A DNA stretch of 42,330 bases, from assembly GCA_028291365.1 (NCBI GenBank), contig JAQGIE010000196.1:1-42330 (forward strand), given 5' to 3'. The notes under the pieces were generated by a model, which saw nothing but the letters and a program-made list of their open reading frames with translations, made no database searches and was not told the DNA's origin. Shown here piece after piece: positions 1 to 42,330 of this stretch (its first letter is position 1; each line of letters starts with the position of its first letter). The stretch is from Rhodospirillales bacterium (GTDB lineage: Bacteria; Pseudomonadota; Alphaproteobacteria; BOG-932; Roseiterribacteraceae). A program made the translations under genes and the position numbers.

Positions 1-27
1 CTGGTCAACGGGCTCGATCACGCCTGA
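1..27 (+). CDS. 3' end of an unidentified gene (partial)
   Basis: Frame 1 stays open from the window edge for eight codons (ending GLDHA) to a TGA at 25-27. It would converge on the efflux adaptor gene, whose stop is at 51. Too little is present to name a product, and a chance open frame cannot be excluded. Confidence 0.25.
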   Translation: MVNGLDHA

Positions 28-40
28 TCGACGCAGACGG

Positions 41-63
41 CGTCGCGTCCTTACGACGCGACG
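41..63. terminator. Short GC-rich hairpin over the adaptor stop codon
   Basis: Positions 41-49 and 55-63 form a perfect 9-bp inverted repeat around a 5-nt loop that includes the adaptor stop codon. There is no T-tract, so a transcription-termination role is only inferred from its position between converging reading frames. Confidence 0.3.
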
Positions 64-1286
64 TTCACCTTTACGCCCTCGATCAGATCGACCGGCGGAT
101 TCAGCACCACCGACTCGCCGTTGGCGACGCCGTCGAGCACTTCAAGCTGCTGCCCCAGGTCGCGGCCGAGCAGCACTTTGCGCACCGACACGGCGCCGTC
201 TTTCACGATCGCGACACGCGGGCCCGAGCCGTCGGGATCGAGCATCAGGGCCGAGGCCGGCACCAGCTTGATGCTCGACGACGGCGGCAGGGTGAAATTC
301 ACCTGCACGTAGCTGCCGGCGCGCATCTGCCGTTCGGCATTGGCGAGTTCGAGTTCGACCTGCAACGTGCGCGACGCGGTGGTCAGCGCGTCCGAGCTGC
401 GCACCACCTTGCCGATGAATTTTGCACCCGGACGTTCGGGCAAGGTGATCGCCGCTTCGGTGCCGGGCTTGACCCCGTCGGCCAGCGATTGCGGCACCGA
501 CACCTGGATGCGCAGCAGGTCGTCGCGCGCGACGGTGAAGAGCGGCTTGGGCTGCGCACCGGTGGCCGAGACCAGATCGCCGATTTCGACGCCGCGCTGG
601 ACCACGACGCCGTTGAACGGCGCGCGCACGGTTTCGAAACCCTGCAGCTTCTTCAGCCGCTGAACCGCCGCGGCGCTCGCGGCGAGGTTGGCTTCGGCGA
701 CGCGCACTTCGGCCTGTTTCATCACCAGGTCGGCGCGGCGCTCGTCGGCGGTCTGGCGCGACGCGGTGCCCGATTTGGCAAGGTCGGCGTAGCGGTCGTT
801 GGTGACGCGCGCGAGTTCGGCATTGGCGCGCGCACGGTTCAGCGCCGCGTCCGACTGCTGCCGCGCAGCTTCGGCGCCCGCCAGCTCGTCGTCGAGTTCG
901 GGCGCGTCGATTTCGGCCAGCACGTCGCCGGCCGCGACGCGCATGCCGATATCGGCCTTGCGCGTGCGCACATAGCCGGTGGCGCGCGCCAGGATGGTCG
1001 CGGTTTCGACCGCGCGCGTTTCGCCCGGCAGCTGCATCACGACCGGACCGGTCGGCTCGGCCACCGGCGCCACGCGCACGGTGCGCACCGCACCCCGCGC
1101 GGCGGTCGCGATGCGCGACGCCTCGCTGGCGCGGTCGATGCGCGTGACGATGGCGTAGCCAAGCACCGCCAGCACGACCACGCCGCCGATGGCGAGGCGG
1201 CGCGGCGTGAGGCGCGGCGTCAGCGGCGGTGCCGTAACCGGCGCCGGATCGGGCTCGACGGAACGACGGAGCGGTGTCTGGTTCAT
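51..1286 (-). CDS. RND efflux periplasmic adaptor (HlyD/MFP family)
   Basis: This 411-aa membrane fusion protein would link the inner-membrane RND pump to an outer-membrane channel. One N-terminal membrane anchor lies at about residues 31-50. It is followed by a lipoyl/barrel-sandwich segment (PGETRAVETATILARATGYV), an Ala/Arg-rich alpha-hairpin at about 135-210, the second lipoyl half (RAPFNGVVVQRGVEIGDLVS) and beta-barrel and membrane-proximal domains. Its ATG overlaps the permease stop by 4 bp (ATGA arrangement), so the two are probably translationally coupled with the permease first. No outer-membrane factor gene is present, so a TolC-like partner must be encoded elsewhere. The substrate cannot be told. 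Confidence 0.93.
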   Translation of the reverse strand: MNQTPLRRSVEPDPAPVTAPPLTPRLTPRRLAIGGVVVLAVLGYAIVTRIDRASEASRIATAARGAVRTVRVAPVAEPTGPVVMQLPGETRAVETATILARATGYVRTRKADIGMRVAAGDVLAEIDAPELDDELAGAEAARQQSDAALNRARANAELARVTNDRYADLAKSGTASRQTADERRADLVMKQAEVRVAEANLAASAAAVQRLKKLQGFETVRAPFNGVVVQRGVEIGDLVSATGAQPKPLFTVARDDLLRIQVSVPQSLADGVKPGTEAAITLPERPGAKFIGKVVRSSDALTTASRTLQVELELANAERQMRAGSYVQVNFTLPPSSSIKLVPASALMLDPDGSGPRVAIVKDGAVSVRKVLLGRDLGQQLEVLDGVANGESVVLNPPVDLIEGVKVNVAS

Positions 1287-4200
1287 GCGACGACCTCGGC
1301 GCGGCTGATTCGGCCGCGATGGACGAACGTGTAGATGACGGGAACGATGAACAGCGTGGCGAAGGTCGCGACCATCAGGCCGCCAATGACGGCGCGGCCG
1401 AGCGGCGCGTTCTGCTCACCGCCTTCGCCGAGACCGAGCGCCATCGGAATCATGCCGACGATCATCGCCAGCGCCGTCATCACGATCGGACGCAGGCGCA
1501 CATGCGCCGCATCGAGCGCAGCGTCATAGGGCGACAGGCCATGGCCCTGGCGTTCCTTGGCGAAGGACACGAGGAGGATCGAATTCGCCGAGGCGACGCC
1601 CAGCGCCATGATCGCGCCCATCAGCGACGGCACGCTGAACGTGGTGCCGGTGAGGAACAGGCCCCACACCACGCCGACCAGCGCGCCCGGCAAGGCCATG
1701 ACGATGATCGCGGGATCGAGCCAGGACTGGAAGTTCACCACCATCAGCAGGAACACCAGCAGCGCCGCGAAGACGAGGCCGATGCCGAGCTTGGTGAAAG
1801 CCGCGCCCATGCTTTCGACCTGGCCGCGCAGCACGATCTTGCTGCCCGGCGGCAGTTCGGCCTCGAACGGCGCGATCGCGGTTTTGAGATCGGCCGCGAT
1901 GCTGCCGAGGTCGCGCCCCTGCACGCTGGCGAAGATGTCGTAGACCGGCTGCGCGTCGCGATGATTGAACACGGTCTGCGTCCTGCGGCGCTGCATCTGC
2001 GCCACGTTGCCCAGCAGCTGCGGCTGTTGCGCGCCCGGCGGCGTCACCGCGATCGACGTCAGCGCACTGATATCGCTCTGGCGCACTTCCGGCGTCTGCA
2101 CCGCCAGCGTGTAGGGAATGCCCGCCTTGGGATCGAGATAGAAATTCGGGCTGACGGTCGCGCTCGACGACAGTGCCACCAGCACGTCGTTGGCGACCGT
2201 CTGCTGCGTCAATCCCATCTGGCCGATGCGCGCGCGATCGACGTCGACGAAGATTTCGGGCGAGTCGACGACCTGGTGCATATGCACGTCGACGACGCCG
2301 GGCACGCCCTTGATCGCGCCTTCGATCTTGCGCGCGATCTCGTAATTCTTGACCCGCGCCTGCCCCGCCACCTGCACGTCGATCGGGGCCGGCAGCCCGA
2401 AATTCAGGATCTGGTTCACGATGTCGGCAGGCTGGAAATAGAACAGCGTGTCGGGGAACCGCTCGGCCAGCACGGTGCGCAGCTTGCGCACGTATTTTTC
2501 GGTCGGCCCGTGATTCTCGTTCAGCGAAATCAGGATCTGCCCGTCATACGGCCCGACCGCGGAGCCGTCCTCGTAGGCCAGATTGAACGCCTCGGCGGCG
2601 ACGCCGATATTGTCGAGCAGGATCTTGCGCTCGTCGGCGGGAATGACTTCGCGGATCGTGTCCTCGATCGACTGAAAGCGTTTTTCGGTCGCTTCGAGCT
2701 TGAGGCCGGTCGGTGCGCGCACATGCAGCCGGATCTGGCCGGCATCCACGGACGGGAAGAAATCCTGCCCCACGAACAGCATCGCCACGCCCGACACGGC
2801 GAGCACGCCGATCGCGGTCAAGCCGACCCGGCGCGGATGCGCCAGCACGCTCTTGAGCAGCGCGACATAGGTGGCGCGGACGGATTCGAAGCGCCGCTCG
2901 AAGCCGGCATGGAAGCGCGCGAAGCGTCCGTCCCCGGGCGCTTCGCCATGGCGCTCGCCGGGCAGCAGATACATCGCCAGCACCGGCACCAGCGTGCGCG
3001 ACAGCACGTAAGAGGCCAGCATCGCGAAGACCACGGCCAGCGCCATCGGGGTGAACAGGAAGCGCGCCGGCCCGTCGAGGAACACGACCGAGACGAAGAC
3101 GATGCAGATCGCCAACGTCGCGACCAGGGTCGGCATGGCGACACTGCCGGCGCCTTCGAGAATGGCGTCGTACAGGGTCGAGTGCGACTCGCTGCGGACG
3201 CGATGGATGTTCTCGATCGTCACCGTCGCGTCATCGACCAGAATGCCGATGGCGAGCGCGAGACCGCCCAAGGTCATCACGTTGAGGCTGTGGCCCATTG
3301 CGGCCAGCAGCGCGATCGAGGCCAGGATCGACAGCGGAATCGACACCGCCACGATCAGGGTCGAACGCCAGCTGCCCAGAAACAGCAGGATCATCGCCGC
3401 CGTGAGGCAGGCCGCGATCAGGCCTTCGCGCACCACGCCCTGGATGGCCGCGCGCACGAAGATCGACTGGTCGAACAATTCGGTGATCTGCATACCGGGC
3501 GGCGCGATGGCGCGCGCGGCCGGCAGGACCTCGCCCTTGATGCGGTCGATAATGTCGAGCGTCGAGGCGCTGCCGTTCTTGATCACGGTCAGCAGCGCCG
3601 AACGCTGCCCGTCGGCGCGCACGACGTTCTGCTGCTGGCGGAACCCGTCGCGCACCGAGGCGACGTCGCGCACGAACAGGATCTGACCGTCGGCCGCGCG
3701 CACCGGTGCATCGCCGATCGAGGCGACATTGTCGAATCCGGCATTCATGCGCACGGCGTACTCGGTGTCGCCGATTTTTGTCGAACCCGAGGGCAAGGTC
3801 AGGTTCTGCGCCGTGATCGCGTTCGACACGTCGGCCGCCGTGACGCCTTTGGCGAGCAGTTGCGCCGGATCGAGATCGACCATGATCTGGCGCGGCTTGC
3901 CGCCATAGGGCACCGGCAAGGTCGCGCCCTGCACCTGGCTCAGCAGCTGGCGGATGCGGTAGAGGCCGAAATCATAGAGCTGCGCTTCGCCGAGTCCGCC
4001 GCCGCCCAGCGACACTTGCAGGATCGGCACCGACGACGCGTTGAAGCGCACCACCGTCGGCGGCGTCATGCCGACCGGCATGCGCCGCAGGATGACATTG
4101 GAAATGCCGATCGCCTGGGCCAGCGCGGTCTGGATGTCGACCGAGTCGTGGAAGCCGACTTTCATGATCGCCACGCCGGGCATGGTCTGGCTTTCGATCG

Positions 4201-4441
4201 ACTTCACGTCGTCGACGCCCGAGGCGAGCGAGAATTCGCTGTAGGTCGTGACCCGCTTTTCCATCTCGTCGGCCGACAGGCCGGGATACGACCAGATGAC
4301 CGACACGACCGGGATGTCGATGCGCGGGAAGATGTCGGTGGGCATGGTGCGCACCGACACCGCGCCCATCACCAGAATGACGAGCGCGAGGACAAGAAAT
4401 GTATGCGGCCGGGCCAAAGCCAGGCGGACGATCCACATCAT
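1283..4441 (-). CDS. RND multidrug efflux permease (AcrB/ACR_tran family)
   Basis: A 1052-aa proton-driven RND pump of normal family length. An N-terminal transmembrane helix (about residues 10-30) is followed by the first periplasmic loop, the TM2-6 bundle, a second long periplasmic loop and a C-terminal bundle. The TM4 proton-relay signature GILVDDATVTIENIHR carries the paired aspartates. The sequence resembles the hydrophobic/amphiphilic drug group more than the CzcA metal group, although substrate assignment is inference. It is the first gene of a two-gene operon with the adaptor and is transcribed divergently from the TetR gene 53 bp away, which suggests local repression. Two consecutive ATG codons occur at the start. 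Confidence 0.94.
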   Translation of the reverse strand: MMWIVRLALARPHTFLVLALVILVMGAVSVRTMPTDIFPRIDIPVVSVIWSYPGLSADEMEKRVTTYSEFSLASGVDDVKSIESQTMPGVAIMKVGFHDSVDIQTALAQAIGISNVILRRMPVGMTPPTVVRFNASSVPILQVSLGGGGLGEAQLYDFGLYRIRQLLSQVQGATLPVPYGGKPRQIMVDLDPAQLLAKGVTAADVSNAITAQNLTLPSGSTKIGDTEYAVRMNAGFDNVASIGDAPVRAADGQILFVRDVASVRDGFRQQQNVVRADGQRSALLTVIKNGSASTLDIIDRIKGEVLPAARAIAPPGMQITELFDQSIFVRAAIQGVVREGLIAACLTAAMILLFLGSWRSTLIVAVSIPLSILASIALLAAMGHSLNVMTLGGLALAIGILVDDATVTIENIHRVRSESHSTLYDAILEGAGSVAMPTLVATLAICIVFVSVVFLDGPARFLFTPMALAVVFAMLASYVLSRTLVPVLAMYLLPGERHGEAPGDGRFARFHAGFERRFESVRATYVALLKSVLAHPRRVGLTAIGVLAVSGVAMLFVGQDFFPSVDAGQIRLHVRAPTGLKLEATEKRFQSIEDTIREVIPADERKILLDNIGVAAEAFNLAYEDGSAVGPYDGQILISLNENHGPTEKYVRKLRTVLAERFPDTLFYFQPADIVNQILNFGLPAPIDVQVAGQARVKNYEIARKIEGAIKGVPGVVDVHMHQVVDSPEIFVDVDRARIGQMGLTQQTVANDVLVALSSSATVSPNFYLDPKAGIPYTLAVQTPEVRQSDISALTSIAVTPPGAQQPQLLGNVAQMQRRRTQTVFNHRDAQPVYDIFASVQGRDLGSIAADLKTAIAPFEAELPPGSKIVLRGQVESMGAAFTKLGIGLVFAALLVFLLMVVNFQSWLDPAIIVMALPGALVGVVWGLFLTGTTFSVPSLMGAIMALGVASANSILLVSFAKERQGHGLSPYDAALDAAHVRLRPIVMTALAMIVGMIPMALGLGEGGEQNAPLGRAVIGGLMVATFATLFIVPVIYTFVHRGRISRAEVVA

Positions 4442-4472
4442 CGACTCCGGTGCGGGCAGTGCTTAAATACTG

Positions 4473-4483
4473 AACGGACCGTT
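4473..4483. promoter_or_regulatory. Candidate TetR operator between pump and regulator
   Basis: A perfect 11-bp palindrome (AACGG-A-CCGTT) sits in the middle of the 53-bp divergent spacer. The left arm extends to TACTGAACGG, but the right arm matches it only partly. An AT-rich stretch (TTAAATAC, from 4463) that could be a -10 element lies directly beside it. Position and symmetry fit an operator for the adjacent TetR repressor; binding is inferred. Confidence 0.45.
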
Positions 4484-4494
4484 TCGGAATCGCA

Positions 4495-5151
4495 ATGACG
4501 CACCGCACCAGTCGCCCACCAAGGGCGCGCAGCAGCCATCCCCGTGGCGCAATTCCTGCCTCGGCTCCAGTTCCAGCTTCGGCCCGGGGACCGGGCCGGC
4601 CGCGCGACGCCGGTTGCCGCGCCAAGGTGCTGGGCGCAGCGCAGCGACTGCTGCTGGAAGAGACATTGTGCCAGTTCTCGGTCGAGCGCGTGGCGCGCGA
4701 AGCGGGAGTCAGCAAGGCCACGATCTATCGCTGGTGGCCCAATAAATCGGCGATCGCGATCGAGGCGTTTCGCGAACGGTTGCAGGCCGAGACCAAGACC
4801 CCGCCCGCCATCACCGCGACCGAGGCGCTACGCCGGCAGCTCGAAGGCCTCGCCCGCATCCTGCGCGGCGAGCTGGGCCAGGTGGTGCGCCAACTGGTCA
4901 GCGCCAGCCAGCAGGATCCCAAACTGGCCAAGCTGTTTCATGACGAGGTGGTGATTCCGCGTCGGAAGGTCCTGAAGGAAATGCTCGCGCGCGGCGTGCG
5001 CAGCGGCGAGTTTCGTACCGACCTCTCGCTCGATTCGATGATCGATATGACGTTCGGGACGCTCTATATGCGCCTGCTGTTTCAGCACCTGCCGATCGGC
5101 GGCGACTTGATCGACGACGCGATCCGGCTGCTGCAAGCGCGCCGCGCTTGA
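4495..5151 (+). CDS. TetR/AcrR family transcriptional regulator
   Basis: A 218-aa repressor, probably of the divergent RND pump. A Pro/Ser/Arg-rich N-terminal tail of about 35 residues, longer than usual, precedes the TetR helix-turn-helix (about residues 40-90), with recognition region VAREAGVSKATIYRWWPNKS. The C-terminal part fits the TetR_C ligand-binding and dimerisation domain. The ATG at 4495 lies 53 bp from the permease start, and an internal start near residue 30 cannot be ruled out. The 3' end matches a short segment at 5884-5952, so this gene appears to have been part of a local tandem duplication. Confidence 0.92.
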   Translation: MTHRTSRPPRARSSHPRGAIPASAPVPASARGPGRPRDAGCRAKVLGAAQRLLLEETLCQFSVERVAREAGVSKATIYRWWPNKSAIAIEAFRERLQAETKTPPAITATEALRRQLEGLARILRGELGQVVRQLVSASQQDPKLAKLFHDEVVIPRRKVLKEMLARGVRSGEFRTDLSLDSMIDMTFGTLYMRLLFQHLPIGGDLIDDAIRLLQARRA

Positions 5152-5177
5152 ACACCGCTGCCCTGCATGTGCTGATC

Positions 5178-5237
5178 GTGCCCATGCGCGCGTCTCTTTT
5201 CGAAGGCAAATACCGCGTCACGATCGGGCCGCGCTGA
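5178..5237 (+). pseudogene. Internally deleted copy of the secreted-protein gene at 5979-6464
   Basis: A 19-codon frame (GTG start, ending FEGKYRVTIGPR) joins what look like the first and last codons of the 5979-6464 gene, which begins MPMRALA and ends NERKYRIAIGPR. The stop-to-start spacing from the upstream TetR stop is 26 nt, the same as the distance from the TetR-like remnant at 5884-5952 to the intact gene. About 140 codons are missing and the frame is preserved. I read this as a decayed duplicate that lost its body, not as a functional peptide. Confidence 0.6.
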
Positions 5238-5283
5238 CGCACGGCCCCGATCGTGATGCGCGCTACTTCTAGTTAGCCGTTCG

Positions 5284-5721
5284 TTAGCGATGCCCGCCGC
5301 CACCGCCGTGGCCGCCCATGCCGCCACCGCCGTGGCCGCCCATGCCGCCACCGAAGTGGCCCATGCCGACATGGCTGATGCCCCCGCCATGGCCAAAGCC
5401 GCCATGACCCACGAAGCCGTGCGGGTCTCCGCGATGGTCGAAGCCATGGCCGAAGCCACCGTCGCCGAGCGCAAGACCAAAACCGCCGAAGCCGTAATAG
5501 CCATCGTACGCAGGCCCGTAGAAGAGGGGATCGTCATAACCGAACCCACCCGCGTAGTACCCGCCCGGCTCGACATAGCCGGGCTGATATGCGGCGGGAA
5601 CACTATCAGCTGAGTTATAATAGCTGGGACCAATGTCGGCGGCCTGGACCGGCGCGGTCGCACAACCGGCCAATCCGAGGCTGCCGACCAGGGCCAGCGC
5701 AAGAGAATTACGAATCAACAT
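5284..5721 (-). CDS. Gly/His/Tyr-rich small lipoprotein, function unknown
   Basis: The start is set at the ATG at 5721: it has a strong Shine-Dalgarno (GGAGG, 5-nt spacer), whereas the upstream ATG at 5733 lies inside that ribosome site. The 145-aa product has a lipoprotein signal (SLGLAGC, lipobox cysteine at about residue 20), a Tyr/Pro-rich middle and a Gly/His-rich tail with tandem GGMGGHGGG units ending in HR. Low complexity prevents a family call. A surface or periplasmic location is expected, and metal binding through the histidines is only speculation. It belongs to one set with the genes at 6546 and 7006. Confidence 0.7.
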   Translation of the reverse strand: MLIRNSLALALVGSLGLAGCATAPVQAADIGPSYYNSADSVPAAYQPGYVEPGGYYAGGFGYDDPLFYGPAYDGYYGFGGFGLALGDGGFGHGFDHRGDPHGFVGHGGFGHGGGISHVGMGHFGGGMGGHGGGGMGGHGGGGGHR

Positions 5722-5883
5722 AATGACCTCCATCGGAGGCCGACGCAGTCGCCGGCCTCACCAGCAAAGGTAGATCTCGTGTGACGGCGCGTATGGCGCA
5801 CAACGGCGCGCGACGGGACGTCACTTGCCGAGACGCGCTAGCTGGTTTGTGCTCGCCAGTGATCAAACGAGCCGCCCGTGCCG

Positions 5884-5952
5884 GAGCTCGTGCGCGGCGA
5901 ATTTCGCGCCGAGATCGAGGATGCGTCGCGTCTTCAGGCAGGGCGCGCTTGA
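5884..5952 (+). pseudogene. Remnant of a second TetR gene 3' end
   Basis: The short open segment ELVRGEFRAEIEDASRLQ, followed by AGRA and a stop, resembles pieces of the TetR C-terminus (VRSGEFRTDL and DDAIRLLQARRA). Its TGA lies exactly 26 nt before the next gene, as at the true tetR. The similarity is short and partly gapped, so this is a moderate-confidence inference that supports a local tandem duplication. There is no start codon or helix-turn-helix. Confidence 0.45.
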
Positions 5953-5978
5953 AGATCCCCGTGTTACATGCGCTGATC

Positions 5979-6464
5979 ATGCCCATGCGTGCGCTCGCCC
6001 TCGTCACCGCCCTGCTCGTTTCCGTCGCGTCGGCCGCGTCCGCAGGGGTCGGCCCGTGGAAAGTCGAAGTCGCGATTGCGCGTCCCGACGGTCAGACGCT
6101 GCGCGGTGAGGTGGTGCTGGGCTGGGCTGTGCCGGGCACGGTGGGCCGGGTGATCGACGTCAACCGCGATCCGTTCCAGAACGCGAAGAGTTTCAGCGGC
6201 AGCCTGCCGGTCGGCGACGAGGTCACTGTAACGTTGCTGCCGATCCGCGGCACGCGCGATCAGATGGTCGCGCGCATCGAAGTCTGGTCGAATGACCAAG
6301 AAGACGTTCCGCTACCGCACGCGGTTCCCGACCTTGCCACCGCGCGCACGCTGACGCGGCGTCCGTCGACCGTCAGCGACACGCCGATTTCATCCGATGG
6401 CAGCGTGCTCGAATTCCTCGGACCGAACGAGCGCAAATACCGGATCGCGATCGGCCCGCGCTAG
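5979..6464 (+). CDS. Secreted hypothetical protein
   Basis: The likely start is the ATG at 5979 (or 5985), because the protein then begins with a clear Sec signal peptide (MRALALVTALLVSVASAASA). The mature part of about 140 aa is a beta-rich sequence (VEVAIARPDGQTLRGEVVLG) of no family I recognise. The open frame extends upstream to 5781, but that part is Arg-rich and overlaps the TetR-like remnant, so I exclude it. A deleted paralogue lies at 5178-5237. The gene converges on the lipoprotein gene at 6546, with a palindromic repeat between them. Confidence 0.65.
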   Translation: MPMRALALVTALLVSVASAASAGVGPWKVEVAIARPDGQTLRGEVVLGWAVPGTVGRVIDVNRDPFQNAKSFSGSLPVGDEVTVTLLPIRGTRDQMVARIEVWSNDQEDVPLPHAVPDLATARTLTRRPSTVSDTPISSDGSVLEFLGPNERKYRIAIGPR

Positions 6465-6536
6465 CGTTTTTCCGCGACGCGCCAATCAAAAAAGCTGGAG
6501 AGCATGGACCGGTTCAAATCAACCGGCCCATGCTCT
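6465..6536 (-). repeat. Composite palindromic intergenic repeat, copy C (short)
   Basis: A 16-bp inverted repeat (6499-6514 against 6521-6536, one mismatch) is flanked by a tail at 6465-6498 which, on the minus strand, reads like the tails of the copies at 22534 and 29877 (a run of T then GATTGGCGCG, then a GC-rich AAAACGC-like end). It lies between the convergent ends of two genes and could act as a two-way terminator. It is the most degenerate and shortest of the three copies. Confidence 0.6.
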
Positions 6537-6545
6537 ACGCCGCGA

Positions 6546-6917
6546 TCAGCGATGGTGAAAGCCGCCGCCGTGGAATCCGCCGGAATGGAAGCCACCGGAA
6601 CGGAATCCGCCGGAATGGAATCCGCGACCGCGGAAGCCGTGGAATCCACCCCAGCCGCGACGTCCCCAGCCGCTGGCGAAGCCCAACGAGATCGACGGCC
6701 CGCCATAATAAAAGTCGCTGTAAACGGGCGCGTAATAATAGGGCGCTGCGTAGCCGCCATAGCCATAGCCATAGCCGCCGTAGCCATACCCGTTCGCGTA
6801 ATACGGACTGTAGGCTGACGAAGCGTAATACGGCGTGCCGTACGGATCCGCGTAGACGCACCCCGACAACGCGAGCACCGCGCCAAGCGCGAGCGGCAGC
6901 GAAGAACGTCGAAACAT
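6546..6917 (-). CDS. Tyr/Gly-rich small lipoprotein with tandem FHSGG repeats
   Basis: The ATG at 6917 is preceded by GGAGG with a 5-nt spacer, the same arrangement as at 5721. The 123-aa product has a lipoprotein signal (ALGAVLALSGC), a Tyr-rich centre and a C-terminal run of five-residue units such as FHSGG, FRSGG and FHGGG ending HHR. It is similar in plan to the gene at 5284, and both follow the same or a deleted secreted-protein gene, which indicates duplication. Function unknown; likely anchored in the outer membrane or periplasm. Confidence 0.7.
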   Translation of the reverse strand: MFRRSSLPLALGAVLALSGCVYADPYGTPYYASSAYSPYYANGYGYGGYGYGYGGYAAPYYYAPVYSDFYYGGPSISLGFASGWGRRGWGGFHGFRGRGFHSGGFRSGGFHSGGFHGGGFHHR

Positions 6918-7005
6918 GACCACCTCCATCAAGGGCAACGACCCTCGAACTAGGTCGCGCGCCGCGCCCGCACATCAGCTACAGGCGGGCGTTACCAAAA
7001 AAGCC

Positions 7006-7200
7006 CTACCAGCGGCGGTAACGATGCCCGTCATCGCGGTAATAGCCGCCACTCGAGTAATTCAGCGATACGGCCGGCGCCGCGTAATAGCCCGGCGCTC
7101 CGTAATAGCCGCCATACGCCGGCCCGGCGGGATAGGCGACGCAGCCGCCAAGGCCGAGGGCCGTCGCGGCCAGAACAGCGAGCGAAAAGAAACAACGCAT
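7006..7200 (-). CDS. Short Tyr/Gly-rich lipoprotein, third member of the set
   Basis: The ATG at 7200 has a good ribosome site (AGGAGG, 6-nt spacer); a TTG two codons earlier would have no spacer. The 64-aa product is a signal peptide with lipobox (ATALGLGGC) plus a short Tyr/Gly/Ala-rich mature part ending YRRW. The segment AVSLNYSSGG resembles SISLGFASGW of the neighbour at 6546, which suggests common origin with loss of the Gly-rich tail. Function unknown. Confidence 0.65.
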   Translation of the reverse strand: MRCFFSLAVLAATALGLGGCVAYPAGPAYGGYYGAPGYYAAPAVSLNYSSGGYYRDDGHRYRRW

Positions 7201-7279
7201 GACCAACCTCCTGTGAGGAGAAAGATGGGATGCGAAATTGTCGTTCCCGTGTCGGCGCCACGTTCGTTTGAGGACGATT

Positions 7280-8608
7280 CTACAGTGACACCGCCGACTG
7301 CACCCAGGCGGCGCCGGCCAGCAGCGCGTCGTCGCCTCCCTGCCGCCCGATCAGCTGCACCCCCAATGGCAAGCCCGCGTCCGACACGCCGCCGACCGGC
7401 AACGCCAGCGCGGGATGGCCGGAGACGTTGAACGGCATGCGTATCGATGCCGCGAGCAGCGCTTTGATCGAAGCTGGATCGTCGATGCGGCACGGCGGCA
7501 AGGCGCTGACCGCGGCCAGCAACAGGTCGACGCCGCGCAGCGCCTGCGCGACCGCGCCGGTCAGCGCGACCCTGCTCTGCTGCGCGCGCAGATAATCGGC
7601 TGCGTCGATGAAGGCGCCGGTCAGCAAAACTTCGCGCGCCTGCGCGCCATATCGTTCGGGCCGTTGCTGCAGCCAGGTGCGATGGATCGCATAGGCTTCG
7701 GCGAACAGGATCGTCCAGCCGACGGCGTTGAATTGCTGCAACGGCGGCAATTCGATCTCGACCAGCTCGGCGCCCGCAGCTGCGAGCCGCGCGACGGCGT
7801 CATCGATTGCCGCCGCCATGTCGGGCGACGGCACCAGATCGCGCTCGTGGAAGTGACGGACGATGCCGATGCGCAGCGGATTCGTCGGCGCTTGCCGCGG
7901 CTGCAACCCGGCGAGCACGCCCATCGCGGCAGCGACATCGCCGACCGTGCGCGCCAGCGGACCGACCGTGTCGAGCGAATGCGCCAGCGGAAACACGCCG
8001 TCGCGGCTGACCGCGCCATAGCTCGGCTTCAGGCCGACGACGCCGTTGATGGTCGCCGGGCTGCGGATCGAGCCGCCGGTATCGGTACCGATCGTCAGCG
8101 GCACGAAATGCGCCGCCAATGCCGCGCCCGAACCGCTCGATGACGAGCCCGCGACGTAGTCGGTGTTATGCGGGTTGCGTACCGGCGGCCACGGCAGGTC
8201 GAAGGTCGGCCCGCCAATCGCGAATTCGTAGAGGCCGAGCTTGCCGAGCAGGATCGCGCCGGCCTGGTCGAGCTGTTCGACCACGCGCGCGTTGCGGCGC
8301 GCCGGCGTGGTCGGCATCAGCCGCGAATGGCACGTGGTCGGCAGGCCTTCGACGTCGAGCACATCCTTGACCGCATAGGGCACACCGAACAGCGACGGCA
8401 GCGCGCCGTTTCTCGGACGTTCGTCACGCAGCTTCTTCGCGCGCGTGCGGGCACGCTCGGCGGTGAGCTGCGTGAAAGCGTGGATGGTACCGTCCTCGAC
8501 GGCGATGCGATCGAGCAGCGCGTCGACATATTCGACCGGACAAAGCTCGCCGCGCCGGATCGCATCGCGCGCTGCGACCAGCGTCAGACGCGCCAGCGTG
8601 TCGGTCAC
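7280..8608 (-). CDS. Amidase (amidase-signature family)
   Basis: A 442-aa amidase-signature hydrolase, related to GatA and AtzF. The Ser-cisSer-Lys triad is visible as the lysine in GVPYAVKDVLD, a serine in the Gly/Ser-rich loop AGSSSSGSGAALAA and the serine in GTDTGGSIRSPA. It hydrolyses a small amide, carbamate or biuret-like substrate that the sequence does not reveal. The start is GTG at 8608, overlapping the stop of the AtzG-like gene (GTGA), so the two are coupled. The absence of gatB and gatC nearby and the AtzG-like partner argue against it being the tRNA amidotransferase subunit. Confidence 0.9.
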   Translation of the reverse strand: MTDTLARLTLVAARDAIRRGELCPVEYVDALLDRIAVEDGTIHAFTQLTAERARTRAKKLRDERPRNGALPSLFGVPYAVKDVLDVEGLPTTCHSRLMPTTPARRNARVVEQLDQAGAILLGKLGLYEFAIGGPTFDLPWPPVRNPHNTDYVAGSSSSGSGAALAAHFVPLTIGTDTGGSIRSPATINGVVGLKPSYGAVSRDGVFPLAHSLDTVGPLARTVGDVAAAMGVLAGLQPRQAPTNPLRIGIVRHFHERDLVPSPDMAAAIDDAVARLAAAGAELVEIELPPLQQFNAVGWTILFAEAYAIHRTWLQQRPERYGAQAREVLLTGAFIDAADYLRAQQSRVALTGAVAQALRGVDLLLAAVSALPPCRIDDPASIKALLAASIRMPFNVSGHPALALPVGGVSDAGLPLGVQLIGRQGGDDALLAGAAWVQSAVSL

Positions 8609-8775
8609 GGATCTTCCGGAATATAGCGCAGCGCGAACTCGGTCGGGCCGGGCACGTCCGGGTCCAATCCGGCGACGAACCGTCGTGCCGCTTCGACCGC
8701 GCGGCGCACCGCGTCGGGATCGATTTCGACGGCGAGCTCGAGGCCTTTGCTGCGAGCGAGTTGCAGCGGCGTCAT
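8605..8775 (-). CDS. AtzG-like / DUF4089 small subunit
   Basis: This 56-aa gene starts at the ATG at 8775 (MTPLQLARSKGLELAVEIDP), sharing one base with the stop of the cyclophilin gene, and its TGA overlaps the amidase GTG. Length, position directly before an amidase-signature gene, and the pattern of an N-terminal helix, an Arg/Ala-rich second helix and a Glu/Pro end (FALRYIPEDP) fit the small AtzG-type proteins that form complexes with amidases of the AtzE/AtzF group. Family assignment is from pattern and context. Confidence 0.75.
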   Translation of the reverse strand: MTPLQLARSKGLELAVEIDPDAVRRAVEAARRFVAGLDPDVPGPTEFALRYIPEDP

Positions 8776-9347
8776 CAAAGATCGGCCGCGACCCGCATGG
8801 CGATCAGCCAGTCGGGGTCGGTGACCTTGCCGCTTTTGACTTTCTTGTCGGCCTTCTTGAGAGCGTCGACGAATTCCATGCCCGACACGACGGCGCCGAA
8901 GATCGTGTATTTGCCGTCGAGGCGCGGCACGTCGGCGAGCGTGATGTAGAACTGGCTGTCGGCGGTGTCGACGCCGCTGTCGCGCGCCATCGCCACCGTG
9001 CCGCGCACGTGACTGGCTTTTTCCGGCGGCGAGAATTCGGCTTTGAGCTGCTTGCCCGAGCCGCCGTCACCGGTTCCGGTCGGATCGCCGCCCTGAACCA
9101 CGAAGCCGTCGATCACGCGATGGAACGGCGTGCCGTCATAGAACCAGGCGCGCGCCAGCCGCTTCACCTGGGCGACGTGGTTGGGGGCGAGATCGGGACG
9201 CAGCGCGATCAGGACGGTGCCGTCCCGGGTCAGCATGATCAGCGTGTTTTCCGGATCGAGATCGGGCGGAAACCAGGTCGGCGTCGCCGACGCGCCGAAG
9301 CTCGCCAGTCCGAAGGCAACGGCGACAGCCGCCATCAAAGCCCGCAT
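8775..9347 (-). CDS. Cyclophilin-type peptidyl-prolyl isomerase, exported
   Basis: A 190-aa cyclophilin that catalyses cis-trans isomerisation of Xaa-Pro bonds, probably in the periplasm, since it has a signal peptide (about residues 1-21, ending GASA). Recognisable parts are FYDGTPFHRVIDGFVVQGGD with the catalytic arginine, GTVAMARDSGVDTADSQFYI and YTIFGAVVSGMEFVD. The start at 9347 has an AGGAGAG ribosome site; the longer open frame upstream is shadow sequence over folP. It lies 34 bp after folP and is coupled to the AtzG-like gene. Confidence 0.9.
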   Translation of the reverse strand: MRALMAAVAVAFGLASFGASATPTWFPPDLDPENTLIMLTRDGTVLIALRPDLAPNHVAQVKRLARAWFYDGTPFHRVIDGFVVQGGDPTGTGDGGSGKQLKAEFSPPEKASHVRGTVAMARDSGVDTADSQFYITLADVPRLDGKYTIFGAVVSGMEFVDALKKADKKVKSGKVTDPDWLIAMRVAADL

Positions 9348-9381
9348 GCTGCTCTCTCCTGTCGAATTCCCGAAGACGGCT

Positions 9382-10386
9382 CTACCCCGTCTGATGCGTT
9401 CCGCGCCAGACCGCCAGTGCCTCGACCGTCGCCGCCACGTCGTGCACGCGCACGATCGCCGCCCCCTGCCGGGCCGCTTCCAGCGCCGCCGCCACCGAGG
9501 CACCCAGCCGGTCGCCGGTGGCCCCCAGCGTCGCCAGAAAGCGCTTGCGCGACGCGCCCACCAGCAGCGGCAGGCCCAGCCCATGCAGCGCGCCGAGCTG
9601 CGCCAGCAATTCGGCCGATTGCGCCGGCGTCTTGGCGAAGCCGAGCCCGGGGTCGAGCACCAGCCGGGCGCGATCGACGCCCGCCGCCACCACCGCATCG
9701 ACGCGGGCCTGAAGCTCGTCAAGCACGTCGAGCAGCAGATCGTCGTACGCCGTGTGCGCCTGCATGGTCTGCGGATCGCCGCGCATATGCATCAGCACCA
9801 CCGGGACCGTCGCGTCGCGCGCCACCGCCAGCGCGCCATCATCATGGGCGAGCGCGCTGACGTCGTTGAGCATGCAGGCGCCGACCTCGAGCGCGGCGCG
9901 CATCGTTGCCGCGTGGCGCGTGTCGATCGACACCGGCCCGCCGGGAGACAAGGCATGCAGCACCGGCAGCACGCGGCGAAGCTCTTCTTCAACGCTTACG
10001 GGATCCGCGCCCGGCCGTGTCGACTCGCCGCCGAGATCGAGCAGATCGGCGCCCTGTGCACGGAGTGCCCGGCCTTGTGCGATCGCTGCGTCGGGATCGA
10101 GAAAGCGGCCGCCGTCAGAGAAACTGTCGGGCGTCGCGTTGACGATCCCCATCACCAGCGGCCATTTCCCGGCCGGCAGGCCCGCGACGCTGCGCGGACG
10201 CGTCAAGGGCGCGGCGAGATCGGGATCGAGTTCGACCGCGGGCACGAAGCGCGGCGCGGCCCCGCGCCGTCGCAGCTCGGCCAAGGTGAAAGCGAGCGGC
10301 CCGCCGGCAAGCGGCAGCGCGCGCCGGGTCGCGATCGCCTCGCGCGCGATGCGGCCTTCGAGAAAGCCGAGCGGACGGACGCGCAT
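9382..10386 (-). CDS. folP: Dihydropteroate synthase
   Basis: Condenses para-aminobenzoate with hydroxymethyl-dihydropterin diphosphate in folate synthesis and is the sulfonamide target. The TIM-barrel signatures are present: VMGIVNATPDSFSDGGRF, DLGGESTRPGA, VSIDTRHA, LNDVSALA, DPGLGFAKT and GASRKRF. About 80 N-terminal residues precede the barrel, so the protein (334 aa) is longer than E. coli FolP. The ATG at 10386 is preferred, but a GTG at 10392 overlaps the folK stop (GTGA) and may be the coupled start. Confidence 0.95.
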   Translation of the reverse strand: MRVRPLGFLEGRIAREAIATRRALPLAGGPLAFTLAELRRRGAAPRFVPAVELDPDLAAPLTRPRSVAGLPAGKWPLVMGIVNATPDSFSDGGRFLDPDAAIAQGRALRAQGADLLDLGGESTRPGADPVSVEEELRRVLPVLHALSPGGPVSIDTRHAATMRAALEVGACMLNDVSALAHDDGALAVARDATVPVVLMHMRGDPQTMQAHTAYDDLLLDVLDELQARVDAVVAAGVDRARLVLDPGLGFAKTPAQSAELLAQLGALHGLGLPLLVGASRKRFLATLGATGDRLGASVAAALEAARQGAAIVRVHDVAATVEALAVWRGTHQTG

Positions 10387-10388
10387 CG

Positions 10389-10874
10389 TCACGCGACAAA
10401 GGCCGGCGCATCGCCGGGAAGCTGCGCCAGCAAGGCGCCGATCCAGCGCCCGGTCACGGGATGACGCCAGGCGGGGTCGAGTTCGGCCAGCGGCTGCAGC
10501 ACGAACGGGCGATCGGCGAGACGCGGATGCGGCAGCGACGGCGGTCCGGTTTCGACGCGGCCGTGATAGTCGAGCAGATCGAGATCGAGCGTCCGCGGCG
10601 CGTTGGCGACGCTGCGCGCGCGGCCGAAACCGCGCTCGACCGCGTGCAGCGTTTCGAGAAGCTCGGCCGGCGCCAACGCGGTTGCGACCTCGACCACGAG
10701 ATTGCAGTAATCGGGTCCGCTGCCGCGCGGCCAGGACGGTGTGCGAACGATGCGCGCGCGCCGCAGCGTCCGCACGCCGCGCGAGGCGAGCGCGGCCAGC
10801 GCCGGCTCGACGATCGCGCGCGCGGGTCCGTGTGGGCTGGTCTGGTTGGTTCCGAGCGCGACGTAGATGGCCAT
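10389..10874 (-). CDS. folK: 2-amino-4-hydroxy-6-hydroxymethyldihydropteridine pyrophosphokinase
   Basis: Transfers pyrophosphate from ATP to hydroxymethyl-dihydropterin, the step just before FolP. Motifs are the N-terminal YVALGTNQTSP, LVVEVATALAPAELL, RTLDLDLLDYHG (metal-binding aspartates) and LPHPRLADRPFVLQPLAEL. The 161-aa size is normal when started at the ATG at 10874; the upstream extension to 10943 reads through a short direct repeat and is unlike the family. It forms an operon with folP, which begins at its stop codon. Confidence 0.94.
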   Translation of the reverse strand: MAIYVALGTNQTSPHGPARAIVEPALAALASRGVRTLRRARIVRTPSWPRGSGPDYCNLVVEVATALAPAELLETLHAVERGFGRARSVANAPRTLDLDLLDYHGRVETGPPSLPHPRLADRPFVLQPLAELDPAWRHPVTGRWIGALLAQLPGDAPAFVA

Positions 10875-10905
10875 GATGTGCGGCGACGCTATACGTTGCG
10901 TGCCC

Positions 10906-10944
10906 GCTTCGCCATCATTGGGGCGCGCCGGCTTCGCCATCATT
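10906..10944. repeat. 14-bp direct repeat in the folK/VOC spacer
   Basis: GCTTCGCCATCATT occurs at 10906-10919 and again at 10931-10944 (25-bp period), followed by related GC-rich flanks. It lies in the 108-bp divergent promoter region. It could be a duplicated binding site or a replication slip; nothing further supports a role. Confidence 0.5.
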
Positions 10945-10982
10945 CCTCGGCGCGGCCTGTTTCCGCTTCAAGGCGCCCTTCC

Positions 10983-11375
10983 ATGCTCGATCACGTTTCG
11001 ATCACCGTCACCGATCTCGCGGCGGCGAGTCGCTTCTACGACGCGGTGATGGGCGCGCTGGGCGTCGCCTGCGTCGGTCGCGACGAGGGCTGGATCGGCT
11101 ATGGCGCGCGTTGCACCGAGACCCATCCCGAGCGCAGCTATCTCTCGGTGTTTGCCGGTGCGGTGCCCGACGAGTCGCCCGGACGTCATTGGGGCTTCAA
11201 GGCTGAGGACCGTCGCGCCGTCGACGCCTTCTGGCGCGCCGGTCTTGCTGCCGGTGGCAAGGATGACGGGCCGCCCGGACTTCGCCCGCACTACCATCCG
11301 CATTATTACGCGGCCTTCCTGCGCGACCCCGCCGGCAATCGCGTCGAGGCCGTCTGCCACCGCGCCGTTCGCTAG
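10983..11375 (+). CDS. VOC family protein (glyoxalase/bleomycin-resistance fold)
   Basis: A 130-aa single-module vicinal-oxygen-chelate protein. It begins MLDHVSITVTDLAAASRFYD, the usual first beta-alpha unit with a metal-ligand histidine, and ends with YAAFLRDPAGNRVEAVCHR, carrying the conserved glutamate. Substrate unknown; these proteins include isomerases, dioxygenases and resistance proteins. The start at 10983 matches the family; the longer frame upstream overlaps folK on the other strand and is not coding. Confidence 0.88.
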   Translation: MLDHVSITVTDLAAASRFYDAVMGALGVACVGRDEGWIGYGARCTETHPERSYLSVFAGAVPDESPGRHWGFKAEDRRAVDAFWRAGLAAGGKDDGPPGLRPHYHPHYYAAFLRDPAGNRVEAVCHRAVR

Positions 11376-11379
11376 CGAC

Positions 11380-11408
11380 CGTCATCCCCGCGTTCGCGGG
11401 AGATGACG
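11380..11408. terminator. Strong hairpin between converging VOC and moxR genes
   Basis: A 7-bp stem (CGTCATC/GATGACG), one bulged A and a further 6-bp GC stem around a 2-nt turn lie between the two stop codons. The sequence resembles the CGTCATCCC-type intergenic repeats common in alphaproteobacteria (compare 16214-16232). It could end transcription from both sides, although no T-run follows. Confidence 0.5.
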
Positions 11409-11415
11409 AAGGAAC

Positions 11416-12266
<851 letters not shown>

Positions 12267-12270
<4 letters not shown>

Positions 12271-13157
12271 TTGCTCAGATCCTTCAAAAGATCGGCGACA
12301 TACGCCCAGGCTTTCGTCTCGGGCGCGATGAGGTCGAAGTGACCGGTATGGTCGACGATCTTGAGCGTCGACCGGTCGCCCTTGGCGATCGCCTTGGCGT
12401 GGAACGCTTCGCCCGACGCGATCGGCGCGATCACGTCCTTGTCGCCGTCGACCACCCAATAGGGGATGCCGAGCGGCAGCATTTCGGCCGCTGACGTGTC
12501 GGCATAAGGATTGGTGCGCGAGGCGGCGCCGACCAGCAACGGAATACAGTCGGGACCGCAGCCCAGCCCCTTCGCCGCCTGGACCGCTTCGAGATCGGGC
12601 AGGCCGCCGATGCTGATCACGGCCGAGAGCTGCAACGGGTCCTTGGCCGCAAGCGGGCTGGTCGCCGCGATCTTCGCGCGCGCGGCGAGCCACAGCGCGA
12701 GATGGCCGCCTGCCGAATGCCCGATCGCGACGACTCTATCGGTGCGCAGCCCGTAGGTCGCGGCGTGGCTGCGCAACGCGTCTGCCGCAGCGGCAACGTC
12801 GAGGAACGTGCCGGGATAGCCGCCACCGGCCTGGTCGATGCTGCGATATTCGACGTTCCACACCGCAATGCCGCGCTTCCGTAGATCGTCGGCCATGTAG
12901 TTGGTCAGGCCGATCGTATCGACCTTGGCCTGCCAGCAGCCGCCATGCAGCATCAACACGGTCGGATGCGGGCCGGGCCCGTCGGGCAACCACAGCTCGA
13001 CGAATTGCGATTCGTCGCTGCCGTACGGAATGCGATGCGGCGTCGTCGGACGCGGCCGGGCCTTGAGCTCGGCCCAGGTCACGAGAGTCGGCTCGGCGGC
13101 TTGAGTCATGGGTGCAATCGCAAGGAGGAACGAAGCAACGACCGCACCGGCACGCAT
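12267..13157 (-). CDS. Secreted alpha/beta hydrolase (esterase/kynurenine-formamidase-like)
   Basis: A 296-aa alpha/beta-hydrolase with a signal peptide (about residues 1-20, ending TQAA). The oxyanion-hole motif LMLHGGCW, nucleophile elbow GHSAGGH, acid region VVDGDKDV and catalytic histidine in DHTGHFDLI are all visible, as in the BD-FAE/HSL-like group. Natural substrate unknown. It lies 3 bp after alaS and overlaps moxR, so the three probably share a transcript, although no functional link is evident. Confidence 0.88.
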
Positions 13158-13160
13158 CCG

Positions 13161-15869
13161 TTACGCCGTCGCCGCGCCGAGCGCTTTTTCGATCGCGGCG
13201 AGCGCCGCGTCGGCGAGCGCCGCATCGGGACCGCCCGCCTGCGCCATGTCGGGACGACCGCCGCCGCCTTTGCCGCCCGCTGCTTCGGCCGCGCTGCGCA
13301 CGAGATCGACCGCCGACCAACGTCCGGTGAGATCGTCGGTGACGCCGACCACGAGCGACAGCTTGCCGTCGGTGGCCGCCGCCAGCGCGACGACGCCCGA
13401 GCCGGCTTTCTTCTTCAACTCGTCAGCGAGCGGCTTCAGATCTTTGGCCGGCACGTCGGTGAGACGGCGCGCCACCAGCGTGATGCCAGCGATCTGCTTG
13501 GTCTCGGCACCGCCCTCGGTTTCACCCGAAGCGAGCTTGCGGCGCAGTTCGGTGACTTCACGCTCGAGCCGCCGGCGTTCTTCGACCAGCGCAATGACGC
13601 GCGCGGGCACTTCCGCCGGCGTCGATTTGAGCGCCGCCGCCGCTTCTTTCACCAGCTTCTCCTGTTCGGCGATCCAGGCCAGCGCGCCGCTGCCGGTCAG
13701 CGCTTCGATCCGGCGCACGCCGGCCGAGACGGCACTTTCGCCGACGATCTTGAACAGGCCGATCTCGCCGGTGCGGCCGACATGCGTGCCGCCGCACAGC
13801 TCGATCGAATATTCCTTGTTGGCCCCATCATCGCGGCCGCCCATGGCGACGACGCGGACTTCGTCGCCGTATTTCTCGCCGAACAGCGCCATCGCGCCTT
13901 GCGCAATCGCTTCGTCGGGCGTCATCAGCCGCGTCGTGACTTCGCTGTCGCCGCGCACGCGCTGATTGACCTCGATCTCCACGGCCGCAATGTCCGACGC
14001 CGTCAGCGGGGTCGGCTGCGAGATGTCGAAGCGCAACCGCTCGGGCGCGACCAGCGAGCCCTTCTGCGCCACGTGCTCGCCCATGCGCCGGCGCAAAGCT
14101 TCGTGCAGCAGATGGGTCGCCGAATGGTTGGCGCGAATGGCGCCGCGGCGCGCGTGATCGACCTGCAGCTCGGCTTCGTCGCCGACCGCGATCGCGCCGC
14201 TTTCGACCGTGCCGATATGCACGAAAAGCTGGCCCAGCTTTTTCTGCGTGTCCTGTACGACGATCCGGGTGCCGGACGCGGTCGTAATCACGCCGGCGTC
14301 GCCGACCTGCCCGCCCGATTCGGCATAGAACGGCGTCTGGTTCAGCAACAGCTCGACCCTGGCGCCCTGCGTCGCCTCGTGGGCGCGCTGGGGGCCCGCC
14401 GCGGACCCCGAGTCGACCAGCAGTGCGGTCACGCGGCCCTGGGCGCGCTCAGTGTCGTAGCCGAGGAACTCGGTGGCGCCGAGTTCGTCGCGCAGCTCGA
14501 ACCATTGCGCGTCGGTCGCCGCTTCGCCGGTGCCGGCCCACGCCTTGCGCGCTTCGGCTTTCTGGCGCGCCATCGCCGTGTCGAAGCCCGCTTCATCGAC
14601 CGACCGCCCCTGGCCGCGCAGCACGTCCTGGGTCAGGTCGAGCGGGAAGCCGAACGTGTCGTAGAGACGGAACGCGGTTTCGCCGGGGAGCTGGCCGTCC
14701 GCAGGAAGTGACGCGGTCGCTTCGTCCAAGAGCTTCAGGCCGCGTTCGAGCGCAGCCTTGAACCGCGTCTCTTCCAGCCGGAGCGTCTCGATGATCGATT
14801 TCTCGGCCCGTACCAGCTCGGGAAAGGCCTGCCCCATCTCGCGCACCAGCACCGGTACCAGGCGGTGGAGCAGCGGGTCGCGCGCACCCAGGAGATGCGC
14901 GTGCCGCGCGGCGCGGCGAAGGATCCGGCGCAGCACGTAGCCGCGACCTTCGTTCGACGGCATGACGCCGTCGGCGATCAGGAACGAGGTCGAGCGCAGA
15001 TGGTCGGCGATGACGCGGTGCGACGCTTTCTGCGGACCGTCGGGATCGGTCGAGGTGCCGTCCGCCGCCGCGACCACCAACGCACGCATCAGGTCGATGT
15101 CGTAATTGTCGTGCACGCCTTGCAGCACCGCCGCGACGCGCTCCAGCCCCATGCCGGTATCGACCGACGGCTTGGGCAGCGGCACCATTTCGCCCGGGCG
15201 CTGCTCGAATTGCATGAAAACGAGATTCCAGATCTCGACGAAACGGTCGCCGTCTTCGTCCGGCGAACCGGGCGGACCGCCCCGGATCTTGTCGCCGTGA
15301 TCCCAGAAGATTTCGGTGCACGGGCCGCAGGGTCCAAGGTCGCCCATGCGCCAGAAATTATCCGCCGTCGCAATGCGGATGATCTTGTCATCGCTGAACC
15401 CGGCGATTTTCTTCCACAGCCCGTACGCTTCTTCGTCTTCGTGGAAGACGGTGACGGTCAGGCGCTTGGGGTCGAGCGCGAACGACTTGGTGATGAGGTT
15501 CCAGGCGAACTCGATCGCGTCGGCTTTGAAATAGCTTTTCGTCCCGCCGCCGCCGCGCGGCTCGACCGCACCGAACGAGAAGTTGCCGAGCATCTCGAAG
15601 AAGGTGTGATGACGCGCCGTGTAACCGACATTCTCGAGATCGTTGTGCTTGCCGCCTGCGCGCACGCTCTTCTGCGACGAGGTCGCGCGGTTGTACGGGC
15701 GCTGTTCCTTGCCCGTGAACACGTCCTTGAACTGGACCATGCCCGAGTTGGTGAACATCAGGGTCGGGTCGTTGCGCGGCACCAGCGGCGAGGACGGCAC
15801 GATCGTGTGCCCGTTGTCCTGAAAATATTCGAGGAAGGTGCGGCGAATATCGGCGGCAGTCGTAACCAT
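13161..15869 (-). CDS. alaS: Alanyl-tRNA synthetase
   Basis: Charges tRNA-Ala in the cytoplasm. The 902-aa protein starts [20 protein letters not shown] and continues with the class II catalytic core ([40 protein letters not shown]). The editing domain has the zinc motif [11 protein letters not shown] and, later, [13 protein letters not shown], and the C-terminal domain is Gly-rich near GGKGGGGRP. All parts expected for a full enzyme are present. In many alphaproteobacteria alaS directly follows recA; here three small genes and a 490-bp gap separate them. Confidence 0.97.
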
Positions 15870-16359
15870 AGGATCCAGTCCAGGATGGGCCGCCGGCCGC
15901 GTGCGGATCGGGCCAGGCGGGGAGCCGTGCTTCTAGCCCGCGGGCGGCTTCGCTGTCGATTCGGCGGCGCGCATACCGACCACCCTGCTTCGCCGGCCGG
16001 CCGGCTGTTTCCCGATCGGGCGGTGGAATTCCGGCGCACCGACCGACAAAGGCCGGCGGGCTTGCGGCTGCTCGCCCATCGCGCCGCGGCCAGGCTGCGA
16101 ATAGCGCGCGGTGATGACCGAGGTCGAGCTTTCTCGGAAGGATTCTGCCCGCACGGCGCGGCGCCAATCCCCGCCATCGGCGGCACCGCCTGACGTCGAC
16201 CTCTGCTTCGTCGTCCCTGCGGAGCGCAGGGAGCGTCAAAGCGCGGATCCAGAGCCTGCCCCGCGCTTGATGCGGAGAGTCGCGGCGCCTGGAAATCTGA
16301 CCATTCCGGTGGCGGATGCTCCTCTCCCCGCCTAGCCGGGGACGCCGCTGGCGCATGCG
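15870..16359. other. 490-bp gap upstream of alaS without a convincing gene
   Basis: No open frame here has protein-like composition or a ribosome site; the Arg/Pro-rich frames look like GC-rich shadow. The region must hold the alaS promoter and leader, but I see no T-box or clear promoter. It contains a small inverted repeat (16214-16232) within a CGTCGTCCCTGCG-type sequence. Confidence 0.5.
16214..16232. repeat. Small inverted repeat, degenerate intergenic repeat type
   Basis: TCCCTGC and GCAGGGA form a perfect 7-bp stem around a 5-nt loop, followed by CGGATCCAGAGCC. This resembles the widespread alphaproteobacterial intergenic repeat that reads CGTCATCCC..GGGATCCAG. It may be a remnant terminator or REP-like element. 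Confidence 0.4.
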
Positions 16360-16725
16360 CTACCGGCGCTTGCGCGGCTTCTTTGCTGCGGGCGGCGGCG
16401 CCGCAAGCGCCGCGCGCACGGCGCGACCGGTCCAGTCGGCGAGCGCGGAAGCGTCGTCGACCATCGGGTCAGGCGTGCGGACATAGGATTTCGACGCCGG
16501 CTTGCCGGGCAGGAATTTCACCGGCTTGCCGCCGGCAGCGCAGAACGCGTCGAAATCGACGTCCAGCAGCTTCAGCGCGATGCCGCCATCCCAGATGATC
16601 GCGAAGATGCGGCCGTCGGCATAACAGCCGACGCCGCCGAACATCTTCTTGGCGCGGAGCGGCACGCCGGGACCGGCGGCGCGATCGAGGATCGCCTGCA
16701 GCTCATTCGCAGCGCGCACGCCCAT
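16360..16725 (-). CDS. TfoX/Sxy N-terminal domain protein
   Basis: A 121-aa protein matching the TfoX N-terminal domain in plan: an N-terminal helix, then the signature RAKKMFGGVGCYADGRIFAI, then LKLLDVDFDAFCAAG and a KSYVRTPDPM segment, with a basic tail (AAKKPRKRR). Members are small DNA-competence-related or uncharacterised proteins; a regulatory role here is not shown. It lies 4 bp after the VOC gene at 16730 and is probably co-transcribed with it. Confidence 0.85.
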   Translation of the reverse strand: MGVRAANELQAILDRAAGPGVPLRAKKMFGGVGCYADGRIFAIIWDGGIALKLLDVDFDAFCAAGGKPVKFLPGKPASKSYVRTPDPMVDDASALADWTGRAVRAALAAPPPAAKKPRKRR

Positions 16726-16729
16726 ACGC

Positions 16730-17113
16730 CTACGCCGCTTTTTCGTCGGGCTGCATCAGGCCGAGCACGTTGCCTTCGGTGTCCTTGATGTAAGCGAGAT
16801 AGCCGATGCCGGGGATCGGCATGCGCGGAAGCACGATCTGCCCGCCCAGTTCGGTCGCCTTGCCGACCGTCGCGTCGAGGTCGCCGACGCCGGCCGTACA
16901 GACGAAGGCGATCACCTTGTCCCCGCTGCCGCCCTGCCGCGGCAGCAACCCGCCGTCGATGCCCCGCGCATCGGGGTCGCCGGTCTTGATCATCCAATAC
17001 GGGATCGGCGCTTCGCTGTACTTGGTGAATTCCCAGCCCAGCAGCTTCTCGTAGAAGCCGATTGCGCGCGTCGGATCGTCGGCATGGATTTCGAACCAGA
17101 CAACTCGGCCCAT
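16730..17113 (-). CDS. VOC family protein (glyoxalase-like)
   Basis: A 127-aa protein starting at 17113 with a GAGGAG ribosome site. MGRVVWFEIHADDPTRAIGFY is the first VOC half with its metal-ligand region, and YLAYIKDTEGNVLGLMQPD is the second with the conserved glutamate-equivalent end. This group is often annotated as glyoxalase or as antibiotic-resistance-like without known substrate. The upstream frame to 17365 runs antisense-like into the next gene and is discarded. Confidence 0.88.
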   Translation of the reverse strand: MGRVVWFEIHADDPTRAIGFYEKLLGWEFTKYSEAPIPYWMIKTGDPDARGIDGGLLPRQGGSGDKVIAFVCTAGVGDLDATVGKATELGGQIVLPRMPIPGIGYLAYIKDTEGNVLGLMQPDEKAA

Positions 17114-17129
17114 CGTGCGACTCCTCGGG

Positions 17130-17546
17130 TCAGGGTTTGCAGGGGTACGGCAGATAGACGGGACGGTCGGGCAGAAGCTGCGGCGCGCGTGCGTCGCCGA
17201 CCGCCTGCCAGTCCCCAAGAAGCGCCTGTAGGCCAGTCGGTTTGGGCCGTGCGCAGTAGCGCGAGTCGGCTGCGATCGGGTGTTCGGGATGCGGTGGAAT
17301 CTTGTCGTAGAGCCGTCCGCCAACGCGCGGACGATTGTCGGGTTCGTCGAGCGGCAACGGTGCACGCTCGATCGGTCGCAGAACTTCAGGGAGGCGCAAA
17401 AGCTCGGTGTCGCTCTTGCGCGAAAAGGACGGCGGCGCAGGTGCGAATTCGCAGCACGAGGGGGGCTCTACTGCGAATGCGCTCTGCGCCGCCAAGCATG
17501 AGACCGCTGCCACCCGATCCACCCAAGATCTGTGGCAGCGAACCAT
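17130..17546 (-). CDS. Small Cys/Pro-rich secreted hypothetical protein
   Basis: A 138-aa frame starting at the second of two ATGs (17546), with a likely signal peptide (VAAVSCLAAQSAFA). The mature part is Pro-rich and has four cysteines (PPSCCEF, SRYCARP and a C-terminal PYPCKP). No family recognised. It lies 22 bp after recA on the same strand and 16 bp before the VOC start, so it sits inside a compact gene run, which supports its being real. Confidence 0.55.
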   Translation of the reverse strand: MVRCHRSWVDRVAAVSCLAAQSAFAVEPPSCCEFAPAPPSFSRKSDTELLRLPEVLRPIERAPLPLDEPDNRPRVGGRLYDKIPPHPEHPIAADSRYCARPKPTGLQALLGDWQAVGDARAPQLLPDRPVYLPYPCKP

Positions 17547-17568
17547 CATCGCTTATTCGTCACGCGCC

Positions 17569-18642
<1,074 letters not shown>

Positions 18643-18690
18643 TGGGGCGTCCTTTCTCACGTTCGGTTCCGAGTCGGCAACACGGGCAAT

Positions 18691-18705
18691 GTACCTGTTT
18701 TGTTC
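18691..18705 (-). promoter_or_regulatory. Candidate LexA (SOS) box upstream of recA
   Basis: On the recA strand the sequence reads GAAC-N7-GTAC, one base off the alphaproteobacterial LexA consensus GAAC-N7-GAAC. It lies 49 bp before the recA start, a usual operator position. Binding is inferred from consensus and position. Confidence 0.5.
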
Positions 18706-18844
18706 CGGCCCGCAAGAACAAGATTTCGGTGCGAAACACCTTGCGCGACAGGGCTCGAATAGATGCTGAAGCGATCTCTAAACTATAGAGGTCGTCGGAC
18801 GAGCGTCGCCCACGCCGGACCCGAGGACTGGACCAGCAGCGGCC

Positions 18845-20062
18845 TTACGACGCCCGGACTTCTTGCTTCGGATTGGGGAGGAAGGCCGCGAGCAGGCCGA
18901 GCGCCGGCAGGTAGGCGCAGATCCGGTACACGAACTCGATCGAGGTGTGATCGGCGAGCGCGCCGAGCACCGCCGCGCCCAGACCGCCCATGCCGAACGC
19001 GAAGCCGAAGAACAGGCCCGCGACGGTGCCGACCCGGCCGGGCATCAGTTCCTGCGCATAGACGAGGATGGCCGAGAAGGCCGACGAGATGATGAAGCCG
19101 ATCAGAACCGCCAGCACGACCGTGGCGGTGAAGCCGACATAGGGCAGCAACAGCGTGAACGGCAGCGCGCCGAGTATCGAAACCCAGATCACCGATTTGC
19201 GTCCGATGCGATCGCCGATCGGTCCGCCGACCAGCGTGCCGACCGCATAGGCACCGAGGAACGCGAACAGACAAAGCTGCGCCGTCTGCACCGAGGTGCC
19301 GAACCGATGGATCAGATAGAAGGTGAAATACGAACTCAGGCTCGCCGTGTAGACGTATTTCGAAAAGACCAGCAGCAGCAGCACGGTGATGCCGCGCGCC
19401 ACCGTCTTGCGCGGCAAGGTCGCCGCCGCAGCAACCGCGCGCTTGCTCGTCGCGCGCAGATGCGCGCCGTACCAGCGTCCGACGAAGATCAGCACGACCA
19501 GCGCCAGCAACGCGGTCAGCGAGAACCAGGCAACGCTGCCCTGCCCGCGCTGAAGCACGATGAAGGCCGCTGCGAGCGGTCCGGCCGCCGATCCGGCATT
19601 GCCGCCGACCTGGAACAGCGACTGCGCCAGCCCATGCCGGCCGCCGGATGCGAGCCGCGCGACGCGCGAGGATTCAGGATGGAAGATCGACGAACCGGTG
19701 CCGACCAGCGCCGCCGCCAGCAGCAGCATCGGGAAGCTTGCGGCGACCGACAGCAACAGCAGGCCGACCAGCGACACGCCCATGCCGACGGGCAACGACC
19801 AAGGGCGCGGCCGGCGGTCGGTGGCGACACCGACCAACGGCTGCAGCAGCGACGCGGTGAACTGGAAGGCGAGCGTGATGAGACCGATCTCGCCGAAATC
19901 GAGACCGTAAGTCTGTTTCAGCAACGGATAAATCGCGGGCAGCAGCGACTGGCCGAGATCATTGAGACCATGACACAGGCTGAGCGCCGCCAGCACGGCG
20001 AACGCCGTGCCCTGTTCGCGCTCCGCGGAATCCGCCGCGCCCTCGATCCGTATGTCGGTCAT
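18845..20062 (-). CDS. MFS exporter, fosmidomycin-resistance (Fsr) type
   Basis: A 405-aa major facilitator transporter with about 12 predicted membrane helices. The N-terminal SLCHGLNDLGQSLLPAIYPL and LQPLVGVATDRRPRP resemble the Fsr subgroup, and the second-half loop GGPIGDRIGRKSVIW is the usual MFS motif. It probably exports a small toxic compound; fosmidomycin itself is only the namesake substrate. The start is placed at 20062 (MTDIRIEGAADS); the extra 16 upstream residues of the open frame look non-coding. Confidence 0.88.
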   Translation of the reverse strand: MTDIRIEGAADSAEREQGTAFAVLAALSLCHGLNDLGQSLLPAIYPLLKQTYGLDFGEIGLITLAFQFTASLLQPLVGVATDRRPRPWSLPVGMGVSLVGLLLLSVAASFPMLLLAAALVGTGSSIFHPESSRVARLASGGRHGLAQSLFQVGGNAGSAAGPLAAAFIVLQRGQGSVAWFSLTALLALVVLIFVGRWYGAHLRATSKRAVAAAATLPRKTVARGITVLLLLVFSKYVYTASLSSYFTFYLIHRFGTSVQTAQLCLFAFLGAYAVGTLVGGPIGDRIGRKSVIWVSILGALPFTLLLPYVGFTATVVLAVLIGFIISSAFSAILVYAQELMPGRVGTVAGLFFGFAFGMGGLGAAVLGALADHTSIEFVYRICAYLPALGLLAAFLPNPKQEVRAS

Positions 20063-20153
20063 GCCTCGCCCCAATTGCGAGGCCGAACCTAGCGCGCTCG
20101 GCGCGCCCAACGTGCGTCGCGTGCGCAGGTCAGCTTTGCGCGGACCGTTCCGC

Positions 20154-20900
20154 TCAGCCCGCTTTCATGAAGTAATAGGCCGACGTCACCAGGCCGATCA
20201 CGATGATCGAGCGGCGCAGCAGCAGCGGATTCAGTCGTCGCGCCCAGCGCGCGCACCAATAGCCGCCGATGACCGCGCCCACCGCCATGATCATCGCCGG
20301 CCGCCACGCGACGAAATCCTTGGCCACGAAGATGATCACCGCCGTCATGTTGCAGATGCCGGTGAAGATCGTCTTCAGCGCGTTCATGCGGTTGAGGTCG
20401 GTCATGCCGACGACGGCGAACAGCGCGAGCTGCACGATGCCCATCGCGGCACCGAAATAACCGCCATAGATCGCCACCGGCACCATGCCGACCGCCAGCC
20501 ACCACGGCGCGAGTCGCGCATGCGCCTGCAACCAGCGCGCGATGCGACCGCCGAGCGCGAACAGCACGGTCGCGAACAGCAGCAGCCACGGCACGACTTT
20601 CAAGAACGTCGCGTCCGACGTGATCGTCACCAGCCAGGCGCCGAACACCGAGCCGATGATCGCGATCACAAGCAGCAACCAGACCGACACGCCTTCCGGC
20701 TTGGACAGGTCCTTGCGATAGGCCCAGGCGCTGGCGAAATTGCCCGGAAACAGCGCCACCGTGTTGGTCGCATTGGCAACCACCGGCAGCACCAGCGCGA
20801 TTTCGGTGAGGGCGGGAAAGGTGACGAACGTACCGCCGCCGGCGACGGCGTTCACCGCGCCCGCGATCGCCGCCGCGAGCGCAAGGATCAGGTCGTTCAT
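20154..20900 (-). CDS. TauE/SafE family sulfite/organosulfonate exporter-like permease
   Basis: A 248-aa integral membrane protein of the TSUP family. The N-terminal half carries AAIAGAVNAVAGGGTFVTFP and NATNTVALFPGNFASAWAYR, and the second half repeats the fold (GYFGAAMGIVQLALF, NALKTIFTGICNMTAV). About 7-8 helices are expected. Family members move sulfite, sulfoacetate or related anions; the substrate here is unknown. The ATG overlaps the stop of the CckA-like kinase (ATGA), so the two are co-transcribed. Confidence 0.87.
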   Translation of the reverse strand: MNDLILALAAAIAGAVNAVAGGGTFVTFPALTEIALVLPVVANATNTVALFPGNFASAWAYRKDLSKPEGVSVWLLLVIAIIGSVFGAWLVTITSDATFLKVVPWLLLFATVLFALGGRIARWLQAHARLAPWWLAVGMVPVAIYGGYFGAAMGIVQLALFAVVGMTDLNRMNALKTIFTGICNMTAVIIFVAKDFVAWRPAMIMAVGAVIGGYWCARWARRLNPLLLRRSIIVIGLVTSAYYFMKAG

Positions 20901-22519
20901 GAATCGATTTCGCCGGTCATCACTTCTTTGACCTTACCTGCGAGTTGTTTCAGCGAAAACGGCTTGGCAAGGAAATGCGTCCCCGCGTCGATGTCGAGAT
21001 GTTGCCGGAACCGGTCTTCGGTATAGCCCGAGATGAAGATCACCTTGATCTCGCGATTCACTTCACGCACGCGCCGCGCCATTGTCGGTCCATCCATGTT
21101 CGGCATGATCACGTCGGTGACCACGAGATCGATCTGCGCCTGCTCCTGCTCGAAGATTTCGAGCGCGTTCTCGCCCGAATTCGCTTCCCAGACCTTGTAC
21201 CCCTTGTTGCGCAGCGCGCGCGCCGAGAAGGTACGTACTGCGTCCTCGTCTTCGACCAGCAGAATGCCGCCGGCGCCGGTGAGATCGGCCTGGCTGCGCG
21301 CTTCGGCAGCTTCGGCGGGGGCCGGTTCGGCTGTCACCGTGTCGGCGTGACGCGGCAGGTAAATGGTGAAGCGCGCACCGTGACCGAGCTGGCTGTCGAC
21401 CTGCACGTAGCCGCCGGTCTGACGCACGATGCCATAGACCGTCGACAGGCCGAGACCGGTGCCGGCCCCGACTTCCTTGGTGGAAAAGAACGGTTCGAAG
21501 ATGCGCGTCAGATTCTCGCGGCCGATGCCGATGCCGGTGTCGGACACCTGGATCGTGACCCAGCGCCCGGGCGGCATCTCGTCGAGGCCTTTCAGCTGCG
21601 AATGCGCGGTTTCGAGATTCGAGGTCCGCACCTGCAACCGTCCGCCCGTCGGCATCGCGTCGCGCGCATTGACGACGAGGTTGATCAGCACCTGTTCGAG
21701 CTGGCCCTGGTCGACTTTGACCAGGCCGAGTTCGCGGCCATGCACGAGATCGAGATCGATATTCTCGCCGATCAGCCGGCGCAGCAGGTGCGACAGTTCC
21801 GCCAGCACGTCGGTGACGTCGATGACGCGCGGCTGCAGCGTCTGCTGGCGCGAGAAGGCGAGCAGCTGGCGGACCAGGTTGGCGGCGCGGTTGGCGCTCT
21901 GCTTGATCTGCATGATATCGCCGAAGCTCGGGTCACCCGGCTTGTGACGCAGCAGCAGCAGATCGCAGAAGCCGATCATCGCGGTGAGCAGGTTGTTGAA
22001 GTCGTGCGCGATGCCGCCGGCGAGCTGGCCCACCGCCTGCATTTTCTGCGACTGGGCGAACTGGGTTTCGAGATTCTTCTGCTCGGTCAGATCGACCGCG
22101 TGGAGGATCAGCCCGGCGCCGCCTTCGCGCCCGTCAATCTCGACGCCGGCACGGCGCGCGAATAATTGCACGACCACGTTCCGGCCATCGCCGACCAGCC
22201 GGACCTCGAACGGCTCGGCGCGCTCGGCCCCGTCCTGGATCTCGGCCAGCGCCGTTACAAGCTCGCCCGCCCCCTTCGGCTCGAGCAGCTCGATCAGGCG
22301 CTTCCCCGCCAGGCCGCCCCCGGGCATCCCCAGCATCCGCGTCATGGCCAGGTTGGTTTCGGTCACCGTGCCGGCGCGATCGAGCAGCAGGATGCCGACC
22401 GGCGCAATGTCGAAGAAGCGCTCGAAGCGCCGCTGCGCTTGCTCCAGCGCCCGCTTCAGATCACCCGCCACGGGCGGCGGGGCCGGATCCCGGCGAAACC
22501 ATCGGTCGAACAGACTCAT
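20897..22519 (-). CDS. cckA: CckA-like soluble hybrid histidine kinase (PAS-HK-REC)
   Basis: A 540-aa hybrid kinase: PAS at about 30-145; HisKA with phospho-acceptor His172 ([18 protein letters not shown]); an HATPase with [17 protein letters not shown] and GTGLGLS; and a C-terminal receiver ([13 protein letters not shown], acceptor Asp469 in [12 protein letters not shown]). The end, [20 protein letters not shown], is typical of CckA, which feeds ChpT and CtrA. Unlike Caulobacter CckA, no transmembrane helices precede the PAS; it starts [12 protein letters not shown] and looks cytosolic. It follows the flagellar flhB region, fitting motility control. A CckA-type paralogue, with the canonical one elsewhere, is the alternative. 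Confidence 0.8.
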
Positions 22520-22533
22520 GCGGCGAGCACCTT

Positions 22534-22640
22534 AGAACAGGATCCGATCCGTTTGGATCGGGTCCTGTTCTCTAGTTTTGGTCTGGCACGCTTCCGTCCG
22601 CGAGCCGGAATCCGCGTTGCGGAAAAGCGCGCCCTGGGCC
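22534..22640. repeat. Composite palindromic intergenic repeat, copy A
   Basis: A 17-bp inverted repeat (22534-22550 against 22555-22571, one mismatch, loop GTTT) with core GGATC..GATCC is followed by a tail with CTAGTTTTGGTCTGGC and a second GC-rich inverted segment (CCGCGAGCCGG..). The tail parallels copy B at 29877. It lies between the starts of two divergent kinase genes, so here it is in a promoter region and not at gene ends. Confidence 0.7.
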
Positions 22641-22693
22641 GGGCAGCCTCCTTGTTTAAAGGATTGTTCAGCCGGTTTGCGTAGGTCCGGGTG

Positions 22694-24658
22694 ATGCGGG
22701 TCCGCGCCGTCTTCGTCGCCTGGATGCTCGCCGTCGCCGGCGCAGCCACCGTGGGCGCGGCGATCGGTCTGGCCACGCGCATTCAGGATCTGCGCGCAGC
22801 CCAGGCCGCCGGCTCCAGCGTCGAGGCGCTCGGCGCGGCGCTGCGCGTGGTCGAGGCGGTGGCGCTCGAACGCGGCGCCAGCAACGCCGCGCTCCGGCGG
22901 CCGGAACCGATCTCGCAGGAGCGGATCGGGGCGCTCGAACTCGACCGGGAGCGCACCGACACGGCGCTGGCGCTGACGCTGGCCCATCTGCACCGGCTGG
23001 CCCCGGTTTCGAGCGAAGTGGCGATCGCCGACCTGCAGCAGCTCGGGCATCGCATGCGCGAACTGCGCACCGTCGTCGATCGCCAGATCACCCTGCCAGC
23101 GGCGCAGCGCGACGCGGTATTTGCCGACGGCTTCATTCCGGCGGTGGTCGACCTGCTCGACGAATTCGCACGGTTGGAAAACGTGCTCGAAGGCTTGGTG
23201 GCGCGATCGGACCCGACCGTCGGGCAATTCGCTTCGGTGGCGCGCGTCGCATCGGACCTGCGCGACTTCGCCGGTCGCGCCGGGAACATCCATATCGACC
23301 TGATCGCCACGCGCGGCCCGATCTCAAGCTCTGCTCTCGAACAGCTCGCCGAAATGCGCGGCCGCGTCGATCAAAGCTGGTCGCGCATCCGCGCCCTGAT
23401 CGAACAGGCGGGCGCCGACACCGAACTCGCAACCGAGATCCATATGATCGAGTTCGAGTATTTCGGCGGCACCCGCAAACTCTACGGGCGGGTGGTCGAT
23501 GCGGCGAAGGGCGTCAATACGAAGCTGACCGTCGACGAGCTGCGGACCGAGCAATTTCCCCTCCTGCAGCGTGTCCTGACGTTGCGCGACGCGGCCCTGA
23601 ACATCGCCGCTGAACGCGCCGATGCGCGCCGCCACGCCGCCATGGAGGCGCTGACCACGGTGGCCTGCATGGCGCTGATGACGCTCGCGGTCGGTGCGCT
23701 TGGGGTTGTCATGTTCGGCCGCCGGGTCGTGTTCCCGATCCTGGCCTTGACCCGAACCATCGTGCGCATTGCCGAGGGCGAGCGCGCCGTCGGCGTGCCG
23801 CATCTCGATCGTGAAGACGAGATCGGCCAGATGGGCAACGCGATCGAGACGTTGCGCTACAACGCGCTGGTGGCCGAGGAAGCGGCCAAGCAGCACGCGG
23901 CGCGACTCGAAGAGGCCCGCCGCGCCGCCGAAGGGGCGAGCCGTGCCAAAAGCGCCTTTCTGGCGACCATGAGTCACGAATTGCGCACGCCGCTGAACGC
24001 GGTGATCGGCTTTGCCGAAATGATCGAGCGCGAGATGGTCGGCCCGGTCGGTGCGCCCGCTTACGTCGAATATGCGCACGACATCCACGAAAGCGCGTCG
24101 CACCTGCTGCAATTGATCAACGACATTCTCGACCTGTCGACGCTGGAAGCCGGCCATCTGGCGCTGGTCGAAGAGAAAGTCGACCTGCGCCAGACGCTGC
24201 AGGCCAGCGCGCGCATGCTGGCACCGCGCGCCGAGGCGGGGCAGATCGCGATGTCGGTCGACATCGAATTCGATTCGACGCCGGTGACCTGCGACGAACG
24301 CCGCATGCGCCAGGTGGCGCTGAACCTGCTCGCCAACGCGGTCAAATACACGCAGCCCGGCGGACGTGTCGCGGCGCGCCTGTCGCGCGATCGCGACGGC
24401 AGCATCCTGCTGTCGTTCGAGGACAACGGTGTCGGCATTGCCGAAGCGGATCTGGCGCTGGTGATGGCGCCGTTCGGCCGCGCGGAAAACGCCTTCAACC
24501 GGACCACCGAAGGCACCGGTCTGGGCCTGCCGCTGACCAAGCGCCTGGTCGAAGCACATGGCGGCGAATTGTTTCTGACGAGCGCGCCGGGCCAAGGCAC
24601 CATCGCGACGGTGCGCCTGCCGGCCTGGCGCGCGCGTTCGGACGTCGCTGCGGCGTAA
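22694..24658 (+). CDS. Membrane-bound sensor histidine kinase (HAMP-HisKA-HATPase)
   Basis: A 654-aa sensor kinase. TM1 lies at about residues 8-28; a long mainly helical periplasmic sensor follows to about 320, then TM2 (MALMTLAVGALGVVMFG), a HAMP segment, a coiled linker and HisKA with phospho-acceptor His428 (MSHELRTPLNAVIGFAEM). The HATPase has NLLANAVKYT, DNGVGI and GTGLGLPL. No receiver domain or partner regulator gene is adjacent. The start at 22694 follows an in-frame GTG three bases earlier. It is divergent from the CckA-like gene and convergent with flhB; a link to motility is only positional. Confidence 0.88.
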   Translation: MRVRAVFVAWMLAVAGAATVGAAIGLATRIQDLRAAQAAGSSVEALGAALRVVEAVALERGASNAALRRPEPISQERIGALELDRERTDTALALTLAHLHRLAPVSSEVAIADLQQLGHRMRELRTVVDRQITLPAAQRDAVFADGFIPAVVDLLDEFARLENVLEGLVARSDPTVGQFASVARVASDLRDFAGRAGNIHIDLIATRGPISSSALEQLAEMRGRVDQSWSRIRALIEQAGADTELATEIHMIEFEYFGGTRKLYGRVVDAAKGVNTKLTVDELRTEQFPLLQRVLTLRDAALNIAAERADARRHAAMEALTTVACMALMTLAVGALGVVMFGRRVVFPILALTRTIVRIAEGERAVGVPHLDREDEIGQMGNAIETLRYNALVAEEAAKQHAARLEEARRAAEGASRAKSAFLATMSHELRTPLNAVIGFAEMIEREMVGPVGAPAYVEYAHDIHESASHLLQLINDILDLSTLEAGHLALVEEKVDLRQTLQASARMLAPRAEAGQIAMSVDIEFDSTPVTCDERRMRQVALNLLANAVKYTQPGGRVAARLSRDRDGSILLSFEDNGVGIAEADLALVMAPFGRAENAFNRTTEGTGLGLPLTKRLVEAHGGELFLTSAPGQGTIATVRLPAWRARSDVAAA

Positions 24659-24671
24659 CATACGCCGCGGC

Positions 24672-25748
24672 CTACATTTTCATGGTTTTGCGCTTCAGCT
24701 TGAACACGTAGCTGATGATTTCCGCCACCGCACGGTAGTGCTCTTCCTTGATCGGATGATCGAGCTCGACCGTGGCGTAGATCGCGCGCGCCAGCGGCGG
24801 GTTTTCCATGATCGTGACGTCGTTCTCTTTGGCGACCTCGCGGATCCTGGCGGCGAGGAAGTCGGCGCCTTTGGCCACCAGCACCGGCGCCTGCATCTTC
24901 TCGGGGTCGTATTGCAGCGCCACCGCGAAATGGGTCGGGTTGGTGATGACCACGTCGGCCTTGGGTACCGCCTGCAGAATGCGCCGGCGCGCTCTGTCGA
25001 AGCGCAGCTGACGCTGGCGCCCTTTGACCTCGGGACTGCCTTCGGACTGTTTGTGCTCGTCCTTGACCTCCTGCTTCGACATTTTGAGGCCCTTCCACCA
25101 GGACCAGCGCACGAAGAAGACGTCAGCCGCGGCCACCAGCGTCATGATCGCGAGCACGCCGCCGATCAGCTTCAGCGTCATGAGGCGGAACTCGACCACC
25201 AGGTCGACCATGTCGAGCGAGACGAACCGTTCGATGCCGCCGAACGACGGCATCATGATCGCGACGACGATGGCGCTGACGACGACGAGCTTGGCCATGG
25301 TCTTGAGCAGCTCGCCCACCGAGCGCGGCGCAAACAGGCGCTTGAATCCCTTCAACGGATTGAGCTTGCCGATATCCAACTTCAACGGCTCGGTGGTGAT
25401 GTTGAAGCCCGCCTGGAGCAGCGAGGAGCTGAGACCCGAGACCATGAACAGCAGCAGGATCAATCCGATCGCCTTGGCCGCGGCGCTGAGCGCCCCGACC
25501 AAAGCTTCGCCAAGCGCGAACCGATCAGTGGCAAACAGGTCGGGTTGCGAGAGGAACGGGCGCAGCACCGTCGCCAGGTCCTGCGCCGCCGAGGGCGCGA
25601 AGGCGAGCATCATGAAGGCGGCGGCGAGGAACATGAACCAGTTGTTCAGCTCGCGGCTGATCGGGAGGTTGCCGCGCGAGCGCGCTTCCTCGAGCCGGTG
25701 TGCCGTAGGGTCTTCTGTCCGGCTTTCCTGGTCGCCGCCCTCGGCCAT
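24672..25748 (-). CDS. flhB: Flagellar export apparatus protein FlhB
   Basis: Export-gate component and substrate-specificity switch. The 358-aa protein begins with EDPTAHRLEEARSRGNLPIS and has four membrane helices in the first 230 residues. The cytosolic domain contains the self-cleavage motif NPTH (ADVVITNPTHFAVAL), then the VAKGADFLAARIREVA and NPPLARAIYATVELDHPI segments. The gene ends the flgB-flgC-fliE-fliQ-fliR-flhB unit; its ATG directly follows the fliR stop. A separate gene for an FlhB-C-like protein lies at 28235. Confidence 0.96.
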   Translation of the reverse strand: MAEGGDQESRTEDPTAHRLEEARSRGNLPISRELNNWFMFLAAAFMMLAFAPSAAQDLATVLRPFLSQPDLFATDRFALGEALVGALSAAAKAIGLILLLFMVSGLSSSLLQAGFNITTEPLKLDIGKLNPLKGFKRLFAPRSVGELLKTMAKLVVVSAIVVAIMMPSFGGIERFVSLDMVDLVVEFRLMTLKLIGGVLAIMTLVAAADVFFVRWSWWKGLKMSKQEVKDEHKQSEGSPEVKGRQRQLRFDRARRRILQAVPKADVVITNPTHFAVALQYDPEKMQAPVLVAKGADFLAARIREVAKENDVTIMENPPLARAIYATVELDHPIKEEHYRAVAEIISYVFKLKRKTMKM

Positions 25749-26534
25749 TTAGGGCAGCCCGGGCGAGAGAAAGGTGACCAGCGACCCCTGAAACCGCTCC
25801 ATCCAATACAGCAGCATGGCGGGCAGGACGATCGCGAACACCAGGATGCCGAGCGCGAGCTGGATCGGCTGGGCAATGAAGAAAATCTGCATCTGCGGCA
25901 TCATGCGCGCGATCAGGCCGAGCGCGACCATCAAGATCAGCGTGACGATCACGAACGGTGCCGCGAGCTGCATGCCGATGGCGAAGGAGGCGGCCACGGT
26001 CTTCGCGATCACGTCGGCGAGGTCGCCGAACAAAATCGGCCCGCCCGCGGGAAACACGTCGTAGCTGCCCAGCAGCGCCCGCAGCATCATGTGGTGCAGG
26101 TCGGTGACGAACAGCAGCAGCACCGCCACCGTCGACAGCAGCGACCCGGCCAGCGAGCCCGTCGCGGCGATCTGCGGGTTGAACAACGTCGCGCTCGAAA
26201 AGCCGGTCTGGAGACCGATCAGCTGCCCCGCCGTTTCCAGCGACGACAGCATCACGCGACCGATCGTGCCGATGAAGATGCCGATCACGGCTTCGGTGGC
26301 GATCAGCAAAATCAGGAGCGCCGGTTCGTCGGGCGCGGCCGGCAGGCGCGCCTTGAGCATCGGGGTGATGGCCACGCTGAAGGCCAGCGCGAGAATCAGC
26401 CGGACCTGTCCCGGAAGGTAAGCATCGCCGAAGCCCGGCAGGTTCATCAGGGCGGCGCCGACGCGGGTAAAAACCAGCAATATCGCGAACACGCCGCCGG
26501 CCAGCAGCGTGTTCAGATGATCGAGCCCCGCCAT
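25749..26534 (-). CDS. fliR: Flagellar biosynthetic protein FliR
   Basis: A membrane subunit of the flagellar export gate, 261 aa with about six hydrophobic helices. Typical parts are LLVFTRVGAALMNLPGFGD, FIGTIGRVMLSSLETAGQL and the FIAQPIQLALGILVF region near the C-terminus. It is 7 bp after fliQ and abuts flhB, so all three export-gate proteins are made together. Confidence 0.95.
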   Translation of the reverse strand: MAGLDHLNTLLAGGVFAILLVFTRVGAALMNLPGFGDAYLPGQVRLILALAFSVAITPMLKARLPAAPDEPALLILLIATEAVIGIFIGTIGRVMLSSLETAGQLIGLQTGFSSATLFNPQIAATGSLAGSLLSTVAVLLLFVTDLHHMMLRALLGSYDVFPAGGPILFGDLADVIAKTVAASFAIGMQLAAPFVIVTLILMVALGLIARMMPQMQIFFIAQPIQLALGILVFAIVLPAMLLYWMERFQGSLVTFLSPGLP

Positions 26535-26541
26535 GCCTGGC

Positions 26542-26808
26542 TTACGGGAGCGAAACGATTTTATCGGCCGTCATGCGCATGAAGCCTTCGAGCTGCTGCA
26601 GCATGAAAGGCGCGAACACCAGCAGCGCCACGAAGATGGCCAATATCTTCGGGATGAAGACCAGCGTCATTTCATTGAGCTGAGTCATCGTCTGGAACAG
26701 CGACACCAGAATGCCGACCGCGAGCCCGACGAGCATCACCGGCCCGGCCACGATGAGCGCCGTCATCAGCGCCTCGCGCACGAGGTCGATGACCTCAGTC
26801 TGGTTCAT
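26542..26808 (-). CDS. fliQ: Flagellar biosynthetic protein FliQ
   Basis: An 88-aa export-gate subunit with two membrane helices (ALIVAGPVMLVGLAVGILVS and a second from about residue 50), separated by the conserved FQTMTQLNEMTLVFIPKI segment. Length and motifs match FliQ. It lies between fliE (40-bp gap) and fliR. Confidence 0.95.
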   Translation of the reverse strand: MNQTEVIDLVREALMTALIVAGPVMLVGLAVGILVSLFQTMTQLNEMTLVFIPKILAIFVALLVFAPFMLQQLEGFMRMTADKIVSLP

Positions 26809-26848
26809 GTACGTATCGTCGAAGAAAGTGGATGAAACGCGCCGCCGA

Positions 26849-27160
26849 TCAGATCGGCATGCGCATGATTTCCTGGTACGCCGCGACGACCTTGTCGCGC
26901 ACGGCGATGACGCTCTGCAGCGTCGTTTCGGCGTTGCTCACCGCGAGCACGACATCGGTCATGTCGGCTTTGCCCTTGACGGCGGCGTCGCTGATCTGGG
27001 CGCTTTGCTTCTGCGCCTCGATCGCGCCCTGCACCGCTTCTTTGACCATGCTGCCGAAGGTCGGCCCCGTGGTCTCGGCCTCGCGCGAAGCCATGCCGCC
27101 GCCGGTGGCGACACCACGCTGGGCAGTGCGGTAGGCCGAAATCGCGTCATTCATGTTCAT
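26849..27160 (-). CDS. fliE: Flagellar hook-basal body protein FliE
   Basis: A 103-aa junction protein between the MS-ring/export gate and the rod. It is all-helical with no signal, has the conserved C-terminal MTDVVLAVSNAETTLQSVIA and a VRDKVVAAYQEIMRMPI end. It starts MNMNDAIS (second ATG at 27154 equally possible). The gene is 14 bp after flgC. Confidence 0.94.
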   Translation of the reverse strand: MNMNDAISAYRTAQRGVATGGGMASREAETTGPTFGSMVKEAVQGAIEAQKQSAQISDAAVKGKADMTDVVLAVSNAETTLQSVIAVRDKVVAAYQEIMRMPI

Positions 27161-27174
27161 GTGTTCGCGCGCTC

Positions 27175-27585
27175 CTAGCGCAGCATGTCGATGGTGCGGG
27201 AGAGCATGCCTTGCGACGTCGTCAGCACGCCGATATTGGCTTCGTAGCTGCGTTGGGCCTCGCGCATGTCCATCACCTCGATCAGCGAGTTGACGTTGGA
27301 GCTCGCGACATAGCCGTTGGCGTCGGCCGCCGGATGGCCGGGATCGAACTTCTTCGGCAGTTCGCTCTTGTCGGTCGCGACCCGATTGACGGCGACCTTG
27401 TGGGCGCCGGTGGCGCGGTCGAGCTCGGCCTTGAAGGTGACGAGCTTGCGCCGATAGGGCTGGTCGTTCGCCGTCGTCGCCGTGGTACCGGCATTGGCCA
27501 TGTTCTCGGCGATAACGCGGATCCGCAGACCCTGCGCCTTCATGCCCGAGGCGGCGATATCCGCGGTCTTGGTCAGTTCATCCAT
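27175..27585 (-). CDS. flgC: Flagellar basal-body rod protein FlgC
   Basis: A proximal rod protein of 136 aa exported through the flagellar pathway. The N-terminal rod motif ASGMKAQGLRIRVIAENMAN and the C-terminal SNVNSLIEVMDMREAQRSY with ANIGVLTTSQGMLSRTIDML coiled end are clear. The ATG at 27585 is 11 bp after the flgB stop; the upstream continuation of this frame overlaps flgB and is not coding. Confidence 0.95.
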   Translation of the reverse strand: MDELTKTADIAASGMKAQGLRIRVIAENMANAGTTATTANDQPYRRKLVTFKAELDRATGAHKVAVNRVATDKSELPKKFDPGHPAADANGYVASSNVNSLIEVMDMREAQRSYEANIGVLTTSQGMLSRTIDMLR

Positions 27586-27596
27586 GGTGCGCTCGC

Positions 27597-28001
27597 TCAG
27601 CCGCCGCTGCGGCCGAGGGCGGTCCGCAGCATCGACACGTTCTTTTTGTAGAGATTGAGCATCAGCTGATAGTCGGTCGCCGTGCTCGACGACTTCATCA
27701 TCTGCTCTTCGATCACCACGCCGTTGTTCGACGGCGACACTTCCCAGGGTTTCTTTTCGGCCGCGACCTTGGCTTGGCCCGGCTTGGCGTTCGCGGCCGT
27801 TGCCAGATGCATGGCGCTGGTGGTAGTCGGCGCGAGCTTGGCGCCGAGCGTCTCTTTGAAGCTCAACGGTGCAATGTCGAGGGCGCGAAAGCCGGGCGTA
27901 TCGGCATTGGCGATGTTCTGCGCGATGACGTTCTCGCGCTGGGTCAGCCAGCCCATCTTCCGGCCGATCGCTTTGAACAGGTCGAGGTTCGAAAGGTCCA
28001 T
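27597..28001 (-). CDS. flgB: Flagellar basal-body rod protein FlgB
   Basis: A proximal rod protein, 134 aa, the first gene of the flgB-to-flhB unit. The N-terminus MDLSNLDLFKAIGRKMGWLT and QRENVIAQNIANADTPGFRA are the rod-protein signature, with C-terminal YQLMLNLYKKNVSMLRTALG. The start at 28001 gives the family length; the open frame runs further upstream without rod-like sequence. A CtrA-like site lies about 80 bp upstream. Confidence 0.95.
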   Translation of the reverse strand: MDLSNLDLFKAIGRKMGWLTQRENVIAQNIANADTPGFRALDIAPLSFKETLGAKLAPTTTSAMHLATAANAKPGQAKVAAEKKPWEVSPSNNGVVIEEQMMKSSSTATDYQLMLNLYKKNVSMLRTALGRSGG

Positions 28002-28078
28002 GTCCCTGGGGATCCCTGGGGCCTGGCAAAAGCTGCCCGCCGTTTGCGTTGCGCGCCAAGATACTGGCGAGGGGGCAC

Positions 28079-28093
28079 TTAAGGAAGGCTTAC
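28079..28093. promoter_or_regulatory. Candidate CtrA box between flgB and the fliO/fliP unit
   Basis: TTAA-N7-TTAC, one base off the CtrA consensus TTAA-N7-TTAA, in the divergent region (28002-28234) between two flagellar transcription units. A second weaker TTAA-containing site lies 20-30 bp away. With a CckA-like kinase nearby, CtrA control of both units is plausible but inferred. Confidence 0.45.
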
Positions 28094-28234
28094 GCGCGGA
28101 CCAGTCTCGGTTTACCAAGACTTAAAGCCGGCTCGCGTCTGATCCGGCCCGCGATCTTCGATCGCTACGCATTCATGACGTGCCGGCTTTCTGCGAGAGC
28201 TGGCGCAATTCAATCGGGCGGATCGCCAGCCTAC

Positions 28235-28558
28235 GTGTCTCCTTCCCCGGATCCTGACAACTCGCGCAAGACCGCCGTCGCGCTGAGCTACGAGCTGGGC
28301 GGCGACCGGCTGCCGCGCGTGGTGGCCTCGGGCCGCGGCACCCTGGCCGATAAAATCCTCGAGATCGCTTTCGCCAGCGGCGTGAAAGTGCGCGAGGACC
28401 GCGATCTCGCCGAGCTGCTGGCCAAAGTCGAGATCGACAGCGACATCCCGACCGAGGCGCTGATCGCGGTGGCCGAGATCCTCAACTACATCTACCGCGT
28501 CAACGGCAAGCTGCGCGCCGGCTCCACGACCGGCCCCGAGGTCGGGGCCGGGCAATGA
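28235..28558 (+). CDS. FlhB C-terminal-domain paralogue (FhlB/YlqH type)
   Basis: A small protein matching only the cytoplasmic domain of FlhB: KTAVALSYELGGDRLPRVVA corresponds to the stretch after NPTH, followed by GRGTLADKILEIAFASGVKV and IPTEALIAVAEILNYIYRVN. It has no membrane segment and no NPTH. Such stand-alone FlhB-C proteins can replace the cleaved FlhB fragment in export. The GTG at 28235 (MSPSPDPDNSRK) gives 107 aa; an ATG at 28175 is possible; neither has a good ribosome site. It overlaps the next gene by ATGA. Confidence 0.82.
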   Translation: MSPSPDPDNSRKTAVALSYELGGDRLPRVVASGRGTLADKILEIAFASGVKVREDRDLAELLAKVEIDSDIPTEALIAVAEILNYIYRVNGKLRAGSTTGPEVGAGQ

Positions 28559-28800
28559 GCCAGGACGATGCGGGCGCCGCGCTCGACGCGCTGATCGAGC
28601 TGGTCGCAGCCACGCGCCGCGCGCAGGCGGCCGGCGTGCCGCTCGACCTCACCGGCCTCGACCTCGAGGTCGGGCGGGTTTGCCGGGCGCTGACCGGGTC
28701 GCCGCCGCATGAAGGGCGGCCGGTCTATCTCGCCAAGCTCGAAGCGCTGGCCGTCTCTCTCAACGAACTGACCGCGGACATGAAAGAAGCCCATCCGTGA
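28555..28800 (+). CDS. Small flagellar-operon protein of unknown function
   Basis: An 81-aa predicted helical, acidic protein (ALDALIELVAATRRAQAAGV and LAKLEALAVSLNELTADMK). There is no signal or membrane segment and no family I recognise. It is locked into the operon by overlaps on both sides (ATGA with the FlhB-C gene, GTGA with fliO), so a role in flagellar export or assembly is likely, perhaps as a chaperone, though this is inference. Confidence 0.7.
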   Translation: MSQDDAGAALDALIELVAATRRAQAAGVPLDLTGLDLEVGRVCRALTGSPPHEGRPVYLAKLEALAVSLNELTADMKEAHP

Positions 28801-29114
28801 GCGCCACCGGCTACACCACCTACGCGTTGAGCCTGATCCTGGTGCTGGGTCTGATCATCGGTCTGGCCTGGCTGGTGCGCCGCTTCGGCCTTGCCGGCCC
28901 GCTCGCGACCCCGGTCGGGCGGCAACGGCGCCTGAAGCTGGTCGAAGTCCTCACCCTCGATGCGCGCCGCAGGCTGGTCCTGGTCCGGCGCGATGAGGTC
29001 GAACATCTGCTGCTGCTCGGCACCAACGAGGCGATCGTGGTCGAGCGCGGCATCGGCAGCACCCGCTTCGAGCTGCAAGACGAAGCATTCGGCACCGGGT
29101 CGGAAATCGCGTGA
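28797..29114 (+). CDS. fliO: Flagellar biosynthetic protein FliO
   Basis: A 105-aa single-pass membrane protein that helps assemble the FliP ring. One transmembrane helix (LSLILVLGLIIGLAWLVRRF) is followed by a cytosolic beta-rich domain (RLKLVEVLTLDARRRLVLVR, HLLLLGTNEAIVVERG), the usual FliO plan. The GTG start overlaps the preceding stop, and the fliP GTG overlaps its own TGA. Confidence 0.88.
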   Translation: MSATGYTTYALSLILVLGLIIGLAWLVRRFGLAGPLATPVGRQRRLKLVEVLTLDARRRLVLVRRDEVEHLLLLGTNEAIVVERGIGSTRFELQDEAFGTGSEIA

Positions 29115-29878
29115 CACGTCGTTTGATTTTCTTCGCGGCGCTGCTCGGCGGCGCGTTCGCGCTCATGCTCGTGTTCGCCGATCCGGCCATGGCGCAGCGG
29201 CTGACGCTCGACGCCGGCGGCCAGGGATCGGGCACGCTCGCGGGTCGCGTCGTGCAGCTCGTCGGCCTGATGACGGTGCTGTCGATCGCACCGGCCATCC
29301 TGATCATGATGACGTCGTTCACGCGGATCGCGGTGGTGCTGTCGATGCTGCGCAGCGCCATCGGCATCCAGACCACGCCGCCCAACGTGGTGATGCTGTC
29401 GCTGGCGCTGTTTCTCACCGGCTTCATCATGGCGCCGGTGCTGACCCGCTCGTACGACGAAGGCATCAAGCCGCTGCTCGACGAGCGCATGGACGAAACC
29501 GAGGCTTTCGACAAAGCCCTCGCGCCGTTCAAGCAGTTCATGCTCGAGCATACGCGTCGCCAGGACGTGCAGCTCTTTGCCGACGTCGCCAAGGCCGGCC
29601 CGTTCGCGTCCCCGGTCGACGTGCCGATTCACATCGTCATCCCGAGCTTCATCATCAGCGAGCTGCGCCGCGCCTTCGAGATCGGCTTTCTGATGTTCAT
29701 TCCGTTTCTGATCATCGACATGGTCGTGGCCTCGATCCTGATGTCGATGGGCATGATGATGCTGCCGCCGGTTACGGTTTCGATGCCGTTCAAGATCATC
29801 TTTTTCGTGCTCGTCGACGGCTGGTACCTGGTGGCAGGCAGCCTGATCCGCAGCTATGGCAGCGCCCCGGGGGGATAA
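29111..29878 (+). CDS. fliP: Flagellar biosynthetic protein FliP
   Basis: The core export-gate protein, 255 aa, with a cleavable signal peptide (ending PAMA). Signature blocks are MMTSFTRIAVVLSMLRSAIG, LALFLTGFIMAPVL, FIISELRRAFEIGFLMFIPF and MSMGMMMLPPVTVSMPFKII. The GTG at 29111 overlaps fliO (GTGA). The stop codon shares two bases with a perfect 38-bp palindrome that probably ends this transcript. Confidence 0.96.
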   Translation: MTRRLIFFAALLGGAFALMLVFADPAMAQRLTLDAGGQGSGTLAGRVVQLVGLMTVLSIAPAILIMMTSFTRIAVVLSMLRSAIGIQTTPPNVVMLSLALFLTGFIMAPVLTRSYDEGIKPLLDERMDETEAFDKALAPFKQFMLEHTRRQDVQLFADVAKAGPFASPVDVPIHIVIPSFIISELRRAFEIGFLMFIPFLIIDMVVASILMSMGMMMLPPVTVSMPFKIIFFVLVDGWYLVAGSLIRSYGSAPGG

Positions 29879-29980
29879 AGCATGACCCGATCCAATTGGA
29901 TCGGGTCATGCTTTCTAACTTTTTGATCTGGCGCGTTTTCCTTCCGCGAACCGGTAACCACTTCGCGGGAAAACGCGCTA
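29877..29980. repeat. Composite palindromic intergenic repeat, copy B; likely two-way terminator
   Basis: 29877-29914 is a perfect 38-bp palindrome (19 + 19, centre CCAATTGG). It is followed by CTAACTTTTTGATCTGGC and a second inverted repeat (29931-29941 GCGCGTTTTCC against 29968-29978 GGAAAACGCGC) whose loop holds CCGCGAACCGGTAACC. It overlaps the last two bases of fliP and ends at the GNAT stop (29978-29980). This is the best-preserved copy of the family. Confidence 0.85.
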
Positions 29981-30475
29981 GCGCGTCTGTTCGAAATGCG
30001 GGATGACGGCCGGCCAGGGCCGCAGCGGCGGCACATAGAACGGTTGCAGTCCGATCGGGCGGAACCCGAGCTTGGCGATCAGGGCGAGGCTGGGCGCATT
30101 GTCGGGCAGGGCTGACACGACGACACGGGCTACGCGCCAGTCGGCAAAGGCGACCTGCAGCAGCTTGCGCGACGCCTCTTCGGCGTAACCGTTGCGATGG
30201 AAGCGCCGCCCGATCCAATAGCCGAGTTCGTAGGCACCGTCCGGACGGCGTCCCAGGCCGATGCCGCCGACCAGGGCCCCGTCGCGCGTGATCGCGAAAG
30301 AGCGCCGCGCCTCGCTCTTGCTCAGCTCGATCCAGGCGTCGGCGTCGTCGATCGTGTAAGGATGCGGCACGCGGGCGAGCCAGCGCGCCACTTCAAAATC
30401 GCCGAGCAGTGCCACCAAAGATTGCGCGTCCGCGCTTTCATATGCGCGGAGCAGCAAGCGCGCGCTGCGGATCAC
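29978..30475 (-). CDS. GNAT family N-acetyltransferase (RimJ/RimL-like)
   Basis: A 165-aa acetyltransferase that would move an acetyl group from acetyl-CoA to an amine. It begins VIRSARLLLRAYESADAQSL, has the core GGIGLGRRPDGAYELGYWIG and the acetyl-CoA-binding GYAEEASRKLLQVAFADW, and ends with NAPSLALIAKLGFRPIG. The GTG start at 30475 overlaps the stop of the TPR gene. Its 3' end lies inside the palindromic repeat. Substrate unknown; a link to flagella is only positional. Confidence 0.85.
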   Translation of the reverse strand: MIRSARLLLRAYESADAQSLVALLGDFEVARWLARVPHPYTIDDADAWIELSKSEARRSFAITRDGALVGGIGLGRRPDGAYELGYWIGRRFHRNGYAEEASRKLLQVAFADWRVARVVVSALPDNAPSLALIAKLGFRPIGLQPFYVPPLRPWPAVIPHFEQTR

Positions 30476-33375
30476 GCGCCGCCGGGCGGCTTGCGATAGG
30501 CGGCGAGGAAGCCTTTGAACATGTCGATCTCGGCGACCTGGGCGCGGATCGTTTCGAGGTCGAGCCCGCCTTCGGCAGCGCTGCGCGTCAGCACCTGGAA
30601 CAGCTCGCCGTCCTTGCTGTCGCGCATCGACGGCCACCAGGTCCGCCGCAATTGCTGCAACGACGCCTGGTCTTCGGCCAGCGCGAGCGCAACGGCCCGA
30701 TTGAGCACCAGCCGCGCCTTGAAGTCGTCGATCCGCGAGCCGTCGCCGGGCGGCGGGCCGGCAAGACGGCCCAGCGCGTCGGACGCGGCCTTCCAACGGC
30801 GCCCCTGCCAGGCAATATCGACGCGCAGCTGGTCGGCCACCGGTGAGGGATCGTCCTTGATCAGCGCGGTCGCTTCGTCGACCTTGCCTTGCTTCGACAA
30901 AGCGCGGGCGCGCAGCAGACGGCGTTCGGACTTCAGATCGTCCGAGAGCTTGTCGGCGTTGCTCTGATCGAGCGCCTGGATGGCGAGATCCGGTTTCGAA
31001 TCGTTCAGCCGAATGCCGGCGATGCGCGCACCGAGGCGCGCCTTGTCGGCGGCTTCGGTCTTGATCTCGATCTGCTTGGCCAGCAGATCGGCGGCCTGAT
31101 CGAGCAGGTCGATCTGCACCATGCGATCGGCGAGCCGTTCGATCACCGCATCCTGTCGCGCCACCGACGGCGACAGGTCGCGATAATCCTGGAAGATCGC
31201 CAGCGCCCGCAGCGGTGACAGCTTGTCGGCACCGTTGGCTTCGAACAGGTCGTCGAAGATGCGGGTCATCGACCGTTTGATTTCTTCGCCCTTGGGCGTC
31301 TCGGCCGAGATCTGGGCCGCGATCTTGAGGGCCGACAGACCGTCTTCAGGCTGTCCCGCCGCGACGCGCTGCTGCCCCAGCAAGGTCAGCACGCGAATTT
31401 CGAGATCGTCGCCGCGCCAGGCGAGGCGCAGCTTCTCCAGACGCGGCAGCGCTTCGGCGGTTTCCATCGTGCCGGCGGCGAGGCCCTGTTCGACCAGCGC
31501 CAGCTCGCCGCGCGCGCGGTACCATGGGTCGCGCGACAGGGCAGCGGCGCGGAACATCACCGACGCGCCCTGCGCGTCGCCTTCGCCGGCCAGCACCTGT
31601 CCGCGGAAATACGACACCGCCGCCGCCGTTGGACGGCGCAACGCTTCGCGCTCTTCGAGCTTCTGCACCAGCGTTTTCGCGAGGCCGGTATCGCCCTGCC
31701 GCGTCGCCGCGTCGATCGCAGCCAACACCAACGGGCGGAACAGCTCGTCCGGGTAGGCCGACAGCAACGGCACACCAGAATGAAACGCCTGGTACGCTTC
31801 GCCCCAGCGTTCGTTGCGCGCCAGCGCGTAGCCGCGGAACAGCGACAGGTCGGTCGGATCGTACACCGGCGGCAGGCCGAGATCGTCGCGCGTGCCTTCG
31901 AGATTGCCGGTGAGCGCGTAGGCCGCGCCGCGCAGCTGACGGAATTCGGGACTCGCCTCGATGCCCGGCTCGGCCTGCACCGCGAGCGCCAGATAGCCGA
32001 GCGTCTCGGGTCCGTAGCCATAGGTCAGATGCAGCCGTGCCAGTTCGAGATACGTCGGCAGCCGTTGCGCCGGTTCCTTCTTCGCCGTCGCGACCTGCTC
32101 GAGTTCGCGCCGGCGCAGCACGAGCTGCCGCTTCGGCCCGCGCCATCCGCTCATGTCGAAGATGCGCACCGGCCCCATCTCGGCCGTCAGCGCCGAGGCG
32201 ACCTGCTGCGTCGGATCCTTCAGGTTCGGCGCCGACGACAGTTTCAGACCGCCCGGCGCGTCGATCGCGACGACATCGGCGCCGGCGGTGACGCCGACCG
32301 TGTCCGAGATGGCGCGAACGACGATGCCGTGCGCCGCAGGCAGCAACTCGAACTCGGCAAATTCGCGACTGCCGTCATAGCCCTTGACGTCGGCCGGCAT
32401 CGGCACGACCAGCAGCATGTCGCCGCTGTCGGGATCGTTGAGCGTCACCGGCGCGCTGCCGCGCGGCGCGTCGATCTGCAGGCGCGGCTTGTTGTCGACC
32501 ATCACGATGCGCGCATCGGGCCCCGACGGATCGGGGTCGTTCGCCGGCGTCAGCGTGACGGTCCAGCTCAGGCCCGTCTTCGCCACGCTCGGCACCAGCC
32601 CGTCGGGCAGGTCGGCACGAAACGCGGTCGCGGCGCCGAGCGCCGTGCGCTTGGGCGGCTGCGTTTGCGCGCGCTTGGGCCCGCCAATTTCGAATGCCGC
32701 CGCGGATGTCGGCTGATCGAGCACGATCCACAACGCGCCCGATCGGCGGAACACCGCGATGTTGCTGGTCGCAAGCGGCGTGATCTTGAAAATCAGCTCA
32801 GGTGCGGCGGGTGCCGCAGGCGCGGTCGCGACCGCGACCGGCGCGGCCACCGGCGGCGGTGCCGGCGCGACGATCGGCGGCGGCACCGACACGGTCGGAT
32901 GCGCGCTGGCGGCGGTCTTGCCAGGACGCACCGTCGCAACCGGTTGTTGCGCAGCCATTTGTTGCGTCGGCGCCAGCGCCGGTGTCGCCGTTCGGGCCGT
33001 CGCAACCGGCGTCGGCTTGGCTTTGGCGGATCTGGTCGTCGTGCGCGTCGGGGGCGGCGGCGTTTCCGACACCGGCTGCGGTGCCGCCGCGCCGGACTTT
33101 GCGCGCGCGTGCTTGCTGCGCGACGAGGTGCGCGAGGGCGGCGGCGCTTCGGTTTCGCTCGCCGCCGCCGCGGTTTCACGACGCTGTGAACCGCGTTTCT
33201 TTTTCTGCGGCTTGGTCTGGTCCTGCTTTTGCTCGGGCTCCGCGGCCGCCGCTTCGGTCGGCGGGCCGATCTCGGCGCGCGCCGCGACGGGCAGCGCCAA
33301 TGCCAAGATCAGCGCCAGTGCCGTCGCGCTGCGCAAGCCAAGCAGGCCGTGCATCTTTTTCCGATGACGGTGCAT
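30472..33375 (-). CDS. Large exported TPR-like protein of the flagellar cluster
   Basis: A 967-aa protein with a signal peptide (from the second ATG, MHGLLGLRSATALALILALA, ending AARA). A low-complexity Lys/Pro/Ala-rich region follows (about 36-190, with KPQKKKRGSQRRE), then a beta-rich part and, from about residue 430, Ala/Leu-rich paired helices of TPR type (LELARLHLTYGYGPETLGYL, GYALARNERWGEAYQAF). It starts 2 bp after cheZ, so it is co-transcribed with chemotaxis genes. A periplasmic scaffold acting on the motor or envelope is possible; no function is established from the sequence. Confidence 0.8.
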   Translation of the reverse strand: MHRHRKKMHGLLGLRSATALALILALALPVAARAEIGPPTEAAAAEPEQKQDQTKPQKKKRGSQRRETAAAASETEAPPPSRTSSRSKHARAKSGAAAPQPVSETPPPPTRTTTRSAKAKPTPVATARTATPALAPTQQMAAQQPVATVRPGKTAASAHPTVSVPPPIVAPAPPPVAAPVAVATAPAAPAAPELIFKITPLATSNIAVFRRSGALWIVLDQPTSAAAFEIGGPKRAQTQPPKRTALGAATAFRADLPDGLVPSVAKTGLSWTVTLTPANDPDPSGPDARIVMVDNKPRLQIDAPRGSAPVTLNDPDSGDMLLVVPMPADVKGYDGSREFAEFELLPAAHGIVVRAISDTVGVTAGADVVAIDAPGGLKLSSAPNLKDPTQQVASALTAEMGPVRIFDMSGWRGPKRQLVLRRRELEQVATAKKEPAQRLPTYLELARLHLTYGYGPETLGYLALAVQAEPGIEASPEFRQLRGAAYALTGNLEGTRDDLGLPPVYDPTDLSLFRGYALARNERWGEAYQAFHSGVPLLSAYPDELFRPLVLAAIDAATRQGDTGLAKTLVQKLEEREALRRPTAAAVSYFRGQVLAGEGDAQGASVMFRAAALSRDPWYRARGELALVEQGLAAGTMETAEALPRLEKLRLAWRGDDLEIRVLTLLGQQRVAAGQPEDGLSALKIAAQISAETPKGEEIKRSMTRIFDDLFEANGADKLSPLRALAIFQDYRDLSPSVARQDAVIERLADRMVQIDLLDQAADLLAKQIEIKTEAADKARLGARIAGIRLNDSKPDLAIQALDQSNADKLSDDLKSERRLLRARALSKQGKVDEATALIKDDPSPVADQLRVDIAWQGRRWKAASDALGRLAGPPPGDGSRIDDFKARLVLNRAVALALAEDQASLQQLRRTWWPSMRDSKDGELFQVLTRSAAEGGLDLETIRAQVAEIDMFKGFLAAYRKPPGGA

Positions 33376-33377
33376 CG

Positions 33378-33974
33378 TCAGCCCATCTCCGCCAGCAAGC
33401 GATCGATCTCGTCCTGGCCCATCGCCTTGCCCGGCAATTGCGGACCGTTGAGCAGCGCCGCGTCGTTGTCCGGCGCCATTGCGATCTGCCCGTCCGCAGC
33501 CGCGGCTTCGTCACCGAAGGCGCGCAGCAGCCGTTCGACCTTGCCCTCGATCACTTTCAAGGTGCGCACGACCTTGGTGATGCGCTGACCGGTAATGTCC
33601 TGGAAGCTGCAGGCTTCGTAGATGCTTCCGACGATCTCGGTCACGCGGGTCTCGACGTCGCCGCCGACTTCGCTGCCGATGTTGGCCAGCTTCTCCGCCG
33701 CGTCCATGATCGTGTTGGTCGCCTCTTCGGTCGCGCCGACGACCGCATCGAGTTCGTCGGTGGCGCGCGGAATGTCGGTGCTGCGAATCTCGTCGGGACG
33801 CACCGCGGCGATGTCGTCGCGGGCCTGCCGGATGAAGAGCGCCAGCGCGCCGAGTTCGCGATAAAGACCGCCGACTCCACGGGTTTCTTCGCCGTGCATG
33901 TGCGTCAGCACGTCCTGCACGATGTTGGCGATCTCGTCCCGCGTGAGCGGCCGTTGCGCGTCGGTCTCGCCCAC
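33378..33974 (-). CDS. cheZ: Chemotaxis phosphatase CheZ
   Basis: Dephosphorylates CheY-P and so ends the motor signal. The long helical middle ends in the catalytic motif ACSFQDITGQRITKVV, with the Asp and Gln equivalent to E. coli Asp143 and Gln147. The C-terminus QDEIDRLLAEMG resembles the CheY-binding tail of CheZ. GTG at 33974 is the best start (GAGG, 6-nt spacer, 198 aa); a TTG at 33989 would overlap the stop of the cheY remnant. It sits between the truncated cheY and the TPR gene in the fliL-fliM transcript. Confidence 0.88.
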   Translation of the reverse strand: MGETDAQRPLTRDEIANIVQDVLTHMHGEETRGVGGLYRELGALALFIRQARDDIAAVRPDEIRSTDIPRATDELDAVVGATEEATNTIMDAAEKLANIGSEVGGDVETRVTEIVGSIYEACSFQDITGQRITKVVRTLKVIEGKVERLLRAFGDEAAAADGQIAMAPDNDAALLNGPQLPGKAMGQDEIDRLLAEMG

Positions 33975-33985
33975 GTCGGACCTCG

Positions 33986-34144
33986 TCAAGATTGACCGAT
34001 GACGCTGACGATCTTCTGTCTCAGCGTTTCGGCGTTGCAGGGTTTGACGATGTCGTCGTTGACGCCGGCCTGCTTCGAAATGATGCGAAGCATGGTTTCG
34101 TCGTCGTCCGCGATCAGGACGCGCATGCTCATATCAACGGCCAT
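33986..34144 (-). pseudogene. cheY: In-frame internally deleted CheY response regulator
   Basis: A 52-codon frame that begins like a full CheY (MSMRVLIADDDETMLRII, with the acidic-pocket aspartates) and then jumps to the normal CheY end (KQAGVNDDIVKPCNAETLRQ, with the conserved Lys-Pro). About 75 residues are absent, including the phospho-acceptor Asp, the Ser/Thr switch and most of the beta-alpha core, so it cannot fold or be phosphorylated as a receiver. The frame is kept and cheZ follows immediately. It could be a decayed gene, a deleted allele, or an assembly fault. A full cheY is presumably elsewhere. Confidence 0.75.
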
Positions 34145-34192
34145 CGAACCAGTTTTCCTTCGTCCTGACGACCGGACTTGCGTCCGGCACCG

Positions 34193-35119
34193 CTACTTCT
34201 TGTTGTTTGCGGCGGCCGGCTTGGCCGCCGGCGCTGCCGGCGGCTGAGCGGTCGCCGAAGCGGGCTGCGCCTGCACCGGCGGCGCCGCCATCGGCTGCTG
34301 CGGCAACGGTGCGGCGAACGATGCAGGCTGCAACGCCGAGGGCGGCGGCGTCGGCGGCAGCTTGCGCCGCTCGGCCAGGCGCGCCGTCACTTCGCGCGCA
34401 CGCTCGGGCTTCATCTGCGCGAAGATCGGCGCGATCTTCTGGTCCTTCATCTTCTCGACCACATCGAGCAGCACCGGCATGTCCAGCCCGTCGAAGATGG
34501 TCGCGGCCTCGCGCGGCTTCATCGCCTCGTAGATCTTCACGAGGTTGTTCAGCTCGGCCTCTTCCTTCGACTTGCGCATGCTGAGCAGCTTTTCGATGTC
34601 AGCCTTCAGCGCGGCCAGCTCGGCAACCTTCTGGTTCATCCGATCTTCGCCGACTTTCAGCAGGGCCTCGCGCTGCTCGACCGTCTGGGCGCGCTGGTCG
34701 AGCTCGTTGCGGCGCGCCGCCAAGGTCTGCAGCAGCTCGACTTCGGCGGACGACAGATTGGTTTCGGGCGCCGGGCGACGCGGATCGGTCGCTTGCTTGG
34801 GCGCCGCAGGCGCCGTCGCGGCCGCGTTCTGCACCGGCTTGTCCTTGGAAGCAGCGGCACCGCCCGGAGCGGGCGCCGGCAACGCAGCGGGCGGCTCAGC
34901 CGATTGGCCCGGCTTGGCAGCGGCGGCTTCGGTTTTCGGTATCGCCGAGGCAGGCGGCGCCTTGGTCTGCGCCTGCGCCGTCTGGACCGCCGGCACGGCA
35001 TCGCCGCCCAGCAGCAACGAAACCGCGTCGAACACGCGCACGCCGAACACCACCATCACCACGACCAGCGTCGCGGGGAGCAGGCGGAAATTGTTGAAGA
35101 AGCGATGTTGCGCAGCCAT
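34193..35119 (-). CDS. MotE-like flagellar protein (MgtE N-domain)
   Basis: A 308-aa protein with one N-terminal membrane helix (LLPATLVVVMVVFGVRVFD), a Pro/Ala-rich linker, a coiled coil (about 125-195) and an MgtE-N-type helical domain (VKIYEAMKPREAATIFDGLD, EKMKDQKIAPIFAQMKPERA). It ends in a second Pro/Ala-rich tail. This matches MotE of rhizobia, a periplasmic partner that stabilises the MotC chaperone-motor system. It overlaps the DUF6468 gene by one base. motA, motB and motC are not in the window. Confidence 0.82.
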   Translation of the reverse strand: MAAQHRFFNNFRLLPATLVVVMVVFGVRVFDAVSLLLGGDAVPAVQTAQAQTKAPPASAIPKTEAAAAKPGQSAEPPAALPAPAPGGAAASKDKPVQNAAATAPAAPKQATDPRRPAPETNLSSAEVELLQTLAARRNELDQRAQTVEQREALLKVGEDRMNQKVAELAALKADIEKLLSMRKSKEEAELNNLVKIYEAMKPREAATIFDGLDMPVLLDVVEKMKDQKIAPIFAQMKPERAREVTARLAERRKLPPTPPPSALQPASFAAPLPQQPMAAPPVQAQPASATAQPPAAPAAKPAAANNKK

Positions 35120-35703
35120 CAGTTTCCCCGCCGCAGCAGCTCGATGGCTTCGTACAGCTCGCGTTCAGCAGCCGAGCGCGCTTTGAGTTCGCGCGGCGCT
35201 TCTTCTTCGAGCGTCGGTTCGATCCGGATCGGCTCAACCGAACGGCCGCCGCGCGGCGGTATGGTCGACGCGGCACGCGGCGCCGGACGCGGCGCCGGCG
35301 GCTGTTGCGGCGCCGCCTGCGGCATGTGGTGCGGCTGCGGTGGCTCGGCGATGATCTGCGTCGGCTGCATCATGCCGCGCGATGCGTCGGTCGCACGCTC
35401 GAGGCGCGACGCCAGATTGTTCGCCGACTCGTTGATCATCTGCAGCTCATCGACCAGCGCGCGCGCCGTGCCGATCTGCTTTTGCAAAGTGCCGTCATAT
35501 TCGGCGGCCGAAGCCTTGAGCGCGTTGATCGAGAGGTCGGCCTTGGCCACCGCTTCGGCCAGCGAACCGACCAGCTGCGAGAATTCGGCCTTGCCGTCGC
35601 GCACGATGGCGAGCGCGCGATTGGCGCGCACCATCTGAATAAGCAGCGGTATGACCAGGCCGGCGAGGCACAGGTCGAGCAGGACGAGGAGCGTGGTGGA
35701 CAT
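35119..35703 (-). CDS. DUF6468 flagellar-cluster membrane protein
   Basis: A 194-aa protein with a single N-terminal membrane helix (LLVLLDLCLAGLVIPLLIQM), a helical domain with GKAEFSQLVGSLAEAVAKAD and SINALKASAAEYDGTLQKQI, then a Pro-rich and acidic tail. It matches the DUF6468 family, found between fliM and motE-like genes in alphaproteobacteria. Its role in the flagellar motor is unknown. It begins 11 bp after fliM. Confidence 0.8.
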   Translation of the reverse strand: MSTTLLVLLDLCLAGLVIPLLIQMVRANRALAIVRDGKAEFSQLVGSLAEAVAKADLSINALKASAAEYDGTLQKQIGTARALVDELQMINESANNLASRLERATDASRGMMQPTQIIAEPPQPHHMPQAAPQQPPAPRPAPRAASTIPPRGGRSVEPIRIEPTLEEEAPRELKARSAAERELYEAIELLRRGN

Positions 35704-35714
35704 GTTGCTCGCTC

Positions 35715-36761
35715 CTAATCTTGTTTCGGCGCGTCCATTTCGACGCGCACGGCGAGATTTTGCGACTTACGACCCATGCGCCCGAAATAGAGCGGCCGGT
35801 CGCCGCAGCGCATCTGGATCAGGCTGTCGGGCTGGGTGTTGAACATGAGCCGCGTTCCGATCTTCCAGTTCAGCACCTCGTTCAGTGTCGAGGCCGATTC
35901 ACCGAGGATCGCCATGAGCTCGACGTCGGTGTGATACAGCTCGCTGGACAAATGGGTTTCCCAGATCGAGTCACGGCCGAACTTTTCGCCCATGAACATC
36001 TGGAGCAGCAGCTCGCGAACCGGTTCGAGCGTCGCGTACGGGATCAGCAGCTCGAGACGTCCGCCGCGGTCTTCCATGTCGATGCGAATCTTGACCAGCA
36101 CCGCGGCATTGCCGGCGCGCGTGATCGCAGCGAAACGCGGATTGGTTTCGAGACGGTCGAAGCGAAACGTCACCGGGCTCAGCGGATCGAAGGCGCTCGA
36201 CAGGTCCGACAGGACCACGTGCACCATGCGCTCGACCAGGTTGCGCTCGATGGTCGTGTACGGACGGCCTTCGATACGCATCGCGGCGGTGCCGCGGCGG
36301 CCGCCCAGCAACACGTCGACGATCGAATAGATCAGCGCCGAATCGACCGTGAGCAGGCCATAATTGTCCCACTCCTCGGCCTTGAAGACCGAGAGCATGG
36401 CCGGCAGCGGGATCGAGTTCAGATAGTCGCCGAAACGGACCGATGAAATCTGGTCGAGCGAGGCTTCGACGTTGTCCGAAGTCAGGTTGCGCAGCGACGT
36501 CGACATCATGCGGACCAGACGGTCGAACACGATGTCGAGCATCGGCAGACGCTCGTAGCTGACGAGCGCCGAATTGATCAGCGCCATGACGCCCGAATTT
36601 TCGGAGTCCGACGCGGCACCGCGATCGAAGCCCAGCAGGCTGTCGATCTCGTCCTGATTCAGAATGCGGGCCTGGCTGCCGCCCCCGCCGTCGTCACCCG
36701 ACATCGCGGCCCATTCGGCTGCGATCCGGTCTTCATCTTCCATGCTGTCGGACGGGCTCAT
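35715..36761 (-). CDS. fliM: Flagellar motor switch protein FliM
   Basis: A C-ring switch protein that binds CheY-P and sets rotation. The 348-aa protein has the N-terminal CheY-binding peptide (ARILNQDEIDSLLGFDRG), preceded by a Gly/Asp-rich stretch of about 28 residues, then the middle CheC-like domain (LVRMMSTSLRNLTSDNVEAS, DVLLGGRRGTAAMRIEGRPY) and a C-terminal SpoA domain (LNWKIGTRLMFNTQPDSLIQ). The C-ring partners FliG and FliN are not in the window. It lies 17 bp after fliL. Confidence 0.96.
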   Translation of the reverse strand: MSPSDSMEDEDRIAAEWAAMSGDDGGGGSQARILNQDEIDSLLGFDRGAASDSENSGVMALINSALVSYERLPMLDIVFDRLVRMMSTSLRNLTSDNVEASLDQISSVRFGDYLNSIPLPAMLSVFKAEEWDNYGLLTVDSALIYSIVDVLLGGRRGTAAMRIEGRPYTTIERNLVERMVHVVLSDLSSAFDPLSPVTFRFDRLETNPRFAAITRAGNAAVLVKIRIDMEDRGGRLELLIPYATLEPVRELLLQMFMGEKFGRDSIWETHLSSELYHTDVELMAILGESASTLNEVLNWKIGTRLMFNTQPDSLIQMRCGDRPLYFGRMGRKSQNLAVRVEMDAPKQD

Positions 36762-36778
36762 TTCGCTTCCAGTCCCGA

Positions 36779-37297
36779 CTATTGGACCAGGAATTCGCGG
36801 AACAGCACGTCCCGCACCTGGATCGGTTGCGCCGCCTCGGTGACGCGCTGGAGCAGTTCCTGGCGCAGCCGATAGACCCCGACCGAGCCGCGCATGTCCT
36901 CGATGCGCAGACCGCGCAGGAAGACCTGGAACTGGTCGACGACGCGCGGCAGCAGCTTCTTGATCGCCTCGACGTCTTCGGGCTTCGACACCTCGATCGA
37001 GATCGCGACCTTGAGGAAGCGAGGCTGTTTGCCCGCGGAGTCGAGATTCACGAGGATCTCGGGCACGTCATAGAAGACGCCCGGACCGGCCATGGTCTCG
37101 ACCGGCTTCTCGTGTTTCGAGAACATGCCCGACACCGCCAGGCCGCCGCCGATCAACACCAGCAGCAGCAGCGGCAAGGCCACGAATAGAACGAGCCGTT
37201 TGCCGCTGAGCTTCTTGCGAGGAAGTTTCGCCGGATCGATTTCCGCAACGTCCGAGGCGTCGTCCCCCAGGAGTGCGTTCGCCGTGTTCGCCGCCAT
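36779..37297 (-). CDS. fliL: Flagellar basal-body-associated protein FliL
   Basis: A 172-aa single-pass membrane protein that supports the motor and stator. A cytosolic N-terminus (about 30 residues) precedes the helix (LVLFVALPLLLLVLIGGGLA). The periplasmic domain has FYDVPEILVNLDSAGKQPRF and ends RDVLFREFLVQ, typical of FliL. It is the first gene of the fliL-fliM-...-GNAT unit and is divergent from flgF. Confidence 0.93.
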   Translation of the reverse strand: MAANTANALLGDDASDVAEIDPAKLPRKKLSGKRLVLFVALPLLLLVLIGGGLAVSGMFSKHEKPVETMAGPGVFYDVPEILVNLDSAGKQPRFLKVAISIEVSKPEDVEAIKKLLPRVVDQFQVFLRGLRIEDMRGSVGVYRLRQELLQRVTEAAQPIQVRDVLFREFLVQ

Positions 37298-37355
37298 CGA
37301 TCGGGAAACCTCAGAAATTCGCGGGTCAGGGATCGCGCGGAGCCTAGTCGAGGCT

Positions 37356-37361
37356 GGTTAA
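37356..37361 (-). promoter_or_regulatory. Possible CtrA half-site upstream of fliL
   Basis: On the fliL strand TTAACC occurs 59 bp before the start, preceded at the right spacing by GAAA (GAAA-N7-TTAACC). Only the downstream half matches the CtrA consensus, so this is weak on its own. It is noted because fliL is a CtrA target in Caulobacter and a better site occurs at 28079. Confidence 0.25.
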
Positions 37362-37500
37362 CTGAACGTTTCTCACGCGGCAAGTTCTGCCGCCCGGCAA
37401 GGGCTTGTACCACGCCTGCCGGCCGGGCCGGCCATCTGAAATCCCGCCGAATCCGCCGCAAACCCGCATCGGCACACGCGATTGCGGGCCCGGCCCCGGG

Positions 37501-37518
37501 TTGGCACGCCGCCTGCGT
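37501..37518 (+). promoter_or_regulatory. Sigma-54 (RpoN) promoter upstream of flgF
   Basis: TTGGCACG-N4-CTGC fits the -24/-12 consensus TGGCACG-N4-TTGC with one mismatch; the GG (37503-37504) and GC (37515-37516) are exactly 10 nt apart. Transcription would begin near 37528, about 60 bp before the flgF ATG. Sigma-54 with an FlbD-like activator drives late basal-body genes in Caulobacter; the activator is not in the window. Confidence 0.7.
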
Positions 37519-37586
37519 AGAGGGGACGCGACGGCCCATCCCGGACCGTCTTCGAATTGGCAACCACTGGACTTCGAGATCTCGCG

Positions 37587-38345
37587 ATGGAGAACGCGTC
37601 CTTTATCGGGCTTTCGCTTCAGGTGGCGCTTCGGCGCCAAATGGATGTGGTCGCCAACAACGTCGCCAACATGTCGACGACCGGCTTCAAGAACGAGAAG
37701 GTCCTCTTTCTCGAACACCTGGTCGGTCAGAACGGCGGCAAGACCGACCTGCCGGGCAAGATGTCGATGGTGTCGGATTACGGCAGCTATCGCGACCTGC
37801 GGGCCGGCCCGATCACGCAGACCGGCAACCCGCTCGACATCGCGCTGCAGGGGCCCGGCTATCTTGCCGTCCAGACCGCGAACGGCCTGCGCTACATGCG
37901 CGGTGGCGCCATGTCGGTGACCAGCGAAGGCGTGCTGGTCGACCAGTCCGGCCGCGCCGTTGTCGATGACGGCGGCGGCGAAATTCGCATTCCCGACCGC
38001 ACCACCAAGATTGCCATCGGTCCCGATGGCAGCGTCACCGTGGCCGTCGAAGGCCAGAGCGGCGCGCTGCAGGTGGTGGGCCGCATCGGCGTCTATCGCT
38101 TCGATCGCCCGAACTTCCTGACCGCCGAAGCCGGCGGCCTGCTCAACGCGAATCAGGAGCCGGCGCTGGCCGACACCGATACGCACATCCAGCAGGGCAT
38201 GCTGGAACAGTCGAACGTCAATCCGGTGCTCGAGATGACGCGGATGATCGACATCCAGCGCACCTATCAATCGGTCCAGAAGATGCTGGACGCCGAACAC
38301 GAGCGCGAGCGCGACACCATCGCGAAGCTCGCAAAAGCCGCCTAA
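37587..38345 (+). CDS. flgF: Flagellar basal-body rod protein FlgF
   Basis: A 252-aa proximal rod protein. It starts at 37587 (MENASFIGLSLQVALRRQMD), with the rod signature VVANNVANMSTTGFKNEKVL, a central beta domain (LDIALQGPGYLAVQTANGLR) and the C-terminal EQSNVNPVLEMTRMIDIQRT. A TTG ten codons upstream extends the frame without rod-like sequence and is rejected. First gene of the flgF-flgG-flgA-flgH unit behind a sigma-54-like promoter. Confidence 0.95.
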   Translation: MENASFIGLSLQVALRRQMDVVANNVANMSTTGFKNEKVLFLEHLVGQNGGKTDLPGKMSMVSDYGSYRDLRAGPITQTGNPLDIALQGPGYLAVQTANGLRYMRGGAMSVTSEGVLVDQSGRAVVDDGGGEIRIPDRTTKIAIGPDGSVTVAVEGQSGALQVVGRIGVYRFDRPNFLTAEAGGLLNANQEPALADTDTHIQQGMLEQSNVNPVLEMTRMIDIQRTYQSVQKMLDAEHERERDTIAKLAKAA

Positions 38346-38358
38346 AGGAAATTAGAAG

Positions 38359-39144
38359 ATGCGTGCATTGCACATCGCCTCGACCGGCATGCTGGCTCAG
38401 CAGACCAACGTCGAAGTCATCTCGAACAACATCGCGAACCTGAGCACGACCGGGTACAAGCGGCAGCGGGCCGAATTCCAGGATCTGCTTTACTCGAACA
38501 TCGTGCGTCCGGGCGCGCAGTCGTCGGACATCGGCACGATCATCCCGTCCGGTATCCAGCTCGGCAACGGCGTGAAGACGGCCGCCGTCTACCGCATCAA
38601 TGAGCAGGGTACGCTGCAGCGCACCGACAACAAGCTCGACATCGGCATCAACGGCCAGGGCTATTTCCAGGTCAATCTGCCCAACGGCGAAATCGCCTAT
38701 ACCCGCGACGGCACCTTCTCGCTCGACGCGCAGGGCCAGGTCGTGACGCAGCAGGGCTACATCGTCCGCGGCGTCAACCAGATCCCGCGCGGCGCGACCG
38801 ACATCGTGATCAACGGCGTCGGCCAGATGTTCGTGAAGCTCGACGGCACCACGGCACCGGTCCAGCAGGGCCAGTTCCAGATGGTGACGTTCCCGAACGC
38901 GACCGGCCTGGAAGCGATCGGCGACAATCTGCTGCTCGAAACCCCCGCGTCGGGCACGCCCATTACGGGCAACGCCGGCGATCAGGGCTTCGGCAGTCTG
39001 CAGCAGGGCGCGATCGAAAACTCGAACGTCAACATCGTCGCCGAAATCACCAATCTGATCACGGCGCAGCGCGCCTACGAGATGAACTCGAAGGTGGTCA
39101 AGGCCGCCGACGACATGCTCAACACCGTCAACTCGATGCGCTGA
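38359..39144 (+). CDS. flgG: Flagellar distal rod protein FlgG
   Basis: The distal rod subunit, 261 aa, exact family length. Signature parts are MRALHIASTGMLAQQTNVEV, SNNIANLSTTGYKRQRAEFQ, the FlgG-specific region DLLYSNIVRPGAQSSDIGTI and C-terminal ENSNVNIVAEITNLITAQRA with AYEMNSKVVKAADDML. A ribosome site (AAGGAAATTAG) precedes the ATG. The stop overlaps the flgA ATG (TGATG). Confidence 0.97.
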   Translation: MRALHIASTGMLAQQTNVEVISNNIANLSTTGYKRQRAEFQDLLYSNIVRPGAQSSDIGTIIPSGIQLGNGVKTAAVYRINEQGTLQRTDNKLDIGINGQGYFQVNLPNGEIAYTRDGTFSLDAQGQVVTQQGYIVRGVNQIPRGATDIVINGVGQMFVKLDGTTAPVQQGQFQMVTFPNATGLEAIGDNLLLETPASGTPITGNAGDQGFGSLQQGAIENSNVNIVAEITNLITAQRAYEMNSKVVKAADDMLNTVNSMR

Positions 39145-39839
39145 TGCTACGCGCTTCTGCCCTCGTCCTTCTCCTCCTTTGCGGAACCGCGCAAGCGGCG
39201 TCGCTCAAGGCGACGACGCTTGCCGTCGACGAGAAGGTGCTCCTGTCCGACCTGTTCGACGGCATCGCGGGCGACGCGGTCCTGTCGGCAGCGCCGATGC
39301 CGGGGCGTACCTTGACGATGGCGGCGCCGCAGCTTCTCCGTATCGCGCAGACTTACGGCCTCGACTGGCGGCCTGCCGGCGGCGAACGCGTCGTCATCAC
39401 GCGCCGCGAGGAAGAAGTCTCGGTTCCCGTGCTGACGCGTCGTATCGCGGCCGGCGAAGTGATCCAGGCGTCGGACATCACGACCAAGCCGGTGCCGGCG
39501 CGAATCGCCGCGCACAACACCGTGACCGATGCCGCGCTGATCGCGGGCCGGGGCGCACGCCGCGCGTTGCAACCCGACACGCCGCTTCAGCGCGCCGATC
39601 TGGTCGCGCCGCAGGTCATACATCGCGGCGAGAGCGTGTCGATCACGCTCGACGACGGTCAGATGCTGCTCGTCACGCAAGGTGAAGCGCAGATGGACGG
39701 CGCCGTCGGCGAACGCGTCCGCGTCGTCAATTCATCGAGCAAGAAATCCATTGATGCGATCGTAACCGGCACCGGCCAGGTTGCGGTCGACCCGCCGCGC
39801 GCGGCGACCCAGAAATCCGACCTGGGGCCGGCGTCGTGA
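39144..39839 (+). CDS. flgA: Flagellar P-ring chaperone FlgA
   Basis: Periplasmic chaperone for P-ring (FlgI) assembly. The 231-aa protein has a signal peptide (ASALVLLLLCGTAQA), an N-terminal domain and the SAF/FlgA core: VPVLTRRIAAGEVIQASDIT, then RRALQPDTPLQRADLVAPQV, then HRGESVSITLDDGQMLLVTQ and ending with GERVRVVNSSSKKSIDAIVT. The flgI gene itself is not in the window. Confidence 0.94.
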   Translation: MLRASALVLLLLCGTAQAASLKATTLAVDEKVLLSDLFDGIAGDAVLSAAPMPGRTLTMAAPQLLRIAQTYGLDWRPAGGERVVITRREEEVSVPVLTRRIAAGEVIQASDITTKPVPARIAAHNTVTDAALIAGRGARRALQPDTPLQRADLVAPQVIHRGESVSITLDDGQMLLVTQGEAQMDGAVGERVRVVNSSSKKSIDAIVTGTGQVAVDPPRAATQKSDLGPAS

Positions 39840-39856
39840 TCCGAGGAGTGTTTTCC

Positions 39857-40600
39857 ATGACCCGCAATCTTCCCGTCTTCGCCCTTCTCGCCGTATTGCC
39901 GCTGGCGGCTTGTGGTGCCGGCGATCGCCTGTCGAATGTCGGTCGTACGCCGCCGATGTCGGCGATCAGGAACCCCATCACCGACCCGAACTACGTGCCG
40001 GTCTCGATGCCGATGCCCAATGCGAACGCCGAGATTCGCCAGGCCAATTCGCTGTGGCAGTCGGGCGCCCGTTCGTTCCTCAAGGACCAGCGCGCCAATC
40101 AGGTCGGCGATCTGGTCAGCGTCACGGTCTCGATCGACGACAAGGCGCAGGTGAAAAACGAGACCCAACGCTCGCGCAACAACGCCGAGACGGCGGGCCT
40201 CACCAATTTCCTCGGCCTCGAAGCGCAGATCCCCAAAGCGCTCAACAAGGCGGCCAACCCCGCCTCGCTGGTCAACGGCGCCAGCAAGAGCACCAACGAC
40301 GGCGTCGGCCAGATCGACCGCAACGAAAAGATCACGCTCAAAGTCGCTGCCGCGGTCATCCAGACTCTGCCCAATGGCAACCTGGTCATCCATGGCAAGC
40401 AGGAGGTCCGCATCAATTTCGAGATCCGCGAGCTCGAACTGGGCGGCGTGATCCGTCCCGAGGACATCGCGAACGACAACACGATCAGCTACGAGAAGAT
40501 CGCCGAAGCGCGCATCTCGTACGGCGGCCGCGGCCAGCTGAGCGACGCGCAGCAGCCGCGTTATGGCCAGCAGGTCTTCGACATTCTTTTCCCGTTCTAA
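39857..40600 (+). CDS. flgH: Flagellar L-ring lipoprotein FlgH
   Basis: Outer-membrane L-ring subunit, 247 aa. The start at 39857 has GAGGAG 8-9 nt upstream and gives a lipoprotein signal (ALLAVLPLAAC); a GTG at 39836, overlapping flgA, lacks a site. Signature parts are SLWQSGARSFLKDQRANQVG, GDLVSVTVSIDDKAQVKNET, FLGLEAQIPKAL and LPNGNLVIHGKQEVRINFEI, with the C-terminal GRGQLSDAQQPRYGQQVFDI. Needed to close the outer membrane around the rod made by FlgF and FlgG. Confidence 0.96.
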   Translation: MTRNLPVFALLAVLPLAACGAGDRLSNVGRTPPMSAIRNPITDPNYVPVSMPMPNANAEIRQANSLWQSGARSFLKDQRANQVGDLVSVTVSIDDKAQVKNETQRSRNNAETAGLTNFLGLEAQIPKALNKAANPASLVNGASKSTNDGVGQIDRNEKITLKVAAAVIQTLPNGNLVIHGKQEVRINFEIRELELGGVIRPEDIANDNTISYEKIAEARISYGGRGQLSDAQQPRYGQQVFDILFPF

Positions 40601-40601
40601 G

Positions 40602-42182
40602 GTGCTCCTGCACGCGGCGACACCGGCGCCGAACGCCGCGGCGATCGCGCAGACTCTGCATGAGGCAGCCCGGCGTTTCGTCATCGAAACGCCGGATGTG
40701 CATACGCGCAATCTGGCGCTCGAGGCGGTGATCGAGCATTTGCGGCAGCAGCCTGCCGACGTCCATCACGCCTTCTCCGAAATCTGCGCCAAGGCGCCGA
40801 TCGGGCACCATTGGCTGCACGATTCGTTCATGGCGCATGCGACGTTGCGGGACGATCCGTTCGTCGCACTCGCCGAGGCCGCGGAGTCGGTCAGTGCGGA
40901 TCTGCAGAAGCTTCGCGAGCTGATCTGGAACGTCAATCGCTGGCTGTTCCGCAACCCGACGTCGGTGGGCGGTCAGGCGCGAGGCCGTATCGACTCGCGG
41001 TTTCGCGGGCTCTATCGCCAAGCCGCCGACCGGATGGTCGAGCAGCTCGGCGTCCGGCGTGCCGAACCGACCGACCGGTTGCGCCGCGTCGCCATCGTGA
41101 CGCCGCAGGTGCTCGACCTGCCGCATGCGCCGACGCGCGACGCGCTTTGGCTCGGGGCGGAGCTGCAGCGCCAGGGGATCGCGAGCATCGTCGTGAATGC
41201 CAACACGATGCCAGCCACCAGCGAACTCGATCTCTTCCGATATGAGATCGGCAACCGAAATTATGCTCTGTCCGGGCTGCAGCATCTGCCGGCCACCTGG
41301 TCCGATTATCGCGACGAACTCGCCGTTTACACGCCGCCGGCGCACCGCTCGGTCGAGCGCCATTGCCGCGACGTACTCGAAACGCTCGAACAGGCGCAGG
41401 TCGATGCGGTGATTGCACACGACACGCTGTTCCTGCAGGACGTGCTCGCGGCACGCTGGCCGACCTTGTGGATCGCCACCGGTGGCGACGTTCCGTATGC
41501 GCGTTGCGATGCGATCTGGGTGGCGGCCGAACTCGTCAATGATGGCACCCGGGCGCGTGCCGCCGCCAATGGCTCTCCCGAGATCCTGGCCCGGCAACTC
41601 CTGTTCACGCTGCCGCAGGACGCCGCGCCGGCGGACCGGGCGGAACTCGGGCTGCCGGCCGACGCGGTGGTGCTGCTCAGCATCGGCTCGCGGCTCGCGG
41701 ACGAGGTCGATGCGGGCTTTCGAACCCTCGTCGCCGAAATCCTGCGCGCCGAGCCGTCCGCCTGGCTGCTGCTGGTCGGGCCGGGCACCGAGCCCATGCC
41801 GGTGCGGTTCGACGCCGACATCCGGGCCCGCGTTCGCGCCATCGGTCTGCACGATTCGCCGCGCGCGCTGTATCGGAGCTGCGACATCTATCTCAACCCG
41901 TTCCGTACCGGCGGGGGCACCAGCGCGCAAACCGCGATGGCCGACGGCATGCCGATCGTGACTCTCGCTGCCGGTGACGTCGGTGCGGTGGCCGGGGCTG
42001 CGTTGGCGGTGCCCGACCAAGCGAGCTATCGCGATCACCTGCTCGCGCTGGTGCGCGACCCACAGGCGCGCGCGGCGTTTTCCGACCGGTCGCGCGCACG
42101 CATCCGCGCGACGTTCGATTTTCCGGCCCAGGTGGCAGAGATCGTCGCGACGCTGCAGCGCCTGGCCGCGACGCCGCGCTAG
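40602..42182 (+). CDS. Glycosyltransferase-like protein (GT-B fold), flagellar-linked
   Basis: A 526-aa protein (GTG at 40602; an ATG at 40563 would overlap flgH and reads out of the family). The N-terminal half is helical with no family I recognise. The C-terminal half has Rossmann-like strands (RRVAIVTPQVLDLPHAPTRD, VLLSIGSRLADEVDAGFRTL, AWLLLVGPGTEPMPV) and a GT-B donor-site motif (DIYLNPFRTGGGTSAQTAMA, DGMPIVTLAAGDVG). Its position after flgH suggests modification of flagellin or a flagellar component. Acceptor and donor unknown. Confidence 0.75.
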   Translation: MLLHAATPAPNAAAIAQTLHEAARRFVIETPDVHTRNLALEAVIEHLRQQPADVHHAFSEICAKAPIGHHWLHDSFMAHATLRDDPFVALAEAAESVSADLQKLRELIWNVNRWLFRNPTSVGGQARGRIDSRFRGLYRQAADRMVEQLGVRRAEPTDRLRRVAIVTPQVLDLPHAPTRDALWLGAELQRQGIASIVVNANTMPATSELDLFRYEIGNRNYALSGLQHLPATWSDYRDELAVYTPPAHRSVERHCRDVLETLEQAQVDAVIAHDTLFLQDVLAARWPTLWIATGGDVPYARCDAIWVAAELVNDGTRARAAANGSPEILARQLLFTLPQDAAPADRAELGLPADAVVLLSIGSRLADEVDAGFRTLVAEILRAEPSAWLLLVGPGTEPMPVRFDADIRARVRAIGLHDSPRALYRSCDIYLNPFRTGGGTSAQTAMADGMPIVTLAAGDVGAVAGAALAVPDQASYRDHLLALVRDPQARAAFSDRSRARIRATFDFPAQVAEIVATLQRLAATPR

Positions 42183-42330
42183 ATTCTTCTCGGCAAATTG
42201 ACCAGCGCGACGCCGAACGTCGCCACCACCAGCCCGAGCGCCGTCGCCGGTTCGACCTGCTCACCGAACAACGGCCACGCCAGAAGGGCGGTCGCGGGCG
42301 GCACGAGAAAGAACAGGGCGGAGACTTCGG
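42179..42330 (-). CDS. EamA/DMT family transporter, C-terminal end (partial)
   Basis: The window edge cuts this gene; only the last 50 residues are here. They contain the terminal hydrophobic helices (ALFFLVPPATALLAWPLFGE and TALGLVVATFGVALVNLP) and the GEQ turn typical of EamA permeases. The stop overlaps the glycosyltransferase stop by 3 bp, so the two genes converge with no room for a long terminator. Confidence 0.75.
   Translation of the reverse strand, partial: EVSALFFLVPPATALLAWPLFGEQVEPATALGLVVATFGVALVNLPRRI

Follow-up and report, generated by a model that had tools for sequence, protein, structure and literature searches.

cheY–cheZ loci related to the window

In the flagellar loci closest to the one described here, a motE gene, an intact cheY and a cheZ follow one another in that order. 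Among 79 cheZ loci from public genomes, cheY adjoins cheZ in 77, the exceptions being Roseiterribacter gracilis TMPK1 (L045) and Acetobacteraceae bacterium KSS8 (L110); one further cheY in the set is cut by a contig end. In genome G044 (L016), cheZ follows motE after about 100 nt, and in KSS8 after a shorter gap, with no cheY between the two genes in either case (L016 1328–1429; L110 about 4860–4885). Both genomes, which represent lineages unrelated to Roseiterribacter, encode only a single CheY that matches the flagellar type strongly (E ≤ 1e-25), located elsewhere and adjoining a second cheZ. Literature searches for truncated CheYs accompanying CheZ, or for cheY pseudogenes adjacent to cheZ, returned nothing relevant.

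The window, by which we mean the whole analyzed stretch of 42,330 nucleotides, shares its gene order and its cheZ family with the intact motE–cheY–cheZ loci, and the ends of its cheY remnant match their type of cheY. It differs from them in that the gene lacks 76 internal codons, such that the product cannot be a receiver domain, and in that cheZ is left without a CheY partner at its own locus. With G044 and KSS8 the window has in common that cheZ is kept after motE, that cheY is gone, and that a complete cheY–cheZ pair is present elsewhere; in those unrelated lineages, however, cheY is wholly gone with no recognizable stub. In the same-family genomes of genus g2 (G002–G004) no match to CheZ was found, and FliM was found neither in G002 nor in the incomplete G004. 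G003 carries a divergent cheY and a fliM in a flagellar cluster of a different type and therefore provides no ancestral state for the stub locus. Its cheY (contig C263; L145, L146) matches the query at 64% and lies beside a CheA-like Hpt protein, with no detectable CheZ.

The cheY remnant and its surroundings

The locus comprises, in order and on the minus strand from fliM to cheZ, fliM, a DUF6468 gene, a MotE-like gene, the cheY stub, cheZ and, as judged by eye, a gene for a large TPR-type protein; the corresponding locus of TMPK1 (L045) has identical genes in identical order. FliM (35715–36761) has the N-terminal motif RILNQDEIDSLLGFD, the CheY-binding site in this family. The DUF6468 gene (35119–35703), assigned by Pfam, belongs to the flagellar cluster, and the MotE-like gene immediately upstream of the stub (34193–35119) encodes an MgtE_N domain.

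The stub itself (33986–34144, minus strand) is an open reading frame of 52 codons with an ATG start, encoding the 52-residue product MAVDMSMRVLIADDDETMLRIISKQAGVNDDIVKPCNAETLRQKIVSVIGQS, in which CheY residues 1–22 are followed directly, and in frame, by the last 30. The first-pass annotation had described such a fusion of the first ~22 and last ~30 codons, free of frameshift or stop, and both the reading frame and the alignment of homologues agree with it. Relative to intact homologues, 76 codons are missing, corresponding to 228 nt and hence a multiple of three, and the distance between the two breakpoints is exactly 228 nt in 74 of 88 relatives. Stub residues 1–22 and about 21–51 match distinct segments of full-length cheY at the expected spacing in dozens of relatives, and in many of them both halves match the same full-length flagellar-type cheY genes in the correct order. 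A PDB sequence search with the stub returned CheY as best match (E 1.4e-5), in the form of N- and C-terminal pieces. The Pfam Response_reg profile (PF00072) scored 17 bits (E 0.007), below its cut-off of 30.2 bits, as expected since the stub is a fragment. The resemblance of the peptide to CheY, on which the annotation depended, is thus recovered by the structure database and at a sub-threshold level by Pfam.

With 52 residues and this score, the product is not a full receiver domain (~120 aa, above the Pfam cut-off). The annotation had also stated that the phospho-acceptor Asp and the fold core are lost, and both indeed fall within the 76 missing codons: Asp57 and the switch residue Thr/Ser87 belong to the deleted reference residues 23–98. 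The acidic Asp pair (DD, remnant positions 13–14) and the conserved Lys109 (K, remnant position 34) are kept, which is moot without the rest of the receiver domain. Homologous ends, a syntenic position and the loss of the essential core identify the stub as a CheY-derived pseudogene. Searching the assembly revealed no other copy or fragment of the flagellar-locus cheY elsewhere.

An AAGGA ribosome-binding-like site precedes the stub (34156–34160, minus strand), within a leader that is identical to that of TMPK1 at 23 of 24 positions. On the downstream side, cheZ1 (33378–33989, minus strand) is intact and would encode 203 residues if started at a TTG overlapping the stub stop (TTGA); the GTG at 33972–33974, 11 nt from the stub stop, is the more likely start. 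Between that stop and the GTG we noted by eye a GAGG ribosome-binding-like site (33981–33984, minus strand) with a 6-nt spacer, which is the same in TMPK1. In the gap between the MotE-like gene and the stub, a hairpin CCGGAC-GCAA-GTCCGG is located at 34172–34187 (minus strand), and the corresponding gap in TMPK1 contains a different hairpin; the predicted RNA folding of this gap is inconsistent between the two, with z-scores of −2.5 in the window and −1.1 in TMPK1.

Comparison with the sister species and signs of decay

R. gracilis TMPK1 is an isolate (PMC11164329, PMC8280870) and is motile (PMC11164329). Its sequence was determined independently, from about 1.6 Gb of reads for a 4.2 Mb genome, and it is the only other Roseiterribacter genome compared, so that timing and constraint are weakly measured from two genomes in all. 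At the matching position it has a shorter in-frame ORF of 18 codons, MAADMSKRVLSANNYGQS, composed of about 15 N-terminal cheY codons and the last three codons, and ending at the same stop as the stub in the window. The scars differ between the two genomes, from which it follows that the deletions were nested or arose independently. Some residues lost from either remnant survive in the other: positions 13–14 are DD in the window and NN in TMPK1, whereas position 15 is Asp in the window and Tyr in TMPK1. Both retain the frame, the start, the ribosome-binding region and the original stop.

We evaluated the remnant at 30 columns with at least 90% conservation across 93 intact flagellar CheYs. Six have changed (V12A, Y15D, A23S, N30D, Y31D and F36C, in remnant numbering), each to a residue found in none of the 93 homologues. 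Intact CheYs differ at zero to four of these columns, with 69 of the 93 unchanged at all 30; CheY2, a functional paralogue, itself shows four such differences, and the column count alone is therefore no proof of decay. Over the 15 codons common to the stub and TMPK1, a small sample, there are six nonsynonymous and two synonymous changes (dN 0.19, dS 0.28), while cheY2 has a dN/dS of 0.05 between the same two genomes. The nonsynonymous excess is significant relative to cheY2 (Fisher p 0.001) and to cheZ1 (p 0.03). As judged by these codon changes, the 5′ part of the stub shows relaxed selection, a result that, given the sample, applies to direction only.

Relaxed selection, differing scars in sister genomes, a complete paralogue and intact neighbors are features that the window shares with operon pseudogenes decaying in frame after a paralogue has taken over. 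Unlike such pseudogenes, the scars of the window and TMPK1 both preserve frame, start, ribosome-binding region and stop.

CheZ1, the other CheY proteins and the origin of the stub

The product of cheZ1 matches the Pfam CheZ family profile (PF04344) with an E value of 4.4e-17, and with a dN/dS of 0.118 the gene is under purifying selection. Its FQDITGQ sequence corresponds in the alignment to FQDLTGQ of E. coli CheZ (1kmi chain Z), which contains the catalytic residues Asp143 and Gln147, and the C-terminal CheY-binding helix, QDEIDRLLAEMG, is kept and aligns with the same chain. The Pfam match, the catalytic motif and the C-terminal helix bear out the earlier description of cheZ as complete.

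The genome contains 91 receiver-domain matches. The search of the rest of the genome for a full cheY, which the annotation had proposed, identified one on contig C188 and one in the cheA operon. The former is the nearest full flagellar-type cheY (66% identical to an Azospirillum-like query); its product, CheY2, has a DWNM phospho-site and an NYIVKPF sequence, and its gene is followed by a second cheZ. The cheY2–cheZ2 pair is complete both in the window genome (C188 4933–5890; L124) and in TMPK1 (C1 2535491–2536456), and both genomes also have a cheA operon that includes a cheY. On C188 the pair is isolated, between a peptidase-like gene and a gene for a large protein of no known kind, outside the flagellar and che clusters. 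CheZ and CheY trees did not place cheY2–cheZ2 with support as either an old duplicate or an acquired pair.

Based on these observations, we propose, with a probability of roughly 80%, that the stub is what is left of a decaying flagellar-locus cheY in Roseiterribacter, and that the job of this gene has passed to a paralogue that CheZ1 now serves. An in-frame internal deletion of 228 nt took out the phosphorylation site together with the fold core, and still more was lost in the sister species. The CheY output would have passed to the CheY of the cheY2–cheZ2 pair or to that of the cheA operon, and such a takeover would have made the loss at the flagellar locus tolerable. CheZ1 likely remains an active phosphatase for one of these two proteins and would thereby contribute to the CheY-P level at the motor. 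Since cheZ1 is under purifying selection, retains FQDxTGQ and the C-terminal helix, and other CheYs are present, CheZ1 most likely serves one of them, as far as can be judged from sequence. Of the three explanations offered by the annotation, loss of cheY with CheZ serving another CheY is accordingly the best supported, whereas neither a competitor peptide nor an assembly error fared well.

An assembly collapse would mean that an intact cheY is present here in the real genome, and the window does come from a 271-contig draft. However, the independent isolate TMPK1 also lacks cheY at this position, with a different scar. In addition, the breakpoints in intact relatives show no in-register repeat longer than 2 nt and no common word longer than 9 nt, which is too short for a collapse, the missing middle of cheY is on no other contig, and the ends of the remnant are themselves eroded; we regard this explanation as practically excluded. 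Hardly more credible is that the 52-residue peptide works as a micro-protein, competing for CheZ or FliM through what remains of the α4-β5-α5 face. The C-terminal β5-α5 sequence and the lysine of the KP motif are retained, but the peptide has no fold core, and two of the six changes unseen in intact CheYs (Y31D and F36C) replace the invariant Tyr and Phe of that face. The TMPK1 remnant lacks the entire C-terminal, CheZ- and FliM-facing part, which makes a decoy role unlikely.

Although the stub is unlikely to function as a protein, the in-frame remnants, the original stop and the conserved leader hint that it is not wholly free of constraint. This would be accounted for, on a reading additional to those of the annotation, if the stub were kept as a lead-in, with ribosomes starting at the conserved cheY site, stopping 11 nt before cheZ and aiding its translation; in-frame deletions in two sister species would then have cut a response-regulator gene to a leader ORF with the sole job of feeding ribosomes into cheZ. 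That both scars leave start, frame and stop in place fits this idea, and the leader together with the first codons is identical at 51 of 55 positions between the window and TMPK1, above the 61–74% identity at fourfold sites (binomial p about 4e-4 to 1e-7). The cheZ start region is also predicted to be mostly paired in the window (mean unpaired 0.23, compared to 0.47 in TMPK1), such that cheZ might profit from arriving ribosomes. However, equal conservation is seen in 14% of 55-nt segments across the locus, and the leader identity is for that reason only suggestive of coupling; two in-frame deletions would arise by chance in 1 of 9 cases, cheZ is preceded by its own GAGG site, and in G044 and KSS8 cheZ manages with no stub ahead of it. 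We therefore consider coupling doubtful, if clearly less so than a decoy; it can operate alongside decay of the gene with takeover by a paralogue, and, if true, a dead gene would persist as a translational control element.

For the most part, then, the locus represents ordinary gene loss with paralogue takeover in a soil bacterium. Within the set examined, the flagellar-locus cheY has been lost at least three times, in as many alphaproteobacterial lineages, where a second cheY–cheZ pair is present, and the locus is a clean example of chemotaxis losing an output gene but retaining the phosphatase dedicated to it. In R. gracilis TMPK1, a cultured motile isolate, it becomes testable which of the CheYs is the partner of a given CheZ. 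For annotation, the stub serves as a warning that a CheZ beside such an ORF is not evidence for a CheY at the locus. Finally, four public MAGs in the survey, titled Marinimicrobia, Asaia, Nitrosovibrio and Planctomycetota (L058, L060, L071 and L117), carry typical alphaproteobacterial cheY–cheZ loci, and the names or bins of these records look doubtful.
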